DNA from: Lachnospiraceae bacterium
GTDB taxonomy: Bacteria > Bacillota > Clostridia > Lachnospirales > Lachnospiraceae
Direction of reading: 5' to 3'
Assembly (NCBI GenBank): GCA_016286035.1
Contig: JAEERY010000072.1
Span: 1-64,000 of the forward strand
Length of the DNA: 64,000 nt
Below the pieces are notes generated by a model. It worked only from the letters and a program-made list of their open reading frames with translations, searched no databases and was not told where the DNA came from. Of this stretch, positions 1-64,000 are shown piece after piece (position 1 is the stretch's first letter; every line of letters starts with the position of its first letter). A program made the position numbers and the translations under genes.

Positions 1-18
1 AGTCTGGCTGTTGTACAT
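1..18 (-). CDS. Spacer mini-ORF, partial (runs off left edge)
   Basis: Directly downstream of tRNA-Lys(CUU) the minus strand carries GGAGG (27-31), an 8-nt spacer and an ATG at 18-16. The visible codons read Met-Tyr-Asn-Ser-Gln-Thr before the window ends. It repeats the SD-ATG arrangement of the other array spacers and implies that the array continues to the left. No function can be assigned from six codons. Confidence 0.45.
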
Positions 19-33
19 TTTTATATCCTCCAA

Positions 34-106
34 TGCCTGCAGTGGGGTTCGAACCCACGACCTTCGGTTTAAGAGACCGCTACTCTACCAACTGAGTTAC
101 GCAGAC
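34..106 (-). tRNA. tRNA-Lys (anticodon CUU)
   Basis: A cloverleaf can be folded: the seven acceptor pairs include G-U pairs, the anticodon loop is CTCTTAA with anticodon CTT, and the T-loop is TTCGAAC with a GTGGG/CCCAC stem. The discriminator is A and no CCA is encoded, so a CCA-adding enzyme is required. It reads AAG and is the last complete tRNA of the array in transcription order, 4 nt after tRNA-Lys(UUU). Confidence 0.93.
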
Positions 107-110
107 GCAG

Positions 111-182
111 TGCGCCTGACAGGATTCGAACCTGCGATATACGGGTTAAAAGCCCGGTGCCATACCGCTTGGCTACAGACGC
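111..182 (-). tRNA. tRNA-Lys (anticodon UUU)
   Basis: The anticodon loop CTTTTAA gives anticodon TTT, the T-loop is TTCGAAT, and the acceptor GCGTCTG pairs with CAGGCGC. The D-arm resembles that of tRNA-Gln or tRNA-Glu more than a usual bacterial tRNA-Lys, so the Lys identity rests on the anticodon. No CCA is encoded. Its positions 8-10 (TAG) supply the stop codon of the upstream Lys-rich mini-ORF. Confidence 0.9.
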
Positions 183-223
183 ATTTGATCATATTTTATT
201 AATAGCTTTTGTTTTCGTTTCAT
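173..223 (-). CDS. Lys-rich spacer mini-ORF upstream of the tRNA-Lys pair (16 aa)
   Basis: GGAG lies 7 nt before an ATG, and the frame encodes MKRKQKLLIKYDQMRL. Four of the sixteen codons are Lys (AAA, AAA, AAG, AAA), covering both codons read by the two tRNA-Lys genes immediately downstream. The stop codon TAG is formed by nucleotides 8-10 of tRNA-Lys(UUU), so a terminating ribosome would sit on the tRNA 5' end. That translation tunes release or folding of the tRNA is inference; expression has not been shown. Confidence 0.5.
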   Translation of the reverse strand: MKRKQKLLIKYDQMRL

Positions 224-241
224 TTTTATTCTCCAAATAAA

Positions 242-327
242 TGCGCTCAACAGGGATCGAACCTGCATGTCATCCTTAAGACACCGGACTCTCATTCCGG
301 CCTGTATTCCAGTTCCAGCATGAGCGC
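242..327 (-). tRNA. tRNA-Leu (anticodon GAG)
   Basis: A type II tRNA of 86 nt with a long variable arm. The anticodon stem CCGGA/TCCGG holds the loop ATGAGAG with anticodon GAG, and acceptor GCGCTCA pairs fully with TGAGCGC. Discriminator A, no CCA. It is the last of four consecutive Leu tRNAs. Confidence 0.92.
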
Positions 328-330
328 TTA

Positions 331-411
331 TACGGGTGACAAGATTCGAACTTGCAAGCTTATGCCACCAGGGTTTGAGTCTGGCTCCTGTACCGATTCG
401 GACACACCCGC
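331..411 (-). tRNA. tRNA-Leu (anticodon CAA)
   Basis: The anticodon loop is CTCAAAC with anticodon CAA. The anticodon stem has an A-C mismatch next to the loop (31-39). T-arm GCAAG/CTTGT carries the loop TTCGAAT. The acceptor starts with a G1-U72 wobble. It is 81 nt long, discriminator A, no CCA. Confidence 0.87.
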
Positions 412-414
412 CTA

Positions 415-495
415 TGGGCGTGAAGGGAGTCGAACCCTTATGCATATAGCCACGGTTTCTAAGACCGCTATGTATACCGGTTCCATCACACGCCC
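415..495 (-). tRNA. tRNA-Leu (anticodon UAG)
   Basis: The loop CTTAGAA gives anticodon TAG inside a CGGT/ACCG stem. T-loop TTCGACT, acceptor GGGCGTG with CACGCCC, discriminator A, no CCA. Third position wobble would let it read CUA and CUG. It lies 3 nt from each neighbouring Leu tRNA. Confidence 0.92.
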
Positions 496-498
496 GTA

Positions 499-582
499 TA
501 GCGCAGATGAGAATCGAACTCACATGATAAGACTATCCCGGGATTTTAAGACCCGTGCGTATACCATTTCCGCCACTGCGCC
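499..582 (-). tRNA. tRNA-Leu (anticodon UAA)
   Basis: The loop CTTAAAA gives anticodon TAA. It has a long variable arm, T-loop TTCGATT, and an acceptor that begins with a G1-U72 wobble. Discriminator A, no CCA. It is the first of the Leu quartet in transcription order, and the upstream Leu-rich mini-ORF runs straight through it. Confidence 0.91.
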
Positions 583-636
583 ACAGATATTAAGTTTAAG
601 GCTGCAATGTCGCAGCAATCGTAATGATAACAGCAT
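520..636 (-). CDS. Leu-rich spacer mini-ORF upstream of four tRNA-Leu genes
   Basis: AAAGGA lies 8 nt before an ATG at 636. The first 18 codons, before the tRNA starts, contain seven Leu codons (CTG, TTA, TTA, TTG, CTG, CTT, CTT). Together these need all four Leu anticodons encoded immediately downstream. The frame continues through tRNA-Leu(UAA) to a TGA at 522-520, giving 38 codons. A ribosome on this ORF would unfold the tRNA. The leader-like composition is visible; a regulatory role is inference. Confidence 0.45.
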   Translation of the reverse strand: MLLSLRLLRHCSLKLNICGAVAEMVYARVLKSRDSLIM

Positions 637-727
637 GATCTTTTTCCTTTCTCATATCATTTGTTAACAGCAGGAACAGATTATACGGACTGAAAGTCAT
701 TGTTGTGTGTTCCGTTCTGTCCTGCAA

Positions 728-798
728 AGCTTTCTGACGGACTCGAACCATCATACCTTGATTACAAATCAAGAGTCCTGCCATTGGACGAAGAAAGC
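728..798 (-). tRNA. tRNA-Thr (anticodon UGU)
   Basis: Acceptor GCTTTCT pairs with AGAAAGC, the anticodon loop is TTTGTAA with anticodon TGT in a CTTGA/TCAAG stem, and the T-loop is TTCGAGT. The discriminator is T and no CCA is encoded. At 71 nt it is compact. Confidence 0.91.
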
Positions 799-807
799 AT
801 TGATAAA

Positions 808-880
808 TAGGACGGGTGAGAATCGAACTCACGACACACGGCTTATAAGGCCGCCGCTCTCACCCCTGAGCTACCGCCCC
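808..880 (-). tRNA. tRNA-Ile (anticodon UAU, reads AUA)
   Basis: The anticodon loop CTTATAA gives anticodon TAT in a GCGGC/GCCGT stem, and the T-arm is GTGAG-TTCGATT-CTCAC. Most bacteria read AUA with a CAU tRNA modified to lysidine by TilS, so a genuine UAU isoacceptor is uncommon. Positions 8-10 (TAG) end the upstream mini-ORF. Discriminator A, no CCA. Confidence 0.88.
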
Positions 881-918
881 ATATAAATATGGTTTGGTAT
901 TCGTATTTTCTTTTTCAT
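871..918 (-). CDS. Ile(AUA)-containing spacer mini-ORF upstream of tRNA-Ile(UAU) (15 aa)
   Basis: GAGGA lies 7 nt before an ATG at 918, and the frame reads MKKKIRIPNHIYMGR. It has three Ile codons, two of them the rare AUA that the next tRNA decodes. The stop TAG is nucleotides 8-10 of tRNA-Ile(UAU). The arrangement matches the Lys mini-ORF. Short length makes coding status uncertain. Confidence 0.45.
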   Translation of the reverse strand: MKKKIRIPNHIYMGR

Positions 919-945
919 TTTCTTATCCTCTTATATCATATTTAA

Positions 946-1018
946 AGTGATCGACGAGCAACGATCTCGCAACCTCCTGCTTGGAAGGCAGGTATTCTGC
1001 CAATTGAACTACGATCAC
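946..1018 (-). tRNA. tRNA-Gly (anticodon UCC), aberrant T-loop
   Basis: Acceptor GTGATCG pairs perfectly with CGATCAC and the stem CCTGC/GCAGG holds the loop CTTCCAA with anticodon TCC. The T-loop reads ATCGTTG instead of the usual TTCRANY, so U54 and A58 are missing although the T-stem pairs. Discriminator T, no CCA. It may be a degenerate or specialised tRNA. Confidence 0.72.
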
Positions 1019-1053
1019 ATAGTGGAACACCGAAAGTGCCTGTTTTCCGGCAT
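1015..1053 (-). CDS. Spacer mini-ORF upstream of tRNA-Gly (12 aa)
   Basis: An ATG at 1053 is preceded by AAGG (7 nt away) and encodes MPENRHFRCSTM, ending with TGA inside the first nucleotides of tRNA-Gly. It has no Gly codon, so it does not follow the cognate-codon trend. The ATG sits in a small GGCAT/ATGCC hairpin. Lowest support among the minus-strand mini-ORFs. Confidence 0.28.
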   Translation of the reverse strand: MPENRHFRCSTM

Positions 1054-1084
1054 TCCTATGCCTTTTTTGGTGTTTTCACACCTA

Positions 1085-1158
1085 TCACCCGTGCCGGGAT
1101 CGAACCGTGCATTTCCAGCTTGAAGGGCTGATTACCTATCCTGTTAGTAGAACGGGCG
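1085..1158 (-). tRNA. Probable tRNA-Glu (anticodon UUC), aberrant
   Basis: Acceptor CGCCCGT pairs with ACGGGTG. The best five-pair anticodon stem, TCAGC/GCTGG, encloses CCTTCAA, giving anticodon TTC but with C rather than the near-universal U at position 33. The T-stem has mismatches. Identity as Glu is therefore provisional; it could be a decayed copy. A second Glu tRNA (CUC) lies downstream. Confidence 0.6.
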
Positions 1159-1164
1159 CTAAAA

Positions 1165-1238
1165 TGTGACCGATCGGATTCGAACCGACGACCTTCGGAT
1201 CCACAATCCGACGCATTGACCAGCTATGCTACAGCCAC
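1165..1238 (-). tRNA. tRNA-His (anticodon GUG), lacking G-1/C73
   Basis: The loop TTGTGGA gives anticodon GTG in a TCGGA/TCCGA stem, and the D-arm and T-arm look like ordinary bacterial tRNA-His. The nucleotide before position 1 is T and the discriminator is A, whereas bacterial tRNA-His normally has an encoded G-1 paired with C73, the main HisRS determinant. Confidence 0.88.
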
Positions 1239-1240
1239 AG

Positions 1241-1312
1241 TACCCGATGTAGGAGTTGAACCTACCTTTGCGGGTTGAGAACCTGCTGACCTTTCCGATA
1301 GTCGAATCGGGC
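1241..1312 (-). tRNA. tRNA-Glu (anticodon CUC)
   Basis: The loop TTCTCAA gives anticodon CTC; the stem GCAGG/CCCGC has one A-C mismatch. T-arm GTAGG-TTCAACT-CCTAC. Acceptor GCCCGAT pairs with ATCGGGT through a G1-U72 wobble. Discriminator A, no CCA. It reads GAG. Confidence 0.86.
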
Positions 1313-1316
1313 AAAA

Positions 1317-1389
1317 TAGCGGATACGGGATTTGAACCCGTGTCTTTAGGGTATGAACCTAACAAGGAAAACCGCTCCTCCAATCCGCA
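1317..1389 (-). tRNA. tRNA-Met-like (anticodon CAU) with open 1-72 position
   Basis: The loop TTCATAC gives anticodon CAT in a TTAGG/CCTAA stem, and the T-arm is ACGGG-TTCAAAT-CCCGT. Aligning the acceptor (TGCGGAT with ATCCGCT) leaves a U1-U72 mismatch, which recalls initiator tRNA, but the anticodon stem lacks the three G-C pairs of initiators. It could be elongator Met, initiator-like Met, or a CAU tRNA for Ile. Confidence 0.83.
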
Positions 1390-1390
1390 G

Positions 1391-1463
1391 TTGAGATGAC
1401 CGGACTTGAACCGACACATTCCTGATCCCAAATCAGGAGGGCTACCAATTACCCAACATCTCA
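1391..1463 (-). tRNA. tRNA-Pro (anticodon UGG)
   Basis: The loop TTTGGGA gives anticodon TGG in a CTGA/TCAG stem; the acceptor TGAGATG/CATCTCA is fully paired; T-loop TTCAAGT. Discriminator A, no CCA. Confidence 0.9.
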
Positions 1464-1472
1464 ATATATGTG

Positions 1473-1545
1473 TACCAACAGAGAGTCTCGAACTCCCAAC
1501 TTCTTCCTTGTAAAGGAAGCACTCTCCCAATTGAGTTATGTCGGC
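1473..1545 (-). tRNA. tRNA-Val (anticodon UAC)
   Basis: The stem CTTCC/GGAAG holds TTTACAA with anticodon TAC. The acceptor GCCGACA/TGTTGGT includes G-U pairs and the T-loop is TTCGAGA. Discriminator A, then CA rather than CCA. Confidence 0.91.
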
Positions 1546-1549
1546 TTAA

Positions 1550-1573
1550 TGGCAGTTATAAGGCTAACTGCCA
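1550..1573. repeat. Perfect inverted repeat in the Ala-Val spacer
   Basis: TGGCAGTTA (1550-1558) and TAACTGCCA (1565-1573) form a 9-bp hairpin with a 6-nt loop just upstream of tRNA-Val in transcription order. No T-run follows on the minus strand, so it is not an obvious terminator. This spacer is the only long one without a convincing SD-ATG mini-ORF. A processing or structural role is possible. Confidence 0.6.
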
Positions 1574-1631
1574 AACCATGCTTTTTTTGTTTTCCGGTAA
1601 GCACTACCTTAAGCTATACTACGTATACGCG

Positions 1632-1704
1632 TGGACCACATGGGAATCGAACCCACCATCTCAAGTTTGCAAAACTCGCGTCACCCCATTGCGACCTCTG
1701 GCCC
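1632..1704 (-). tRNA. tRNA-Ala (anticodon UGC)
   Basis: The stem CGAGT/ACTTG holds TTTGCAA with anticodon TGC, and the T-arm is GTGGG-TTCGATT-CCCAT. The acceptor pairs except for a G7-G66 mismatch. The G3-U70 wobble that marks tRNA-Ala for AlaRS is present. Discriminator A, no CCA. Confidence 0.9.
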
Positions 1705-1737
1705 ATATATGGCTGTCTGATTAATGACGGTTGACAT
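1681..1737 (-). CDS. Spacer mini-ORF upstream of tRNA-Ala (18 aa)
   Basis: GAGG lies 9 nt before an ATG at 1737. The frame MSTVINQTAIYGPEVAMG runs into tRNA-Ala and stops with TGA in its D-region. It has one Ala codon before the tRNA and one within it, so cognate enrichment is weak. It shares the SD-ATG-overlap layout of the other spacers. Confidence 0.35.
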   Translation of the reverse strand: MSTVINQTAIYGPEVAMG

Positions 1738-1767
1738 TTGATGCTACCTCGTCAGGATAGCAACCAA

Positions 1768-1841
1768 CGACTCAGGCGAGATTTGAACTCGCGACCTCCG
1801 CCTTGACAGGGCGGTATTCTGACCAACTGAACTACTAAGCC
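1768..1841 (-). tRNA. tRNA-Asp (anticodon GUC)
   Basis: The stem CCGCC/GGCGG holds CTGTCAA with anticodon GTC. T-arm GCGAG-TTCAAAT-CTCGC; discriminator G, the normal AspRS determinant. No CCA. It follows tRNA-Tyr by 4 nt. Confidence 0.93.
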
Positions 1842-1845
1842 ATGA

Positions 1846-1928
1846 TCCCTCTTGTAGGAATCGAACCTACCAGACCCACAGGTACCGGATTTACAGTCCG
1901 GTCATTCTCCATAAATGGCTAAAGAGGG
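1846..1928 (-). tRNA. tRNA-Tyr (anticodon GUA) with C1-G72
   Basis: A type II tRNA with a long variable arm, anticodon loop CTGTAAA (anticodon GTA) and T-arm GTAGG-TTCGATT-CCTAC. The acceptor CCCTCTT/AAGAGGG is perfectly paired and begins with C1-G72. Bacterial tRNA-Tyr normally has G1-C72, while C1-G72 is typical of archaea and eukaryotes. Discriminator A, no CCA. Confidence 0.92.
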
Positions 1929-1958
1929 TTAATCTGTGTTTTCACAATATTCATACAT
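1929..1958 (-). CDS. Tyr/Asp-containing spacer mini-ORF upstream of tRNA-Tyr and tRNA-Asp (9 aa)
   Basis: AAAGGAG lies 9 nt before an ATG at 1958, encoding MYEYCENTD. The TAA stop abuts the first nucleotide of tRNA-Tyr. Two Tyr codons and one Asp codon in nine match the two tRNAs immediately downstream. The SD is among the strongest in the array. Confidence 0.45.
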   Translation of the reverse strand: MYEYCENTD

Positions 1959-1991
1959 GTAACATCACTCCTTTATCTATCATATTTTAAG

Positions 1992-2064
1992 TGGACGGTA
2001 CTGGTGTCGGACCAGTCCCTCCAGATCTTCAGTCTGGCGCTTCCACCGGGTTAGCTTACCGTCC
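1992..2064 (-). tRNA. tRNA-Phe (anticodon GAA), C55 variant
   Basis: The acceptor GGACGGT/ACCGTCC is fully paired and the stem CCAGA/TCTGG holds CTGAAGA with anticodon GAA. The T-loop is TCCGACA, with C in place of the near-universal U55 that becomes pseudouridine. Discriminator A, no CCA. Confidence 0.87.
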
Positions 2065-2092
2065 GTTTTGACGGTAAAAATCGTATCTTCAT
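2051..2092 (-). CDS. Spacer mini-ORF upstream of tRNA-Phe (13 aa)
   Basis: GAGG lies 8 nt before an ATG at 2092, encoding MKIRFLPSKRTVS. It stops with a TAA formed by tRNA-Phe nucleotides 12-14. It has one Phe codon. The preceding part of the spacer can form a GCGATAA/TTATCGC hairpin. Coding status uncertain. Confidence 0.38.
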   Translation of the reverse strand: MKIRFLPSKRTVS

Positions 2093-2164
2093 TACAATTT
2101 CCTCTTTGTTTTTTGAATTTTGTTTGCGATAAACAGGTGCCTGGTCTGATTATCGCTATATAAG

Positions 2165-2236
2165 CGGAAACGATAGGGCTCGAACCTACAACCTCCCGGT
2201 TAACAGCCGGGCGCTCTGCCATTGAGCTACGGATCC
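2165..2236 (-). tRNA. tRNA-Asn (anticodon GUU), first gene of the array
   Basis: The stem CCCGG/CCGGG holds CTGTTAA with anticodon GTT; the T-arm is GTAGG-TTCGAGC-CCTAT. The acceptor GGATCCG against CGTTTCC has two internal mismatches (4-69 and 5-68), so it is less stable than usual. Discriminator G, no CCA. It is the first tRNA after the attenuator. Confidence 0.83.
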
Positions 2237-2251
2237 ATATATTTTTGCATT

Positions 2252-2286
2252 AAAAAATCGCCTGTTGGATGTTTCCACAGACGATT
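2252..2286 (-). terminator. Leader terminator hairpin upstream of the tRNA array
   Basis: On the minus-strand RNA, AAUCGUCUGU (2286-2277) pairs with ACAGGCGAUU (2265-2256) over ten pairs including one U-G. The stem can extend by GGA/UCC with a bulged A around an AACA loop. A run of six U follows. It ends 16 nt before tRNA-Asn, and its left arm shares seven nucleotides with the competing upstream stem. Confidence 0.72.
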
Positions 2287-2336
2287 GCCAAAAAAGTGAT
2301 CAATTCATTTAATATCACTCTAACATCGCAATCGTC
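2280..2336 (-). promoter_or_regulatory. Candidate antiterminator stem of the tRNA-array leader
   Basis: GACGAUUGC (2336-2328) and GCAAUCGUC (2288-2280) form a perfect 9-bp stem. It encloses a weak GUGAU/AUCAC hairpin followed by U6. Because 2280-2286 is also needed by the terminator, the two structures exclude each other. The left arm lies in codons 51-54 of the leader ORF, 6-14 nt before its stop, where a terminating ribosome would cover it. This is the geometry of classical translation-coupled attenuation; the mechanism is inference. Confidence 0.62.
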
Positions 2337-2487
2337 CCCTGTATTCTTCATAAGAATCGTATTTTGTTGCAGAAATGGGCGCGCATATCAGCACACTGAG
2401 GATCTCATTTGAGCGCACAAAACTAAACATATCCCATGTATATGTTTTATGCTGTCTATTGAGATTGTTTAATACTGCCTGCAACAT
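2320..2487 (-). CDS. Leader peptide of the tRNA array (55 aa, all 20 amino acids)
   Basis: AAAGGAG lies 5 nt before an ATG at 2487, and 55 codons run to a TAG at 2322-2320. The peptide begins MLQAVLNNLN and uses all twenty amino acids with 36 different codons, among them AUA, CCC, GCG, AGG, CGA, GGA and four different Leu codons. It has no signal peptide or known domain. It sits between the array promoter and the overlapping hairpins and ends inside the antiterminator region. I infer that it samples global charging or tRNA supply: fast passage favours termination, a stall favours array transcription. A 55-residue peptide could contain all twenty by chance, so context carries most of the weight. 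Confidence 0.68.
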   Translation of the reverse strand: MLQAVLNNLNRQHKTYTWDMFSFVRSNEILSVLICAPISATKYDSYEEYRGRLRC

Positions 2488-2529
2488 AACTGCTCCTTTA
2501 AGATTTCATGTCATTGATTAAATACTAAT

Positions 2530-2583
2530 AAAAAAGTGCCTTCAATCATTTTTGGATACCAAAAATAATCGAACAGGCACTTT
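2530..2583 (-). ncRNA. 5' terminator-like hairpin of the tRNA-array transcript
   Basis: About 4 nt after the predicted start site, AAAGTGCC (2583-2576) pairs with GGCACTTT (2540-2533). An inner ATTTTTGG/CCAAAAAT stem has a 3-nt loop, and six U follow (2535-2530). The result would be a roughly 57-nt hairpin RNA if termination occurs, or a structured 5' cap on the tRNA precursor if it does not. No matching known family was recognised. Confidence 0.55.
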
Positions 2584-2593
2584 CGATGGTTTA

Positions 2594-2622
2594 ACTATAC
2601 ATCACCTCCAAACACTTGTCAA
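2594..2622 (-). promoter_or_regulatory. Consensus sigma-A promoter for the tRNA array
   Basis: On the minus strand TTGACA (2622-2617) and TATAGT (2599-2594) are separated by exactly 17 bp, with an A/T-rich stretch upstream of -35 that could act as an UP element. Transcription should start near 2587 and run through the hairpin, leader ORF and tRNAs. Confidence 0.85.
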
Positions 2623-2748
2623 CATATTTTTTAAAAAAATTTGAAAAGATTCAAATGTATCAACATATGCTATTATGTAATAAAGCAAAAAAAGTCGAGA
2701 ATTATCCATTATAAAAAAGCTAATATATGCTCACAAGGAGTTAAGCCG

Positions 2749-3624
2749 ATGGATGAACAGAAAGCAGCAGTCAGATCAATGCAGGATTATATAAACGAGC
2801 ATCTTCACGAAGATATCTCAATTATGGACCTTGCTAAAGCATCCGCATTTTCACCGGATCACGCAAGGAGATTATTTGAGAAACATCTGAATATGACTCC
2901 GTCAGTTTATATAAGGCGCCTCAAACTGTCAAAATCCGCATTGAAGTTAAGAGATGAAAAAATCTCTGTTCTTGATGTCGCAATGGATATGGGATTTGGA
3001 AGTGTGGATGGTTATCAGAGAGCATTCAGAAGAGAATTCGGCTGTAACCCGAAAGAATACTCATCAAGTCCTGTACCGGTATGGCTTTTTACTCCTTCAC
3101 TTATCATAAGTAAAGAAAGGAAAGTGAGCAACATGAGTGAGATCAGAAACATTTTTATACAGGTCATAGAAAGGCCTGAAAGAAAAGTTATTATTAAGCG
3201 TGGTATAAAAGCCGATGAATACTTCAGTTATTGCAATGAAGTAGGATGTGATGTATGGGGACTTCTTACCAGTATCAAGTCTATAAGCGGTGAGCCGGTA
3301 TGTCTGTGGCTGCCTAAACATTTAAGAAAACCTGTAACAAATGAATATGTACAGGGTGTGGAGGTTGAACCAGATTACTCCGGTCCCGTTCCCGAAGGCT
3401 TTGAGATTATCGATCTTCCTGCAACAAAATATCTCCTGTTCAGAGGAGAACCTTTCGCACAGGAGGATTACGAATCTGCAATCTCAGAAATCTGGGAAGC
3501 GGAGAAGAAGTATGATCCTGCATTTATAGGTTATGCGTGGGATGCTCAAAATCCCAGGATCCAGCTTGAACCAAAAGGCGAGAGAGGTTATATAGAATTA
3601 GTACCCGTTAAAGAAGTAAATTAA
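2749..3624 (+). CDS. AraC-family transcriptional regulator with GyrI-like effector domain
   Basis: This 291-residue protein has two AraC-type helix-turn-helix motifs in the first 105 residues (DISIMDLAKASAFSPDHARR and GFGSVDGYQRAFRREFG) followed by a domain resembling the GyrI/Rob-type small-molecule binding fold (about 130-290, FIQVIERPERKVI onward). Such proteins activate or repress genes in response to hydrophobic compounds. I chose the ATG at 2749 because AAGGAG lies 9 nt upstream; a longer frame would overlap the tRNA promoter region. It is divergent from the tRNA array, so a regulatory link is possible but unsupported. A hairpin terminator follows. Confidence 0.88.
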   Translation: MDEQKAAVRSMQDYINEHLHEDISIMDLAKASAFSPDHARRLFEKHLNMTPSVYIRRLKLSKSALKLRDEKISVLDVAMDMGFGSVDGYQRAFRREFGCNPKEYSSSPVPVWLFTPSLIISKERKVSNMSEIRNIFIQVIERPERKVIIKRGIKADEYFSYCNEVGCDVWGLLTSIKSISGEPVCLWLPKHLRKPVTNEYVQGVEVEPDYSGPVPEGFEIIDLPATKYLLFRGEPFAQEDYESAISEIWEAEKKYDPAFIGYAWDAQNPRIQLEPKGERGYIELVPVKEVN

Positions 3625-3628
3625 TCTT

Positions 3629-3657
3629 AAAAGGCATGCTCGTTAGCATGCCTTTTT
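3629..3657. terminator. Bidirectional rho-independent terminator
   Basis: AAAGGCATGCT and AGCATGCCTTT form a tight hairpin with a CGTT loop and T-runs on both strands. It ends the AraC-type gene on the plus strand. Confidence 0.88.
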
Positions 3658-3658
3658 A

Positions 3659-3895
3659 TCATTCTGATCTGATTATATGTATATTTGTAAGTGCACACTG
3701 GTCACCTGTAAGAGACAGATATACATTCTCGGGCTTTTCATAGATCGTGGTCACATTCTTTATCGATATACCAAGATTTTGAGTGGTGACCGTTATCTGT
3801 TCCGAGCCAGACTTCTCCTTCTGAATCCAGTGACGGGAATATGGTTGTAACAGTACCGACTCCCAGATTGCTGCTGTTATAATAATCCGTAACAC
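3659..3895 (-). pseudogene. Hypothetical ORF, possibly a frameshifted remnant
   Basis: A 78-codon frame can start at GTG 3895 behind AAAGGAG. Its second half (around ITVTTQNLGISIKNVTT) looks protein-like. The first half looks better in another frame, which contains SSNLGVGTVTTIFPSLDSEG before a stop. Joined by a frameshift the two would make one exported-protein-like stretch. It lies between two terminators with no recognised promoter. I do not recognise a family. Confidence 0.3.
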
Positions 3896-3915
3896 TTCTC
3901 TCCTTTTAAAGCATA

Positions 3916-3953
3916 AAAGAGTCGTGAAACTGATATCAATCTCACGACTCTTT
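3916..3953. terminator. Terminator downstream of the LuxR-type gene
   Basis: AAAAGAGTCGTGA and TCACGACTCTTTT form a long perfect hairpin, with T-runs in both directions. On the minus strand it overlaps the last codons of the LuxR-type gene. Confidence 0.85.
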
Positions 3954-4190
3954 TAACTCATCATTTAAAAACAATTCTCTAAACTCTTTTCTGCCCGGTA
4001 CCCATGTCTTCTCGTAAATATGTGAAAAATGGTTTTTCACTGTCTGCTCTGAAATGCCAAACATATATGCTATTCTTCGATTCGAAAATCCCGATACTTT
4101 TAAATATCCCAGTTCCAGTTCACGCTTTGTAAGACCGTATTTTCTGATAACACTGAGATATGTCTCCTTTGTTATCTCGACATCAGTCAT
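3942..4190 (-). CDS. LuxR-type helix-turn-helix protein
   Basis: This 82-residue protein is essentially one LuxR C-terminal DNA-binding domain (LTKRELELGYLKVSGFSNRR, then ISEQTVKNHFSHIYEKTWV). It has no receiver or ligand domain. I chose the ATG at 4190 because it overlaps the stop of the upstream membrane-protein gene (ATGACTGA); a start 21 nt earlier is possible. Translational coupling suggests that the two proteins act together. Targets unknown. Confidence 0.82.
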   Translation of the reverse strand: MTDVEITKETYLSVIRKYGLTKRELELGYLKVSGFSNRRIAYMFGISEQTVKNHFSHIYEKTWVPGRKEFRELFLNDELKES

Positions 4191-4662
4191 CCGAAAAATC
4201 CATTTCTTCATTCATTTTTCGTTCGGCATTCAGTCTTAAAGGCAAAAGGAAAAACTCTGTGATCACAGCATAAAAACCTGCCAGAAAACATACCGCAAGA
4301 TTAGGTCCTATCGTTGAAAGATCATCTAACCTGCTCATTAAGATAACACCGGATACAATTATCGCAAATAATGCTCCGTATACTGTAAGTTTTTGTGCCG
4401 CCTGTACTGCACCTAATATATTTTTTAATTCCAGAAGACTGTATTTGCTGATCCCGACAGAAAAAGATTTAACAAAATCCTTCCATTCACCCATGATGAT
4501 AAGACCCGGGATCAGAAACATCATTATCAATATCAACGAAGTCGGATCGATAAAACATAAGATTAATGATAATCCCTGCCCTCCCGTCAGAATAATAAAC
4601 AGGAATATGACAATGAATAATATCAACTCTCCGAGTAAAATGATCCTTATATTCTTTTTCAT
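4183..4662 (-). CDS. MotA/ExbB-like membrane protein
   Basis: A 159-residue membrane protein with about four hydrophobic segments. It shows features of the MotA/TolQ proton-channel family: an N-terminal FIDPTSLILI segment, a middle region with AAQKLTVYGALFAIIVSGV, and a C-terminal NLAVCFLAGFYAVITEFFLL helix followed by basic residues. It is shorter than MotA (about 250-290) and has no MotB partner here. AAAGGAG lies upstream of the ATG. Paired with a small LuxR-type regulator, it may be a sensor or regulator rather than a flagellar motor part. This assignment is moderate. Confidence 0.6.
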   Translation of the reverse strand: MKKNIRIILLGELILFIVIFLFIILTGGQGLSLILCFIDPTSLILIMMFLIPGLIIMGEWKDFVKSFSVGISKYSLLELKNILGAVQAAQKLTVYGALFAIIVSGVILMSRLDDLSTIGPNLAVCFLAGFYAVITEFFLLPLRLNAERKMNEEMDFSDD

Positions 4663-4791
4663 GGTAATCTCCTTTCAAACACGGAAAACATCTGGTCTTA
4701 TTTAGACATTACCACAACCGCTAACAGAAAAATATAGTACCTTTTTCTGTTAACAGCAAGCCTTACACGTTTTCTTCGATGATAAACTTTT

Positions 4792-6726
4792 CTAGAATGA
4801 CTCGAGCAGCTGTTTAAGAGAATCTTCAACGCTCTTAGTGACAGACTGCATCATACATATTGAAGAGGTTGTCTCTTCTGATGAAGCAACAAGACTCTCC
4901 GAACGTTTATTGACACTGGCCACTATCTCTGTCAGGCGATCTGCTTCCTCAACAAGCCTGTTGATAGTTTCTTTTATATCATTGTTGTTCTTATTGCTGT
5001 CATCCGCGGTGACTTTTGAATTCTCCGCGAGATTCTTTATCTCATCCGCTACTATGGCAAATCCTCTGCCGGCCTCTCCCGCACGTGCTGCTTCAATAGA
5101 TGCATTTAGTGCAAGCAGGTTGGTCTGATCAGATATTGCTATAACATTTGCATTGTTTGTCTCAAGGTTTCTCAGATTCTCCTCTATTACAGAAAGAACC
5201 TCTCTCATGTTGTGCGCAAATTCATCAACATCCGCCATTGACTCGGATATACCGCTTGTCTGATTTGCGTTATCCTCACTGATCTTTTCGATCTGAGATA
5301 TAGCTTCCATAAGGTTCTTGAAATTCTCATTGATTCCGGAACCCAGGGATACCTTCTTCTCGTTCATCTGATCATGAGCAAGCTTTACTTCTTCTGCAAG
5401 CTCTAAAGCCTTATCTTTTTCTTCATATGCTCTATCTTTGATATAGTGAACACAGTTATGATGATGGCTGAACCCATTATAAATAGCGATTGCCATATCC
5501 TTACAAGTATCGTATCCGCAGCATCCGCAGTCTATATGACGGTTTTCTACAGTATCTTTTTTGAGTCTGTGATAGATTGCCTCAAGTTCAGCATCGGTAG
5601 GAATTCGATAAGCGCAGTCCTTGCTTCTGTCCGTATATTTTCTTGTGAAATCGTCAAGATTAAGATCGGCAAACTGCTTGTTTAATGCTTCAATCCTTTT
5701 CTTTGGAGGAATATTCCTGCCCCATGCCGACTTCTTTGATTCATTTTTGCTTGATGAACGGATCTTCTGAATATTTATGAACACATCCTCGTTCATCGTC
5801 TTTCTGTTATCCACACCCGTACCGTAAAGACATCCGTTTGTACAGTTAAGCGCATCAACAAAAAGATATGGTGTCTTTCCGTTTTTCAAACGATCCTTGT
5901 TTCGGCGCAGATACTCATACATATGATGCTCGCCTTCCATCTGACGAACATAGGCATCCTCTCCAAGCAGCCAGTAAACATTCTCCTTAAGTCCGCCGGG
6001 CATGGGATAAATGGATCCAAGACCGTATTCTATCTCATCAGTGTAAGGAGTTGCTCCGTTTACCGGATTCTCCTTCAGATAAGCTACCAGCCTTGAAAAT
6101 GTAAGATTATAGGAAACGATTCCCTTGTTATTGGGATCGTCGATCTCATTTTTCTTTGCGATACATGGGCTTATAAATGCCAGTTTATCATTAACTTTAA
6201 GGTACTTCTTAACATATATGGCAGAACACATCATGGGGCTTTGTACCGGCATGAGTTTTGGAAGCAGTTCAGGCAGATATCTTTCAATATATCCGACAAC
6301 AGCCGGACAGGGCTGTGATATGCTTCCGTAGTAATTTCTCTCCGTAATGTACTTTATATATCCCCAGGTAGTGATATCCGCACCAAACGATACGCTGATA
6401 AAACGATTTACTCCGAGTTTCTTAAGCATACCAAGATACTTCTCATACTCACTAGGATAGTTCGCCAAAAATGCCGGCGCTATCAAAACAGATATCTTTT
6501 CTCCTCGCTTAAGATCCGCAAAGAATCTGTCAACATCATCTTCATATTCTCTTGCCCCATGTTCACAGGCATCTATACAAGCACCGCATGCGATACACTT
6601 TTTAGGGTCAACCTCTATTATATTTCCCCTGTCTTTTTCAACAGCAACGTTTGCACCTGTGCAACTGCAACTTCTTATACATTTATTACAACCTATGCAT
6701 TTTTCGTTGGTTCTGATCAATCCCAT
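4792..6726 (-). CDS. [FeFe]-hydrogenase-like sensory protein fused to a chemotaxis signalling domain
   Basis: This 644-residue protein has two N-terminal [4Fe-4S] motifs ([11 protein letters not shown] and [14 protein letters not shown]), an iron-hydrogenase large-subunit-like domain (about 70-330), a further cysteine motif (CGCCGYDTC, about 410), and a C-terminal methyl-accepting signalling hairpin ([20 protein letters not shown], about 545-565). The H-cluster positions are partly kept: SQPCPAV, SPCIAKK and LNCTNGC contain the cysteines in altered surroundings. It has no transmembrane segment, so it is probably a cytoplasmic redox or H2 sensor that signals to CheA. The start behind GGAGG gives [10 protein letters not shown]. 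It stands alone between unrelated genes. Confidence 0.85.
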
Positions 6727-6905
6727 ATTAACCTCCTGTAAATAGCTTAAAATAAACAAGCTGTTAAAAAGTTACTGATAAAGAGTATTATCTCATATAA
6801 ATATTTTTTTGTGTAAAAAAATATATGAAATGTTCAAAATTTAACAAAAAATACATATGAAGTTCATTTTTGCTCGTACACCCCTGGTCATTGCCATATC
6901 ATGAC

Positions 6906-7823
6906 TTATTTTTTATAGTTTTTTGAATACAGGATTATCATCATCACAGTACTGATAACAGTGGCTGCGATTATATACACTATCATTCCCTTCACATTAA
7001 CACTGCTGCCAAACATGTAAGCCTTAAAAGTGAAAGCGTCCTTTATCGATTCCACAAATAAGCCGTTATCTACACCTCCTATGCCACTGTCTATATGGTC
7101 AAGCATACCGTTCATCAGAACATTTCTTAAAAGAATAGTGATGTGACTTGCGGGAAAAACATTGCAGACCGACTGCACATTTTCAGAAAACTGCGATATC
7201 GGAATGTAGGCACCTATCACAAAGCCTGATACAGCCGAAAGGATACCGAAAAATGCTCCGCTTGCTGACGATGACTTAAAAAAGATCACTATGTTCATAA
7301 AAAGTGCCGTTGATGAAATACATCCGAGTACTGTCACCATATATGCTCCCAGAACACTTCTTGCGTCCATATGAAGATCTCCGAGATATCCAAGTGTAAA
7401 CAATCCGACTGACATTATTAATCCGGTCATAAGTATGGCACATATGCTGGATGCCATAAAATATGACAGTATGATCTGTCCTCTTGATATGGGAGTAGCA
7501 AGAATATCGTGATCGACATTGTTTTCCCTGTCACTGACCACAGTCGTCAAACAGTTAAAAGGAACGGTTATCATGGCCGATCCCAGTATTCCCACAAGTA
7601 AAACGATATTTGTGAACGAATTAAGATCACCTTCGGATATCCTTGACTTTAATACAGGAACTTGCGAAATCACGCTGTCTATAGCATCAACAAAGGTTCC
7701 TTTCAAAAAGAGAAGATACAGAGCAAATACTATTATTGATGTTAAAAGAGAAAAAACAATTGTCTGCTTATCCTTAAAATAAACCAGTACATTCCTTTTT
7801 GTTAATCCAATACACATTCTCAT
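6906..7823 (-). CDS. ABC transporter permease (ABC-2 type)
   Basis: This 305-residue protein has about six transmembrane segments and a large loop after the first, as in DrrB/ABC-2 permeases. The start overlaps the stop of the ATPase gene (ATGA), so the two are translationally coupled. It should form the membrane channel for export of a lipid, peptide or drug. Substrate unknown. Confidence 0.85.
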   Translation of the reverse strand: MRMCIGLTKRNVLVYFKDKQTIVFSLLTSIIVFALYLLFLKGTFVDAIDSVISQVPVLKSRISEGDLNSFTNIVLLVGILGSAMITVPFNCLTTVVSDRENNVDHDILATPISRGQIILSYFMASSICAILMTGLIMSVGLFTLGYLGDLHMDARSVLGAYMVTVLGCISSTALFMNIVIFFKSSSASGAFFGILSAVSGFVIGAYIPISQFSENVQSVCNVFPASHITILLRNVLMNGMLDHIDSGIGGVDNGLFVESIKDAFTFKAYMFGSSVNVKGMIVYIIAATVISTVMMIILYSKNYKK

Positions 7824-8722
7824 GCTTCCATCTCCCTTCCGGTCAGATTCAAAAATACATCATCCATTGTTCCTTTTATCAGCTCATAATCCACGATCTT
7901 GTTCCTGTTTTCATACAGCATTTCTGTAACAGAGCCTTTAAAAAGAACATTATAATGATCGGCTTCATAAGACCAATCATAACCTCTTATCAGATCATCA
8001 TTCTCTTTGGATCTGTTGACGTACCATATAAGCTTCGATGATGCAAAAGAGCTTTTCAGCTGTATCGGTGTTCCCGACGCTATTATGTGTCCTTTTTCAA
8101 GTATCCTCACATCATCTGCATCCGCAGTCTCTTCCATATAGTGGGTTGTCAGAAAGATCGTTAAGTTCTTTTCCTCTTTGAGTTTTCTTATATGATCCCA
8201 CACCATCTTTCTTGACCTGGGATCAAGTCCGGTAGTCGGTTCATCCAGAAAAAGTATCTTTGGATCATTTATCAGTGCTCTTACAATATCAACTCTTCTT
8301 CTTTGTCCGCCTGAAAGCTTTTCATACTTTCTGTTCCATATCTCATCTATCTCAAAACTCTCCATATACGGTTCGAGCCTTGTAAGTATTTCTTTTTTCC
8401 TCATGCCGTAATAAGCGCCCCTTGTCATAAGGTTTTCACCGACTGTAAGCTTTTTATCAAGAACGGAGTTCTGAAATACTATACCTATGAGTTCTCTGAT
8501 CTTATCGTCTTCCCTGGAAAGTTCATGTCCGAAAACTTTCACGTCTCCGCTCGTCTTGCCAAGGATCGTACAAAGGATATTTATTGTTGTTGATTTGCCA
8601 GCACCGTTTTCTCCAAGGAAAGCAAACAATTCACCTTCATTTACATCAAACGATATATTGTCTACCGCGGTATGCTCGTTATATTTTTTTGTAAGATTAT
8701 TAACAGTTATCGCCTTTGCCAT
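7820..8722 (-). CDS. ABC transporter ATP-binding protein (DrrA-like)
   Basis: A 300-residue nucleotide-binding subunit with Walker A GENGAGKST, signature LSGGQ, Walker B ILFLDEP and the H-loop TTHYMEE. The extra C-terminal 80 residues follow the DrrA/CcmA-type exporter pattern. AGGAGGTGAT lies ahead of the ATG. It is first in a two-gene unit with the permease. Likely exports a hydrophobic compound. Confidence 0.92.
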   Translation of the reverse strand: MAKAITVNNLTKKYNEHTAVDNISFDVNEGELFAFLGENGAGKSTTINILCTILGKTSGDVKVFGHELSREDDKIRELIGIVFQNSVLDKKLTVGENLMTRGAYYGMRKKEILTRLEPYMESFEIDEIWNRKYEKLSGGQRRRVDIVRALINDPKILFLDEPTTGLDPRSRKMVWDHIRKLKEEKNLTIFLTTHYMEETADADDVRILEKGHIIASGTPIQLKSSFASSKLIWYVNRSKENDDLIRGYDWSYEADHYNVLFKGSVTEMLYENRNKIVDYELIKGTMDDVFLNLTGREMEA

Positions 8723-8779
8723 GTTTTTTTATCACCTCCTTAAGTTCTTGATCGCACTTTATCACAGTATTTTGGACAA

Positions 8780-8835
8780 AAAAAGAGCAACTCAACCAAC
8801 ATGCATATACATGTGACCAAGTTGCACTTTTTTCA
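8780..8835. terminator. Large bidirectional terminator
   Basis: AAAGAGCAACT and AGTTGCACTTT arms with an inner ACATGCATATACATGT palindrome form a long hairpin with T-runs on both strands. It ends the LytTR/DUF3021 unit ahead of the next ABC operon. Confidence 0.85.
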
Positions 8836-8851
8836 TTAGTCTGTTAAAAGA

Positions 8852-9286
8852 TCACTCTTCGTCTCTTATATCATCTATGGCTTTATTGATCTTCTTTTCA
8901 TCCGACTTCATGATCCATGTGGTCGATATCCAGACAAAAGCATATATAACCACATACATAATGACAATGGGGATATACTCATCAAGCGATGTATACCATT
9001 CAAACAGATATCCGCAAAGACTGACTATGGCAAGAACAGCAACAAAATGCAGACCTGTCCTTATATATCCTACCGACTTACCGCTTACGTCATCATCCGT
9101 AAGAAACAGTGTGGCCAGAGCACATAAAAAACCTGCAAGGATTATCGATAAAGGAATATACCACTGCCACTGAAAAGAACTTTTACCATACGAAAAGTAC
9201 TGCAGCATTGTCTGCACACCGACACCGAACAGGATACCGGTCGATATCATCAGTGTCTGATTAAATATCATTTTCGCCTTGTTCAT
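8852..9286 (-). CDS. DUF3021 family membrane protein
   Basis: A 144-residue protein with four predicted transmembrane helices and a charged C-terminus (DEKKINKAIDDIRDEE). Small four-helix proteins of the DUF3021 family are commonly encoded next to LytTR regulators in Firmicutes, as here; the genes are 1 nt apart. By analogy it may restrain the regulator at the membrane. GGGGG precedes the start. Confidence 0.8.
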   Translation of the reverse strand: MNKAKMIFNQTLMISTGILFGVGVQTMLQYFSYGKSSFQWQWYIPLSIILAGFLCALATLFLTDDDVSGKSVGYIRTGLHFVAVLAIVSLCGYLFEWYTSLDEYIPIVIMYVVIYAFVWISTTWIMKSDEKKINKAIDDIRDEE

Positions 9287-9287
9287 A

Positions 9288-9722
9288 TCATACCCCCAAC
9301 TTTCTCTTGAGCTCCTTTACATATCCCCTGGATATGATGAGTCTTTCCCCGTTAAGAAGCTCCGCATTCAATCTGGCATTCATCTCTGCTTTGACAGCTC
9401 TTATCTTTCTGATATTAACTATCATAGCCTTTGAACAGCGAAAGAAATTGATACCTAAGATATCTTCAAGCTCATATAACCTGTATTTTGTCTCAAAGCA
9501 GCCATCCTTTGTATATACATATGTCCTCTTGTCAACCGACTCAATATAGTATATGCTCCCTGCTTTGATCATGACAGTAGTATTATCTAAGATTGCCGGG
9601 ATGCTGAAACCGTTATTCTTCAATATGTCTATGGCATTGCGTATATCGTCGGTTACGCTTACCGCTTTGATCACAGCGCCTTCATCGTCATATGAATCTG
9701 CCTGTTTGAGTTCAACTTTCAT
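9288..9722 (-). CDS. LytTR-type DNA-binding regulator
   Basis: This 144-residue protein has a C-terminal LytTR domain (about 45-144, with IYYIESVDKRTYVYTKDG and FFRCSKAMIVNIRKI). The N-terminal 40 residues are not a receiver domain, so it is a stand-alone LytTR protein. It follows an ABC transporter pair with only a few nucleotides between genes and precedes its DUF3021 partner. It likely autoregulates this unit. Confidence 0.88.
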   Translation of the reverse strand: MKVELKQADSYDDEGAVIKAVSVTDDIRNAIDILKNNGFSIPAILDNTTVMIKAGSIYYIESVDKRTYVYTKDGCFETKYRLYELEDILGINFFRCSKAMIVNIRKIRAVKAEMNARLNAELLNGERLIISRGYVKELKRKLGV

Positions 9723-9726
9723 ATAA

Positions 9727-10503
9727 TCACTCCAGATTCAGTCTGTTTTTCATGATCCACTGGGTTATGAAATAATACAGAGCGCAAGCAATATATATTA
9801 TTACTATTAAAATCAGCATAAAAGATGCTCTTGTGGACGGATCATCAAAATCATTGAATTTTTCGATCATCTCTTTAAAGGTAAATAAATTTATAAACGT
9901 CAGAAAACTGCGAAGTATCCTGGCTACTACCTTTATACCGAAATAAGCTCCGATAGATGCAAGTACTTTATTCTTTGACGAAAACTGACCTATGCTGATT
10001 GATACATATCCAACAAGAATGGAATACAGAGCCGATCCCAGAAGAAGTATTATCATCAAAACCACATCAGAAACCACAAGATCAATATTATCGATTATTT
10101 CAAGGATATCATCTATCTCAAATGACACCTTAAATACACCGACAAATATAACCAGAAAGCTTATAACTCGCCAGATAAGGGCCACCAGAAGCTTTGATAT
10201 TATAAGTTCATTATGATTCACCGGAAGTGTATGCATCAGATATCCCTGATCGGTATACATATTCTTGTAGAATCTTACATAAAAATAGAATGTTGCAGCC
10301 AGTGTCAGAGCAATAACGCCAAATACATACAGCAGTATATAAATTGAATATATAAATCCGCCCATATCCATATCATCGAGGATCTCAAAGTATCTCTGTA
10401 CGGAACGGGATCCTATTATAGAAAGCAAAAGAACAGATCCGTTTAATATGGTCATGATCAACCAGGAGTCCTGCCATTCATGTTTAAATAACTTTCCTAA
10501 CAT
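9727..10503 (-). CDS. ABC transporter permease
   Basis: A 258-residue protein with about six transmembrane helices. The N-terminal MLGKLFKHEWQDSW is typical of ABC-2-like permeases of the YtrC/D or bacitracin-exporter type. GGAGG lies 7 nt upstream of the ATG, which overlaps the stop of the ATPase gene. Substrate unknown. Confidence 0.83.
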   Translation of the reverse strand: MLGKLFKHEWQDSWLIMTILNGSVLLLSIIGSRSVQRYFEILDDMDMGGFIYSIYILLYVFGVIALTLAATFYFYVRFYKNMYTDQGYLMHTLPVNHNELIISKLLVALIWRVISFLVIFVGVFKVSFEIDDILEIIDNIDLVVSDVVLMIILLLGSALYSILVGYVSISIGQFSSKNKVLASIGAYFGIKVVARILRSFLTFINLFTFKEMIEKFNDFDDPSTRASFMLILIVIIYIACALYYFITQWIMKNRLNLE

Positions 10504-11198
10504 GCGAACACCTCCCTGAAATATTTATCAACAGTCTCCCCATGTTCTTCACGGATCGCTGCGGCTGTGCTCTGAAGAACAATATGACCGTCTTTAAGGA
10601 AGATGACATCATCAAGTATTTCCTCGATATCAGAGATCAGATGTGTACAGATAAGAACTGAAGCTTCCTTGTTATAATTGTTAATGATCGTACGAATAAT
10701 GTAGTCTCTGGTAGCCGGATCAACGCCCGCGATCGGCTCATCAAGCACATACAGACGGGCATCCCTGCTCATGACAAGTATAAGCTGGACTTTCTCCTTG
10801 GTTCCTTTTGACAGAGTCTTTAATCTTGCCTTATCATCGATATTTAATGCAGCAAGCATCTGTCTGGCTCTTTCAGGCCTGAAATCAGCATAAAAATCTG
10901 AAAACATATTTATTATATCCGCTACGGTCTTTTGTGCTTCAAGATATGTACGTTCCGGAAGATAAGATATATCTTTTTTGGACTCCGGTCCCGGCTCATT
11001 TCCGTTAATAAGTACCTGTCCGCTTGTCGGTCTTAAAAGACCGTTCATCATCTTGATAATAGTTGTCTTTCCACTGCCGTTAGGTCCGAGCAGACCGATT
11101 ATCCTGCCGCTTTCGATCGTAAGATTCAGATCGGATACAGCCGTCTTTCCACCGGGATAAACTTTGCTCAGATTTCGGCATTCCACCAAAACACTCAT
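10497..11198 (-). CDS. ABC transporter ATP-binding protein (YtrB-like)
   Basis: A 233-residue ATPase with Walker A GPNGSGKTT, an LSKGTKEK signature in place of LSGGQ, and Walker B LYVLDEP. The LSKG(T/M) variant is typical of the YtrB-type exporters of Firmicutes. It heads a four-gene set: ATPase, permease, LytTR, DUF3021. Confidence 0.9.
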   Translation of the reverse strand: MSVLVECRNLSKVYPGGKTAVSDLNLTIESGRIIGLLGPNGSGKTTIIKMMNGLLRPTSGQVLINGNEPGPESKKDISYLPERTYLEAQKTVADIINMFSDFYADFRPERARQMLAALNIDDKARLKTLSKGTKEKVQLILVMSRDARLYVLDEPIAGVDPATRDYIIRTIINNYNKEASVLICTHLISDIEEILDDVIFLKDGHIVLQSTAAAIREEHGETVDKYFREVFAC

Positions 11199-11285
11199 TT
11201 CCCTTTTAACCTCCCTGAGATTTACTGTAATAGATGTTTTGATATAACTAAAACATCTTCTTCATTCTATCATACGCCAGTTCAA

Positions 11286-11312
11286 TAAAAAAGATGGCCT
11301 CAGCCATCTCTT
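11286..11312. terminator. Terminator of the CarD-like gene
   Basis: GATGGC-CTCA-GCCATC with flanking A and T runs forms a short strong hairpin at the 3' end of the CarD-like gene on the minus strand. Confidence 0.85.
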
Positions 11313-11819
11313 TTATCTTACGGTATCAAATTCCCTGATGATCAAGTCTTTTACTTCGTCCTTACCCATACCGAGCGATATTCCCAGTTCCCCCAATAGG
11401 ATATCCTCTGCCGCATGGAAATATCTTTCATCCGTGCTTGTGGCTTTTTTGCCGTCCGCCAATCGCCGTTCTTTCCTTTGATACAAAGAGATTATCATCT
11501 CAAATAGCGATCTCGTATCGGCAGATCTGAGTGTCTCGGTAAACTTTTGCTCTCTCTCTTTATCATTCTGTATCCATACAGGCTTCATGGTTGTTGCTTC
11601 ATCTATAAGAGCCTTGGCCTCTTTTGATGAAAGAACCTTCCTTAAGACACTCTTGTCATTGTCTACAGGAGTGAAGATCGTACTTCCCCGTGTAAACACC
11701 TGCGAAAGGGTATAATACTGTCGGTCTGAAGACATGCCCGGTATATCAATTGGTCCGATCTTATTGACTTTGCAAACACCCTTGTTACCGTAAACAACAT
11801 ATTCACCAATATCAAACAT
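11313..11819 (-). CDS. CarD/CdnL-type RNA polymerase-binding regulator
   Basis: A 168-residue protein that starts MFDIGEYVVYGNKGVCKV, the conserved N-terminus of the CarD/CdnL/TRCF-interaction domain, followed by a helical C-terminal part (about 70-168). These proteins bind the RNA polymerase beta subunit and stabilise open complexes, often at rRNA promoters. I chose the ATG behind AAAGGGAGAGAC rather than the upstream in-frame ATG. It appears to be transcribed alone. Confidence 0.88.
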   Translation of the reverse strand: MFDIGEYVVYGNKGVCKVNKIGPIDIPGMSSDRQYYTLSQVFTRGSTIFTPVDNDKSVLRKVLSSKEAKALIDEATTMKPVWIQNDKEREQKFTETLRSADTRSLFEMIISLYQRKERRLADGKKATSTDERYFHAAEDILLGELGISLGMGKDEVKDLIIREFDTVR

Positions 11820-11897
11820 GTCTCTCCCTTTCTGTAGAATTGTAAAACATTTGCCCATATATAACCATTTTAACAGAAATTGAGAGATGAAGTAAGG

Positions 11898-13262
11898 CTA
11901 TTTTAGAAATTTTTTGACGCGTTCGTATTTTTCGTCAGTATATGGCGGGTACTTCATATCAAGATCCGTACCTGCTCTGTTGATCATTACACTCTTTGTA
12001 TTTGAAAATGTATCAAAAGAAGCTTTCCCGTGATATTTACCCATACCACTGGCTCCGACTCCTCCAAAAGGCAGTCGCGGATTACCCATATGTACTATCA
12101 CTTCATTGACACAACAGCTTCCAAATGCAAGTCTCTCAACTGTACTGTCAACAAATTCCCGGTTTCCGGAGAATATATAACATGCCAGCGGTTTTGGCCT
12201 TCGGCTTATCGTATCGAGTGCTTCATAAACATCCGTATAGGATATGATCGGAAGAAGAGGACCGAATATCTCTTCCTTCATAATCTCACTGTCAAATGTC
12301 TCATTCGGAAAAAGTGTAGGCTCTATCTTAAGCTGTTTATCATCAAATCTTCCTCCAAGCAGCTCTTTTTCACCCATGATGAACTTTGTAAGTCTCATGA
12401 AATGATGCATGTTTACTATTTTGGGATAATTCTCATTATTGAACGGATCCCTGACCATCTCATTAGAATGCTCTCTGGCTTTTACCAAGAATTCCTCTTT
12501 AAGCGGTGCCGGAATAACAACGTAGTCGGGTGCGACACATGTCTGTCCAGCATTTAATATCTTGCCCCACATAATCTTTTTGGCAGCCAGATCTATATCC
12601 GCATCGGGACCTATGATACAGGGACTCTTACCTCCCAGCTCCAATGTGACGGGGATTAGTCTTGATGCCGCAGAACGCATGACTGTCCTTCCCACTCTTT
12701 CACTGCCCGTAAAAAAGATATGGTCATAGTCCTGAGAAAGAATCTCATCATAAGACAGAGCATCTTCTATGGCATATACATATCTCTTGTCAAAAGTGCT
12801 GTTGATTATACTGGTCACCACTCTTGCTGTATTGATGCATTTTTTTGAACACTTTACCACTGCGCAGTTTCCGGCTGCTATGGCTCCCACAAGCGGTATC
12901 AGACTTAAGTTTACGGGATAATTCCAGGGCGCTATGATAAGGCTTACACCGTAAGGCTCCTTATATACATAGCTTTTTGACGGAAACAGCACCAAAGGAG
13001 TCCTTACACGTTTTGGTCTTGACCACTGCTCAAGATGATTGATAGCCATATTGATCTCTGACTTGACCTGGGAAACCTCGGTCATGTTGGCTTCCATCTC
13101 ACATTTTCCAAGATCGGCTCTCAGCGCAGAGTATATGGCAGGTTCATTGTCACATATAGACTCAAGGAGTCTCTCAAGAGCCTCCTTCCTGTAATGTATA
13201 TCTTTTGTGACACCCGTTAGCGAATATTCTTTCTGCAGTTTTACAATGTTTTCAAGAGTCAT
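11898..13262 (-). CDS. NAD(P)-dependent aldehyde dehydrogenase, class 3 type
   Basis: A 454-residue enzyme with the cofactor-binding region APWNYPVNLSL, the general base in LELGGKSPC and the catalytic Cys in NAGQTCVAPDY. The size matches the fatty-aldehyde (YwdH/ALDH3) group. It oxidises aldehydes to acids in the cytoplasm. Its ATG overlaps the end of the radical SAM gene, so it is last in the long antiporter/lipoprotein operon. Why it belongs there is unclear. Confidence 0.92.
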   Translation of the reverse strand: MTLENIVKLQKEYSLTGVTKDIHYRKEALERLLESICDNEPAIYSALRADLGKCEMEANMTEVSQVKSEINMAINHLEQWSRPKRVRTPLVLFPSKSYVYKEPYGVSLIIAPWNYPVNLSLIPLVGAIAAGNCAVVKCSKKCINTARVVTSIINSTFDKRYVYAIEDALSYDEILSQDYDHIFFTGSERVGRTVMRSAASRLIPVTLELGGKSPCIIGPDADIDLAAKKIMWGKILNAGQTCVAPDYVVIPAPLKEEFLVKAREHSNEMVRDPFNNENYPKIVNMHHFMRLTKFIMGEKELLGGRFDDKQLKIEPTLFPNETFDSEIMKEEIFGPLLPIISYTDVYEALDTISRRPKPLACYIFSGNREFVDSTVERLAFGSCCVNEVIVHMGNPRLPFGGVGASGMGKYHGKASFDTFSNTKSVMINRAGTDLDMKYPPYTDEKYERVKKFLK

Positions 13263-14839
13263 GTGGTTACCTGTTTGATTATCCTTAATCTTCCCTGCTG
13301 TATCTTCTCCCCAACATATGCACCTATGGTATCATCTGCGGGATTTATAAGAATTCCTATATAGTGTCCTTTAAGCATTTTATTTAGGCGTCTGTGGATC
13401 ATCTCATCACCTACACTGTATGTAAGTTCATCCTGTATCGGATGAGAATGTACAAATCCCAGAAAAACAAGTCCCGACTGTCCCATATAGTCTGTCTTGT
13501 CATCACTGAAGTAATAATTGTCTTTTATTATCTTCGTTTCTCTTTTTGCCTTTTTTATTATTCTCTGATCAAAGATCGCATTATCTTTGTATCTTAAATG
13601 GCCGTCATCGGGAAACACGTATCTGATAACATAGTCTTTACCCAGTCTGAAGCCTACCAGCCCCATCTGCTGTTCGTACATGGATAAAGGATGATTTTTC
13701 CCCATATGAAAATATCTTCGCATATCCTCATATACGGCAGGTTCCAGATATATTGCCGGAGCATCCTCTTTATCATAGATCTCTTCTATCTCAAATTTAC
13801 CATACTTTTGCTCTAAGAATGCAAAGTATTTTTTATGCTGAGCCTTTTTAAATATTCTCTTATAGCAGAATCTTGGACTTTGCGTATCAAAATCAAATGT
13901 GTGCAGACTGTCTCCTGCACATTCCTTCTCATATTCACATCCTTTGCATTCATCAGGAAGCGGACGTTCTCTAAAGTATTTAAACCCCTCTTTCCAGACT
14001 TTGCTGAATGAATCATTTTTGATGTTGCCCTGTATAAGCTCTGTCCTTCTATCTACATTCGGACAGACAAATATATCGCCGTTTGACAAGACACTTGCAG
14101 CCCATATACCGGCAAAACAAAAGAAATCATGTCTGTCTGCTCTATTTGCAAAGAAATGAGGACAGCCCCACTGTATAGGCAGTTTTCCTTCTTTGTTCTT
14201 TTTATTAATGAACCAGAAAAGAAACTCCATCTCTTCTTTGGTCAGCATAAGACCAGGATTATCCATGGCGCGTCCTATCGGATCCATAAATCCTACACGT
14301 ATGGAGTCTATTCCTATCGAACTTACGATATCGTAGATTTGGGGAAGTTCATAAACATTTTTATGATTAGCTGTAAAAGTGATCTGTAATTCGTCAAGAA
14401 AATCTGCTTTTTTTAGCTTTGTCAGTGCTGTTATTACTTTTTCATATCCGTCAGGTATATGTCTTAGGCTGTCATGCGTCTCTTTAACACCATCCAGACT
14501 TATTGTAATGGTTTTCATTCCGGATGATCTCATCTTTTCTATGACATCATCTGTTATGAGCGAACCGTTTGATACCATCCCCCAGTCAAAACCGAGTTTT
14601 GTGACTTCAGTCATGATGTCAAAGAGATCTTTTCGCATCAGAGGCTCTCCGCCTGATATATTGATCATAACATCCGTACCGATGTTTTCTTTAATATCTT
14701 TAAGCGTTTTTAGGATATCCTCTTTGGTAAGAATATCATTACCGGTTGAATCACAGCGACTCCCGCATTGTTCACAGCCCGCATTGCACCTTGATGTGAT
14801 CTCAAAGAGCAGACATCTAAGATCGTAAGTCTTTTTCAT
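13259..14839 (-). CDS. Radical SAM enzyme fused to a JAMM (MPN) peptidase-like domain
   Basis: This 526-residue protein has the radical SAM cluster motif CNAGCEQCG near residue 15. A cysteine-rich SPASM-like segment follows at about 230-305 (CPNVDRR, CKGCEYEKEC). The C-terminal 170 residues contain VHSHPIQDELTYSVGDEM, which fits the JAMM zinc motif HxHPx(7)SxxD. I recall a radical SAM/lipoprotein system defined in TIGRFAM with this gene pairing; I could not check it. The two small lipoproteins just upstream are the likely substrates. The ATG at 14839 is preferred to a TTG nine nucleotides earlier. Fusion of modification and peptidase activities suggests modification followed by cleavage. Confidence 0.82.
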   Translation of the reverse strand: MKKTYDLRCLLFEITSRCNAGCEQCGSRCDSTGNDILTKEDILKTLKDIKENIGTDVMINISGGEPLMRKDLFDIMTEVTKLGFDWGMVSNGSLITDDVIEKMRSSGMKTITISLDGVKETHDSLRHIPDGYEKVITALTKLKKADFLDELQITFTANHKNVYELPQIYDIVSSIGIDSIRVGFMDPIGRAMDNPGLMLTKEEMEFLFWFINKKNKEGKLPIQWGCPHFFANRADRHDFFCFAGIWAASVLSNGDIFVCPNVDRRTELIQGNIKNDSFSKVWKEGFKYFRERPLPDECKGCEYEKECAGDSLHTFDFDTQSPRFCYKRIFKKAQHKKYFAFLEQKYGKFEIEEIYDKEDAPAIYLEPAVYEDMRRYFHMGKNHPLSMYEQQMGLVGFRLGKDYVIRYVFPDDGHLRYKDNAIFDQRIIKKAKRETKIIKDNYYFSDDKTDYMGQSGLVFLGFVHSHPIQDELTYSVGDEMIHRRLNKMLKGHYIGILINPADDTIGAYVGEKIQQGRLRIIKQVTT

Positions 14840-14844
14840 ATCTT

Positions 14845-15030
14845 TCAACCGATCTTTCTCTTTTTAAGGTTAAGCTTCTTTATCCTTTTTGAATTAGGGC
14901 ATCCGTAATAATCCATAACATCATCATATTCCTGCGGATCATCATTGCCACCAGTGCTTCCTGAGCAGGCAGAAAGAAACAAAGCCATGGAACTGATCAA
15001 AAGTATTACACCCAATACAAACTTTTTCAT
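14845..15030 (-). CDS. Small lipoprotein, putative substrate of the radical SAM enzyme
   Basis: This 61-residue protein has a lipoprotein signal peptide (MKKFVLGVILLISSMALFLS, lipobox LSAC). A short acidic linker and the C-terminal motif YYGCPNSKRIKKLNLKKR follow. Its neighbour carries the same motif almost exactly, while the linkers differ. Strict conservation at the C-terminus points to modification or recognition there. AGGAG precedes the start; the radical SAM gene begins 5 nt after the stop. Confidence 0.85.
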   Translation of the reverse strand: MKKFVLGVILLISSMALFLSACSGSTGGNDDPQEYDDVMDYYGCPNSKRIKKLNLKKRKIG

Positions 15031-15040
15031 ATGTTTTCTC

Positions 15041-15211
15041 CTATCTGCGCTTTTTAAGGTTTAACTTCTTAACTCTCTTGGAATTGGGACATCCGTAGTA
15101 TGTTTCCACCCTTTCCTGTTCATTTGAATTATTACTGCTGTCCGAGCATCCGGAAAGAAACAAAAAGATCGAACTGATTATCAACAATATCCCCAATACT
15201 GCCTTTTTCAT
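15041..15211 (-). CDS. Small lipoprotein, paralogous putative radical SAM substrate
   Basis: This 56-residue paralogue has signal peptide MKKAVLGILLIISSIFLFLS with lipobox LSGC, a Ser/Asn-rich linker and the motif YYGCPNSKRVKKLNLKKR. I took the ATG 5 nt after GGAGG rather than the longer frame. It lies between the last antiporter subunit gene and its paralogue, so all may be co-transcribed. Confidence 0.85.
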   Translation of the reverse strand: MKKAVLGILLIISSIFLFLSGCSDSSNNSNEQERVETYYGCPNSKRVKKLNLKKRR

Positions 15212-15253
15212 ATAAAACCTCCAATAACCTCTGATACGTTTTGCCATACAATA

Positions 15254-17167
15254 CTAAAACAACAACATATATGCCAGTACAAGCAAAAGTCCCGTACATG
15301 CTAAAAACAGACCATATGACATCGATCTTCCTATGATCGATGTGTTTTCTTTATAATATTTCCTGAAAATGGCCAGTTTATGCTCCACCTCAGGCTCCAT
15401 GGGATGATAAGAGAGCACGTTCTCATTCAATCCTCTTATGATATCATCAGCTATACCGCCGAAATAATGTGTCAGCTCATCACCTTCGGTCGGTTCAATC
15501 GGTAACTTGGCATCCTTATATACGGTCTTTCTAAGTAAAAGAACCGTATAATCCATTATCCTGTCTAAAAATCTGCATATGAATACACAGATATTGGGAA
15601 GAACTGTAAGCAGTAACGGTCTGTAAAAAGAATTCTCAAGATCAAGGAATTTTGGCCATCTGTCAACATATGCACCATCCTTCATGAGCAACTTTCTTAC
15701 AACAGTAAGATAAAGAAAAGCTCCTATCACTATCGAATATACGGCACCGATAAGATTCGTACCCGAGAAATAGCTTACTCTTACTCCGGTTTGCGTTGCA
15801 TGCATAAAACCTTCGCCCAAGTCCGCTACTTTGTCGCTTACAACAGTAGGTAAAATACCGGAAAGCGGCATATATACAGCACTGAGTGTTAATGCTGTTG
15901 CAGAAAGCGGATTCATATAATCCTTCTTATCGTCATACTCTTTCTGTTTTTTATCTGATGAGTTCTTTTCAACAAATACCGCCACAAAAAGCTTGGTCAT
16001 ATAACAGACAGTCAGTCCGCCGCTTATTATGAATACCCACTCTATCGTCTTCATACCTGCAACATTTATCATATATGCATGAGCATGACCGTTTGATAAA
16101 GCATGTGTATATTCAACTATTGCTTCATGTAGCAGAGTTTTGCTTATATATCCGTTCCAGAGAGGTATTCCTCCGATACCGAGCGCTCCCATTAAGAATA
16201 TTCCCTTAAGAAGGGGCTTTTTACGGCCAAATCCCCTTATATCATTAAGATCAAGAGCGTGCAGGTTCATGTATACGACACCTGCTGCCATAAACAGACA
16301 CAGTTTGATCATGCTGTGGTTTACCATGTGAAGCAAGGTTCCCCTTACCGCGAGCATATTTTCATCCGCCAGAAGATCCTGCATTCCGATACCCACCAGG
16401 ATAAATCCGATCTGTGAAACCGAAGAACATGCAAGAGTACGCTTAAGATCGACGGAAAACAGAGCAAGAACAGCTCCTAAAAACATCGTTATCACACCGA
16501 TATTGAGTATGAGAGTTCCCCATTTTACATCTTTTGCAAATATCTCACAGCTTATAACAAGGATACCGAAAACACCGGCTTTTGTAAGAACTCCGGAAAG
16601 CAGAGCGGATGCCGGAGCCGGAGCGACCGGATGAGCTTTTGGAAGCCATATATGTAAAGGAAATGCACCGGCTTTTGCTCCAAAACCAAAGAGTATCAGA
16701 CATCCCGTCACATATAATTCCTTTGTTCCAAGATAAGGCTGTATCGCCGTATTTAATGCGTCTATCCTGAGAGTTCCTGTCAGGTTATATAACATCATAA
16801 GACCCATGAGCATCACAAGACCGCCCATAACAGCTATCGCCAGATAGGTCTCACCTGCCCTCAGCGACTCTTTTCTCTCATCCTGGACCACCCATACATA
16901 GGAGGTAAATGACATGATCTCGAAAAACAAAAAGGTAGTTATAAGATCCGCAGAAACAAATACACCCACTGTTGCCACGTAAGTCAGCACTGAAAATATA
17001 TAATATCTCAACTTATTGCTGTAATGAGCCATATATTCACGTGAAAAAGACATGCTCATAAGCCACATGAACGTGGTTATGCACACATACAGCAATCTGA
17101 AGCCGTCCATTCTGAAAGAGAGGCCAAAATCACATATATTTACTATTGTAAGATCATATGTATTCAT
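15254..17167 (-). CDS. Large antiporter-like membrane subunit (NuoL/MrpA-D family), C-terminally extended
   Basis: A 637-residue membrane protein with about 14 or more helices. It keeps the family's key charged residues: Glu in TTFLFFEIMSFTS and Lys in GFGAKAGAFPLHIWLPKAHP. The C-terminal 200 residues add an amphipathic and membrane section not found in simple MrpD proteins. It is one of four homologous subunits and the last antiporter gene of the cluster. Likely translocates H+ or Na+. Confidence 0.86.
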   Translation of the reverse strand: MNTYDLTIVNICDFGLSFRMDGFRLLYVCITTFMWLMSMSFSREYMAHYSNKLRYYIFSVLTYVATVGVFVSADLITTFLFFEIMSFTSYVWVVQDERKESLRAGETYLAIAVMGGLVMLMGLMMLYNLTGTLRIDALNTAIQPYLGTKELYVTGCLILFGFGAKAGAFPLHIWLPKAHPVAPAPASALLSGVLTKAGVFGILVISCEIFAKDVKWGTLILNIGVITMFLGAVLALFSVDLKRTLACSSVSQIGFILVGIGMQDLLADENMLAVRGTLLHMVNHSMIKLCLFMAAGVVYMNLHALDLNDIRGFGRKKPLLKGIFLMGALGIGGIPLWNGYISKTLLHEAIVEYTHALSNGHAHAYMINVAGMKTIEWVFIISGGLTVCYMTKLFVAVFVEKNSSDKKQKEYDDKKDYMNPLSATALTLSAVYMPLSGILPTVVSDKVADLGEGFMHATQTGVRVSYFSGTNLIGAVYSIVIGAFLYLTVVRKLLMKDGAYVDRWPKFLDLENSFYRPLLLTVLPNICVFICRFLDRIMDYTVLLLRKTVYKDAKLPIEPTEGDELTHYFGGIADDIIRGLNENVLSYHPMEPEVEHKLAIFRKYYKENTSIIGRSMSYGLFLACTGLLLVLAYMLLF

Positions 17168-17181
17168 ACAATTACCGTTCC

Positions 17182-18651
17182 TTACAATCCTGCTATCTTA
17201 TTAAAGAAATCTACAAATGGCTGACTATACAGACCAAACACAACTATGCACACTGTAAATATGATCAGCGGCAATAACATCAAAACATTAGGATCTCTGT
17301 AATCCTTTATCTTGCTGTCATCAAAATCCAGACCCGGTTCAAAAGCTCTCATCACTATGCTCATCATGTATATTGCAGTTAAAAGCGCTGATACCAAAAG
17401 GGCTCCTATTCCCACATATGCAAGAGTATTTCCGCTGCCAACAGCTGCAGTTGCAAGATTCCATTTGCTTATAAATCCCGCAAGTCCGGGAACACCCATA
17501 AGTGCCAGTGAAGAAACCGTAAATATAATAAAGGTTACCGGCATCTTTCTTCCAAGACCGTTGAGTTCATGTATATAATGTTTTTCTGTCTGATGCATTA
17601 TGGCACCGGCACAGAAGAATGAACTGATCTTCATGAGTGCGTGAAATACAAGATGGGTGATCGCACCAACAAGACCAAGCGGAGTCATAAGAGTAACTCC
17701 AAACAGTATATATGAAAGGTTGCTTATTGTTGAATAAGCCAGCCTTCTCTTAAGATGTGTCTCTTTAAGCGCTTTGCTGCAGCCATATACTATCGTGAAA
17801 ATGGTAAATCCCATGACTACATACTGAGCCATGGTTCCTCTAACAAAATCGGTACCGAAACTGAAATAGGTTATCCTGATTATCGCAAATGCACCTGATT
17901 TTACTACTGCTACGGCATGTAACAGAGCAGTGACCGGTGTAGGTGCGACACCTGCCTGAGGCAGCCATCCGCAAAACGGAAACATTGCAGCTTTTACAGA
18001 AAATCCCATAAAGGTGAGAACATATATCAGCTGCAGTACACCAACCTTGCTTCCTACCTTATTCATATCAAGTACTCCGCCCAATATAAAACTGTTTGAT
18101 GTACCGTAAGTTATTATGAAGATCATACCTATAAATGCGAATGCTGCTCCGCCCAGAGAAAAATACAGATATTTTCTGGCTGCAAGGATAGCTTCCCTGG
18201 TAAGAGTATGTATGACAAGCGGAACCGTTACCAGAGTGAGCATCTCATAAAAACAATACATGGTGACAAAGTCTTCTGCCATCGCGATACCCAGTGTCAC
18301 ACCGTATGTCATGGTGTAGAACATAAAGAATACACCCTCTCGCTTTTCTTTGGTCATATATTCAAATGAATAAAGTGTTGCAAGCGGCCACAAAAAGGCG
18401 ATCAAAGCCGAAAAGACCGTAGAGAGACCGTCTATCTTAAATGAAACGGAAAGATCACCGGTAAATCGTATAACCTCACACGATTCACCGCTGTTATTCA
18501 TCAGTGTAAAAAACACAAGTGCTGTATTGATCACAACTAAAGTCTCTATATAGAAACATCTGGCTTTCCTGTGTTCATCTTTTATCATTGGTATGATTAG
18601 TCCGCCCAGTATGGGAATAGCTACCACTACGATCGGCAGATATCTGTTCAT
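17182..18651 (-). CDS. MrpD-like antiporter subunit
   Basis: A 489-residue NuoM/N-type membrane subunit with about 14 helices. The essential Glu lies in CFYEMLTLVTVPLVIHT and the Lys in GFSVKAAMFPFCGWLPQA. AGGAGGT precedes the start, which lies about 25 nt after the preceding gene. It is more similar by eye to the 438-residue neighbour than to the other two, suggesting duplication. Confidence 0.87.
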   Translation of the reverse strand: MNRYLPIVVVAIPILGGLIIPMIKDEHRKARCFYIETLVVINTALVFFTLMNNSGESCEVIRFTGDLSVSFKIDGLSTVFSALIAFLWPLATLYSFEYMTKEKREGVFFMFYTMTYGVTLGIAMAEDFVTMYCFYEMLTLVTVPLVIHTLTREAILAARKYLYFSLGGAAFAFIGMIFIITYGTSNSFILGGVLDMNKVGSKVGVLQLIYVLTFMGFSVKAAMFPFCGWLPQAGVAPTPVTALLHAVAVVKSGAFAIIRITYFSFGTDFVRGTMAQYVVMGFTIFTIVYGCSKALKETHLKRRLAYSTISNLSYILFGVTLMTPLGLVGAITHLVFHALMKISSFFCAGAIMHQTEKHYIHELNGLGRKMPVTFIIFTVSSLALMGVPGLAGFISKWNLATAAVGSGNTLAYVGIGALLVSALLTAIYMMSIVMRAFEPGLDFDDSKIKDYRDPNVLMLLPLIIFTVCIVVFGLYSQPFVDFFNKIAGL

Positions 18652-18676
18652 CTTCTGCCTACCTCCTATAAAAAAT

Positions 18677-19993
18677 CTACATCAACATTCCTGCAAGCTG
18701 CCTTAACATATCGGTTAAAGGCTTTGGCCACAATCCGGGCAGTATGCTTAATATTGCCAGTATTATGAGCGGAATGCTCATAAACGGACTGACTTTTATC
18801 TTATCTGTTTCACCCTTAAAATCTTTTCCGGGCAGAAAGCCCTTTATCGTGATCGGAAGCAGGTATCCTGCCGTAAGCAATGCACTTATCAAAAGGACTG
18901 CGGGTCCTAAATATGAACTGATCCCTATGTTACCTTTTAAAGCTCCTATGCAAAGATTCCATTTACTGATAAATCCTGCTGCCGGAGGGATACCTATAAG
19001 CGACAGACTTAAGAATGTGAAACACCACCAGACAACAGGCATTCTCTTGCCCATACCTGTCAGTTCATCTGTGTATTTTCTTCCTGTTTCATGTATGACT
19101 ATACCGGAATACAGGAAAAGTCCGGTTTTTATGATCGCATGGAATACAACATGACAGACCGCGCCGACAAAGGCAAGCGGATGCATGACCATCAGGCCAA
19201 AGATTATATATGACGCCTGACTTACCGTGGAATAAGCCAGTCTCCTCTTTAAAAGTCTGTCTCTGTATGCGAGCATTGATCCTGCAAATACAGTGATCAT
19301 GCTCATTATAAGCACAGTTTTCTGTACATATGTGCCACGTATAACATTCGGACCCGCTATGTAATAAACCGTTCTTATGATACCCAGAATACCGCTCTTT
19401 ACTATGATACCCGATAAAAACGCACTCGCCGGTGCAGGTGCAACAGGATGAGCCGAAGTGAGCCATGAATGCATCGGGAGCATACCGCCTTTAACCGAAA
19501 ATCCCAGGATCATCAAAAAAACTGCAAGCATCATTATGCCTCGGTTATCCGCAGTTATATTGCCTTCAAGCACTCCGCCTGGTGAGAATTCTATGGTCTT
19601 TGCATTGCTGTAAACAAAGTAAAATCCGAATAATACCATATATGCACCGCACAGTGAGTAAAAGAGATATTTGAGTGCGGATGTGATGGCTTCTTTCGTT
19701 CCGTCGTGGAATACAAGCGGAACAGACATGAGGGTCATCAGCTCATAAAACATGTAAAATGTCACAAGGTTACCCGCCAGATCAAGACACAACAAAACTA
19801 TGAGCGTCATAAGATAAAAGAAAGCATATCTTACGGTCTTCTTTTCCTTTTTGAAATAGCGCATGGAATAATAAGCACACAAAGTCCATATGATCAGAGT
19901 CGTGATACCGAATATCACCGAAATCTCATCACATTTGAATATTATGGGCAATCTGTCTGTAAGATTGAAAAGGACATATGTACTGTTGTCCAT
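18677..19993 (-). CDS. MrpD-like antiporter subunit
   Basis: A 438-residue subunit of the same family: Glu in MFYELMTLMSVPLVFHD, Lys in GFSVKGGMLPMHSWLTSAHP. At this length it lacks a few N-terminal helices compared with typical MrpD (about 490). The ATG follows AAGGAG. The paired motifs with the next gene (VPLVxH) support recent duplication. Confidence 0.86.
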   Translation of the reverse strand: MDNSTYVLFNLTDRLPIIFKCDEISVIFGITTLIIWTLCAYYSMRYFKKEKKTVRYAFFYLMTLIVLLCLDLAGNLVTFYMFYELMTLMSVPLVFHDGTKEAITSALKYLFYSLCGAYMVLFGFYFVYSNAKTIEFSPGGVLEGNITADNRGIMMLAVFLMILGFSVKGGMLPMHSWLTSAHPVAPAPASAFLSGIIVKSGILGIIRTVYYIAGPNVIRGTYVQKTVLIMSMITVFAGSMLAYRDRLLKRRLAYSTVSQASYIIFGLMVMHPLAFVGAVCHVVFHAIIKTGLFLYSGIVIHETGRKYTDELTGMGKRMPVVWWCFTFLSLSLIGIPPAAGFISKWNLCIGALKGNIGISSYLGPAVLLISALLTAGYLLPITIKGFLPGKDFKGETDKIKVSPFMSIPLIILAILSILPGLWPKPLTDMLRQLAGMLM

Positions 19994-20014
19994 AAAAATC
20001 TCCTTAATATCAGA

Positions 20015-21508
20015 TTATGAAAACATCGCCAATCCCCTGGTTATCCATTCGGTAACCATTGAACTCATAAGTCCGAGGAAGAAGTTGATGATAACAAACA
20101 AAATTATGACTACACTGTAGAGTTTCTGATCTTTCATCGTCAGAGGCTTATAGATAGATGATTCTACCGGTGTATATATCCTGATAACAGTCTTTAAGAA
20201 ATAAATAGCGTTTAAAATAGTGCTTATGCCGAGTACTATCAGTACCGAAAGCATCTTATGCGGGTTTCTCAGCGCAGCCTGTGCAAACAGTATCTTTGAT
20301 ATGAATCCTGCAAATGCGGGCAGACCGACCATTGACAGTGAACCAATCGTAAAACCTATACCTGCTATCTTGTTTCTGAAACCGCTTCCCGTGGCCTCAT
20401 TGAAATGTCTGCTGCCTCCCGAAACCTCGGTAAGACCGATAGCTGATATGAACAGCAGCGATTTTGTTGCTGCATGGGTAAGTATATGGAAAATGCTCGC
20501 AATCATACCAACTTCGGTACCCAGACCAAAGCCCATATAGATATAACCTATCTGTGCAACAGATGAAAAAGCGATCATCCTTCTGATATCCGCTTCCTTT
20601 ATAGCAGACAAAGATCCGAATATCATTCCTGCCAGACCAAAAATGAACAGTACATTTATGATCTTACTGTTTCTTATGATCTCAACACCGATAACGCGGT
20701 AGAATATCTTTATCAGCAGGAATATATAACCTTTCGAGACCAGACTCGAAAGGATCGCTGCTGAACTTACAGTTGAATAACCGTATGCATCCGGCAACCA
20801 TGAATGGAACGGGAAGAGTGCACTCTTTATCGCAAGTCCCACACAAATAAGCGATATGGCGACCATAAGCGGAACATTATAAGTGTCATAATGAGATATC
20901 GCTTCTATGGTCTCCTTGATATTGCTCATCAAAAGATGTCCGGTTATATCATAAAGCAGGCATATACTCAGTAAGATCATACCTGAACCGAGAAGACTCA
21001 TGATCATATATCTTACTGCGGCTTCTATGGTCCTTCCGTTTTGCCTGATCATGATGAGTCCGCATGCCGCAATGGTGTTTATCTCAATAAAAACATATGC
21101 GGTGAACAGGTCATTTGTATATACAAGTGCTAACAGTGAGCTTAAAAGCAGATCATTCAATACATAGTAAAGAAAGATCTTTCCTTCTTCCACTTCATCA
21201 TGCAGTTTTTTCTCACCGCCAAGAAGAGAAAGGAGCATTATTATGCCAAAAGCCGTTGCCATGAAGGTTTCAAGCATACCGGCTCTTATCTCATTTCCCC
21301 AGGGAGCCGGAAACTTACCCATCACATATACAAATGAGCTTCCTGTCGCAAGCGTGTACACAAAAGCAGTGGCACTCAGAGTTATTACGACCAAAAGCAG
21401 AACGGTGTTAAGCATCCTAGCCGCTTTCTGCTTAAGACCGGAACTTATTATCCCTGCAAAAAGACATAACAATATGGAGACTGCCGGAAAATTGCATACC
21501 ATATCCAT
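20015..21508 (-). CDS. mrpD: MrpD/MbhH antiporter subunit
   Basis: A 497-residue subunit with about 14 helices. The Glu sits in YVFIEINTIAACGLIM and the Lys in GLAIKSALFPFHSWLPDAYG, which is the usual MrpD form. It follows the MrpC-like gene directly with overlapping stop and start. It is probably the orthologue of MrpD, the other three being accessory copies. Confidence 0.88.
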   Translation of the reverse strand: MDMVCNFPAVSILLCLFAGIISSGLKQKAARMLNTVLLLVVITLSATAFVYTLATGSSFVYVMGKFPAPWGNEIRAGMLETFMATAFGIIMLLSLLGGEKKLHDEVEEGKIFLYYVLNDLLLSSLLALVYTNDLFTAYVFIEINTIAACGLIMIRQNGRTIEAAVRYMIMSLLGSGMILLSICLLYDITGHLLMSNIKETIEAISHYDTYNVPLMVAISLICVGLAIKSALFPFHSWLPDAYGYSTVSSAAILSSLVSKGYIFLLIKIFYRVIGVEIIRNSKIINVLFIFGLAGMIFGSLSAIKEADIRRMIAFSSVAQIGYIYMGFGLGTEVGMIASIFHILTHAATKSLLFISAIGLTEVSGGSRHFNEATGSGFRNKIAGIGFTIGSLSMVGLPAFAGFISKILFAQAALRNPHKMLSVLIVLGISTILNAIYFLKTVIRIYTPVESSIYKPLTMKDQKLYSVVIILFVIINFFLGLMSSMVTEWITRGLAMFS

Positions 21509-21882
21509 TACAGTCCCTCCTTCTTAAGTCTCATTGATATCTCATCCAGATTCAGAGTGTGATACCTTCTGTAAAGTCTGACCGTCAAAGAAAGCATAAG
21601 CGCGGTAACAGAAACACTGACAACAATACCAGTGAGCACAAGACCGCTGGGTATGGGATTGATATAAGCGTTCACATCCTGTATACCGTCCACAACGATA
21701 GGTGCGACCCTGCCTTCTATATATCCTTTTTCGGCCAAAAACAGATATGTACCGCTGTCCATGATATTGAGACCGATTATCTTCTTTATCAGGTTCTTTT
21801 GCAGAAGAAGATTTGCAAAGCCTATACAGAAAAGAATCATGGATACGGCTTCACCGTAATTGGTAAGCAGATTAGGTCCCAT
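21508..21882 (-). CDS. mrpC: MrpC/NuoK-like antiporter subunit
   Basis: A 124-residue protein with three helices. It starts MGPNLLTNYGEAVSM and contains IIGLNIMDSGTYLFL, matching the MrpC/NuoK family. The longer reading frame upstream is disfavoured because GAGGAGG lies 8 nt before this ATG. The gene overlaps or abuts both neighbours. Confidence 0.87.
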   Translation of the reverse strand: MGPNLLTNYGEAVSMILFCIGFANLLLQKNLIKKIIGLNIMDSGTYLFLAEKGYIEGRVAPIVVDGIQDVNAYINPIPSGLVLTGIVVSVSVTALMLSLTVRLYRRYHTLNLDEISMRLKKEGL

Positions 21883-21883
21883 C

Positions 21884-22846
21884 TTATAAGCCTCCTCTTC
21901 TGAATAATGCATAAAATGCATACATTGTGCATGCAACCTCAATTCCTACCGCGATATTTATGGGGAGGATGATGCCGCTGCTTAATATATGACCCGGTAT
22001 ACCCAGCGGGATATGATTTTCTATACCGTTGGCCCCGGTTATATAAAAATATGAACCGATAAGTCCATACATACAAAGTGCCGTGATCTTGGCAACTTTA
22101 TAAACATTTTCATTAAACCATTTAGCAGTCCTTGTAAATCCCATGGCATTGGCATAAAGACACATACCGGCACCAAGGATCGCACCGCCGGAAAATCCTC
22201 CGCCGGGTGATATATGACCGTTAAGTATGATATATATCCCGAATATGAATATTACGGGACAAAGAATACGCGCCGCAAAACGCAAAATAGGATCGTTCAT
22301 CGGAGCATATTTTGTATTCTGTACCTGTTCTTCCTGTTCTTTAAGCGTTTTTTCATCAAGCATGAGCATGATCATCACACAACAGGTTGCTATAAACAGT
22401 ACATTTGTCTCTCCGAATGTATCAAATGCCCTGTATGTAAGGATCATACCCGATACTATATTTACGGCTCCCGTCTCCTGAAGTCCGTTTTCTATATATC
22501 TTTGCGCAACGATATTGTTATCGGGATTTGAAGCATTTCCTACGGGAGGAAGATAGCTTACGACATAAAGCATCACACCTATCAAAAGAAAGGTAAATAT
22601 GATGCTGGATACCTTGTAGAGTTTGTTGAAGATCCTTACACCAGTATTCTTGTCACTGTCATAAAGATGCCTCTCGACCTTCTCATAGTCTCGCATGTGC
22701 TTCATGACTGTCTGGAAGTCATCCTTATGTATGCGCTGAGGCTTCATCTCGATGTTACCGGTGATCATGGGATCATCGGTTCCGTCCATCCACTCTTTTA
22801 AACTGAAATCCTTGGTGTCTCTCTTGGAAAATCTGAGTTTACTCAT
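21884..22846 (-). CDS. MrpB subunit fused to an MbhE-like segment
   Basis: In this 320-residue protein residues about 55-165 resemble the last part of MrpA (MbhE, with MILTYRAFDTFGETNVLF). Residues about 190-320 are an MnhB domain (ARILCPVIFIFGIYIILNGH, PGGGFSGGAILGAG). The N-terminal 50 residues are soluble and charged. The second Met is chosen as start because AAAGGAG directly abuts the first ATG but lies 9 nt from the second. Confidence 0.8.
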   Translation of the reverse strand: MSKLRFSKRDTKDFSLKEWMDGTDDPMITGNIEMKPQRIHKDDFQTVMKHMRDYEKVERHLYDSDKNTGVRIFNKLYKVSSIIFTFLLIGVMLYVVSYLPPVGNASNPDNNIVAQRYIENGLQETGAVNIVSGMILTYRAFDTFGETNVLFIATCCVMIMLMLDEKTLKEQEEQVQNTKYAPMNDPILRFAARILCPVIFIFGIYIILNGHISPGGGFSGGAILGAGMCLYANAMGFTRTAKWFNENVYKVAKITALCMYGLIGSYFYITGANGIENHIPLGIPGHILSSGIILPINIAVGIEVACTMYAFYALFRRGGL

Positions 22847-23093
22847 TCTCTTCATCTCCTTTCATGGCACGGATATTCTTAAGTGTGATAAAGAAAAGCA
22901 AACTGGTTATACCTGCACCGACCGCTGCTTCCGTTATCGCAAGATCGGGGGATTCCAAAATGATCCAGATAACCGACATGATCAGGCTGAATCCCATGTA
23001 TATAAGTATGGAATTTAACAGATTCTTCGAAAAACTTACAGAAATCGCGCATGCTATAAGAGCAAACATAAGAATATATGCAATGGTGCTCAT
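22839..23093 (-). CDS. MbhD-like subunit (DUF4040, MrpA C-terminal homologue)
   Basis: An 84-residue protein with three helices and the signature SPDLAITEAAVGAGITSLLF, which in Bacillus-type Mrp lies within the C-terminal part of MrpA. Here it is a separate gene, as in archaeal Mbh. Its end overlaps the next gene and its start overlaps the MrpG stop. Confidence 0.85.
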   Translation of the reverse strand: MSTIAYILMFALIACAISVSFSKNLLNSILIYMGFSLIMSVIWIILESPDLAITEAAVGAGITSLLFFITLKNIRAMKGDEENE

Positions 23094-23425
23094 TTACCGA
23101 TCTCCTCTTTCCTTAAGTGCTTGGTTACGTTCTCATTTGTTGTGACTTCAAATTTGGCGATCAGATGCGATGCAGCCGGAGAAGATATCCACAGGAAGAA
23201 AACCACCAGCAAAAACTTTGCTGTGGTATATGAAAATCCCGTTATCAGCATAAGTCCTCCCAGGCACAGCGATAACGCCAATGTGTCACCTATGGCAGCA
23301 GCATGCATCCTGTTTAAAACAAACGAAAACCTGAAAACGCCGTATATCTCAATGATAAACAGTATAAGACCGCTGCTTATCAGCAATATCGCAAAAAAGT
23401 ATCTGATATAATCCAGTATTCCCAT
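23090..23425 (-). CDS. mrpG: MrpG antiporter subunit
   Basis: A 111-residue protein with three helices: MGILDYIRYFFAILLISSGL, then FRFSFVLNRMHAAAIGDTLA, the MnhG/PhaG signature. The start follows AAGGAGATAAGTGAT and lies just after the stop of mrpF. Confidence 0.88.
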   Translation of the reverse strand: MGILDYIRYFFAILLISSGLILFIIEIYGVFRFSFVLNRMHAAAIGDTLALSLCLGGLMLITGFSYTTAKFLLVVFFLWISSPAASHLIAKFEVTTNENVTKHLRKEEIGK

Positions 23426-23426
23426 A

Positions 23427-23711
23427 TCACTTATCTCCTTCCTGCTTACGCTTGTTATAGATTCCCATATATATCGTGGTAAGTACAACAACCGCCAGAA
23501 AACTGATCATGGCATATATGATACAGATGTCTGCCAGATATCCTTCATCCAAAAGTACCGTGAGTATGGCGATGATCGCTATCGTGATGGTACCCATCAT
23601 ATTTACACTTACAATTCTGTCTGCGATCTTTGGTCCGATAATGGCTCTGACCAGGCACAGGATCAAAAGAATGCTCAGTATTATTACGACAGTGATAAGA
23701 AATTTATCCAT
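23427..23711 (-). CDS. mrpF: MrpF antiporter subunit
   Basis: A 94-residue protein with three helices and the MnhF pattern RAIIGPKIADRIVSVNMMGT. Its ATG overlaps the end of mrpE. Confidence 0.88.
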   Translation of the reverse strand: MDKFLITVVIILSILLILCLVRAIIGPKIADRIVSVNMMGTITIAIIAILTVLLDEGYLADICIIYAMISFLAVVVLTTIYMGIYNKRKQEGDK

Positions 23712-24171
23712 GGACTTCCTCCATTCTGTGGAGTATATCCACTATCTTTCCCTCTGCTATGCCATCGGTAAACGACTCATCAAGCGCATGAACCGTATAT
23801 GTGTCACCGTCAACATCAGCTGTGATCGTACCGGGGGTAAGAGTTACAGAATTGGCAAACAACACCTTGCATATCTCAGACTCAAAATGAACATTGAATG
23901 TCACAAGAACGGGATCTATATCGTATCTGCTCGAAACGATAAGTTTCATTGTAGACACGTTTGCTTTAATGATCTCGACGACCAAAACACCCACATAAGC
24001 GCAGAAATATCCCAATCGCTTGATCATCATGATGTCTTTCTTAAAAGAAAAATCCAGGCATTTGCAGGCAAAAAGATACACAAGCCCTGCAATGACAAGA
24101 CCAAACAGGGCAATCTCGAGTGTGAGATTACCGTTAAATATTATCCATAACAAAAAAAGCATTATATACAT
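23704..24171 (-). CDS. mrpE: MrpE antiporter subunit
   Basis: A 155-residue protein with two to three N-terminal helices and the MnhE pattern (KRLGYFCAYVGVLVVEIIKA, then VTLTPGTITADVDGD). It starts within the end of trmB behind AAGGA. It is first in the antiporter order E-F-G-MbhD-B-C-D. Confidence 0.88.
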   Translation of the reverse strand: MYIMLFLLWIIFNGNLTLEIALFGLVIAGLVYLFACKCLDFSFKKDIMMIKRLGYFCAYVGVLVVEIIKANVSTMKLIVSSRYDIDPVLVTFNVHFESEICKVLFANSVTLTPGTITADVDGDTYTVHALDESFTDGIAEGKIVDILHRMEEVHG

Positions 24172-24812
24172 ATCTTTTTCCTTATAATGTACTTGCAGAT
24201 CTTGTTTCCGAGTGCGGAAAACTTGTGCTCATACTCAGTCATTATATTGCCGACATTCATTTCTTCATTGTTATGAAGGTCATATGTGTATTGAACCATG
24301 TCAAAACCACCGGGTATGATCTCTTCAAACGCAAAATCAAAAAGCGCCCTGTTGTCGGTCTTAAACTCTATCTGACCGTCATCAGAAAGGATAACCCTGA
24401 ATCTTTCAAGGAACTGTCTTGAAGGAAGTCTTCTGGCAGCATGTCTTGCTTTGGGCCAGGGATCAGAGAAATTAAGATATATCCTGTCGATCTCCTTTTC
24501 TCCGAATACTTCACAGATTTCCGTTGCATCCATCAGTATAAAGGTAAGATTCGGAAGATCAAGCTCTTCCTTTTTTTGAACCGCCCTGATAAGAACGCTG
24601 CTGTAACGTTCGATACCTATGTAATTGATATCAGGATAAGTGGCAGCCATCTGCATGAGAAACTGCCCCTTACCCATACCTATCTCAATATGAATCGGAT
24701 TGTTATTACCGAAATATTCATTCCAACATCCTTTATGCTTTTTATAATCCTGTACCACGTGCTCACTGGAAGCTATATACTCCTCGGCACCCTTTACATG
24801 TTTTAAGCGCAT
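24162..24812 (-). CDS. trmB: tRNA (guanine-N7-)-methyltransferase
   Basis: A 216-residue SAM-dependent methyltransferase that forms m7G46 in the tRNA variable loop. The SAM site IEIGMGKGQFLMQMA and the conserved NFSDPWPKARHAARRL are present; length is normal. It overlaps mrpE by 10 nt, so the antiporter may be transcribed from the trmB promoter. Confidence 0.96.
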   Translation of the reverse strand: MRLKHVKGAEEYIASSEHVVQDYKKHKGCWNEYFGNNNPIHIEIGMGKGQFLMQMAATYPDINYIGIERYSSVLIRAVQKKEELDLPNLTFILMDATEICEVFGEKEIDRIYLNFSDPWPKARHAARRLPSRQFLERFRVILSDDGQIEFKTDNRALFDFAFEEIIPGGFDMVQYTYDLHNNEEMNVGNIMTEYEHKFSALGNKICKYIIRKKICI

Positions 24813-24899
24813 CGCACAAAACCTCTATAATACCATTCTTTATAAAATCGCATATATTTTACACCTTTTTAAGGATTATTAAAAGCAAAAAGGGGGTTA

Positions 24900-24974
24900 T
24901 TACCTCTCATTCCACCATACCCAGATACCGGCACATAAGAAGATAACACACATAATTATCACAAATAAATTCAT
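24900..24974 (-). CDS. Single-pass microprotein (24 aa)
   Basis: GGAGG lies 7 nt before an ATG, and the frame reads MNLFVIIMCVIFLCAGIWVW plus four residues. It is one hydrophobic helix ending in WNER. Its SD overlaps the stop of the 48-residue ORF upstream, as in coupled genes. Many membrane microproteins modulate larger complexes; its partner is unknown. Confidence 0.6.
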   Translation of the reverse strand: MNLFVIIMCVIFLCAGIWVWWNER

Positions 24975-24986
24975 ATTGCCACCTCC

Positions 24987-25133
24987 TTAATCGTAAAATG
25001 ATGCTTTATAGACGATCTTTCGATAGATCTTTTTTATTATCGTAAAGATCATGACTGCCATAATGCCTATGGTGGCAAATCCGCCCAAAATACACTCTAT
25101 TCCAAATATCAAATATAAAAAAACTTCTTTCAT
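24987..25133 (-). CDS. Small membrane protein (48 aa)
   Basis: GAGG lies 9 nt before an ATG at 25133. The 48 codons encode one long hydrophobic segment (FLYLIFGIECILGGFATIGI onward) and a basic tail (KKIYRKIVYK). It is coupled to the 24-residue ORF. It resembles no family I recognise. Confidence 0.6.
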   Translation of the reverse strand: MKEVFLYLIFGIECILGGFATIGIMAVMIFTIIKKIYRKIVYKASFYD

Positions 25134-25167
25134 CTATCATTTCCTCACTTTTTGCATACTAAAATAA

Positions 25168-25219
25168 CCCATGTGAAAACACGGGTGCACTTAATAAAGG
25201 TCGGGGATTATTTCCGACC
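25168..25219 (-). terminator. Tandem hairpins downstream of the 135-residue ORF
   Basis: On the minus strand GGTCGG...CCGACC followed by TTTATT (25219-25193) is succeeded by CCCGTG-TTTT-CACATGGG with TTATTTT. The pair probably terminates the 135-residue gene and insulates the microprotein genes. Confidence 0.65.
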
Positions 25220-25237
25220 ATATGGGAAATGAATTAT

Positions 25238-25645
25238 TTACTTTTGTCCGTCCTTTAAATGGATATGACGAATAGTTCGATGTCTGATGACAGAGATATA
25301 TGTATCGCTGCTCCATATCTCAAAAATACGGATAAACAGATACATATATATCATGAAAAGAATTAATGCACTGTATAAATATCTGGTTTTCAGAGGTTGT
25401 TGCACTCTTTCTGATGATCTTATTGTCGATATAACATCTCTTACAAGACCAAAGGCAGTATCCCTGGATAAAGAATATGATTCAAAAGGTAACTTTTGCT
25501 CACATACATTTTCACTTGTCGCGCTTGCCTTATACATAAAGGTACAATTCTCCGCGAGTGAAGAAAAATGCTCCACACCCGACATGGTGACCATGAGAAT
25601 TGCCATCAACAATATAAGGTTACAAATGTTTTTCCTTACCTTCAT
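25238..25645 (-). CDS. Hypothetical membrane protein (135 aa)
   Basis: Residues 1-30 look like a signal peptide or anchor (NLILLMAILMVTMSGVEHFS) and about 90-110 form a second helix (LYSALILFMIYMYLFIRIFE). No clear SD precedes the ATG. A terminator follows. I do not recognise a family. Confidence 0.55.
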   Translation of the reverse strand: MKVRKNICNLILLMAILMVTMSGVEHFSSLAENCTFMYKASATSENVCEQKLPFESYSLSRDTAFGLVRDVISTIRSSERVQQPLKTRYLYSALILFMIYMYLFIRIFEIWSSDTYISVIRHRTIRHIHLKDGQK

Positions 25646-25735
25646 AGTGACTGAATAATATCACAATCATGCTTTATACTCAAGCATTTATATCATTTAA
25701 TATCAAACGCATTTTTTGTATATTATGAGATAACA

Positions 25736-26614
25736 TCACCGATTATTTGGATTACTCTTTCTTTCCGGGATCGCAAAATCAGGATGCTCCAAAAGCCACG
25801 CCGTCTGAGGCATACATGTAAGCATTGAAACATCATCTTCAGATAGCTCAAAATCAAACACATCAAGATTTGCTTTCATATGCTCAACCGATGAAGACTT
25901 GGGTATGGGCAGTATACCTTTCTGCAATAGAAATCTTAAGTTTATCTGCTGAATGCTCTTCCCGTACTTTTTAGAAAGACGCACAAGTATGGAGTTACCT
26001 ATCGTTGCATTCTCCCTGCCTCTTCCAAGCGGACTCCATGCCATTGGAAGCACTTCGTTTTCTTTACAGAATGCGACTGCCGCCTCCTGTGAATAACCCG
26101 GATGTAATTCCATCTGATCCACAACAGGTCGTATTGTGCAGTTATCCAGGATGTTCTTAAGATGATGCGGTAAAAAATTACTGAGACCGAGTCTCTTTAC
26201 AAGACCTTTCTTTACCATTTCCTCCATGGCCTCCCAGGTCTCTATATCAAGCTCTTTCCATTTTTCATCGTCAGCACCAGTCTGTCTTGGCCAGTGCATC
26301 ATATAAATATCAACATAATCCATCTGCAGACGGTCAAGTGACTTTTCCAAAGCTGTTTTTGCGTTTTTAGCTCCCATCTCATCTATCCAGAGCTTGGTCT
26401 CGATAATAACATCGGATCTTGATATTCCGCTTTCTTTAATAGCACTTCCCAGGGATCTTTCCGTTTCATACAAAGAAGCTGTATCGAAAAAACGGTATCC
26501 GCAATCAAGAGCCTTAAAGATAGAAGCCTTATTATCCTCAAATTCCTCATTATATGTTCCAAAACCTATTTTGGGGATCTTTGTTCCGTCACTTAATGTG
26601 TAAAACTCATTCAT
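25736..26614 (-). CDS. Aldo/keto reductase
   Basis: A 292-residue TIM-barrel NADPH-dependent reductase with the catalytic residues visible: Asp/Tyr in FFDTASLYETERSLG, Lys in IIETKLWI and His in YMMHWPR. GGAG precedes the start. It lies 4 nt after the HTH-AbrB gene, so the two may be co-regulated. Substrate not predictable. Confidence 0.93.
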   Translation of the reverse strand: MNEFYTLSDGTKIPKIGFGTYNEEFEDNKASIFKALDCGYRFFDTASLYETERSLGSAIKESGISRSDVIIETKLWIDEMGAKNAKTALEKSLDRLQMDYVDIYMMHWPRQTGADDEKWKELDIETWEAMEEMVKKGLVKRLGLSNFLPHHLKNILDNCTIRPVVDQMELHPGYSQEAAVAFCKENEVLPMAWSPLGRGRENATIGNSILVRLSKKYGKSIQQINLRFLLQKGILPIPKSSSVEHMKANLDVFDFELSEDDVSMLTCMPQTAWLLEHPDFAIPERKSNPNNR

Positions 26615-26618
26615 AGGT

Positions 26619-27059
26619 TCACTCCTTTTTGTTGTTTGCTTTGCTCAGTTTATTGATCATATTGGCCATTGAAAGGAAATGTTCTGCTTTGATAAGTGCC
26701 ATACCCTGATTCTCGTCTCCCAAGACAACAAGATTCTCTCCCGGTTCAATATTAAAAAGCTTTCTGGCTTTTGCCGGGATCACGATCTGTCCTTTATCTC
26801 CCACAGTCACCATACCGAACAGATGCTTACCTCTCGGTGCAAGTCCCATTCCAAGATTATCTTCAGGTTCATGATTTACCAGCTCATCCAGTGAAACACC
26901 CAATGCATCAGCCAGCAGTCTGCTCTTTTCAAGATCCGGGAGCGATTCTCCCGATTCCCATTTCGCTACAGCCTGTCTTGTGACACCTACCTTTTCTGCC
27001 AGGTCTTCCTGGGTCATTGATAATAATTTTCGCATTTGAACAAGATTTTCACTAAACAT
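26619..27059 (-). CDS. XRE-family helix-turn-helix protein with AbrB-type C-terminal domain
   Basis: A 146-residue protein with an HTH_3 domain (TQEDLAEKVGVTRQAVAKWE, residues 15-70) and a SpoVT/AbrB swapped-hairpin domain (VTVGDKGQIVIPAKARKLFN, residues 83-125). It thus has two DNA-binding modules. Domains of this pairing occur in Clostridia regulators. It likely controls itself and the adjacent reductase. Confidence 0.88.
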   Translation of the reverse strand: MFSENLVQMRKLLSMTQEDLAEKVGVTRQAVAKWESGESLPDLEKSRLLADALGVSLDELVNHEPEDNLGMGLAPRGKHLFGMVTVGDKGQIVIPAKARKLFNIEPGENLVVLGDENQGMALIKAEHFLSMANMINKLSKANNKKE

Positions 27060-27068
27060 ATGTTGCTC

Positions 27069-28166
27069 CTATTTTTCTTTTTTGATCCCCAATACCGCCC
27101 ATCTGAAGAATGGGATCCTCGAGATCAGCTCATACAGAATATATGAAGTGACAAATGCAGATATAAGAGAAAGCAGATAAACCAAAGCTGCCGGAAGAAT
27201 ATGTCGGGCTCCTATAAATACTGCGATCATCGATATACCAAGGTAATGGAATATATATAATCCGAAACTGTGCCTGCTCATAAAGGTTGCGAACGCATTC
27301 GTGAAATCCAGATATTTTGCTGCTCCTCCTAAGAATGCCATTGATGCAAACCATCCAAAAGATGTAAAGAGAGGATATCTGTTAATCGGAGCATCCGCAT
27401 AGTTTTCTCCAAAATACTTAAAGCAGAAAGCAAAACCGAGGATAATGGCTACGGCAAGAAACGCTAAGAACCACTTCTTTAATACTACGATCACCTCATC
27501 ATGTGAAAAAACAAAGTATCCGAGGAAAAAAGCAACCCCGTAATATCCGAAGCGATATACACATATAATGGGAGTATTAAGTACCTGTGCACCACCAAAT
27601 ACAAGAACTGTCATTAATAATATCGCGATGATACCGGTCTTTTTTCCCAGAGTCCATAGTCTGTCCTTTTCAACCTTTCTTATTGGTACAAGCAGAATTG
27701 ACAATAACCAAAGAACCTGAATATACCAAAGCACTCCGATTCCGCTTACTGCCATGATAAGATATGCTCCTATAAAAGGAAGCGAGGAAAGCATTGCTCT
27801 TGCGTCCGTAGAAAGTGCCATATTAAAGTATCCCTGGATAAACTGAAATACTAAAAGTCCTATTGTTGAAGGAACAAGCAGTTTGTTTGTTCTGCTCTTT
27901 ATGAATTCCTTTTTACTGTGACTGTTAAGATAGAGTCTTGAGCTTATCCCGGATACAATAAACAATAGGAACATGAACCAGGGATATACTACATATTGAT
28001 ACAGATCCCAGTACTGAACCTCAAGGTCCGTGATCTTTCCTAAAACTCCGGCTATACCCTGTCCATTGTACATATAGAACACGTGATATATGACAACCAA
28101 AACCACCGTGATCCAGCGTATATTGTCAAGATAATGCTTTCTACCATTATTCAGATTATTCTCCAT
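27069..28166 (-). CDS. Membrane acyltransferase (acyltransferase 3 family)
   Basis: A 365-residue protein with about ten helices. The N-terminal HYLDNIRWITVVLVVIYHVF holds the catalytic-type His of the acyltransferase-3 family. These enzymes O-acetylate cell-surface glycans. The start at 28166 follows AGGTGGC; a TATAAT box lies at 28188-28183 on the minus strand. Transcribed away from the ABC pair. Confidence 0.85.
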   Translation of the reverse strand: MENNLNNGRKHYLDNIRWITVVLVVIYHVFYMYNGQGIAGVLGKITDLEVQYWDLYQYVVYPWFMFLLFIVSGISSRLYLNSHSKKEFIKSRTNKLLVPSTIGLLVFQFIQGYFNMALSTDARAMLSSLPFIGAYLIMAVSGIGVLWYIQVLWLLSILLVPIRKVEKDRLWTLGKKTGIIAILLMTVLVFGGAQVLNTPIICVYRFGYYGVAFFLGYFVFSHDEVIVVLKKWFLAFLAVAIILGFAFCFKYFGENYADAPINRYPLFTSFGWFASMAFLGGAAKYLDFTNAFATFMSRHSFGLYIFHYLGISMIAVFIGARHILPAALVYLLSLISAFVTSYILYELISRIPFFRWAVLGIKKEK

Positions 28167-28385
28167 TGTGCCACCTTTCTTTATTATACCACATTTGCAA
28201 CTTTTATTAACATTATTATATTTCAGCATATATCGGCAGTCCACCAACCAAAGTATACATTTACATGCCTTTTATGTTAGATCTGGTTGCAAAACACAGT
28301 TTTATCGGACAGACAGAAACAAACCAAATCTCCTTATGGAGAATTGTGTATAAATAATCTATAATAGAAGATATTTAAAAAAGGG

Positions 28386-30218
28386 GTGAGTATCATTAAA
28401 AGGGAAAGTACATTCAGACAATTAAAATATGCCTTAAAGCAGATCTGGGATGCGGACAAATTGCTTTTGGTTTTCACGCTGTTCAAAAACTCCATTGAAC
28501 AGATCTTTTACGTTTTCTTTTTCGTTTATCTGACGAAATATATCTTCAATTGTATCGAAAGAAATATCGAATACAGCAGGCTTTTTAAATTCCTTATCAT
28601 TGCCTGCTCGCTTCACGTTGTCATCCATTTTATATGCGGGTGGTATGAGACATACAGAAAGATAAGAACACCTAAGATCTATAAGATGATATTTTATCGT
28701 GTCATGGATATATCCGATCAGCTTAAACTTAAGGATTACGAATCTCCGGATTTTTTTGACCGTTATGCAAGAGCTCTGGACAGATGCGTCGACTCTGCAA
28801 TGGATCTTGCGATAAAGACCGGTGTTTATATCGGAAATATCGGTTCGACCATTATGTCTTTAGTCATTGTTCTGACAGTAGATCCCGTACTTCTTATCTT
28901 CATGGTAATACCAATGATAGTAAGCCTGTACTTTGGAAAAAAGAACGGTCAGTGTAACTATGACAGAGAAAAAGCCATCACAAGAGACAAGCGAACGGCA
29001 GATTATATAAAACGTATATATTATGAAAAAAGATATGCTGCAGAGGTTCGTCTTTTTGACATAAACTCCATCATGATGGACAAGCAGGAAAAAGCTGTCA
29101 AACAGATGGAAGATATCTCTTTGAAATACCGCATGAAATCCGCTTTATATTCGTTTTTGATGAAAGGCAGTTATTCGATCCTGGCGGGGATAGCAGCATA
29201 TTTCTATGTTGTCTTCAAAGTAAAATATGGCAATGTATCGGATATATCAAGCTATATCGCCATGATCACGGCTATGGCTTTTTCTACGGATCAGCTCAAA
29301 AATGCTGTCGAAAACAGGATCTTTTTAAGCAATGAGTCAAAACTTTTTAAGAATCTTGAGGAATTCCTGGAAAAAGACAGAGAAAAGGAAGAAAAAAAGC
29401 CTGATATCGGTGAGATAAAAAGCATAGAACTTATAAATGTTTCATTTACTTATCCCGGAGCAAAGAAAAGTACGATCAAAGATGTCAGCTTTGTATGGAA
29501 TAAGGGCGAGAAGCTTGCCATTGTTGGTTACAACGGTGCAGGTAAGACCACTCTTATCAAACTTATCATGGGCTTATATCCCGTTACTGAAGGAAAGATT
29601 CTGATAAACGGAACAGATATAAACGATATTGACGGCGATTCATACAGAAAAAGATTCGGAACAGTATTCCAGGATCTTCAGGTTTTCGCCATGCCTTTAG
29701 TTGAAAATGTCCTGATGAGGAGTCCTCAAAATGATGAAGACTATGAAACAGCTAAAAAAGCCCTTAAAGATGCCCAGTTTGATATTGAGCACCCGGGTCT
29801 TATCAATGGTCTGGATACCATAGTCAGCCGTGAATTTGATGAAAACGGATTCATACCCTCAGGCGGACAGGCTCAAAAGATCGCTATAGCAAGAGTTTTT
29901 GCTCATAAGCCGGATATGGTCATCCTGGATGAGCCTTCTTCTGCTCTCGATCCTTTGGCCGAATACAATATGTACAACAATATGATGCGTCTGTCTCTTG
30001 GAAAAGGCGTGATCTTTATCTCTCACAGATTATCATCTGCGAGAATGGCAGATAAGATCTTTTTAATGAAAGACGGTAACGTCGCAGAAAGCGGTTCCCA
30101 TGAAGAACTCATGAATTTAAAACAGCATTACTATGAGATGTTCATGCTTCAGGCCGAAAATTACCAGGACAGCTTACCGGAAGAAATGTTTAAGGGAGCG
30201 GAGGCGTTTTATGGCTAA
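28386..30218 (+). CDS. ABC exporter half-transporter, first subunit
   Basis: A 610-residue protein with an N-terminal membrane domain (about six helices) and a C-terminal ATPase: Walker A GYNGAGKTT, signature SGGQAQK, Walker B MVILDEPSSALDP. The start may be GTG 28386, directly after GGG, or an ATT at 28395 that is better spaced from AAGGGGTGA. A TATAAT (28360-28365) lies upstream. The stop overlaps the next ABC gene, suggesting a heterodimer. Substrate unknown, perhaps a peptide. Confidence 0.9.
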   Translation: MSIIKRESTFRQLKYALKQIWDADKLLLVFTLFKNSIEQIFYVFFFVYLTKYIFNCIERNIEYSRLFKFLIIACSLHVVIHFICGWYETYRKIRTPKIYKMIFYRVMDISDQLKLKDYESPDFFDRYARALDRCVDSAMDLAIKTGVYIGNIGSTIMSLVIVLTVDPVLLIFMVIPMIVSLYFGKKNGQCNYDREKAITRDKRTADYIKRIYYEKRYAAEVRLFDINSIMMDKQEKAVKQMEDISLKYRMKSALYSFLMKGSYSILAGIAAYFYVVFKVKYGNVSDISSYIAMITAMAFSTDQLKNAVENRIFLSNESKLFKNLEEFLEKDREKEEKKPDIGEIKSIELINVSFTYPGAKKSTIKDVSFVWNKGEKLAIVGYNGAGKTTLIKLIMGLYPVTEGKILINGTDINDIDGDSYRKRFGTVFQDLQVFAMPLVENVLMRSPQNDEDYETAKKALKDAQFDIEHPGLINGLDTIVSREFDENGFIPSGGQAQKIAIARVFAHKPDMVILDEPSSALDPLAEYNMYNNMMRLSLGKGVIFISHRLSSARMADKIFLMKDGNVAESGSHEELMNLKQHYYEMFMLQAENYQDSLPEEMFKGAEAFYG

Positions 30219-32031
30219 AAATAATGAAAACAAAGAAAAAATAACAATCAGACGCCTGATAGGAAATGTTACTTACATGGTCAGATACGCCGCCAAATAT
30301 GACAGGCCGCTCATAATCCGCATAATCATCCTAAATGTACTGCTGTTAAGCGGAATGGCTGTAAATGATACATTTATCTTAAAAATGATAATAAACGGTC
30401 TTACGGGAAAGGCACGTTTTGAGGACATTGTCGTTATCCTTCTTATTTCACTGGTACTGGTCATGTGCCTTGAATGGATACATCAGCTGTTAAACGAGTG
30501 GGCCAAAGCAAAGCTTATCCCTTTAAGCGGAAGGATCCAGAGGGATCTTATAGAAAGAAACAGTCTGAAGGATCTGATCTATTACGATGATCCTCAAAAT
30601 TACGATAACTATACCATAGTAGCCAACAATGCCGATTATCTGATAGAACAGACCGTATTGCTTGTTAGCAAGATGCTTGGCGGTGCGATAGCGCTGATGA
30701 TAGCTGCCGCCATGATACTTACCATTAATCCAGTATTGGCCATATTCCCGATCTGTGGATTTATAGTCAATCTTATGACCAGGTTCAAGATAGAAAAGAT
30801 ACACTATGACTGGTTCCTTGAATATAAGATCGCTCTCAGAAAAGCGGATTATTCCAAAAAGGTATTCTATCAGCCGGAGTTTGCAAAAGAATGTAAACTC
30901 AACGATGTTAAAGAGCCTTTGAAAAAGCAGTTCGATGAAGCAATAGAGGAAGCAGCGAATGCGGGAAGAAAATACGGTCCTCCCCTTACATGGGTTTCAC
31001 TTATCAACTGGATATCCGTATTCACGGTATTCTCTTTCTTTGCGGTGCCTGCATACCTGGGATATCTTGCTTTAGTCATCAGATCGATCGCACTCGGAGA
31101 AGTTGCTTCAGCCAATAACGCAGCCAATATCGTCAGAAGAAATCTAAACGAAATCAATTACTGTCTTGTTGATTTTCAGGAGATCGGTCAGTATGGTGAC
31201 AAATTCATCAAGATGATGGAATACAAACCCAACATAGAGGTTGCAGACGGCCTCAAACCAAACAAAGGAGCAGAGGCACTTGAGCTTTCTCATGTATCTT
31301 TCCGTTATCCAAATACTGAACAGGATACTCTTAAAGATATCTCGATAAAGATCAATCCCGGTGAAAAGATCGCCATAGTCGGAGAAAACGGAGCCGGAAA
31401 AACAACATTTGTAAAGCTTCTGATGCGTCTTTACGATGTTACACAGGGAAGCATAAAATATGGCGATCATGATATCAGAGAGTACAATACTCATGAATAC
31501 CGGAAAAAGATCAGTGCCGTTTTCCAGGATTACAACATATATGCCGCAACTATAGCGGAAAATGTGCTTCTTAGAAAATATGATGAAAAAGATGAAAAGG
31601 ATGTTATCGCAGCACTGGATAAAGCGGACTTTACAAAGAAACTAAAGAAACTGCCGGATGGTATCAACACACAACTGACCAGAGAATTCAGTGATGACGG
31701 TACAAATCTTTCAGGCGGAGAAAGCCAGAAAATAGCCATTTCTAGAGTCTTTCTAAACAATGAAGACCGTGCAGTCTCAATACTTGATGAACCTTCATCG
31801 GCTCTTGATCCTGTGTCGGAGTATAAGTTGAACAAAAATCTCATTGATAATGCCGAAAATGACACGGTTATATTTATTTCTCATCGTCTGTCCACCACAC
31901 GAATGGCTGACAGGATATATCTGTTTGAAAAAGGATCTATCATTGAACAGGGTAATCACGAGCAGCTGATGGAGTTAAACGGAAGATACAGAGAAATGTT
32001 TGACAGACAGGCAAGGAATTATATTGTGTGA
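30211..32031 (+). CDS. ABC exporter half-transporter, second subunit
   Basis: A 606-residue partner with six helices and an ATPase domain (Walker A GENGAGKTT, signature LSGGESQK, Walker B VSILDEPSSALDP). GGAGG lies 6 nt before the ATG, which overlaps the preceding stop. Both subunits have a complete catalytic Glu after Walker B, so both sites may hydrolyse ATP. Confidence 0.92.
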   Translation: MAKNNENKEKITIRRLIGNVTYMVRYAAKYDRPLIIRIIILNVLLLSGMAVNDTFILKMIINGLTGKARFEDIVVILLISLVLVMCLEWIHQLLNEWAKAKLIPLSGRIQRDLIERNSLKDLIYYDDPQNYDNYTIVANNADYLIEQTVLLVSKMLGGAIALMIAAAMILTINPVLAIFPICGFIVNLMTRFKIEKIHYDWFLEYKIALRKADYSKKVFYQPEFAKECKLNDVKEPLKKQFDEAIEEAANAGRKYGPPLTWVSLINWISVFTVFSFFAVPAYLGYLALVIRSIALGEVASANNAANIVRRNLNEINYCLVDFQEIGQYGDKFIKMMEYKPNIEVADGLKPNKGAEALELSHVSFRYPNTEQDTLKDISIKINPGEKIAIVGENGAGKTTFVKLLMRLYDVTQGSIKYGDHDIREYNTHEYRKKISAVFQDYNIYAATIAENVLLRKYDEKDEKDVIAALDKADFTKKLKKLPDGINTQLTREFSDDGTNLSGGESQKIAISRVFLNNEDRAVSILDEPSSALDPVSEYKLNKNLIDNAENDTVIFISHRLSTTRMADRIYLFEKGSIIEQGNHEQLMELNGRYREMFDRQARNYIV

Positions 32032-32071
32032 TATACTGATTCTGTCACATTAATCACAGATTGGAATTAAT

Positions 32072-33487
32072 ATGAAAAGAACGGCAAAAGCCATTTTTTC
32101 AATCTTAATATCGATGATCATCACTACCAGCGTGCTTCCTTTTTGTTCTTATGCGGCTGAGCCGGACTTAGACGCAATGATCGAGGAGAGAAAAAACATC
32201 CCGATCGAAAGCAATTCTATTCCAAGCTGGCCCGTTGGTCCTCAGACCAATGCTCAGAGCGCTATACTTATAGAGGCAAAGACCGGTATCGTTCTTTATG
32301 AGAAAAACATACACGAGAAACTCTACCCGGCAAGTATCACAAAGATATTGACGGCTCTCATAGCATATGAACACTGTGACATGGATGAAGAAGTGACCTT
32401 CTCCCTCGAAGCGGTCTCATCAATAGACTGGCGATATGATGCAAACATGGGTATCAATGCCGGTGATAAGATTACCATGGAACAGGCACTTAACGGTATG
32501 CTGGTCGGATCTGCCAATGAAGCTGCATATGCGATAGCCGAACACGTTGCCGGCAGTGTTGAAGAGTTTGCCGATCTTATGAATGAGAAAGCAACTTCTC
32601 TTGGATGCACTGATTCCCATTTTGTGACACCTAACGGAATACATGATGAGAATCACTACACATCCGCACATGATATGGCTCTTATCGCTAAGGCATTCTT
32701 TTCAAACGATTACCTTGCAAAAATAGCGGGTACTTCGTCTTACAAGGTTCCTCAAACAGCCACGCAGCCAAATGATGAGATGATAGTATATGCAAAAAGC
32801 AAGCTTTTTCCCGGTAAGGAATATGCCTACGACGGACTGATCGGAACAAAAACCGGGTATACCGAGGCTGCAAGACAGACACTTGTAAGCTGTGCCGAAA
32901 AAGACGGCTTTAAACTGATAAGTGTGGTCATGAAAGATGAAGCCCCTTATCAGTATACCGATACGATCGAGCTGTTCAACTACGGTTTCAGCAACTTTGT
33001 CACATTTAAGATCGCAGACAAGGATCTCCGATATATAATATCCTCTTCAAATCTATTCGATACAAAGAATGATATTTTCGGGAGCAGTAATCCGATACTT
33101 GAGATCAATCCCCTGGATGAGATCATCCTGCCTGTAGGAACAGATCTCACAAATACCGAATCAAAAGTTATATATGATGATCTGAAAGATAACGAGATCG
33201 CAAGGATAAATTATTACTACTCAGGAACATATGTAGGAAATGCATCTGTCATTCCTTGCAAAAGTTTAGTGCAAACAGCCGGACTGGGTGATGATACCAT
33301 CAGTGATGAAGATGATGAGGACGGACCGTTATATATCAATATTTACAAACTTCTTGGCATCGTGATCTTATCTGCAGTTGTTCTTTCACTGTTTTTTGTA
33401 CTGATATCATTTATCAGAGGCGGAAAAAGAAGAAAAAAGAAGAAACCTTCTGTTAATAATGGCAAAAATCTGATAAAATTTAAGTAA
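32072..33487 (+). CDS. D-alanyl-D-alanine carboxypeptidase (PBP5/DacF type)
   Basis: A 471-residue penicillin-binding protein with a signal peptide (ends CSYA-AEP). The catalytic motifs are SITK (SxxK), SAN (SxN) and KTG in GTKTGYTEAARQ. A C-terminal transmembrane helix (ILSAVVLSLFFVLISF) with a basic tail replaces the usual amphipathic anchor. It trims the terminal D-Ala of peptidoglycan stem peptides at the outer face of the membrane. Confidence 0.94.
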   Translation: MKRTAKAIFSILISMIITTSVLPFCSYAAEPDLDAMIEERKNIPIESNSIPSWPVGPQTNAQSAILIEAKTGIVLYEKNIHEKLYPASITKILTALIAYEHCDMDEEVTFSLEAVSSIDWRYDANMGINAGDKITMEQALNGMLVGSANEAAYAIAEHVAGSVEEFADLMNEKATSLGCTDSHFVTPNGIHDENHYTSAHDMALIAKAFFSNDYLAKIAGTSSYKVPQTATQPNDEMIVYAKSKLFPGKEYAYDGLIGTKTGYTEAARQTLVSCAEKDGFKLISVVMKDEAPYQYTDTIELFNYGFSNFVTFKIADKDLRYIISSSNLFDTKNDIFGSSNPILEINPLDEIILPVGTDLTNTESKVIYDDLKDNEIARINYYYSGTYVGNASVIPCKSLVQTAGLGDDTISDEDDEDGPLYINIYKLLGIVILSAVVLSLFFVLISFIRGGKRRKKKKPSVNNGKNLIKFK

Positions 33488-33539
33488 TATACTAGTGATC
33501 ATGAATTGATCACAGAACGGATTACGGCAAGGAAAGGCC

Positions 33540-34481
33540 ATGAATTATATAATCTTTGACCTTGAATGGAATCAGGGGGTATCTCACGGAGAGAAAAGAG
33601 ATAAGAAAATGCCCCTTGAGATCGTGGAGATAGGTGCTGTCAAGCTTAATGAAGACAGAGAGATGATCAGTGAATTCTCTGAATTGATAAAACCCCAGAT
33701 CTACCACGAGATGCACAATATCACACGTAAGATCATACATATACAGATGGAAGAACTGGAAAAAGGCAAGCCTTTTGAAGAAGTTATGCCTGCCTTTTTG
33801 GATTGGTGTGGTGATGATTCGCTGTTTTGTACATGGGGTGCTCTTGATCTTTTAGAGCTTCAGCGCAATATGGCTTATTACGGTATGCCCCCACTTTCTG
33901 ACAGACCGATAAAGTTCTACGATATCCAGAAGCTTTTCAGTTTTGCTTATGAAGACGGTAAAAGCAGACGTGCCCTTGAATATGCCATCGATCTTTTGGA
34001 CATAAAGAAGGATATTCCCTTCCATAGAGCTTTTTCTGATGCATATTACACAGCAAAAGTTTTTGATAAGATCGAGGATCCCGCAGTCCTTGAAAGATTT
34101 TCATTTGATATATACACACCGCCGGAAAGCCGAGAAAAAGAGATCGAGGTGATTTTTTCCGACTATGCCAAGGTCATAACCAGGACATTCGAGGATAAAA
34201 AGAGCCTGATGTCTGCAAAAGATATCTGCCAGCCTGTTTGCTACAGGTGCAGAAGACGTCTTGCACGCAGATCAAAATGGTTCACTCCTAACGGAAAACA
34301 CTATTATTCCGTGGGTTACTGTTTCAAACACGGTTTTATGAAAAGTAAGCTTCGTATAAAAAGAGCTGAAAACGGTATGACATTTGCCGTGATAACCCAC
34401 AAGTTCATTAGCAAAGATGATAGAAAGCTTTTAATTGAATGGCGGGATGAGATAATCAAGAAGAAAGCAGTGAAGGTATGA
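33540..34481 (+). CDS. DEDD-family 3'-5' exonuclease (KapD/ERI-1 type)
   Basis: A 313-residue protein with a DEDDh exonuclease fold. Acidic residues are in IIFDLEWNQG, further ones in the middle, and the His/Asp pair is HRAFSDAYYT (about 160-170). The C-terminal part has a CYRCRRR segment and may bind nucleic acid. It probably trims RNA or DNA 3' ends. A hairpin overlapping the stop terminates the gene. Confidence 0.85.
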   Translation: MNYIIFDLEWNQGVSHGEKRDKKMPLEIVEIGAVKLNEDREMISEFSELIKPQIYHEMHNITRKIIHIQMEELEKGKPFEEVMPAFLDWCGDDSLFCTWGALDLLELQRNMAYYGMPPLSDRPIKFYDIQKLFSFAYEDGKSRRALEYAIDLLDIKKDIPFHRAFSDAYYTAKVFDKIEDPAVLERFSFDIYTPPESREKEIEVIFSDYAKVITRTFEDKKSLMSAKDICQPVCYRCRRRLARRSKWFTPNGKHYYSVGYCFKHGFMKSKLRIKRAENGMTFAVITHKFISKDDRKLLIEWRDEIIKKKAVKV

Positions 34482-34500
34482 AACCTTCACTGTTTTCTTT
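34470..34500. terminator. Bidirectional terminator between convergent genes
   Basis: CAGTGAAGGT and ACCTTCACTG with a 5-nt loop and a TTTTCTTT run. It serves the exonuclease gene and lies between it and the convergent 462-residue gene. Confidence 0.85.
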
Positions 34501-34502
34501 GT

Positions 34503-35891
34503 TTACTGCAAAAATTCATCCAGATTTTCCGGATAAATGATCCCCTTGTCTGTTTCCAACAATAATCTGTTATCTTTTGTTAAATATATATCTTCTATTT
34601 CAAAAGTACCAAGGCATCCGTATGGAAGAGTCTTTCGCTCCCCGCTATTCAGATCCATGATCACCATTAAAGGCAGATTCTTTTTATCTTTTACCATTTC
34701 ATGACCGGTACAAAGAACTATAACCTCACCTTTCTTAACTGATCTAAACCATCCCCTGAAACACTCAATTTTTCTTTTGTTTTTTGTTCTGACATTTAAA
34801 ACGATCAGTTGTTGCATCTGGATCTCACTTGAACGGGAAAACTGTTTCGGTTCGGCAAATGCCACTTCTTCATCATTTATTACAAATACGCGCTCCGGTC
34901 CGTGAGCTGATGATTCCATCTTAAAAATGCATTTATTAAAACCTTCTTTTTTAAACAATCCGCCCTTTGTCCACTGATAGATCTTTCCCTGTATCAAAAT
35001 AAACAATGATCCGTTCAGAATAAAAAAACACGTCGTCAGACTGTAGTCTATGGGAAATTCCAATATTGTCACCAGTTCTGATCCACCGTTTTTAGCATCT
35101 TTTATTACAAAAACCCTGTTAACGGTTGCCAGAAACAGGTCATTCCCATACCATATACAGTCGCACATGTGACTTATGGAAGGATGATCCTTATCACTTT
35201 CAAGAGTACATATGACTTTCCATTTATTGATATCTTCAAGTTTGTCTCCAACAGCGATATATGATGTATGATCTGTGAGTCCGCTGCTTGCCGATCTTCT
35301 TTCCGGATTCATAAAGACAGCAGCGTACTGACCTTCTTTTCCTGTAAGACACTGTATTATCTTTGAAACAGACTGAATAATAACAGGTTGAGGATCAAAA
35401 TAGAAAACATCGGCTTTGTTATCAGACAGAGTATCGGTATAATAAATCCCATCAACAGAAGATCGTAATATAAATTTCTCTTCATCCCATTTGATCACGT
35501 TTCCTTTTATCTGCTTGCCAAAATCTATTCTTTTTGCCGGACTGCCCGCTTTTTTTCTGGGCTGGAGCATACACTTTGTTTTCTTTTTTAATTCCTTCAT
35601 TTTATCAACAAAGTCTGCTTCCTCATCCGTTGATATTATGGACATCACATATGAATCACTGTCTTCTTCTATGGTATAGAGCAAATGTGAAGTCGTGGAA
35701 ATCTCCTGTCCCAAAGCCTTTATTATATCCAAGGTCTGTTCCATAGCATAACTTTGTGCAAGTGACTGCATCTCTTTGGAATCTAGTTCCGGAATTTCTT
35801 CTCCAAATACTTCACAAAGTGCATATAAAATATCTTCGCTCTCAGATTTATAGTCCACCTCAGCGATTTTGTAATTTCCTATTTTTTCCAT
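34503..35891 (-). CDS. Hypothetical protein, repeat-rich, possibly beta-propeller-like
   Basis: A 462-residue soluble protein without signal peptide. From about residue 150 on it shows recurring beta-rich segments with aromatic/Gly pairs (KFILRSSVDGIYYTD, DCIWYGNDLFLATVN, NGSLFILIQGKIYQW), which suggests a propeller. The first 140 residues look helical. I do not recognise a family. It lies 8 nt downstream of the APH-like gene. Confidence 0.7.
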   Translation of the reverse strand: MEKIGNYKIAEVDYKSESEDILYALCEVFGEEIPELDSKEMQSLAQSYAMEQTLDIIKALGQEISTTSHLLYTIEEDSDSYVMSIISTDEEADFVDKMKELKKKTKCMLQPRKKAGSPAKRIDFGKQIKGNVIKWDEEKFILRSSVDGIYYTDTLSDNKADVFYFDPQPVIIQSVSKIIQCLTGKEGQYAAVFMNPERRSASSGLTDHTSYIAVGDKLEDINKWKVICTLESDKDHPSISHMCDCIWYGNDLFLATVNRVFVIKDAKNGGSELVTILEFPIDYSLTTCFFILNGSLFILIQGKIYQWTKGGLFKKEGFNKCIFKMESSAHGPERVFVINDEEVAFAEPKQFSRSSEIQMQQLIVLNVRTKNKRKIECFRGWFRSVKKGEVIVLCTGHEMVKDKKNLPLMVIMDLNSGERKTLPYGCLGTFEIEDIYLTKDNRLLLETDKGIIYPENLDEFLQ

Positions 35892-35899
35892 ATTATTCC

Positions 35900-36697
35900 C
35901 TAAAACAATTCATCCAACAGTATATAATATCTTATCTTATCCATATCAGGTTCTATTCCCAGTGCCTCAAAAAGCATGGATGATCTGACATCAGGATATA
36001 CCTTTCCGCCATAAGTACCTTCAGCATTCCATCTTAAGCTTCTGTAACACAAAGCTATATCTTTCCACTTATCACCGACCCCGATATCGTTAAGGTCTAT
36101 AAATCCGCTTATTTTCTCACCGTCTATAAAAATATTCGGAAGGCAGAGATCACCATGTGACAATACCGGTTCATAATCAGGTTTGTTTTCGAAAAGCCAA
36201 TTCAGAAGTTCTTTCGGATCTTTAAAGCCTCCCGCACCGAAAGTATTCGGCTCCACATTTTCCATATCTATAAGATTATTCTCAACCCGAAACTTGGCTT
36301 CCTCCAATTCAGAATCCAGACTTCTGATTCGCGGACAGTCACAAATATCCACAGTCCAAAGCATTTTTATTGCTTCCGCCAGCCTTTTTGTAAGTATCTC
36401 AGGCTGTGACATGAACTCTTCATTGCAGCTCATCTTTCCGGTTATTCTGCTCATAAGCAAATATTGATATACAGAATCCTCTTCATAGCAAACAACCTTA
36501 GGAACCGGCAATTTCCCTTCAAGCCATCGCATCATCCTTACAGTCTCATTGTTTTTATCGCTTCTATTCTCGATCTTTAGCACATAATCATCAAAAACCA
36601 GGACCTTTGCTTTTGACATTCCTACATTATTGGATGTGTATTCTTTTCCCGATATGATATTTTTGATATTATTCGGCAAAACCGGTTCTTTAAGCAT
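35900..36697 (-). CDS. APH(3')-like aminoglycoside phosphotransferase family kinase
   Basis: A 265-residue kinase-like protein. The Brenner motif is LSHGDLCLPNIFIDG and the metal-binding Asp lies in GFIDLNDIGVGDKWKDIAL, matching the APH(3') family pattern. True APH(3') enzymes phosphorylate kanamycin-type drugs, but chromosomal relatives often act on other small molecules. The ATG follows AAGG and the HD hydrolase stop. Resistance is not established. Confidence 0.82.
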   Translation of the reverse strand: MLKEPVLPNNIKNIISGKEYTSNNVGMSKAKVLVFDDYVLKIENRSDKNNETVRMMRWLEGKLPVPKVVCYEEDSVYQYLLMSRITGKMSCNEEFMSQPEILTKRLAEAIKMLWTVDICDCPRIRSLDSELEEAKFRVENNLIDMENVEPNTFGAGGFKDPKELLNWLFENKPDYEPVLSHGDLCLPNIFIDGEKISGFIDLNDIGVGDKWKDIALCYRSLRWNAEGTYGGKVYPDVRSSMLFEALGIEPDMDKIRYYILLDELF

Positions 36698-36699
36698 CA

Positions 36700-37263
36700 C
36701 TATATACCTTTTTTGATCTTTTCCATTGTATCCTTAAGAATCTCTTCTCTTAATTCAGTGAGCCATTCAGAAAATCCGACCACATCAAATGCATATGTTT
36801 TGTTAAGCTCGTATTCATTTTCAGACCATGTGGATATCGGTGATTCGTTATGCTGGATAAGCGCCTCAAGTTTATCGAGTGCCTTATAAATCTTGGCCTC
36901 TTTTGTTTCCAAAGCCTCCATTTCTTTATACAGATCGATCATATCATCCGATATTTCCTTTGGCAGGGATAAAACCCAGTCAGTAAGCAGATCATCCTCT
37001 ATCTTTCTGTCATTTTCTGTTTTTACGAAAGTCGGGATGTCTCCGGTAAAGCATTCTCCAAGATCATGTATCAGACACATGGCCATCACCCTGTCGATAT
37101 CAACATCATCAAACTCGTGTCTTAACAAAAAAGCCATCAGCGAAATTCTCCAGCTGTGTTCCGCAACACTTTCCGTTCGACCTTTAGTTGTAGTGCAGTG
37201 CCTGGGAGTATCCTTTAATCTCTCCGCGACATGCAAAATTTCCAAATACTGTCTTGCATCCAT
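36700..37263 (-). CDS. HD-domain hydrolase (YfbR-like)
   Basis: A 187-residue protein with metal ligands in AEHSWRISLM, CLIHDLGECF and a distal Asp. The length matches the 5'-nucleotidase YfbR group. It probably hydrolyses nucleoside monophosphates or related compounds. Coupled to the APH-like gene by a 2-nt gap. Confidence 0.85.
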   Translation of the reverse strand: MDARQYLEILHVAERLKDTPRHCTTTKGRTESVAEHSWRISLMAFLLRHEFDDVDIDRVMAMCLIHDLGECFTGDIPTFVKTENDRKIEDDLLTDWVLSLPKEISDDMIDLYKEMEALETKEAKIYKALDKLEALIQHNESPISTWSENEYELNKTYAFDVVGFSEWLTELREEILKDTMEKIKKGI

Positions 37264-37287
37264 GTTGTTCCCTCAGTAATACAATGT

Positions 37288-37650
37288 TTATTCCTTATAA
37301 GCTATTGCGTCTATCTGGAATCTGATCCCTTCTCTTATAAAATCTGATGTATAAGCCTTTCTTGTCGGATATTTTCCATTAAATCTGCTTCTTAATACGT
37401 CAGCAAGATAATTCAAATCCTCGATATCCTTAAAAAGACAATCCATCTTGACCACGGATTCAAGTGTCAGCCCCACCATTTTCAAACGGTTTTCAAGCAC
37501 ATCGATCGCTCCGTTGATCTGATCTGTAATCGATTTACCTTCATTGGCCATGCAATAACCTATGAAAACATAGTCTCCGGCTTCTATTACAGTTGAATCT
37601 GCCCAAAACTCATCAATTTCAACTCTTTTTATATCTGACATATAAAACCT
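37288..37650 (-). CDS. RidA/YjgF family protein
   Basis: A 120-residue trimeric-type protein. The conserved C-terminal RKAYTSDFIREGIRFQIDAIAY and the central SVVKMDCLFKDIEDL fit the family, though the conserved Arg region is altered (PTRKAYTS). RidA proteins deaminate reactive imines. GGAGG precedes the start. Confidence 0.85.
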   Translation of the reverse strand, partial: RFYMSDIKRVEIDEFWADSTVIEAGDYVFIGYCMANEGKSITDQINGAIDVLENRLKMVGLTLESVVKMDCLFKDIEDLNYLADVLRSRFNGKYPTRKAYTSDFIREGIRFQIDAIAYKE

Positions 37651-37666
37651 CCGTTTATATACCCTT

Positions 37667-38176
37667 TTATAACTTCCAGATACCCTTATAGATATCACAA
37701 TTTTCTCCCTGATAATCGCCCATTCCTTCAAAAACGGTTTCAAAACCGCATTTTTTTAGGACATGCTTGGAGGCAACGTTTTCACTTAAGCAGATTCCGT
37801 GAATCTCATTTGTTCCAACTTCCTTAGCCACAACAGGCATGAAAGCTTTAACCGCTTCTGTCGCATATCCGTTTTTGGTGTACTTTTTTGCTATATGGTA
37901 ACCAATCTCCCAGATCCCGTCATCCATAGGCACCATTTGAACATATCCTATATTCTCATTTTCTTTTTTAGTGATCACCGGATATACCAAAGGGCCGGTT
38001 GTATTGCCATATTGAGACATCAAAAATTCTATGGTTTCCGCTGCTTCATCTATTGTTTCAAATACTTCATCAGGAACAAATCTTCTGTTATCCTCATCCA
38101 GGGAATTAATATGGACATCCTTTGCCATATCCATCGTAAACTCTGTAATTATCAGTCTGTCTGTTTCAATCTTCAT
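37667..38176 (-). CDS. GNAT-family N-acetyltransferase (RimJ/RimL type)
   Basis: A 169-residue acetyltransferase starting MKIETDRLIITEF, with the acetyl-CoA region GYHIAKKYTKNGYATEA and the C-terminal ASKHVLKKCGFETV. It follows AAAAGGAG. The substrate may be a protein N-terminus or a small amine. Confidence 0.9.
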   Translation of the reverse strand: MKIETDRLIITEFTMDMAKDVHINSLDEDNRRFVPDEVFETIDEAAETIEFLMSQYGNTTGPLVYPVITKKENENIGYVQMVPMDDGIWEIGYHIAKKYTKNGYATEAVKAFMPVVAKEVGTNEIHGICLSENVASKHVLKKCGFETVFEGMGDYQGENCDIYKGIWKL

Positions 38177-38210
38177 ATTCTTTTTCTCCTTTTGTACCAC
38201 AATTATACCA

Positions 38211-38253
38211 AATAAAAACTCCGATGTATCGCAGTTTAACACATCGGAGTATC
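38211..38253. terminator. Terminator hairpin upstream of the GNAT gene
   Basis: ACTCCGATGT and ACATCGGAGT arms flank a 13-nt loop, with a T-rich tail on the minus strand. It ends the small membrane-protein gene at 38294. Confidence 0.8.
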
Positions 38254-38293
38254 TTAAATAATATATCACTCTGTTTTTCACATTTATAACAGT

Positions 38294-38494
38294 TTACTGC
38301 TCTGAATCTTTTTTCCAAAAACACTTTTTTCTGCAGCTGAAAAAATTTGCTACGGCTACAAAAGCAAGGCCCATAGTTAAGTATGACTGTGAGTCCTCAC
38401 CTGTTCTCATCGATAAAATAATAAAGATCAAACCTGCAAGCGCAAAACACATTCTTGTTACCGTAAAATCCCTCTTTTCTCTTAATTTCATCAT
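38294..38494 (-). CDS. Small membrane protein (66 aa)
   Basis: GGAGG lies 5 nt before the ATG. The protein has two hydrophobic segments (CFALAGLIFIILS and YLTMGLAFVAVANFF) and a basic, Cys-containing tail (CRKKCFWKK). No family recognised. Confidence 0.65.
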   Translation of the reverse strand: MMKLREKRDFTVTRMCFALAGLIFIILSMRTGEDSQSYLTMGLAFVAVANFFSCRKKCFWKKDSEQ

Positions 38495-38633
38495 TGTATC
38501 CTCCTGTGATCTGTTTTCTGATGCACGTCTCGCATCGCTTGTTTCTGATCAAATCGTATATCCAAACAGCACCGTTTAAAAGGACACAAAACGAGCAAAT
38601 AATCATTTTTTCAAATGTGACATACCTTGTCCT

Positions 38634-38664
38634 ACAAAAAAAAGAAGCCGAAAACCGGCTTCTT
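38634..38664 (-). terminator. Terminator of tRNA-Arg
   Basis: AAGAAGCCG and CGGCTTCTT form a tight hairpin with a run of T on the minus strand, immediately after the tRNA 3' end. Confidence 0.88.
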
Positions 38665-38666
38665 AA

Positions 38667-38738
38667 CGTTCCCGACGGGAATCGAACCCATAGCTAGCGC
38701 TTAGGAGGCGCTTGTTTTATCCGTTAAACTACGAGAAC
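38667..38738 (-). tRNA. tRNA-Arg (anticodon CCU)
   Basis: The stem AGCGC/GCGCT holds CTCCTAA with anticodon CCT. Acceptor GTTCTCG pairs with CGGGAAC; T-loop TTCGATT; discriminator G; no CCA. A single tRNA gene between a DUF3881 gene and a terminator, structurally canonical compared with the array. Confidence 0.95.
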
Positions 38739-38748
38739 GTAAAATCTA

Positions 38749-39639
38749 TTACAAAGGATAATTGATATATCCCTGTAACCATATGATACCTTTGAATCGT
38801 CTGCCGACTGCAGGTTCTCCGTAAAGGTCTTTTTCATTGATACAAAGATCAAATGTAAGCTCATTACAAAGCAATTTCATCCTGTAAAGTTCTTCATTTG
38901 TGATAGTATTGCTTATTTTCTCACATTCTAAAATCTCTGCAAGTATGGAATACTGATCGCATTCAACACCATAGGGCATAAAATATGTATCCACTATGGT
39001 ATATACATCCTCTTTCTGAATTCTTTTGGTCAGCGTAGAGTACATGTCCATATCATCAAGCGTTAAGCTTTCTATGGCGTCTTCATCACCGTTTCTGGCT
39101 GCCTGCATAAGCTGGTAGCGACTGTTCTTCTTACGGTCCGCTCTTTCCATAACACGCTTGTCTTTTTTTATGGGCATCATTATATTACCACAAATCGACA
39201 GCGCTGACAAAGTCAAAGTTGTACCTTTTACAGGCAAATTGTCAGTATTTTTTGCACGGATATAAGGAATGATGTTCTGCAAATAAAAGATCAGTGTGAT
39301 ACCCATGTTTATATCATCACATACTCCTGCATAGCTTTCCTTATCCGCATGTCTCTCGATAGTGATATCCTCAGATGTTGTTATGCCTGTTCCCCTGAGA
39401 TATGGATATGAATATTCATAAGTAAATGTATTACTGTCATCATATTCTCCACAGACGGTGAGTCCTACTCCCGGAGCAAATTCCTTGCTTAAGATAGCAA
39501 GCATAGTGTCATCTGTATTTGATGTGTATGATCTCTCAGTTGAATCATTTATACACATCATGACCAGTTTATTAAAATCTTTTCTGTTTTTTATCTGTGA
39601 GAATCCAATTGCCGCTAGATATTTATGCAAAAGGTTCAC
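38749..39639 (-). CDS. DUF3881 family protein
   Basis: A 296-residue soluble protein starting MNLLHKYLAAIGFSQIKNRK. It matches my memory of the DUF3881 family that accompanies serS in Lachnospiraceae; function unknown. It lies 11 nt after serS. Confidence 0.75.
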   Translation of the reverse strand: MNLLHKYLAAIGFSQIKNRKDFNKLVMMCINDSTERSYTSNTDDTMLAILSKEFAPGVGLTVCGEYDDSNTFTYEYSYPYLRGTGITTSEDITIERHADKESYAGVCDDINMGITLIFYLQNIIPYIRAKNTDNLPVKGTTLTLSALSICGNIMMPIKKDKRVMERADRKKNSRYQLMQAARNGDEDAIESLTLDDMDMYSTLTKRIQKEDVYTIVDTYFMPYGVECDQYSILAEILECEKISNTITNEELYRMKLLCNELTFDLCINEKDLYGEPAVGRRFKGIIWLQGYINYPL

Positions 39640-39650
39640 CTCTTCTCATA

Positions 39651-40940
39651 TTACTGTTTTTTTGTTATGGATGTCTGTCCACCCATGTATGGCTGCAATA
39701 CTTCAGGGATCTTAACTGAACCGTCGGCCTGCAGGTTATTTTCCAAAAATGCTATGAGCATACGTGGCGGAGCAACAACTGTATTGTTAAGTGTATGAGC
39801 AAGATACTTGTTTCCGTCATCTCCGTTTATTCTGATCTTTAATCTTCTTGCCTGTGCATCGCCAAGATTTGAGCAGCTTCCTACTTCAAAGTACTTTTTC
39901 TGTCTGGGACTCCATGCCTCTACATCACATGATTTAACCTTAAGATCAGCAAGATCTCCTGAACAGCACTCAAGTGTTCTGACAGGAATATCAAGTGAAC
40001 GGAACAGATCAACGGTATTCTGCCACAGTTTGTCATACCATATCTTAGACTCCTCGGGCTTACAGATAACGACCATCTCCTGTTTCTCAAACTGATGTAT
40101 TCTGTATACACCACGCTCCTCGAGTCCGTGAGCACCCTTTTCTTTTCTAAAGCAAGGTGAATAACTTGTGAGTGTAAGAGGAAGCTGTTCCTCGGGAATG
40201 ATCTGATCGATGAATTTACCGATCATACTGTGCTCACTGGTACCGATAAGATAGAGATCTTCACCTTCGATCTTATACATCATGGCTTCCATCTCTGCAA
40301 AACTCATAACTCCGGTAACAACATTGCTTCTGATCATAAAAGGAGGAACACAGTATGTGAATCCCCTGTTTATCATAAAATCCCTTGCATAAGCGATAAC
40401 TGCGGAATGCAATCTTGCAATATCACCCATAAGATAATAGAATCCGTTTCCGGCAACTCTTCTTGCTGCATCAAGATCTATTCCGTTAAAGCTTTCCATG
40501 ATATCCGTATGATAAGGAATCTCAAAATCAGGAACTACCGGCTCGCCGAACTTTTCGATCTCAACATTAAAAGTATCATCCTTACCTATCGGTACGGAAG
40601 GATCTATGATATTCGGGATCACCATCATTATCTTGGTGATCTTTTCCTGTAATTCTTCTTCCATAGGCTCAAGCTCAGCGAGTCTTGCAGCAAGTTCTGC
40701 TACTTTCTTCTTTACAGCCTCAGCTTCTTCCTTTTTTCCCTGAGCCATAAGAGCACCGATCTCTTTAGAGATCTTGTTCCTTGAACTTCTGAGCTCGTCT
40801 GCCTCGGCTTTTGCTGCTCTTGACTGCTTATCAAGCTCGATAACCTCATCAACAAGCTCCAGCTTACTGTCCTGGAACTTCTTTTTGATATTTTCCTTTA
40901 CTGCTTCGGGATTTTCTCTTAAAAATTTGATGTCAATCAT
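39651..40940 (-). CDS. serS: Seryl-tRNA synthetase
   Basis: A 429-residue class II synthetase with an N-terminal coiled-coil arm (about 25-105) that holds the long variable arm of tRNA-Ser. Motif 2 is YSPCFRKEKGAHG and motif 3 is NTVVAPPRMLIAFLENN. It charges tRNA-Ser, and tRNA-Sec where present. Start behind GAGGTGC. Confidence 0.97.
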   Translation of the reverse strand: MIDIKFLRENPEAVKENIKKKFQDSKLELVDEVIELDKQSRAAKAEADELRSSRNKISKEIGALMAQGKKEEAEAVKKKVAELAARLAELEPMEEELQEKITKIMMVIPNIIDPSVPIGKDDTFNVEIEKFGEPVVPDFEIPYHTDIMESFNGIDLDAARRVAGNGFYYLMGDIARLHSAVIAYARDFMINRGFTYCVPPFMIRSNVVTGVMSFAEMEAMMYKIEGEDLYLIGTSEHSMIGKFIDQIIPEEQLPLTLTSYSPCFRKEKGAHGLEERGVYRIHQFEKQEMVVICKPEESKIWYDKLWQNTVDLFRSLDIPVRTLECCSGDLADLKVKSCDVEAWSPRQKKYFEVGSCSNLGDAQARRLKIRINGDDGNKYLAHTLNNTVVAPPRMLIAFLENNLQADGSVKIPEVLQPYMGGQTSITKKQ

Positions 40941-40952
40941 GTCTGCACCTCT

Positions 40953-42002
40953 TTAATCTATTACTTTATCTATAAATATATTCGTATATTCAAGAAGATC
41001 TCTGACGAGAATACCTTCGACTATCCTTCCCTGTCTGTCTGCTATTAGCTGTAAAACAGGTCTTTCCGGGAATCCTTTGTTCTGTCTGATAACGACAGCC
41101 ATCTCACCTGTATTGATGATGACTTTTACTCCCGAAGGATATACTGCAATAAAATCAAGCAATGTGTCAACCACATCCGCATCATATTTTATTCCCTTAT
41201 ATGCTTTCAGGTATTCAACTGCCTCATGAACCCTTTTTCTCTCATGTCCTATTCCGCAGATGGATTCATCAAAGAAATCACATGCCGATACAATCCTTGT
41301 GGTCTTCATGATATCTGGATTGTGAAGCGGATATCCTTCACCGTCAATCGTTTCATGATGCATGAGAATGATCTCTTTACTGGTCTTTGACAGCCATTCT
41401 TCATGCTGGATCGCACTGTAACCGTAGATTGGATGCTTTAAATACTCTTCTTTTTCAAGCATACCGGCTTCCATCATATCGGTATCTATGTAATCAACCG
41501 TTACATATCTTAAACCAAGATCGTGCAAAAGACATCCGATACCCATATCATGTATAAGATCATCCGTGATCTTCATTTTGATGGCAACCAGAGTGGAAAT
41601 AGTACATGTACTTATGCAGTGTTCGTAAAGATCTGCGCTTCTTTCCCTGATATCATATATCTGCTGAGTCACATTGTCATCATTTATGACATTTGTGATT
41701 ATCTTATCGGCAGCCTCCGCAATCTCTGTCATATCCTGGCTTTTGTTGTACATATGCTTGGATATGATATCTTTTACCTTTTCTTTGCACTTTTTTCCGA
41801 CTTCTTCACGGATAATGAGCTTTGTCTGAGCATCAAGCTCATTGTCTCTTACAAAAACCTCTTTTATTCCAAGTTCTTCTAGTCTCGGAATATAGGCGAC
41901 CTTAAGTAAAGTACCCTCTGCAAGTATCTCCTTGTAATCAGGGGTTACTATAGACCTAGCCAGTATCTCACTTCCGGTTATCTGATCAATCTTTACTAAT
42001 CT
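40953..42002 (-). CDS. HD-GYP domain cyclic-di-GMP phosphodiesterase-like protein
   Basis: About 350 residues. An HD-GYP domain (about 145-300) has GCLLHDLGLRYV, HHETIDGEGYPLHNP and a conserved Asp. The N-terminal part is a helical sensor region. HD-GYP proteins usually hydrolyse c-di-GMP. The start is a TTG at 42005 overlapping the DUF4446 stop; the exact start is uncertain by a codon. Confidence 0.85.
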   Translation of the reverse strand, partial: RLVKIDQITGSEILARSIVTPDYKEILAEGTLLKVAYIPRLEELGIKEVFVRDNELDAQTKLIIREEVGKKCKEKVKDIISKHMYNKSQDMTEIAEAADKIITNVINDDNVTQQIYDIRERSADLYEHCISTCTISTLVAIKMKITDDLIHDMGIGCLLHDLGLRYVTVDYIDTDMMEAGMLEKEEYLKHPIYGYSAIQHEEWLSKTSKEIILMHHETIDGEGYPLHNPDIMKTTRIVSACDFFDESICGIGHERKRVHEAVEYLKAYKGIKYDADVVDTLLDFIAVYPSGVKVIINTGEMAVVIRQNKGFPERPVLQLIADRQGRIVEGILVRDLLEYTNIFIDKVID

Positions 42003-42514
42003 CAATCCTGTGTACCAATCGCTTTTTCAAGGGCAATTCTTTCTTCACTGCCCAGTTCCAGTTCACATCTGCCTTCATATATCTCTTTTGTATATGTATA
42101 GCATCCATCAGAAGTATGTACCGAATTCAGAATGAATCCGTTGTTTTCCTCATCAAGTAGTGCGAGAGAGAAGCTTAACATGCCTCCCATCTGCTGATAT
42201 GCATCATATTTTACAATGCCGATCTTTTGAAATGTTCTTGTAAGCACTCTGAAGATCTGTCTGATATCTGAACGATTCGCATTTACCACTTTTTTGATCT
42301 TGTTATTGTCTTCAAAAAGCTTGGCTATCGCATCTTCAAGACTTTCAGCACTGCTTCCCTTCATAAATTTGGCATATTTTCTCTGAAGTCTGATTTCTCT
42401 GTAAATAAATATGCCTAACAGAATTATCAAAACTATTACAATAATGAACAGAGCTATTATCAGGTAGCCTATATCTACACCCAACCCCATTCTCGTCAAT
42501 ACATCACTGGTCAT
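42002..42514 (-). CDS. DUF4446 family membrane protein
   Basis: A 170-residue protein with one N-terminal helix (LIIALFIIVIVLIILLGIFI) and a cytoplasmic domain with KVVNANRSDIRQIFRVLTRTFQKIG. DUF4446 genes are usually found beside parB, as here. Function unknown. Confidence 0.85.
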   Translation of the reverse strand: MTSDVLTRMGLGVDIGYLIIALFIIVIVLIILLGIFIYREIRLQRKYAKFMKGSSAESLEDAIAKLFEDNNKIKKVVNANRSDIRQIFRVLTRTFQKIGIVKYDAYQQMGGMLSFSLALLDEENNGFILNSVHTSDGCYTYTKEIYEGRCELELGSEERIALEKAIGTQD

Positions 42515-42526
42515 TATATTTACCTG

Positions 42527-43408
42527 CTATCTCTTTATTAACTCTACGATCCTGTCTAAATCTTCATGACTGTAAAACTCGATCTCTACTTTACCGGATC
42601 CTTCTCCGCCTTTAGACAGTATTGAAACCTTTGTTCCAAGTATAAGTTTTAACTGTTCCTCAAGATTTGAATAAACAACCTGCAGAGAATCATTGATCTT
42701 TTTCTTCTGTTTTGCGGGTTTATTAAGGCTCTTTATATATTTCTCAACATCTCTGACACTCATCTTTTCATCAAAGATCTTCTCAGCGATCTCTACCTGC
42801 TCGGTAGGATTCTCTATAGAGATTATCGCTCTCGCATGACCTGTCGAAAGCTTTCCGTCAACGATCATCTGCTGAACTTCCTCGGTAAGCTTAAGTAATC
42901 TGAGTGAGTTGGTAATAGTCGTTCTGTTCTTTGAAACCTTCTCAGCGACCTCATCCTGCTTTAAGTTAAACTCATCAAGGAGTCTCTTATAAGCCATGGC
43001 TTCTTCAATGGGATTGAGATCTTCACGCTGAATGTTTTCAATTATTGATATCTCAACGATCTCCTGCTCGGTAAATTTCCTTATAATAACAGGAATCTCT
43101 TTGAGTCCGGCGATCTTGCAGGCTCTCCATCTTCTCTCACCTGCGATTATCTCATAATATCCGTCCCTGTCCTGAACAAGAATGGGCTGTAAGAGTCCTA
43201 CCTGTTTGATCGAATCAGCCAGTTCTATGAGAGCATCCTCATCAAATACCTTTCTTGGCTGATCTCTGTTAGGCTCAACAAGATTGATATCAACCACCGA
43301 ATCCGGTGTCTGAGCTTTGTCTTTTTTCTGTTTATTGTCCGGAGTATCCAATACATTACTCGGTATTAAACTGTCCAGTCCTTTTCCTAATCCCTTCTTA
43401 GCTGCCAT
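42527..43408 (-). CDS. parB: Chromosome partitioning protein ParB (Spo0J)
   Basis: A 293-residue protein with the CTPase motif GERRWRACK, the helix-turn-helix region KQDEVAEKVSKNRTTITNSL that binds parS, and a C-terminal dimerisation domain. It loads at parS and recruits SMC. Directly follows parA. Confidence 0.97.
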   Translation of the reverse strand: MAAKKGLGKGLDSLIPSNVLDTPDNKQKKDKAQTPDSVVDINLVEPNRDQPRKVFDEDALIELADSIKQVGLLQPILVQDRDGYYEIIAGERRWRACKIAGLKEIPVIIRKFTEQEIVEISIIENIQREDLNPIEEAMAYKRLLDEFNLKQDEVAEKVSKNRTTITNSLRLLKLTEEVQQMIVDGKLSTGHARAIISIENPTEQVEIAEKIFDEKMSVRDVEKYIKSLNKPAKQKKKINDSLQVVYSNLEEQLKLILGTKVSILSKGGEGSGKVEIEFYSHEDLDRIVELIKR

Positions 43409-43429
43409 TTTCTAAGTTCCTTTCTTGAA

Positions 43430-44191
43430 CTATTGATTGTTGATGATCTCTTTTGCAAGATTTCTGTAGCTTTCCGCTCCGGAAGACTTTGGATCGTACA
43501 TACATATAGGCATTCCGTAACTCGGTGCCTCGGCCAGTCTTATATTTCTCGGAATAAGTGTATCAAACACTTTCTGATGGAAATTCTCTTTAACATTATC
43601 TACGACCTGGGCTGAAAGGTTTGTTCTGGAATCATACATAGTAAACACAACACCTTCCATTGCAAGTCTGGGATTAAGTCTTTCTTTTACCAGATTTACG
43701 GTATGTATCAGCTGACTGAGACCTTCAAGCGCATAATACTCACACTGGATCGGTACAAGAACTGTATTTGCGGTTGTCATGGCATTAACCGTAAGCATGC
43801 TGAGAGACGGAGGACAGTCTATAAATATATAATCATATTTATCAATGACCCAGTCTATCTCATTCTTTAATATGTATTCTTTCTTATCTACACCGATAAG
43901 TTCTATCTCAGCTGCAGCAAGATTAACATTTGACGGAATAACAGATACGTTCTCAATGACATCTTTTATTATACATTCACCGACAGAGCACTCACCGAGG
44001 ATTAGTTCGTACACAGTATTTTCTATATTGTTCTTATCAACGCCAAGTCCGCTGGTCGTATTTCCCTGTGGATCCATGTCGATCACAAGTACTTTTTTGC
44101 CAAGTTCAGCCAGGGAAGCGGACAGATTTATCGAAGTTGTGGTCTTTCCGACTCCGCCTTTCTGATTGGCGATTGCTATAACTCTACCCAT
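43430..44191 (-). CDS. parA: Chromosome partitioning ATPase ParA (Soj)
   Basis: A 253-residue deviant Walker A ATPase (KGGVGKTT) with Walker B IDCPPSLSMLT. It segregates origins and, as Soj, regulates DnaA. parS sites lie immediately upstream. Confidence 0.97.
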   Translation of the reverse strand: MGRVIAIANQKGGVGKTTTSINLSASLAELGKKVLVIDMDPQGNTTSGLGVDKNNIENTVYELILGECSVGECIIKDVIENVSVIPSNVNLAAAEIELIGVDKKEYILKNEIDWVIDKYDYIFIDCPPSLSMLTVNAMTTANTVLVPIQCEYYALEGLSQLIHTVNLVKERLNPRLAMEGVVFTMYDSRTNLSAQVVDNVKENFHQKVFDTLIPRNIRLAEAPSYGMPICMYDPKSSGAESYRNLAKEIINNQ

Positions 44192-44359
44192 TTATTTATA
44201 ATCTCCATTCTAATATGCTATGTCACTGATTATAACATTATCTTTTTTTATAATCCATAAAGTAGAGTGTGAAATAATAACCAAAAAATGTTTCACAATT
44301 TCTCTATTTTTCTATATAAAAATGTTTCACAGACTATTGACCAAAATATAGTGGTCACA

Positions 44360-44375
44360 TGTTTCATGTGAAACA
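44360..44375. other. parS site, one mismatch
   Basis: TGTTTCATGTGAAACA differs from the parS consensus TGTTTCACGTGAAACA at one central base. It is upstream of parA. Half-sites TGTTTCAC also occur near 44290 and 44322. Confidence 0.85.
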
Positions 44376-44409
44376 TTATATTGTGTAACCATGTATGGGT
44401 CCTGAACCA

Positions 44410-44425
44410 TGTTTCACGTGAAACA
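44410..44425. other. parS site, perfect consensus
   Basis: TGTTTCACGTGAAACA is the exact 16-bp ParB-binding palindrome. It is 50 bp from the first site, between parA and the response-regulator gene. Confidence 0.95.
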
Positions 44426-44431
44426 TTTATT

Positions 44432-45070
44432 CTAGATCCTAGTTATATTATTCTTTATTGCAAAGACCGCAGCCTGAGTACGATCATTTACTTCAAGTTT
44501 TTCAAATATATGAGACAGATGATTCTTGACTGTTCTTTCACTTATGTTTATTGCTTTTGCAATATCCATGTTCTTCATTCCCGAAGAAACCATTGCAAGA
44601 AGTTCCATTTCTCTGCTCGTAAGAAGCTTGATCTTATCTTTATCTGTATCTCTGTTTATAAGATAATTATTCAGATAAGGTAAAAGCTCTGGCTGGATGT
44701 AATCTTTTCCGGCATTTACTTCATATATTGCCCTGTACAGTTCATCATAATGAATTGTTTTTAGAAGATATCCATCAGTTTTTAAATCGACAGCTTTTAC
44801 AAGATATTCTATCTCGTTGTGCATCGTTAGCAATATTACTTTTATATCGATCTTTTTCTTTCTGATGAACTCCAGTATTTTAATACCGTCTTTATCCGGC
44901 ATATTTATATCTAAAAGAATAATATCGATATCATGATTACGGACACCATAAATAAACTCCGTTTCCGAAGCCGCTTCACAAACAACCCTAAGGTTTTTGT
45001 CCTTTTCAATAAGAGCTTTCAGACCTTCACGAAATAACACGTGATCGTCCATAATCATAATATTGATCAT
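44432..45070 (-). CDS. NarL/FixJ-family response regulator
   Basis: A 212-residue protein with a receiver domain (MDDH, phosphorylated Asp in IILLDINMPD, Lys in GYLLKTI) and a LuxR-type HTH (LTSREMELLAMVSSGMKNMD, then NISERTVKNHLSHIF). No histidine kinase is adjacent. Its start overlaps rsmG (ATGA), and its 3' end borders parS. Confidence 0.92.
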   Translation of the reverse strand: MINIMIMDDHVLFREGLKALIEKDKNLRVVCEAASETEFIYGVRNHDIDIILLDINMPDKDGIKILEFIRKKKIDIKVILLTMHNEIEYLVKAVDLKTDGYLLKTIHYDELYRAIYEVNAGKDYIQPELLPYLNNYLINRDTDKDKIKLLTSREMELLAMVSSGMKNMDIAKAINISERTVKNHLSHIFEKLEVNDRTQAAVFAIKNNITRI

Positions 45071-45780
45071 CTTAAAGGTTCCTTTGCAGGAGTTCCTGCT
45101 TTACGGGGATACTTTTTCGGTGTGCAACTTATCTTATCTATGATTATAAATGTTCTGTTGTTTCCATCCAAGTCAAAATCTATTCTTTTTTGAAAAGATC
45201 CGCCCATTATCTTTATGGCATGATCCGCATCCTTTATTTCATCGGTCGCTTTTTCTGATTTATAAGAAACAAATGATCCGTTTATCTTTACAAAAGGAAT
45301 ACAAAGTTCTGAAAGTGTACTTAAATTTGCAACTGCACGGGATACGCAAAGATCATACATTTCTCTGTGTTTTGTTTCTTTTGCAATATCTTCGGCTCTT
45401 CCGTGAACGGTATAAATATCTTTAAGAGTTAATTCACTTATTACCTCATTAAGAAAGTTAAGTCTTTTATTTAATGAATCAAGTAATGTCACATGAATAT
45501 CCGGAAACATGATCTTTATCGGTATACCAGGAAAACCAGCTCCGGTGCCAACATCAATTATAGAAGATACCTTAGACATGTCATAAGCCTTGATTATCGA
45601 AACTGAATCGAGAAAATGTTTTACGAATACTTCTTTGTACTCTGTTATAGTAGTAAGGTTTATCTTCTCATTCCATTCGATCAGCATTTCATAATATCTA
45701 TCAAACGAAGAAAGCTGAGCATCTGACGGTTCAAATCCATATGCAGTTAACTGTTCCTTAAAAAACTCATTTTCTTTCAT
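45067..45780 (-). CDS. rsmG: 16S rRNA (guanine-527-N7)-methyltransferase
   Basis: A 237-residue methyltransferase with the SAM motif IIDVGTGAGFPGIPIK. It methylates G527 of 16S rRNA. It is in the conserved mnmE-mnmG-rsmG-parA order, though a MazG-type gene and a response regulator interrupt that order. Confidence 0.96.
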   Translation of the reverse strand: MKENEFFKEQLTAYGFEPSDAQLSSFDRYYEMLIEWNEKINLTTITEYKEVFVKHFLDSVSIIKAYDMSKVSSIIDVGTGAGFPGIPIKIMFPDIHVTLLDSLNKRLNFLNEVISELTLKDIYTVHGRAEDIAKETKHREMYDLCVSRAVANLSTLSELCIPFVKINGSFVSYKSEKATDEIKDADHAIKIMGGSFQKRIDFDLDGNNRTFIIIDKISCTPKKYPRKAGTPAKEPLR

Positions 45781-45787
45781 TGTACTA

Positions 45788-46264
45788 TTAATGCTTAAAA
45801 CCTTTTCTATCCTGAGCTTTACCTATCAGATCCTTTGATTCTTTCATTGCATCTTCCAAATATGCAACCTGCCATTCCTTACCGGCTTTTTCCTGTTTCT
45901 TTATATCTTCCCATGCTTTATGTCTTTCTTCATCGGAAGCAAATTCAACTCCGCTGAATACGTGTGGGTGACGCCTTATCATTTTTTCATTTATTGTTGC
46001 CGCCACATCATCAAATGTGAAAAGGCCCTCTTCCTGAGCGATAACAGCATGAAACATGACTTGAAGCAAAAGATCGCCGAGTTCTTCTTTAAGATTATCA
46101 GCATCTCCGGTCTTATCAAGTATGTTTATACCGCAAATAACTTCAGAAGCCTCTTCAATACATGCAGCTTTTAGACTTTCATGAGTCTGTATCTTATCCC
46201 AAGGACATCCGTTTTCAGATCTTAATTTTTCTACGATCTCTTTTAATCTTTCTATTTCTGACAT
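45788..46264 (-). CDS. MazG-family nucleotide pyrophosphohydrolase
   Basis: A 158-residue single MazG domain: LRSENGCPWDKIQTHESLK, EEASEVICGINI and LKEELGDLLLQVMFHAVIA. This half-length form removes aberrant nucleoside triphosphates. It sits between mnmG and rsmG. Confidence 0.92.
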   Translation of the reverse strand: MSEIERLKEIVEKLRSENGCPWDKIQTHESLKAACIEEASEVICGINILDKTGDADNLKEELGDLLLQVMFHAVIAQEEGLFTFDDVAATINEKMIRRHPHVFSGVEFASDEERHKAWEDIKKQEKAGKEWQVAYLEDAMKESKDLIGKAQDRKGFKH

Positions 46265-46269
46265 ATGAT

Positions 46270-48216
46270 CTACCTTTGTCTATCAGGATATTTGGAACTC
46301 AAATAAACCAACAAAACCGATATGTCCGCCGGTGAGACTCCCGATATTCTCGAAGCCTGTCCCACATTTACCGGAGCAAACATCTTTAACTTCTGCCTAG
46401 CTTCTTTTCGAAGACTGTTAACATCATCATAATCGATATCCACAGGTATCTTTTTACTCTCCATCTTTTTAAAGCTGTTTACCTGTGAGATCTGTCTCTT
46501 TATATATCCTTCGTATTTTATCTCTATCTCAACCTGTTCAATAACTTCTTTCGGAAGATCTTTTCTGTTATCATCAATCTCGGCAAGAGAGAAATAATCA
46601 AATTCAGGTCTGCACATAAGTTCCGCAAGTGAACATCCTGTTCTTAAAGCCGGTGAACCATGTTTTTCCATAAACTCACCGATTCTAGAATTAGCCCCGA
46701 CTATCGTTGTCTTTAATCTTTCGATCTCTGATGATATCATTTCTTCTTTTTTCAGAAGTTGTTCATACTGTTTATCACTGATCAAACCTATCTCATAGCC
46801 TTTTTTTCTTAAACGCAGATCTGCATTGTCCTGTCTTAAAAGCAGTCTGTATTCAGCTCTTGATGTCATCATTCTGTACGGTTCGAAGCTTTCCTTTGTA
46901 ACAAGATCATCTATGAGTACTCCGATATAACCTTCGGATCTGTCAATGATAAGGGGTTCTTTTCCTTTTATCTGCATTGCTGCATTTATACCGGCGATAA
47001 GTCCCTGTGCCGCTGCTTCCTCATATCCGCTGCTTCCGTTAAACTGTCCGCCTGCAAAAAGACCCTTAACTTTCTTGAATTCCAAAGTGGGATACAACTG
47101 CATTGCATCAATACAGTCATATTCGATGGCATATGCGTTTCTTACAATCTTGCAGTTTTCAAGTCCCGATACTGTTCTGTACATCGCAAGCTGAACGTCT
47201 TCTGGAAGAGAAGAGCTCATGCCACCGACATACATTTCATTTGTGTGTAATCCTTCAGGTTCAATAAATACCTGATGTTTATCTTTTTCGGGAAACTTTA
47301 CTACTTTATCCTCTATTGAAGGACAGTATCTTGGACCTGTTCCTTCGATAACTCCCGCATATATGGGTGATCTGTCAAGATTAGCCCTGATTATCTTATG
47401 TGTTTCTTCATTAGTATATGTAAGAAAACATGGAACCTGATCTATCTGAACACTTTCCGGATCTGTAGAAAATGAAAAAGGAATGATCCTCTCATCTCCG
47501 TACTGAGGTACCATCTTTGAAAAATCGATAGTCCTCTTATCCATTCTTGCAGGGGTTCCTGTCTTAAATCTTCTTAGTTCTATTCCAAGTTTTTTTATTG
47601 AATCAGGTAGAGAATTTGCAGGTTGAAGACCGTTTGGTCCTGTATATGTTATCGCTTCACCGCAAAGACATCTTGCTCTAAGATATGTTCCAGTACAAAG
47701 AACAACAGCTTTGCATTCATAAACCGCACCTGTGTATATCTTTACTCCACCAATAACAGGATCAGAGGTTTTTTTATACTCGCTTACATTGTTTTGCTCA
47801 TCAAGATGCTCTATATCCTCAACAGTTAGAAGATCAGTTACTTCTCCCTGCTTGATAGTCAGATGATCCTGATTTTCCAAAACCTTTCTCATAGCTCTGG
47901 TGTATTCTGCTTTATCGGCCTGTGCTCTGAGTGAATGAACGGCAGGACCTTTTGAAACATTAAGCATCTTTGACTGAATAAAGGTCTTGTCTATATTTTT
48001 TCCCATTTCTCCGCCAAGAGCATCAACTTCTCTTACAAGATGTCCCTTTGAGCTTCCTCCGACATTCGGATTACAGGGCATGAGAGCAATACTGTCAACA
48101 CTGACAGTAAATATAACTGTTTCCAAACCGAGGCGTGCGCATGCTAAGGCTGCTTCACAACCTGCATGACCTGCACCAACTACACATACATCTACTTTTT
48201 CTCTTATCCTGCTCAT
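46270..48216 (-). CDS. mnmG: tRNA uridine 5-carboxymethylaminomethyl modification enzyme MnmG
   Basis: A 648-residue FAD protein with dinucleotide-binding [15 protein letters not shown] and the downstream Cys motifs ([24 protein letters not shown]). It works with MnmE on wobble U34 of several tRNAs. Start directly abuts the mnmE stop. Confidence 0.97.
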
Positions 48217-49605
48217 TTACTTACCCATACAGAACTTGGCAAATATCTCATTTACCAGATCTTCACTTATCTCCTCACCAATAATATTTCCAAGTGAAGT
48301 ATAAGCACTCATCATATCAATTGTCAGAAAATCCTCAGGCATGCCATCATCTAAGCTTCTTTTTACAAGTCTTAAACTCTCAACTGCTTCATGGATCTTC
48401 TCTTTATGTCTTAGATTTGTTATAAGTATCTCATTATTTGAGAATATATTATTGGTGAATACAAATCTCTTCACCATATCCTCAAATCCCTCTAAACCTA
48501 TATGTTCCTTTGCCGATATCTTTATGATATCAATATTTTCTTCATCAGAAAACTCGGATAATACCTCTTCTTCAGATATAAAAGGCTCAAGATCACTCTT
48601 ATTGTATATGATTATCACATTTTTATTTCTTATAAGATCTACTATATGTTGATCATTTTCATCAAGTTTTGACGATGAATCCACAACATATAGTATAAGA
48701 TCAGCATCATCAATATAATTCTTTGATATCTCAACACCGATCTTTTCAACTTCATCTTTTGCTGTTCTTATACCGGCAGTATCTACAAGATTTAAACTGA
48801 TATCACCAATCCTGACATGCTGTTCAAGCGCATCTCTTGTGGTTCCTGCTATATCCGTTACTATAGCTTTTTCCTTACCAAGAAGCATATTTAAAAATGA
48901 AGACTTGCCTGCATTAGGTTTACCTGTTATTACAGTAAGTATACCTTCTTTTACTATCTGGCCATCCGCAGCTGATTCTTCCATTTTTTCAAGTTCTTTA
49001 AGTATCGGATCTATCTTTTCATAGAGTTTTTCACTGTATCCTTCAAGACTGATATGTTCAGGATCATCCAAAGCTGATTCAATAAAAGCTGTCTCATGAA
49101 GTAAAGTATCTCTGAACAGACTTATCTTTTTATATATATCACCTTTAAGCTGTTTGACAGATGCTTTAAGAGCCATATCATTATCAGCACTTATCACATC
49201 CATGATAGCTTCGGCTCTTGTCAGATCTATCCTTCCGTTCAAAAAAGCTCTTTTTGTGAATTCTCCCGGAAGAGCAAGCCTTGCACCGTTTTGTATTACA
49301 ATATCGAGTATTTTTTTTGTAATAAGGATTCCACCATGACAGTTTATCTCAACTGTATCTTCGGTTGTATAGCTTCTTGGAGATTTCATAATATTCAGTA
49401 TGACTTCATCTATGATTTCTTCGTTTGAAACGATAAAACCATAATGAATAGTATGACTTTCATAATCAAAAACGCTCTTTTTATCGGCACTCTTAAATAT
49501 TTTGTCAGCAATAGAAAAAGCGTCAGGACCACTGACGCGGATAATCGATATACCAGATTCACTTAATCCTGTTGCAATAGCTGCAATGGTTTCAACACTG
49601 TTCAT
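48217..49605 (-). CDS. mnmE: tRNA modification GTPase MnmE
   Basis: A 462-residue protein with an N-terminal folate-binding domain, a G domain (GKPNAGKSS, DIAGTTRD, NKSD) inserted in a helical domain, and the catalytic C-terminal FCMGK. Start ATG follows AGGA; the 13-codon longer frame is disfavoured. Confidence 0.97.
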   Translation of the reverse strand: MNSVETIAAIATGLSESGISIIRVSGPDAFSIADKIFKSADKKSVFDYESHTIHYGFIVSNEEIIDEVILNIMKSPRSYTTEDTVEINCHGGILITKKILDIVIQNGARLALPGEFTKRAFLNGRIDLTRAEAIMDVISADNDMALKASVKQLKGDIYKKISLFRDTLLHETAFIESALDDPEHISLEGYSEKLYEKIDPILKELEKMEESAADGQIVKEGILTVITGKPNAGKSSFLNMLLGKEKAIVTDIAGTTRDALEQHVRIGDISLNLVDTAGIRTAKDEVEKIGVEISKNYIDDADLILYVVDSSSKLDENDQHIVDLIRNKNVIIIYNKSDLEPFISEEEVLSEFSDEENIDIIKISAKEHIGLEGFEDMVKRFVFTNNIFSNNEILITNLRHKEKIHEAVESLRLVKRSLDDGMPEDFLTIDMMSAYTSLGNIIGEEISEDLVNEIFAKFCMGK

Positions 49606-49660
49606 CTGAAAAATCCTTCTTATAAGTAAGAGGAGGATTTTCATCCTCCTCTTAAATAAC

Positions 49661-50284
49661 TTATTTCTTCATTGTAACAACTACATGTCTGAACGGTTCA
49701 TCACCTTCACTGTGAGTTGTAACAAATTTGTCATTCTGAAGAGCTGAATGGATTATCCTTCTTTCATAAGGATTCATAGGTTCAAGAGAAACGCTTCTCT
49801 TTGTTCTTTTAACCTTGAATGCAATATTCTTTGCAAGATTTTCAAGTGTATCCTGTCTTCTCTTCCTGTAGTTTTCGGTATCAACCTTAACTCTGATGTA
49901 ATCTTCTTCACCTTTGTTTACAACTAAAGATGTAAGATACTGGAGTGAATCAAGAGTCTGACCTCTCTTACCTATAAGGACTCCCATATCATCTCCTGAA
50001 AGATCGATAACCATTTCCTTGTTCTCTGAATCATATTCAACATTGATAACAACGACCATATTCATAGCTGCAAATACTTCATTCAAAAATGCTTTTGCAT
50101 TATCTATGATCGAAGATTTGATCCTTGCCTTGATGATAGCATCCTTGGATCCTATACCTAAGAATCCAGCAGATCCTTCATTTACAACTTCGTACTCAAG
50201 TTTATCACTTGTAACACCAAGTTCCTTGCAAGCTTCAGTGATCGCATCATCCAATGTTTTTGCACTAAATTCTTTATAGTCCAT
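49661..50284 (-). CDS. jag: Jag (KhpB), SpoIIIJ-associated RNA-binding protein
   Basis: A 207-residue protein with a Jag N-terminal domain (EFSAKTLDDAITEACKELGV), a KH domain (IGKRGQTLDSLQYLTSL) and an R3H domain (PMNPYERRIIHSALQ). It lies next to yidC and binds RNA; role in cell wall and division. Confidence 0.96.
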   Translation of the reverse strand: MDYKEFSAKTLDDAITEACKELGVTSDKLEYEVVNEGSAGFLGIGSKDAIIKARIKSSIIDNAKAFLNEVFAAMNMVVVINVEYDSENKEMVIDLSGDDMGVLIGKRGQTLDSLQYLTSLVVNKGEEDYIRVKVDTENYRKRRQDTLENLAKNIAFKVKRTKRSVSLEPMNPYERRIIHSALQNDKFVTTHSEGDEPFRHVVVTMKK

Positions 50285-50308
50285 ATTTTTCCCCTACTTT
50301 AACATTTC

Positions 50309-51595
50309 CTACTTATTATTTCGTTCGTTATATTGCTTTACCAGATTGGCTTTTTCTGCAAGACTTCCGGGCTTAGCATTATTTCTGCTGCTTTCAGATC
50401 TTGACAGTGCTTCTTCCTTCTGCTTTTGAGACATATTTGAATTAACGCCGATATTCTTTGTGTTAATCGTTGCCTTACTATTAAGCTGACTTACATATTC
50501 TTTCTTCTTAGCCATTTTTTCTTTGGCTTTTTCTTTGTTCTTCTCAACAATCTCATCAAAATCAATCTTATCAAGATGCTTATTGATGATAACCTGCTGA
50601 ACACATCTGATAACCGCACCTGCTATCCAGTAGATACCCATACCTACAGGAAGTGTGAGGCAGAATACTGCTGACATGATAGGCATCGTTGTATTCATTG
50701 CCTTCATTGACTGAGCCATGGTGTCATTTTCATTTGCCTGATCTTTTGATGAAGCCTGAGGCATTAATTTTGTATTAAGCCACTGAGTAGCGCCTGCAAG
50801 AAGAGGTACAAGTATAGCACCGATGATCAGTAACCAGTTTCTCTCAGCAAATGCTGTCTTAATTGTAAATGAAGGTGAATTACTTACATTCAAACCAAGG
50901 AAATTGTTATAAACTTCAAGCTGACTATAGGTTTTATCTATAATAGAAGATAAACCTGAAAACTTTTCTTTTAAACTTACCCAGTCAGCCGAAGATGCTC
51001 TGTTTAAGCAATCGATGTAAGTATTAGTAATATACTCCTTGTTTCCGCTTGTAAACAGTTCGTTTGCAAACTGCTTTGAATACATTGAAGAATTTGTAAG
51101 ATTCTTTAAAAACTCTGAAGCTAAATCTTTCTGTTCATAAAGTCTGTTAACCAGATCACTAAATACGTTTTTTACCATCGGTACATATGCGGGAATCGCA
51201 TATATAACACGATAAAGAGCAAAAAGTATAGGCATCTGAATAAGCAACTGAACACAGCTTCCCGAAGGAGATACACCATACTTGGCATATACTTCCTGTG
51301 TTTCAAGATTCATTGCCTGCATTGATTCATTATCTTTTTTGCCTTCGTATTTTTTCTGTATCGCTTTGAGTTCGGGACTCATTTTAGCAGACAGCTTTGA
51401 AAACTTCTGCTGCTTAATAGTCAAAGGAAGAAGTAACATGTAAATGACTATGGTAAACAATATAATAGCAAGACCTATATTCGGTATACCTATCTTATCA
51501 AGAAAAATGAATATCCAGTTCATCAGATATCCAAGTATCTTAGCAATGGGACCAAGTATAGCTCCGTTATATTTTGTTAACAGCATCACTGTCAT
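50309..51595 (-). CDS. yidC: Membrane protein insertase YidC (SpoIIIJ type)
   Basis: A 428-residue insertase with helices for the 60KD_IMP domain ([20 protein letters not shown] onward) and a long basic C-terminal tail. The middle loop of about 130 residues (around 150-250) is longer than in Bacillus SpoIIIJ. Start overlaps yidD stop. Confidence 0.95.
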
Positions 51596-51843
51596 ACATT
51601 ACTCCTCTTTAAAATCTTCCTATTTGATTTATCATCGGGAACCGGATCATATCCTCCCTTTGATAAAGGATTACATCTGCATATTCTCCATGCAGCCATC
51701 ATACCTCCTTTAAATGCACCATATCTTTCTATAGCTTCAAGTCCGTATACGGAACATGAAGGATAATAAGGACATTTGGTACTTTTCATCGGAGAAATAT
51801 ATTTCTGATAGAGTTTTATCATATGAATAAACAGTTTCTTCAT
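51592..51843 (-). CDS. yidD: Membrane protein insertion efficiency factor YidD
   Basis: An 83-residue protein with the family motif [20 protein letters not shown] and [12 protein letters not shown]. Located between rnpA and yidC as is standard. Confidence 0.96.
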
Positions 51844-51852
51844 ATTAATATA

Positions 51853-52194
51853 TTATTCTTCAATTAAAATATCCTGAAGTTTTGCAAGATGTAAAAGCGC
51901 GCTTTCAATTTCCCAATATGTACACTTGGAAGCGCAGGGTTTAACTACGACTACAATATCCAAACCACTATTGAATACCTTTTCATGTAGTCTGTAACTT
52001 TCTCGGACAAGTCTGGTCATATGATGTCTGACCACACTGTTTCCTACTTTTTTACTTACCGATATACCCAGACGGTTAATAGTGAGATCATTTCCTATCT
52101 TATACATAACAAGATACTTGTTTGCTTTTATTGTGCCTTCACTGTAAACATGTCTGAAATCGATATTACTCTTTAAACTCTCTGTTTTTTTCAT
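51853..52194 (-). CDS. rnpA: Ribonuclease P protein component
   Basis: A 113-residue basic protein with the RNR-type region VSKKVGNSVVRHHMTRLVRE. It supports RNase P in removing 5' leaders of tRNAs, including the array at the left end. Confidence 0.95.
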   Translation of the reverse strand: MKKTESLKSNIDFRHVYSEGTIKANKYLVMYKIGNDLTINRLGISVSKKVGNSVVRHHMTRLVRESYRLHEKVFNSGLDIVVVVKPCASKCTYWEIESALLHLAKLQDILIEE

Positions 52195-52221
52195 ATTTCT
52201 TCTTTTATATCAAAATAAGAA

Positions 52222-52248
52222 ATAAAGGCCACATAATTGCGGCCTAAG
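52222..52248 (-). terminator. Hairpin between rpmH and rnpA
   Basis: AGGCCGCAATTATGTGGCCT overlaps the rpmH stop and is followed by TTATTT. It may act as a partial terminator that lowers rnpA relative to rpmH. Confidence 0.65.
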
Positions 52249-52378
52249 CTGATAATTTCTTTCTTCCTTTTGCTCTTCTGGAAGCTAAAACTTTTCTTCC
52301 ACCGGGAGTACTCATTCTGGAACGGAAACCATGAACCTTAGAACGCTGTCTCTTCTTAGGCTGGAATGTCATTTTCAT
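52244..52378 (-). CDS. rpmH: 50S ribosomal protein L34
   Basis: A 44-residue protein: [20 protein letters not shown], then the conserved [24 protein letters not shown] precedes the ATG. The first gene on the left arm of the origin. Confidence 0.98.
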
Positions 52379-52858
52379 ATATCAACACCTCCTTTTCTTA
52401 ATAGGAAACAATCGTAACAATTATATTAGAAGATAAGTCTATCGTCAAGTAAAGAAAATGCTTTATTTTCGGGAAGAATTACATAATTTAATTTTATTTG
52501 AATGTTGAAAACTATATATAGTAAATAAAAATAATTTTCCACCACAATATCTAGATATCCACAAAAAAAAGTGAATAACCACTTATTAACATAATATTAT
52601 CCACATTTTGCGAATAACTTGTGGAAAAGTATGTTTATAAATTTTTAATAAATTGAAAGAAAGCCTTATTTTTAGGGAATTTTCTTATCCACAAAAATTA
52701 TCCACATATTCACAATAATAATTATTTGCCTTTAAATATAAATAAATATTTACTCACTTTACATAATATTTATGTGGATTAATAATAAATTTGAAATTTT
52801 ATATATTTTAGAGTAATATATAATAGATTGTTTTTATATTTTTATCATGGGGTAAAAG
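52379..52858. other. oriC region upstream of dnaA
   Basis: A 480-bp very A/T-rich gap between divergent rpmH and dnaA. Perfect DnaA boxes TTATCCACA lie at 52597-52605, 52685-52693 and 52698-52706, with near-matches TGTGGATTA at 52773-52781 and others around 52556 and 52619. The last two perfect boxes are 13 bp apart. An A/T-only stretch (52720-52850) suits the unwinding element. A second box cluster lies after dnaA, so the origin may be bipartite as in Bacillus. Confidence 0.88.
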
Positions 52859-54211
52859 ATGCATCAGATTGAAGAAAAATGGGAAGAAATCAAAGAATAT
52901 ATCATGACGGAATATTCTCTTAATCCTGTTTCATACAAAACATGGATACTTCCTTTGAAATTCCAGGAAATAAAGGATAATACCGTATATATTCTTATTC
53001 CGACAGAGAATTCACAGACATTAAAATACCTTGATACCAAGTATAAAAAAGTATTTCAGGTAGCTATAGCTGAAATGTTCAATGAATCCTTCGATGTTCA
53101 GTTTGTCCTTGACAATAACAGAGAAGAAAACGATGAATTTACTGATTTAACTGAAAATATAAACTATAAAAACGCAAATCTTAATCCTAAATACAAATTT
53201 GAGACATTTGTAATAGGAAGTAACAATAAGATCGCTCACTCTGCTGCTCTTGCAGTTGCAGAATCTCCCGGAGAAATTTACAACCCTCTATATATATATG
53301 GAGGTGCAGGACTGGGTAAGACACATCTTATGCATTCCATCGGACATTTTACTCTTGAAAGTAAACCCGATACAAAAGTTATATATGTAACAAGTGAAGA
53401 TTTTACCAATGATGTTATTGAATCTATAAGAAGCGGTAATCAGTCTACCATATCAAAAATGAGAGACCGTTACAGGACCGCTGATGTCCTTATGGTCGAT
53501 GATATCCAGTTTATTATAGGTAAAGATGCAACACAGGAAGAATTTTTTAATACTTTCAATACATTACATCTTGCCGGAAAACAGATAATACTCTCTTCTG
53601 ATAAACCTCCAAAAGAACTTGAAACTCTTGATGAAAGATTCAAATCAAGATTCGGTATGGGTCTTATAGTTGATATTCAGGCACCTGACTATGAAACAAG
53701 AATGGCTATCTTAAGACAGTTAGCTGAAAATAATTCTAAAAAGATAGATGATGATATAATAAAATACATAGCCGAAAACGTTAAATCAAATATAAGAGAG
53801 CTTGAAGGCGCATTTAATCAGATAATAAATATATCAAGAATAGTAAATACTGATCATATTACTCTTGAAACTGCTGAAAATGCTCTTAAGAACATTGTTA
53901 ATCATAATCAAAACGAGCTTATAACTCCTGATGTTATATTAAATGCGGTTTGTGAAGAATATGGTGTAAGCACTGAAGATATAAGATCTACAAGAAGAAA
54001 CCAGGAAATAGTTACACCAAGACATGTATTTATGTATCTTTGCAGACAGATCATCGATATGACTTACGAAGATATAGCAAAGTTTCTTATGAAAAAGGAT
54101 CATACTACTGTAATTCACGGATACAGAAAAGTTAAGGAAGACATAATTAAAGATCCTGAATATGCAGCAAGGATAAATCTTATAAAGAACAAGATAAATC
54201 CACAAAACTGA
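52859..54211 (+). CDS. dnaA: Chromosomal replication initiator DnaA
   Basis: A 450-residue AAA+ protein: domain I (1-80), linker, ATPase with Walker A YGGAGLGKTHLM, Walker B VLMVDDIQF, and domain IV with the DNA-binding signature DHTTVIHGYRKV. Start behind GGGG. Confidence 0.98.
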   Translation: MHQIEEKWEEIKEYIMTEYSLNPVSYKTWILPLKFQEIKDNTVYILIPTENSQTLKYLDTKYKKVFQVAIAEMFNESFDVQFVLDNNREENDEFTDLTENINYKNANLNPKYKFETFVIGSNNKIAHSAALAVAESPGEIYNPLYIYGGAGLGKTHLMHSIGHFTLESKPDTKVIYVTSEDFTNDVIESIRSGNQSTISKMRDRYRTADVLMVDDIQFIIGKDATQEEFFNTFNTLHLAGKQIILSSDKPPKELETLDERFKSRFGMGLIVDIQAPDYETRMAILRQLAENNSKKIDDDIIKYIAENVKSNIRELEGAFNQIINISRIVNTDHITLETAENALKNIVNHNQNELITPDVILNAVCEEYGVSTEDIRSTRRNQEIVTPRHVFMYLCRQIIDMTYEDIAKFLMKKDHTTVIHGYRKVKEDIIKDPEYAARINLIKNKINPQN

Positions 54212-54457
54212 TGTGAAATATATGTAAATAATGTGTGGATAATATTTTTTACAAAATCATCGTTTATTTGCCTTGTTAATAACTTACGTATTATCAACAT
54301 ACAAATATCCTTAAATCCACATACTTAATTTTTTAAGTAACATCTTAAAATAAGCAAAAATAAGGGTTTTCCACTTATTTACATCCCTTAATAATAATAC
54401 TTTTAAAATATTAAATAATATATATCATTAGCCTTTACGGCCGGAAAGGATCACAAA
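54212..54457. other. dnaA-dnaN intergenic region with DnaA boxes
   Basis: This 246-bp A/T-rich gap has one perfect reverse DnaA box (TGTGGATAA at 54234-54242) and weaker ones near 54200 and 54315. It fits the second half of a bipartite origin. No ORF or RNA seen. Confidence 0.65.
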
Positions 54458-55567
54458 ATGAAAATATTATGTCAAAAATCTGATTTGTTAAATGGTCTTT
54501 CAATAGTATCTAAAGCAGTACCTAACAAAACAACAATGTCAATACTTGAATGTATCCTTGTTGATTCAACTAACGGAAATATCAAACTTACAGCAAATGA
54601 CATGGAACTTGGTATAGAAACCGTTATAGAAGGTCAGATAATAGAAAAAGGAATCATAGCTATTGATGCTAAGATACTTCTTGATATAGTAAGAAAGCTT
54701 CCTGACAGTGTAGTTAAGTTGGAAACTGATGATGATAACAAGGCTTATATAACATGTGAAAAAGCTAAATTTACTATAATGGGTAAATCTGGTGAAGATT
54801 TTTCTTATCTTCCTCAGGTTAAAAAGCAGAATCCTCTCATTATTTCACAGTTTTCTCTTAAAGAGATAATAAGACAGACTATATTTTCTATTGATGAAAA
54901 TGACAGTAATAAGATCATGGGTGGTGAGCTTTTTGAGATAAAGGATAATAAACTTCGTGTTATATCACTTGATGGTCACAGAATTTCTATAAGAAATATA
55001 GAATTGAAGAATGAATATAATGATCAGAAGGTTATTATACCTGGAAAAACACTCAATGAGATAAGCAAGATACTTAGCGGAAGCAGTGAAGATGATGTAA
55101 ATATATTCTTTACCGATAAGCATGTTATATTCGAATTTGATGAGACTACTGTTATATCTCGTCTTATTGAGGGTGAATATTTCAAAGTTGACCAGATGCT
55201 CAACAATAATTACGAAACAAAAGTATCTATAAATAAAAAGGAACTTTACAATTGTATAGACAGAGCTACTCTTCTTGTTAAGGAAGGTGATAAAAAACCT
55301 ATCATTGTAAGTATAGATGATGAGAAGTTAGAGCTTAAGATAAGTTCAACCTTAGGAAGCATGGATGAAGTTATAGACATAAAGAAAGAAGGAAAGAGTC
55401 TTATGATAGGCTTCAATCCTAAGTTTGTTATTGATGCACTTAAAGTAATAGATGATGAATTTATAGATATATATATGTTTAACTCAAAAGCTCCCTGCTT
55501 CATAAAGGATGAAAAAGAAAGCTACATATATCTGGTACTTCCGGTTAATTTCAATAGTGTAGGATGA
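54458..55567 (+). CDS. dnaN: DNA polymerase III beta clamp
   Basis: A 369-residue clamp made of three repeated domains, with the C-terminal LVLPVNFNSVG in the usual VMPMR position altered. It encircles DNA and tethers polymerase. AAAGGA precedes the start. Confidence 0.97.
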   Translation: MKILCQKSDLLNGLSIVSKAVPNKTTMSILECILVDSTNGNIKLTANDMELGIETVIEGQIIEKGIIAIDAKILLDIVRKLPDSVVKLETDDDNKAYITCEKAKFTIMGKSGEDFSYLPQVKKQNPLIISQFSLKEIIRQTIFSIDENDSNKIMGGELFEIKDNKLRVISLDGHRISIRNIELKNEYNDQKVIIPGKTLNEISKILSGSSEDDVNIFFTDKHVIFEFDETTVISRLIEGEYFKVDQMLNNNYETKVSINKKELYNCIDRATLLVKEGDKKPIIVSIDDEKLELKISSTLGSMDEVIDIKKEGKSLMIGFNPKFVIDALKVIDDEFIDIYMFNSKAPCFIKDEKESYIYLVLPVNFNSVG

Positions 55568-55573
55568 TCATTA

Positions 55574-55786
55574 ATGGAATATTCTATAAAACTAAGAGAA
55601 GATTATATTAAACTTGGACAGGCTCTTAAGGCTGCAGGTCTTGTTGATTCCGGAGTTGATGCAAAATTTATAATAAACGACGGTTATGTAAAAGTTAACG
55701 GATCTGTTGAAAAACAGCGTGGAAAAAAGCTTTATAGCGGTGATGTTGTTGAATATAAAGATGATCTTATAAAGATCGAGCAATAG
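55574..55786 (+). CDS. yaaA: S4-domain RNA-binding protein (YaaA/RlbA)
   Basis: A 70-residue S4-like protein: IKLGQALKAAGLVDSG, then NDGYVKVNGSVEKQRGKKLY. Encoded between dnaN and recF as usual in Firmicutes. Binds RNA, thought to act in ribosome assembly. Confidence 0.93.
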   Translation: MEYSIKLREDYIKLGQALKAAGLVDSGVDAKFIINDGYVKVNGSVEKQRGKKLYSGDVVEYKDDLIKIEQ

Positions 55787-55789
55787 ATA

Positions 55790-56890
55790 ATGATTATTAA
55801 ATCTCTTGAATTAAGTGATTACCGTAATTATGAATCTCTTTTATTAAACCTTGATAAAGGGACAAATATACTTTACGGAGATAATGCCCAGGGTAAGACA
55901 AATATACTTGAAGCAATATATATGTCTGCTACTACAAAATCTCATAAATTAAGTAAAGATAAAGAGATAATAAGATTTGGTAAACAGGAAGCTCATATAA
56001 GAACCATCGTTGAAAAAGATGATATTGAGACCAGGATAGACATGCATCTTAGGAGCAGTAAATCCAAAGGTATAGCAATAGATGGTATAAAAATAAAAAA
56101 AGCGGCTGAATTACTCGGTATTATTAAGATAGTATTCTTCTCTCCTGAAGATCTTAGCATTATAAAAAACGGTCCTGCGGAAAGAAGAAGATTTATTGAT
56201 ATTGAATTGTGTCAGCTAGACAGCTTCTATCTTTATAACCTAAATAATTACAATAAGATAGTAAATCAGAGAAATAATCTTTTAAAGAACCTGTTTGTTA
56301 ATCCTGAGCTAAAAGATACTTTAAGCATATGGGATAAACAGCTTATATCATACGGAAGTAAGATAATAGAGAGAAGAAAGCAATTTATAGATCAGTTAAA
56401 CGACATAATATACTCTATTCATAAAAATCTTTCCGGTGATAAAGAAGAACTTAAGCTTATATATGAACCTAATTGTGATATTGACAGATATGAAGAGGAA
56501 CTTATGAACAGTCATGATAAGGATATAAGACTTAAAATGACTACGATAGGTCCTCACAGAGATGACATATCTTTCAATGTAAAAAGTGAAAGTACCAACG
56601 GTATTGAGATAGATATCAGAAAATACGGATCCCAGGGACAACAGCGTACCGCTGCTCTCTCACTCAAGCTTTCTGAAATAGAACTTGTAAAGAAGATAAC
56701 AAAGGATACTCCTATTTTGCTGCTGGATGATGTATTGTCAGAACTTGACAGTAACAGACAGAACTTTCTATTGAACAGCATAGGAAATATACAGACTATC
56801 ATAACCTGTACAGGTCTTGATGAATTTGTAAACAACAGATTTGAAATAAATAAGACGTTCAGAGTCACAAACGGAAGTATATCAGAATAA
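55790..56890 (+). CDS. recF: Recombination protein RecF
   Basis: A 366-residue SMC-like ATPase: Walker A YGDNAQGKTN, signature YGSQGQQRT, Walker B PILLLDDVLSELD. Acts with RecO and RecR at single-strand gaps. Starts 3 nt after the S4 gene. Confidence 0.96.
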   Translation: MIIKSLELSDYRNYESLLLNLDKGTNILYGDNAQGKTNILEAIYMSATTKSHKLSKDKEIIRFGKQEAHIRTIVEKDDIETRIDMHLRSSKSKGIAIDGIKIKKAAELLGIIKIVFFSPEDLSIIKNGPAERRRFIDIELCQLDSFYLYNLNNYNKIVNQRNNLLKNLFVNPELKDTLSIWDKQLISYGSKIIERRKQFIDQLNDIIYSIHKNLSGDKEELKLIYEPNCDIDRYEEELMNSHDKDIRLKMTTIGPHRDDISFNVKSESTNGIEIDIRKYGSQGQQRTAALSLKLSEIELVKKITKDTPILLLDDVLSELDSNRQNFLLNSIGNIQTIITCTGLDEFVNNRFEINKTFRVTNGSISE

Positions 56891-56909
56891 TCCAATTATA
56901 AATAAATGA

Positions 56910-58874
<1,965 letters not shown>

Positions 58875-58889
58875 AGACCGAAAGGTACA

Positions 58890-61400
58890 ATGATGGAAGA
58901 TAGGATTTTTGACAAAATTAAACATGTAGACTTAAAAAAGACCATGGAGACGTCTTATATAGACTACGCCATGAGTGTAATCGCATCAAGAGCACTTCCT
59001 GATGTAAGAGATGGTCTAAAACCGGTTCAGAGAAGAGTACTTTACTCTATGATCGAACTTAATAACACTCCCGACAAACCGCACAGAAAGAGTGCACGTA
59101 TAGTCGGTGATACGATGGGTAAATACCATCCTCACGGTGATAGTTCGATCTACGGAGCTTTGGTAAACATGGCTCAGGACTGGTCTTTCAGATATCCTTT
59201 AGTAGACGGACACGGTAACTTTGGTTCGGTTGACGGTGACGGAGCTGCCGCAATGCGTTATACCGAAGCAAGATTATCAAAGATATCAATGGAGCTTATT
59301 TCCGATATAAACAAGGATACCGTTGATTTTGTTCCAAACTTTGATGAAACCGAAAAAGAACCAACCATACTTCCGAGCCGTTATCCGAATCTTTTGGTAA
59401 ACGGTACCACCGGTATAGCGGTAGGTATGGCAACAAATATACCTCCTCACAATCTCCGTGAGGTCATAAGTGCTGTCGTAAAGATCATTGACAACAAGGT
59501 TGAGGAGGACAGAGCAACCGAGATAGATGAGATACTTCCGCTTGTAAAAGCACCCGATTTTCCCACAGGCGGCGTGATAATAGGAACCCGCGCTGTTGAA
59601 GAAGCATATAGAACAGGTCGTGGAAAGATAAGGGTAAGAGGTGTTACAAGCATCGAAACTCTTCCTAACGGCAAGAATCAGATAATAATCACCGAACTTC
59701 CCTATATGGTCAATAAAGCAAGACTTATAGAGAAGATCGCCGAACTTCATAAAGATAAAAAGATTGACGGAATAACAGATCTTCGTGATGAATCCGACAG
59801 AGACGGAATGCGTGTTGTAATAGAACTTCGTAAGGATGTTAATGCCAATATAGTTCTCAACACACTTTATAAGCATACCCAGCTTCAAGATACGTTTGGC
59901 GTTATAATGCTCGCTCTTGCGAACAATCAGCCAAAAGTAATGAATCTTCTTGATATGCTTGTTTATTATCTGAAGCATCAGGAGGATGTTGTTACAAGAA
60001 GAACAAAATTCGATCTTCAGAAAGCCGAAGAGAGAGACCATATCTTGCAGGGTCTGCTTATCGCTCTTGATAATATCGATGAAGTCATTCAGATAATGCG
60101 TTCTTCAAAGACAACTCAGGAAGCAAAAGACAGGTTGATGGAGAGATTCGGACTTACCGATATCCAGGCAGAAGCTATCGCAAATATGCGTTTAAGAGCT
60201 TTGACAGGTCTTGAAAGAGAAAAGATCGAAAATGAGCATGCCGAACTCATAAAGAAGATAGCTGAGTTAAAGGCTATCCTTGCTGATGAGAAGCTTCTTT
60301 TGGGTGTTATAAAGACAGAGATTCAGGAGATCGCTGATAAATACGGTGATGACAGAAGGACACAGATCGGATTTGATGAATATGATATCACAATGGAAGA
60401 TCTTATCCCCAATGAAAATGTTGTCATCACGATGTCAAACCTTGGTTATATCAAGAGAATGACCGTTGATAATTTCCATGCGCAACACAGAGGCGGCAAG
60501 GGAATAAAGGGTATGACCACTATAGAAGATGATTATATTGAAGATCTTCTTATGACAAATACCCACAATCATGTGATGTTCTTCACAAATCACGGTCGTG
60601 TATACAGACTCAAGGTTTATGAGATACCGGAAGCAAGCCGTACTGCGAGAGGAACAGCAATAATAAATCTTCTCCAGCTCAATCCCGGAGAGAAGATATC
60701 CGCTGTAATACCTGTTACCACTTATGATGAAGATCATAATCTCATGATGGTAACCAGAAACGGTACAGTTAAGAAGACACCGGTAACAGAATATGCAAAT
60801 ATCAGAAAGAACGGACTTATTGCGATTGGTCTGCGTGATGATGATGAACTGATCGAAGTTAAGACGACTACAGCTGAATCAGAGATATTCCTGGTGACAA
60901 AATACGGAATGTGCATAAGATTCAAAGAAACCGATGTAAGAAGAACCGGCAGAAGCGCTATGGGTGTTATCGGTATGAATCTTACTGACGGTGATGAGAT
61001 AGTTGGAATGCAGCTTGATCATCAGGGTGATTCACTTCTTATCGTATCTGAAAAAGGTATGGGAAAGAGGACAGTTCTCGATGAATTCCATGTACAGAAA
61101 CGTGGCGGTAAGGGAGTTAAATGCTACAAGATCACGGAAAAGACAGGATATGTTGTTGGAGTGAAAGCCGTAACCGATGAACATGAGATCATGATGATCA
61201 CTACGGAAGGTATAATAATCCAGATACCGATGAAGGATGTTAATACTTACGGCAGGATAACCTCAGGTGTCAAACTGATAAATCTTGATAATGATGTGAT
61301 CTTGGCAAAGATAGCCAAAGTCAGAGAAAAGATATCTGAAGACGGTGAAGTCGAAGCGATAGATTACGAAACGACAGAAGAAACCACCGAAGAACAATAA
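58890..61400 (+). CDS. gyrA: DNA gyrase subunit A
   Basis: An 836-residue subunit. The catalytic Tyr lies in [13 protein letters not shown] and the QRDR region in [16 protein letters not shown] with the usual Asp and Ser. The GyrA-box is HRGGKGIKG. Two adjacent ATGs are possible; the second (58893) is better spaced from AAAGG. Confidence 0.98.
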
Positions 61401-61411
61401 CAGATTACAAT

Positions 61412-61450
61412 AAAACGCAGATCAATGCATGAGTTTTGATCTGCGTTTTT
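61412..61450 (+). terminator. Terminator after gyrA
   Basis: AAAACGCAGATCAA and TTGATCTGCGTTTTT form a strong hairpin ending the dnaA-gyrA run. Confidence 0.9.
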
Positions 61451-61462
61451 AAGGATAGGAAT

Positions 61463-62875
61463 ATGAATTGGGATCAATTACTTTGCAGTGACAGGATCAG
61501 AACAATTACAAAGAGTACAACCTCAAGCGATCTAAGGACTGAGTTTGAAAAAGATTATCACAGGATAATTGGAAGTGCGGCGTTTCGAAGACTGCAGGAT
61601 AAGACTCAGGTATTTCCTCTTGATAAAAGTGATTTTATAAGAACGAGACTTACTCATTCTTTGGAAGTGAGCTCTTTTGCCAGATCACTGGGACAAAATG
61701 TCGGAGAGAAGATGATTGCTGAAAATATAGATCCTGATTTTGGAATACAGCAAAGGGAAGATATCTGTGCAATACTGCAATGTGCCGGTCTGATACATGA
61801 TATCGGTAATCCTCCGTTTGGTCATTTCGGTGAAACAGCAATTCAGGACTGGTTCAAAGAAAACCTAAGTAAACTCACATTTAAAGGAAAACCCGTAGAA
61901 TCGTTTCTTTCTGAGCAGATGAAGCAGGATTTCTACAATTTTGAAGGAAACACGCAGGCATTAAGAGTAGTTAGCAAGCTGCATTTTCTTGTAGATGAGC
62001 ATGGAATGAACCTTACAAAGGCTCTTCTTGCGACTATCATTAAATATCCTGTTTCTTCACTTGATATTGATAAAAAAAGTGGTAATATTAAGACGAAAAA
62101 AATGGGTTATCTCTATGCGGAAAAGGATATATTCGATGATATCCAGGAAAGTGTTGGTACCAACGGCTCAAGACATCCGTTGACTTATCTTTTGGAAGCA
62201 GCAGATGATATAGCATATAAAACCGCAGATATTGAAGATTCCGTAAAGAAGGGTTGTATCACATATAATCAGCTGGTGGAAGAGCTTAAATCTTTGGAAA
62301 TATACAAGGATGAAAACAGTTTTTATCATAAAACAATAGACACACTTGAGCATAAGTATAAAAAGGCTGTCAAAAATAGCATTGAAAGACCTGATATATA
62401 TGCAGTTCAAAACTGGGTGATAAGCATACAGGGACAGATGCTGCTTGCCGCATCAGACAGTTTTATAAATAATTATCGTGATATAATGGACGGAACATAT
62501 CGTTTTGATCTGTTTTACAAAACCGAAGAAGAAGATATCATGGATACACTCGGTGATATTGCATACAGATATTCATTTACTTCAATGCCGATATACAAGC
62601 TTGAGATCGCGGCAGACACGATATTTAATTTTTTACTGGACAGATTTGTCAAAGCCATTATAAATTTCGACACAGATGAAAAGATGAGTGTTGTCGGTAC
62701 AAGAATGGTTGCTCTTATATCTGATGATTACAGAAGGATTTACAAGGTATTTTCTGAAGGAAAGAGTGAAGAAGAAAAGCTGTATTTAAGACTTGTTCTT
62801 GCGACTGATTATATATGCGGCATGACGGACAGTTTTGCAAAAAACCTGTATCAGGAACTGAACGGGATAGTGTAG
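61463..62875 (+). CDS. dgt: dGTP triphosphohydrolase-like HD protein
   Basis: A 470-residue protein with metal-binding LTHSLEVSSFARSLG and GLIHDIGNPPFGHFGE, then EAADDIAYKTADIEDSV. It releases triphosphate from dGTP or other dNTPs. The ATG follows AGGATAGGA. Confidence 0.94.
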   Translation: MNWDQLLCSDRIRTITKSTTSSDLRTEFEKDYHRIIGSAAFRRLQDKTQVFPLDKSDFIRTRLTHSLEVSSFARSLGQNVGEKMIAENIDPDFGIQQREDICAILQCAGLIHDIGNPPFGHFGETAIQDWFKENLSKLTFKGKPVESFLSEQMKQDFYNFEGNTQALRVVSKLHFLVDEHGMNLTKALLATIIKYPVSSLDIDKKSGNIKTKKMGYLYAEKDIFDDIQESVGTNGSRHPLTYLLEAADDIAYKTADIEDSVKKGCITYNQLVEELKSLEIYKDENSFYHKTIDTLEHKYKKAVKNSIERPDIYAVQNWVISIQGQMLLAASDSFINNYRDIMDGTYRFDLFYKTEEEDIMDTLGDIAYRYSFTSMPIYKLEIAADTIFNFLLDRFVKAIINFDTDEKMSVVGTRMVALISDDYRRIYKVFSEGKSEEEKLYLRLVLATDYICGMTDSFAKNLYQELNGIV

Positions 62876-62890
62876 AAAAGAGGAGATATT

Positions 62891-64000
62891 ATGGAATCGT
62901 ATATGATCCTGAAAGATTTGGCTATAATAGTTATTGCAGCCAAGTTTTTTGGTATTGTTGCACGTAAATGTAAGGCACCGCAGGTTGTGGGTGAGATAAT
63001 AGCCGGATTACTCATAGGACCTTGTTTTTTAAATGTTGTTGTTCAGTCAGATTTTTTGACTAAAATGGCAGAGATTGGTGTTATCCTGCTTATGTTTTCT
63101 GCAGGACTTGAGACAGATCTTAAAGAAATGAAAAAAACAGGACTGGCCGCTTTTTTTGTGGCACTTGCCGGTGTTTTTGTGGCACTTGCCGGTGGAACCG
63201 TCTACTATTTGTGTTATTACGGATGGTCAGCGGTTGGAACTGAACAGTTTTACAGGGCAGTTTTTATCGGATGTATCATGACGGCGACAAGTGTGAGCAT
63301 CACTGTACAGTCGCTTAAGGAACTGGGAAAACTAAAAGGTAAAGTTGGAACAACAATAATAAGTGCTGCGATAATAGATGATGTTATCGGAATCATAGTC
63401 CTGACATTTGTTATTGGTTTTAAAAACCCCGATTCAAAACCTGTCAGTGTTATCATATCGACGATTCTTTTCTTTGTATTTGCAATAGTTGTCGGATTTA
63501 TTTCATATAAAGTGTTTAAATGGTTCGATAACAGGTATCCGCATACCAGAAGAATACCCATTGCAGGTCTGGCATATTGTTTTGCCATGGCATTTATAGC
63601 TGAATATTTCTTTGGAATCGCAGATATTACTGGAGCTTATCTTGCAGGTATCATACTATGTTCCATAAGGGATTCGGAATATATAGCAGAGAAGATGGAT
63701 ATAAATTCATACATGCTTTTTGGACCCATATTTTTTGCCAGTATCGGACTTAAAACAAATATCGAAAATATTAATATGGATATATTCCTGTTCTCTATCG
63801 GATTTGTTATAGTTGCTCTTTTATGTAAGATCATAGGATGCGGAGCTGTTGCCAAAGTATGTAAATTTAATCTTAATGATTCGGCTAAGATCGGTGTAGG
63901 CATGATGACCAGAGGTGAGGTGGCTCTTATCGTATCTCAGAAAGGTTTATCGGTCGGACTTATGGATCCCGTATATTTCACATCGGTCATACTGTTGATC
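62891..64000 (+). CDS. CPA2-type cation/proton antiporter, partial
   Basis: The 370 visible residues have about eleven helices. GEIIAGLLIGP, the ISAAIIDDVIGIIVL Asp pair and GMMTRGEVALIVSQKGL are typical of the CPA2 Na+(K+)/H+ exchanger group. GGAGATATT precedes the ATG. The frame is still open at the right edge. A perfect tandem 21-bp repeat (63153-63194) adds seven residues within a helix. Confidence 0.9.
   Translation, partial: MESYMILKDLAIIVIAAKFFGIVARKCKAPQVVGEIIAGLLIGPCFLNVVVQSDFLTKMAEIGVILLMFSAGLETDLKEMKKTGLAAFFVALAGVFVALAGGTVYYLCYYGWSAVGTEQFYRAVFIGCIMTATSVSITVQSLKELGKLKGKVGTTIISAAIIDDVIGIIVLTFVIGFKNPDSKPVSVIISTILFFVFAIVVGFISYKVFKWFDNRYPHTRRIPIAGLAYCFAMAFIAEYFFGIADITGAYLAGIILCSIRDSEYIAEKMDINSYMLFGPIFFASIGLKTNIENINMDIFLFSIGFVIVALLCKIIGCGAVAKVCKFNLNDSAKIGVGMMTRGEVALIVSQKGLSVGLMDPVYFTSVILLI

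Follow-up and report, generated by a model that had tools for sequence, protein, structure and literature searches.

The minus strand of the window, a 64,000-nucleotide stretch of DNA from a rumen bacterium, carries the first part of an array of about 29 tRNA genes, in which small open reading frames (ORFs) led by Shine-Dalgarno (SD) motifs precede blocks of tRNAs and, for several blocks, are rich in the codons that those tRNAs decode. Judged from its sequence, the array reads as a single operon, and its tRNAs are a spare set. We consider it likely that this backup operon is controlled by ribosome-mediated attenuation, being switched on when decoding tRNAs become scarce, with block-specific mini-ORFs tuning the individual blocks.

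Organization of the array and its relatives

The first half of the operon comprises, in order, a promoter, a hairpin with a T-run, a 55-codon leader ORF, a two-state attenuator and 20 tRNAs, two of them degenerate; the second half, as the operon extends past the left edge of the window, comprises an RNaseH_like gene, a Y-RNA-like stretch, a gene for a 680-aa protein, a second leader ORF with a terminator, and nine tRNAs (Table 1). ARAGORN recognizes 27 tRNAs, to which the two degenerate genes are added. A further 35 tRNA matches lie outside the array (63 in the whole genome), which makes the array a second set. The TTGACA element and a -10-like hexamer recur at the equivalent position in G008A, G008B, G009 and G375, and the 5' arm of the adjacent hairpin T1 (CGAAAGTGCCTGTTCGATTATTTTTG) is identical across six arrays; promoter-like sites in the region as a whole are not in excess (6, versus 5.6 in shuffled sequences).

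The leaders are common to related arrays in rumen Lachnospiraceae. Related arrays are also found in phage contigs, two of which (L095 and L096) retain the Lys leader. In G008B, an RtcB RNA ligase is encoded between the tRNA blocks; in G000, the RNaseH_like gene and the 680-aa gene are the only ones between the blocks among the listed genes of 80 aa or more. In three other genera, RtcB is found in the neighborhood of the 680-aa gene, whose product displays a weak TROVE match. In addition, G000, G008A and G009 each have a YrlA-like RNA match that falls short of the gathering score. Control by a T-box riboswitch was considered and rejected, Rfam searches of the array loci having returned no T-box match either up to E=1 in positions 1-2760 of the window or up to 0.5 in loci L035, L036, L038, L073 and L039.

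Table 1. Features of the array within the window, in order of transcription
Feature	Position	Strand	Basis
Sigma-70 type promoter, TTGACA-N17-TATAGT (11/12)	2594..2622	-	sequence and relatives
T1: long hairpin then T-run, directly past promoter	2530..2589	-	
Head leader ORF, 55 codons, SD AAGGAG, all 20 amino acids	2320..2487	-	
Attenuator strand A (GGACGATTGC), within final codons of head ORF	2328..2337	-	
T2: terminator hairpin (strands B and C) and T-run, upstream of tRNA-Asn; alternative partner of B is A	2252..2286	-	
tRNA-Asn(GUU), first tRNA of operon	2164..2236	-	ARAGORN
Hairpin, CAGGCAC in loop	2126..2156	-	
Phe mini-ORF (MKIRFLPSKRTVS, stop)	2051..2092	-	
tRNA-Phe(GAA)	1991..2064	-	ARAGORN
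Tyr/Asp mini-ORF (MYEYCENTD, stop adjoining tRNA-Tyr)	1929..1958	-	
tRNA-Tyr(GUA), tRNA-Asp(GUC)	1767..1928	-	ARAGORN
Hairpin, CYGACGA loop holding SD of next ORF; stem varies among arrays	1743..1761	-	sequence
Asp/Ala-type mini-ORF (MSTVINQTA..), cognate codons not significantly enriched	1681..1737	-	
Degenerate tRNA-Ala(UGC), missed by ARAGORN	~1632..1704	-	by eye; Ala called there in G008A, G009
tRNA-Val, Pro, Met, Glu(CUC), His	1164..1545	-	ARAGORN
Degenerate tRNA-Glu(UUC), missed by ARAGORN	~1085..1160	-	by eye; Glu(UUC) called there in G008A
Hairpin, loop CAGGCAC, upstream of tRNA-Gly	1024..1056	-	
tRNA-Gly(UCC)	946..1018	-	ARAGORN
Ile mini-ORF (MKKKIRIPNHIYMGR, stop), two AUA codons ahead of tRNA-Ile(UAU)	871..918	-	
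tRNA-Ile(UAU), tRNA-Thr(UGU)	728..881	-	ARAGORN
Leu mini-ORF; 18 codons ahead of tRNA (584-636), continues into tRNA-Leu(UAA)	520..636	-	
Four tRNA-Leu: UAA, UAG, CAA, GAG	242..583	-	ARAGORN
Lys mini-ORF (MKRKQKLLIKYDQMRL, stop)	173..223	-	
tRNA-Lys(UUU), tRNA-Lys(CUU)	34..182	-	ARAGORN
RNaseH_like gene start (PF04308), rest on contig C34 (locus L034)	1..18	-	

Mini-ORFs of the first block and the tRNAs that follow them

A sequence-only reading of positions 1-2236 had proposed that mini-ORFs in the tRNA spacers are enriched in cognate codons of the next tRNAs. The mini-ORFs that it listed were located on the minus strand, with peptides that begin MKKKIRIPNHIYM.. (Ile), MLLSLRLLRHCSLKLNIC.. (Leu) and MKIRFLPSKR.. 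(Phe), and recounting returned the same codon contents: four Lys of 16, seven Leu of 18, three Ile (two of them AUA), two Tyr and one Asp of nine, and one Phe. The ATG that it placed in the left-edge spacer is a start codon (18-16), but one that opens a real gene, RNaseH_like, reaching into the next contig; the Gly spacer, which it had set apart as an exception, is mostly occupied by a conserved hairpin, and its SD is weak.

SD-led ORFs of at least seven codons that start 20-60 nt ahead of a tRNA were found in 22 of the 39 spacers of six arrays, which are related, so that these spacers are not independent, versus three of 90 spacers from other tRNA loci of related genomes. Such an ORF is absent from the Val, Pro and Gly spacers of G008B, G008A has a tRNA-Tyr without a Tyr leader, and no terminator was seen between an internal mini-ORF and its tRNA. 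The rare codon CGA (3.8% of 1017 Arg codons) accounts for 25 of the 44 Arg codons in 28 mini-ORFs, and for 12 of 24 in 13 representatives.

Upon permutation of the ORFs against the tRNAs, the true assignment ranks 3/5040 in this array and 2/720, 1-2/720, 1/120 and 1/6 in four relatives; at the level of the family, it ranks 1/5040 with raw counts and 2/5040 when these are column-normalized. Furthermore, SD, ATG and cognate codons persist among homologous arrays while the remaining codons drift, as illustrated by the Leu leader (MLLSLRLLR.., MLLRLVLPLLRGLNEL.., MLLLQLRKKTS) and by the Tyr leader (MYEYCENTD, METDYYYIKE, MDHYQYKAK..), the latter being found at two separate places in the tRNA order. 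Taken individually, the match is strong for the Leu, Lys and second-block leaders and suggestive for Tyr; the proposed enrichment is supported for Leu, Lys and Tyr, and Phe, Ile and Asp/Ala are at chance level when each is tested alone. The match is also supported outside the span originally read, for the second block (Ser, Gln, Arg, Ile, Trp, Cys) and for the head leader. In comparisons with nucleotide shuffles, Leu content yields P values of 0.0002-0.0045 in four arrays, Lys content reaches P<0.05 in only one of six, and Lys and Ile contents lie close to the shuffle mean in most arrays. The Asp ORF of G008B, scored with its actual block, has no cognate codon among ten. Differences by codon position between G000 and G008A (23, 17 and 34) reveal only a mild third-position bias, and the substitution pattern therefore does not show coding.

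The head leader and its predicted attenuator

All six array heads carry an SD-led leader ORF, which includes all 20 amino acids in four cases and 19 of them in the other two; for random 55-aa gene segments, the corresponding chances are 0.0215 for 20 and 0.14 for at least 19. Among the five heads tested, codons are present for 27/29 (P=0.0075), 27/28 (0.0032), 27/30 (0.076), 18/21 (0.36) and 20/20 (0.0001) of the array tRNAs, coverage being not above chance in G009 and not clearly so in G008B. The heads of G000 and G009 differ by 32 nonsynonymous and five synonymous codon changes, indicating that the peptide drifts while its composition is kept. It is of note that this most striking of the leaders falls just beyond the span covered by the sequence-only reading.

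Ahead of the first tRNA, and at the head only, strand B can pair either with A or, within the terminator, with C, the two pairings being mutually exclusive. Across six arrays, A:B pairing holds in 58/60 cells and B:C pairing in 54/54, a value that none of 500 shuffles reached; covariation of A:B is not above shuffles (107/500). Predicted folds in all six arrays range from -20.7 to -25.0 for A:B before C is made, and from -16.2 to -24.6 for the B:C region with A masked. In G008B the head ORF extends beyond strand A. A general terminator scan of the window found no excess (2, versus 2.0 in shuffles), and T2 is absent from its list.

The second leader

In the second leader ORF, codons for Ser, Arg, Gln, Ile, Cys and Trp abound, and the tRNAs of the last block, which lies behind this ORF and its terminator, are exactly those for these six amino acids. 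All five second leaders seen are SD-led, and four are followed by a terminator, the exception being the decayed G060. Cognate codons make up 17/38, 19/39, 20/32 and 21/30 of these leaders, the two latter values never being reached among 100,000 gene segments, and every anticodon of the block is served in the four arrays (9/9, 9/9, 9/9 and 7/7). The window's own second leader, compared with nucleotide shuffles, gives P=0.068. For an antiterminator partner of the second terminator, no pairing beats shuffles in four arrays (duplex P 0.28, 0.49, 0.80 and 0.98).

Proposed mode of regulation and its alternatives

Under the attenuation that we favor, prompt decoding of all codons would bring the leading ribosome to the end of the head leader, where it would cover strand A, allowing B:C to form and transcription to stop; were some tRNA scarce, be it cleaved or uncharged, or translation poisoned, the ribosome would lag upstream, A:B would form, and the array would be transcribed. 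The second leader and its terminator may gate the last block, while the internal mini-ORFs (Leu, Lys, Tyr and, weakly, Ile and Phe), which have no terminator of their own, could tune local output. Most likely, a ribosome running through a well-decoded mini-ORF would park on the tRNA 5' end and hinder folding or RNase P cleavage, and one stalled at scarce cognate codons would stay clear of it. The regulated entity would be the very tRNA that decodes the leader, so that the sensor would measure its own product. Such an arrangement offers an answer as to how a cell or phage could leave a large set of spare tRNAs unexpressed and deploy it, block by block, solely once particular tRNAs run short, and renders the purpose of large tRNA arrays, a long-standing question, directly testable.

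A more far-reaching possibility, which we regard as rather doubtful, is that of a closed-loop operon that replaces tRNAs lost to anticodon nucleases. Each block would have a codon-matched mini-ORF on which ribosome progress occludes or frees the tRNA 5' end, setting the amount of exactly those tRNAs; the universal 20-amino-acid leader would gate the whole set; and the spacer hairpins with CAGGCAC loops, freed on processing, would base-pair with T1 through its invariant 5' arm, feeding back on array initiation. If true, translation-gated tRNA maturation would constitute a new type of control.

It is unlikely that regulation is confined to the two leaders linked to terminators, the internal mini-ORFs being relics whose cognate codons, inherited from ancestral attenuators, go unread, or ribosome landing sites that shield long untranslated spacers from Rho or RNases. 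The lack of internal terminators, the absence of an ORF from some spacers and the lack of individual enrichment for Phe, Ile and Asp/Ala are all in keeping with this idea, but the Leu and Tyr leaders keep their matched codons despite nearly complete sequence divergence, Tyr leader and Tyr tRNA co-occur at two places in the order, and the Lys leader persists in phage contigs. It also appears improbable that the leaders respond to antibiotics or to translation stress in general, and not to individual tRNAs, in the manner of the E. coli uORF toiL or of the stress-induced trn operon of Anabaena. An all-20 leader would suit a general sensor, and tRNA operons induced by translation inhibitors are known (PMC10272220). 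This would, however, not explain why the second and internal leaders have a block-specific content.

In the bar minigenes of phage lambda, which are two to three codons long, drop-off traps the cognate tRNA as peptidyl-tRNA. That the mini-ORFs act likewise, the array lowering the free tRNA pool until enough has been made, is very improbable: they are short and SD-led, with cognate codons near the start, but most span 8-19 codons, and the head and second leaders are accompanied by putative attenuators. Scarcely credible, and already disfavored, is the view that AT-rich spacers yield SD-like motifs, ATGs and Lys, Leu, Ile and Tyr codons by chance, with shared ancestry repeating the pattern, since the homology of the arrays and the shuffle-like Lys and Ile contents that agree with it are opposed by the control spacers, the permutation ranks within single arrays, the Leu shuffle values and the second leaders unmatched among gene segments.

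Comparison with known systems

Amino-acid genes (trp, his, leu and ilv) and antibiotic genes are known to be controlled through leader-peptide attenuation. The array shares with trp-type attenuation an SD-led leader ORF with regulatory codons, antiterminator and terminator hairpins that exclude each other, with the leader end overlapping their strand A, and an intrinsic terminator ahead of the regulated genes; it differs in that what is regulated is not an amino-acid enzyme but the tRNA by which the leader is decoded, that the head leader draws on all 20 amino acids, and that additional leaders lie within the operon. In the open literature searched, no description of a tRNA operon with leader peptides was found.

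The trn operon of Anabaena PCC 7120 is likewise long and redundant, with 26 tRNAs, and is normally silent and induced by translation-targeting antibiotics, but control there is exerted at the promoter by the repressor TrcR; the words "leader" and "attenuation" are absent from the main text of PMC10272220. With about 29 tRNAs, some 3.6 kb of tRNA blocks and relatives in phage contigs, the array also resembles the tRNA array units of mycobacteria, Firmicutes and phages, for which the accessible portions of PMC5966550 and PMC6409571 mention no leader ORFs. The RtcB of G008B, the sub-threshold YrlA-like RNA and the weak TROVE match recall the RNA repair operons (rsr-yrl-rtcBA), an operon of this type being reported as activated by damaged tRNAs (PMC7790460); unlike these, the array would produce tRNAs for replacement, with ribosomes translating leader ORFs as its predicted sensors. 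The uORF toiL senses several ribosome antibiotics and many kinds of stall (PMC12121999). It acts, with Rho, on the translation of a protein gene, whereas the array places hairpins ahead of tRNA genes. Finally, phage tRNAs counter host anticodon nucleases by replacing cleaved tRNAs (PMC10264068), leader control not being described in the abstract of that paper; replacement of cleaved tRNAs is also the likely use of the present array, some relatives of which reside in phage contigs.

Organization of the array and its relatives

The genome that holds the window (3.02 Mb in 95 contigs; G000 below) carries a predicted minus-strand tRNA operon whose head part lies at the left edge of the window, which is also the edge of contig C91. 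ARAGORN places one further tRNA elsewhere in the window, and two degenerate genes, Ala and Glu(UUC), were added by our own call to the array's 18. The array is continued at the end of contig C34, which shares 112 identical bases with C91, and its tRNAs together serve all 20 amino acids. Of 63 tRNA matches genome-wide, 35 lie outside the array and 28 within it, one of the latter falling in the contig overlap and so being counted twice.

Relatives were sought in 20 genomes of the genus and 397 of the family, yielding the homologous arrays G008A, G008B and G009, a partial array (G012), and G375 from another genus; a decayed array, G060, was added through a pattern search for T1, the hairpin and T-run that follow the promoter. 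The 25-base T1 pattern matched five stretches in genome_contigs, where the source names are rumen or cultured Lachnospiraceae (RGIG8044, with two arrays, XBB2008, RGIG10209 and RUI286), 2 of 7 genomes in the genus of G375, none of viral_contigs, and the own genome alone among 392 of the order. The complete plan of parts is present in G008A. In G008B the two tRNA blocks are separated by a region in which, as far as examined, the RNaseH_like and 680-aa genes were not found; the contig of G009 stops within the 680-aa gene, and the inter-block gap of G375 (417 bases) lacks a gene for a protein of either type. G060 retains the head and a remnant of the second leader, with no tRNA detected by ARAGORN within the 9 kb fetched. 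The order of tRNAs also varies: tRNA-Tyr follows Phe in G000, and lies between Leu and Lys with its own leader in G008B and G009 and leaderless in G008A.

Tabulated separately are a tmRNA gene and two tRNA-like genes whose body is enlarged or interrupted. Within the 631-nt gap before tRNA-Asn of G008B, an ORF located between a degenerate tRNA and tRNA-Asn looks, by eye, like a homing endonuclease.

Locations of array features, associated genes and structured elements
Feature	Location	Remark
tRNA genes	window 34-2236, minus strand	18 by ARAGORN
T1 hairpin (5' arm invariant)	window 2530-2589	right after promoter
CAGGCAC hairpins	window 2126-2156, 1024-1056	two per array, five arrays
CYGACGA-loop hairpin	window 1743-1761	bears SD of MSTVI.. 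ORF
RNaseH_like gene	continuation on C34	PF04308
Partial YrlA match	continuation on C34	42.7 bits, gathering score 69
680-aa protein gene, then second leader ORF	continuation on C34; gene L034 6702-8744	no Pfam match
Nine tRNAs	continuation on C34	Ser, Gln, Gln, Arg, Ile, Arg, Ser, Trp, Cys
YrlA-like (Y RNA) matches	L034 8856-8993, L035 6316-6415, L038 683-794	below gathering score
RtcB RNA ligase gene	L036 6360-7553	PF01139; between tRNA blocks of G008B
tmRNA gene	L036 12094-12495	upstream of array G008B
tRNA-like gene, enlarged or interrupted	L073 about 6099-6202	Asn, G375
tRNA-like gene, enlarged or interrupted	L039 3100-3220	G012
Two CTA-anticodon tRNAs	L111 25503-25660	LR756501

Short ORFs in the spacers and their cognate codons

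The sequence-only reading had proposed that SD-led mini-ORFs occupy tRNA spacers and that several of them are enriched in codons of the tRNAs that follow. With an SD of at least four bases, an ATG 20-60 nt before the tRNA and at least 7 codons required, in spacers of at least 40 nt, qualifying ORFs are found in 22 of 39 array spacers (six arrays) vs 3 of 90 outside the arrays, at tRNA loci from the genus and family (Fisher P=2e-11, a value that treats spacers of related arrays as independent, which counts summed over such arrays are not). The pairing of ORF with tRNA was likewise borne out by permutation: the true assignment ranks third of 5040 in G000, 2/720 in G008A, 1/720 in G008B (2/720 with actual blocks), 1/120 in G009 and 1/6 in G375, and at family level first of 5040 raw and second when column-normalised. 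The first permutation run used one fixed amino-acid set per ORF family, with the Asp/Ala ORF of G000 cut at 9 of its 18 codons, and was repeated with the actual blocks of each array; degenerate Ala, Glu, Asn and Ser genes, called by us, entered the codon-level, gene-segment, head-coverage and actual-block permutation lists. Given the 90 control spacers and the permutations, a chance origin from AT-rich spacers is disfavoured, and a conserved functional peptide is rejected since the peptide sequences diverge freely.

Tested singly, the ORFs divide. Cognate enrichment is strong for Leu, by gene segments and by shuffle in four arrays; Lys is enriched by gene segments in six arrays, and the nucleotide shuffle supports this in one of them. 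The shuffle test also supports Tyr in two of three arrays; Phe is supported in one of five, and by that test alone. For the Ile and Asp/Ala ORFs, cognate content is significant in no array. The second leader, which precedes the second tRNA block, stands out against gene segments in four arrays and against shuffles in three of these.

At the level of codons, each of the four Leu tRNAs of G000 has at least one codon to serve in the Leu leader; all are served in G008A too, as are 5 of 5 in G008B, and 2 of 4 remain unserved in G009. Both AAA and AAG are present in all five Lys leaders examined, and under simple wobble rules the second leader serves 9/9, 9/9, 9/9 and 7/7 anticodons. CGA makes up 25 of 44 Arg codons in 28 mini-ORFs (12 of 24 in 13 representatives), against 3.8% of 1017 in long ORFs of the same loci, and mostly lies directly ahead of cognate codons, where it is read here as a possible brake.

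The head leader and modes of control

Ahead of tRNA-Asn stands a 55-codon leader ORF whose last codons contain strand A; the strands could pair as A:B or, exclusively, as B:C (terminator T2). All 20 amino acids occur in the head leaders of G000, G008A, G008B and G009 (the probability for a random 55-aa gene segment is 0.0215), and 19 in those of G375 and G060, Trp alone missing. No Trp tRNA was detected by ARAGORN in the G375 array; this double absence is suggestive only, since its Leu, Gly and Asp tRNAs were likewise undetected despite Leu, Gly and Asp codons in the leader. Head codons cover the array's own tRNAs more fully than expected by chance in G000, G008A and G375, only marginally so in G008B, and no better than chance in G009. 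The stop codon directly follows strand A in five of six heads, the frame of G008B continuing past it. A:B pairing is seen in 58 of the 60 cells scored and B:C in all 54, of which only B:C exceeds the shuffled control. From this anatomy, the head would apply leader-peptide attenuator logic to tRNA genes: a ribosome that had reached the stop codon would mask A, allowing formation of the terminator, and a ribosome delayed upstream would keep off A, which could then pair with B. Control by a T-box was rejected, an Rfam search of the array giving no T-box match.

A terminator lies behind the second leader in four of five arrays, and a search for its antiterminator found none. The internal mini-ORFs are without terminators, and most stop within about 22 nt of the first tRNA base. 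The Leu ORFs of G000 and G008A (+64), the Asp/Ala-type ORF of G009 (+87) and the Phe ORF of G375 (-29) are exceptions. Occlusion of the 5' end of the tRNA by the ribosome is the action that we would provisionally prefer for them.

Two kinds of spacer hairpin were also observed. In the CAGGCAC hairpins the loop sequence is invariant and the stems differ; the loop is complementary to GTGCCTG in T1, and the hairpin could possibly act on T1 as a kissing or trans-acting RNA. Single-sequence folds show these hairpins; their merged consensus fold shows no pairing, since the alignment mixed two types of hairpin. The CYGACGA-loop hairpin, again with differing stems, occurs in 4/4 arrays having the MSTVI.. 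ORF.

RNA repair genes and phage arrays

YrlA-like matches sit between the RNaseH_like and 680-aa genes. Relatives of the 680-aa gene are found in 9 of 397 family genomes, own included, and in none of viral_contigs; the 8 stretches fetched around them have no tRNA by ARAGORN and thus add no further arrays. RtcB lies near the gene in three of four other loci with genes listed (L097, L098 and L099, not L102). The predicted structure of the 680-aa protein (pLDDT 72.6, pTM 0.54) has no PDB match at E<=0.001; weak fold matches are to a TROVE domain (9kop; E 0.026, probability 0.96) and human Ro60 (E 0.34). RtcB in G008B and near 680-aa relatives, the sub-threshold YrlA matches and the weak TROVE match together place the operon near tRNA damage and repair. 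In rumen phage contigs the RNaseH_like gene is located within large tRNA arrays, with qualifying ORFs in 6 of 74 spacers, only two Lys ones being matched; L095 and L096 retain the Lys mini-ORF MKRKS.. before tRNA-Lys. This repair-gene context and these phage arrays make the replacement of cleaved tRNAs the likely use of the array.

The rumen phage contigs L095, L096, L107, L108 and L109 hold 18-31 ARAGORN tRNAs each, and their long spacers contain recurring structured tRNA-like pieces uncalled by ARAGORN. In the 735-kb uncultured phage LR756501, the CTA-anticodon tRNAs, labelled Pyl by ARAGORN and suppressor-like, lie near a distant RNaseH_like homologue.

Comparison with known systems

Leader-peptide attenuation of the trp/his type is a known control mode, whose ribosome-position logic is the same as that proposed for the head, with the difference that here the regulated genes are tRNAs; the bar minigenes of lambda are a further case for comparison. 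Among the matches listed, drawn largely from the open literature, no tRNA operon under leader-peptide control is described. The nearest known systems among these matches include the Anabaena trn operon (PMC10272220), the uORF toiL (PMC12121999), phage tRNAs set against anticodon nucleases (PMC10264068) and a repair operon induced by damaged tRNAs (PMC7790460).
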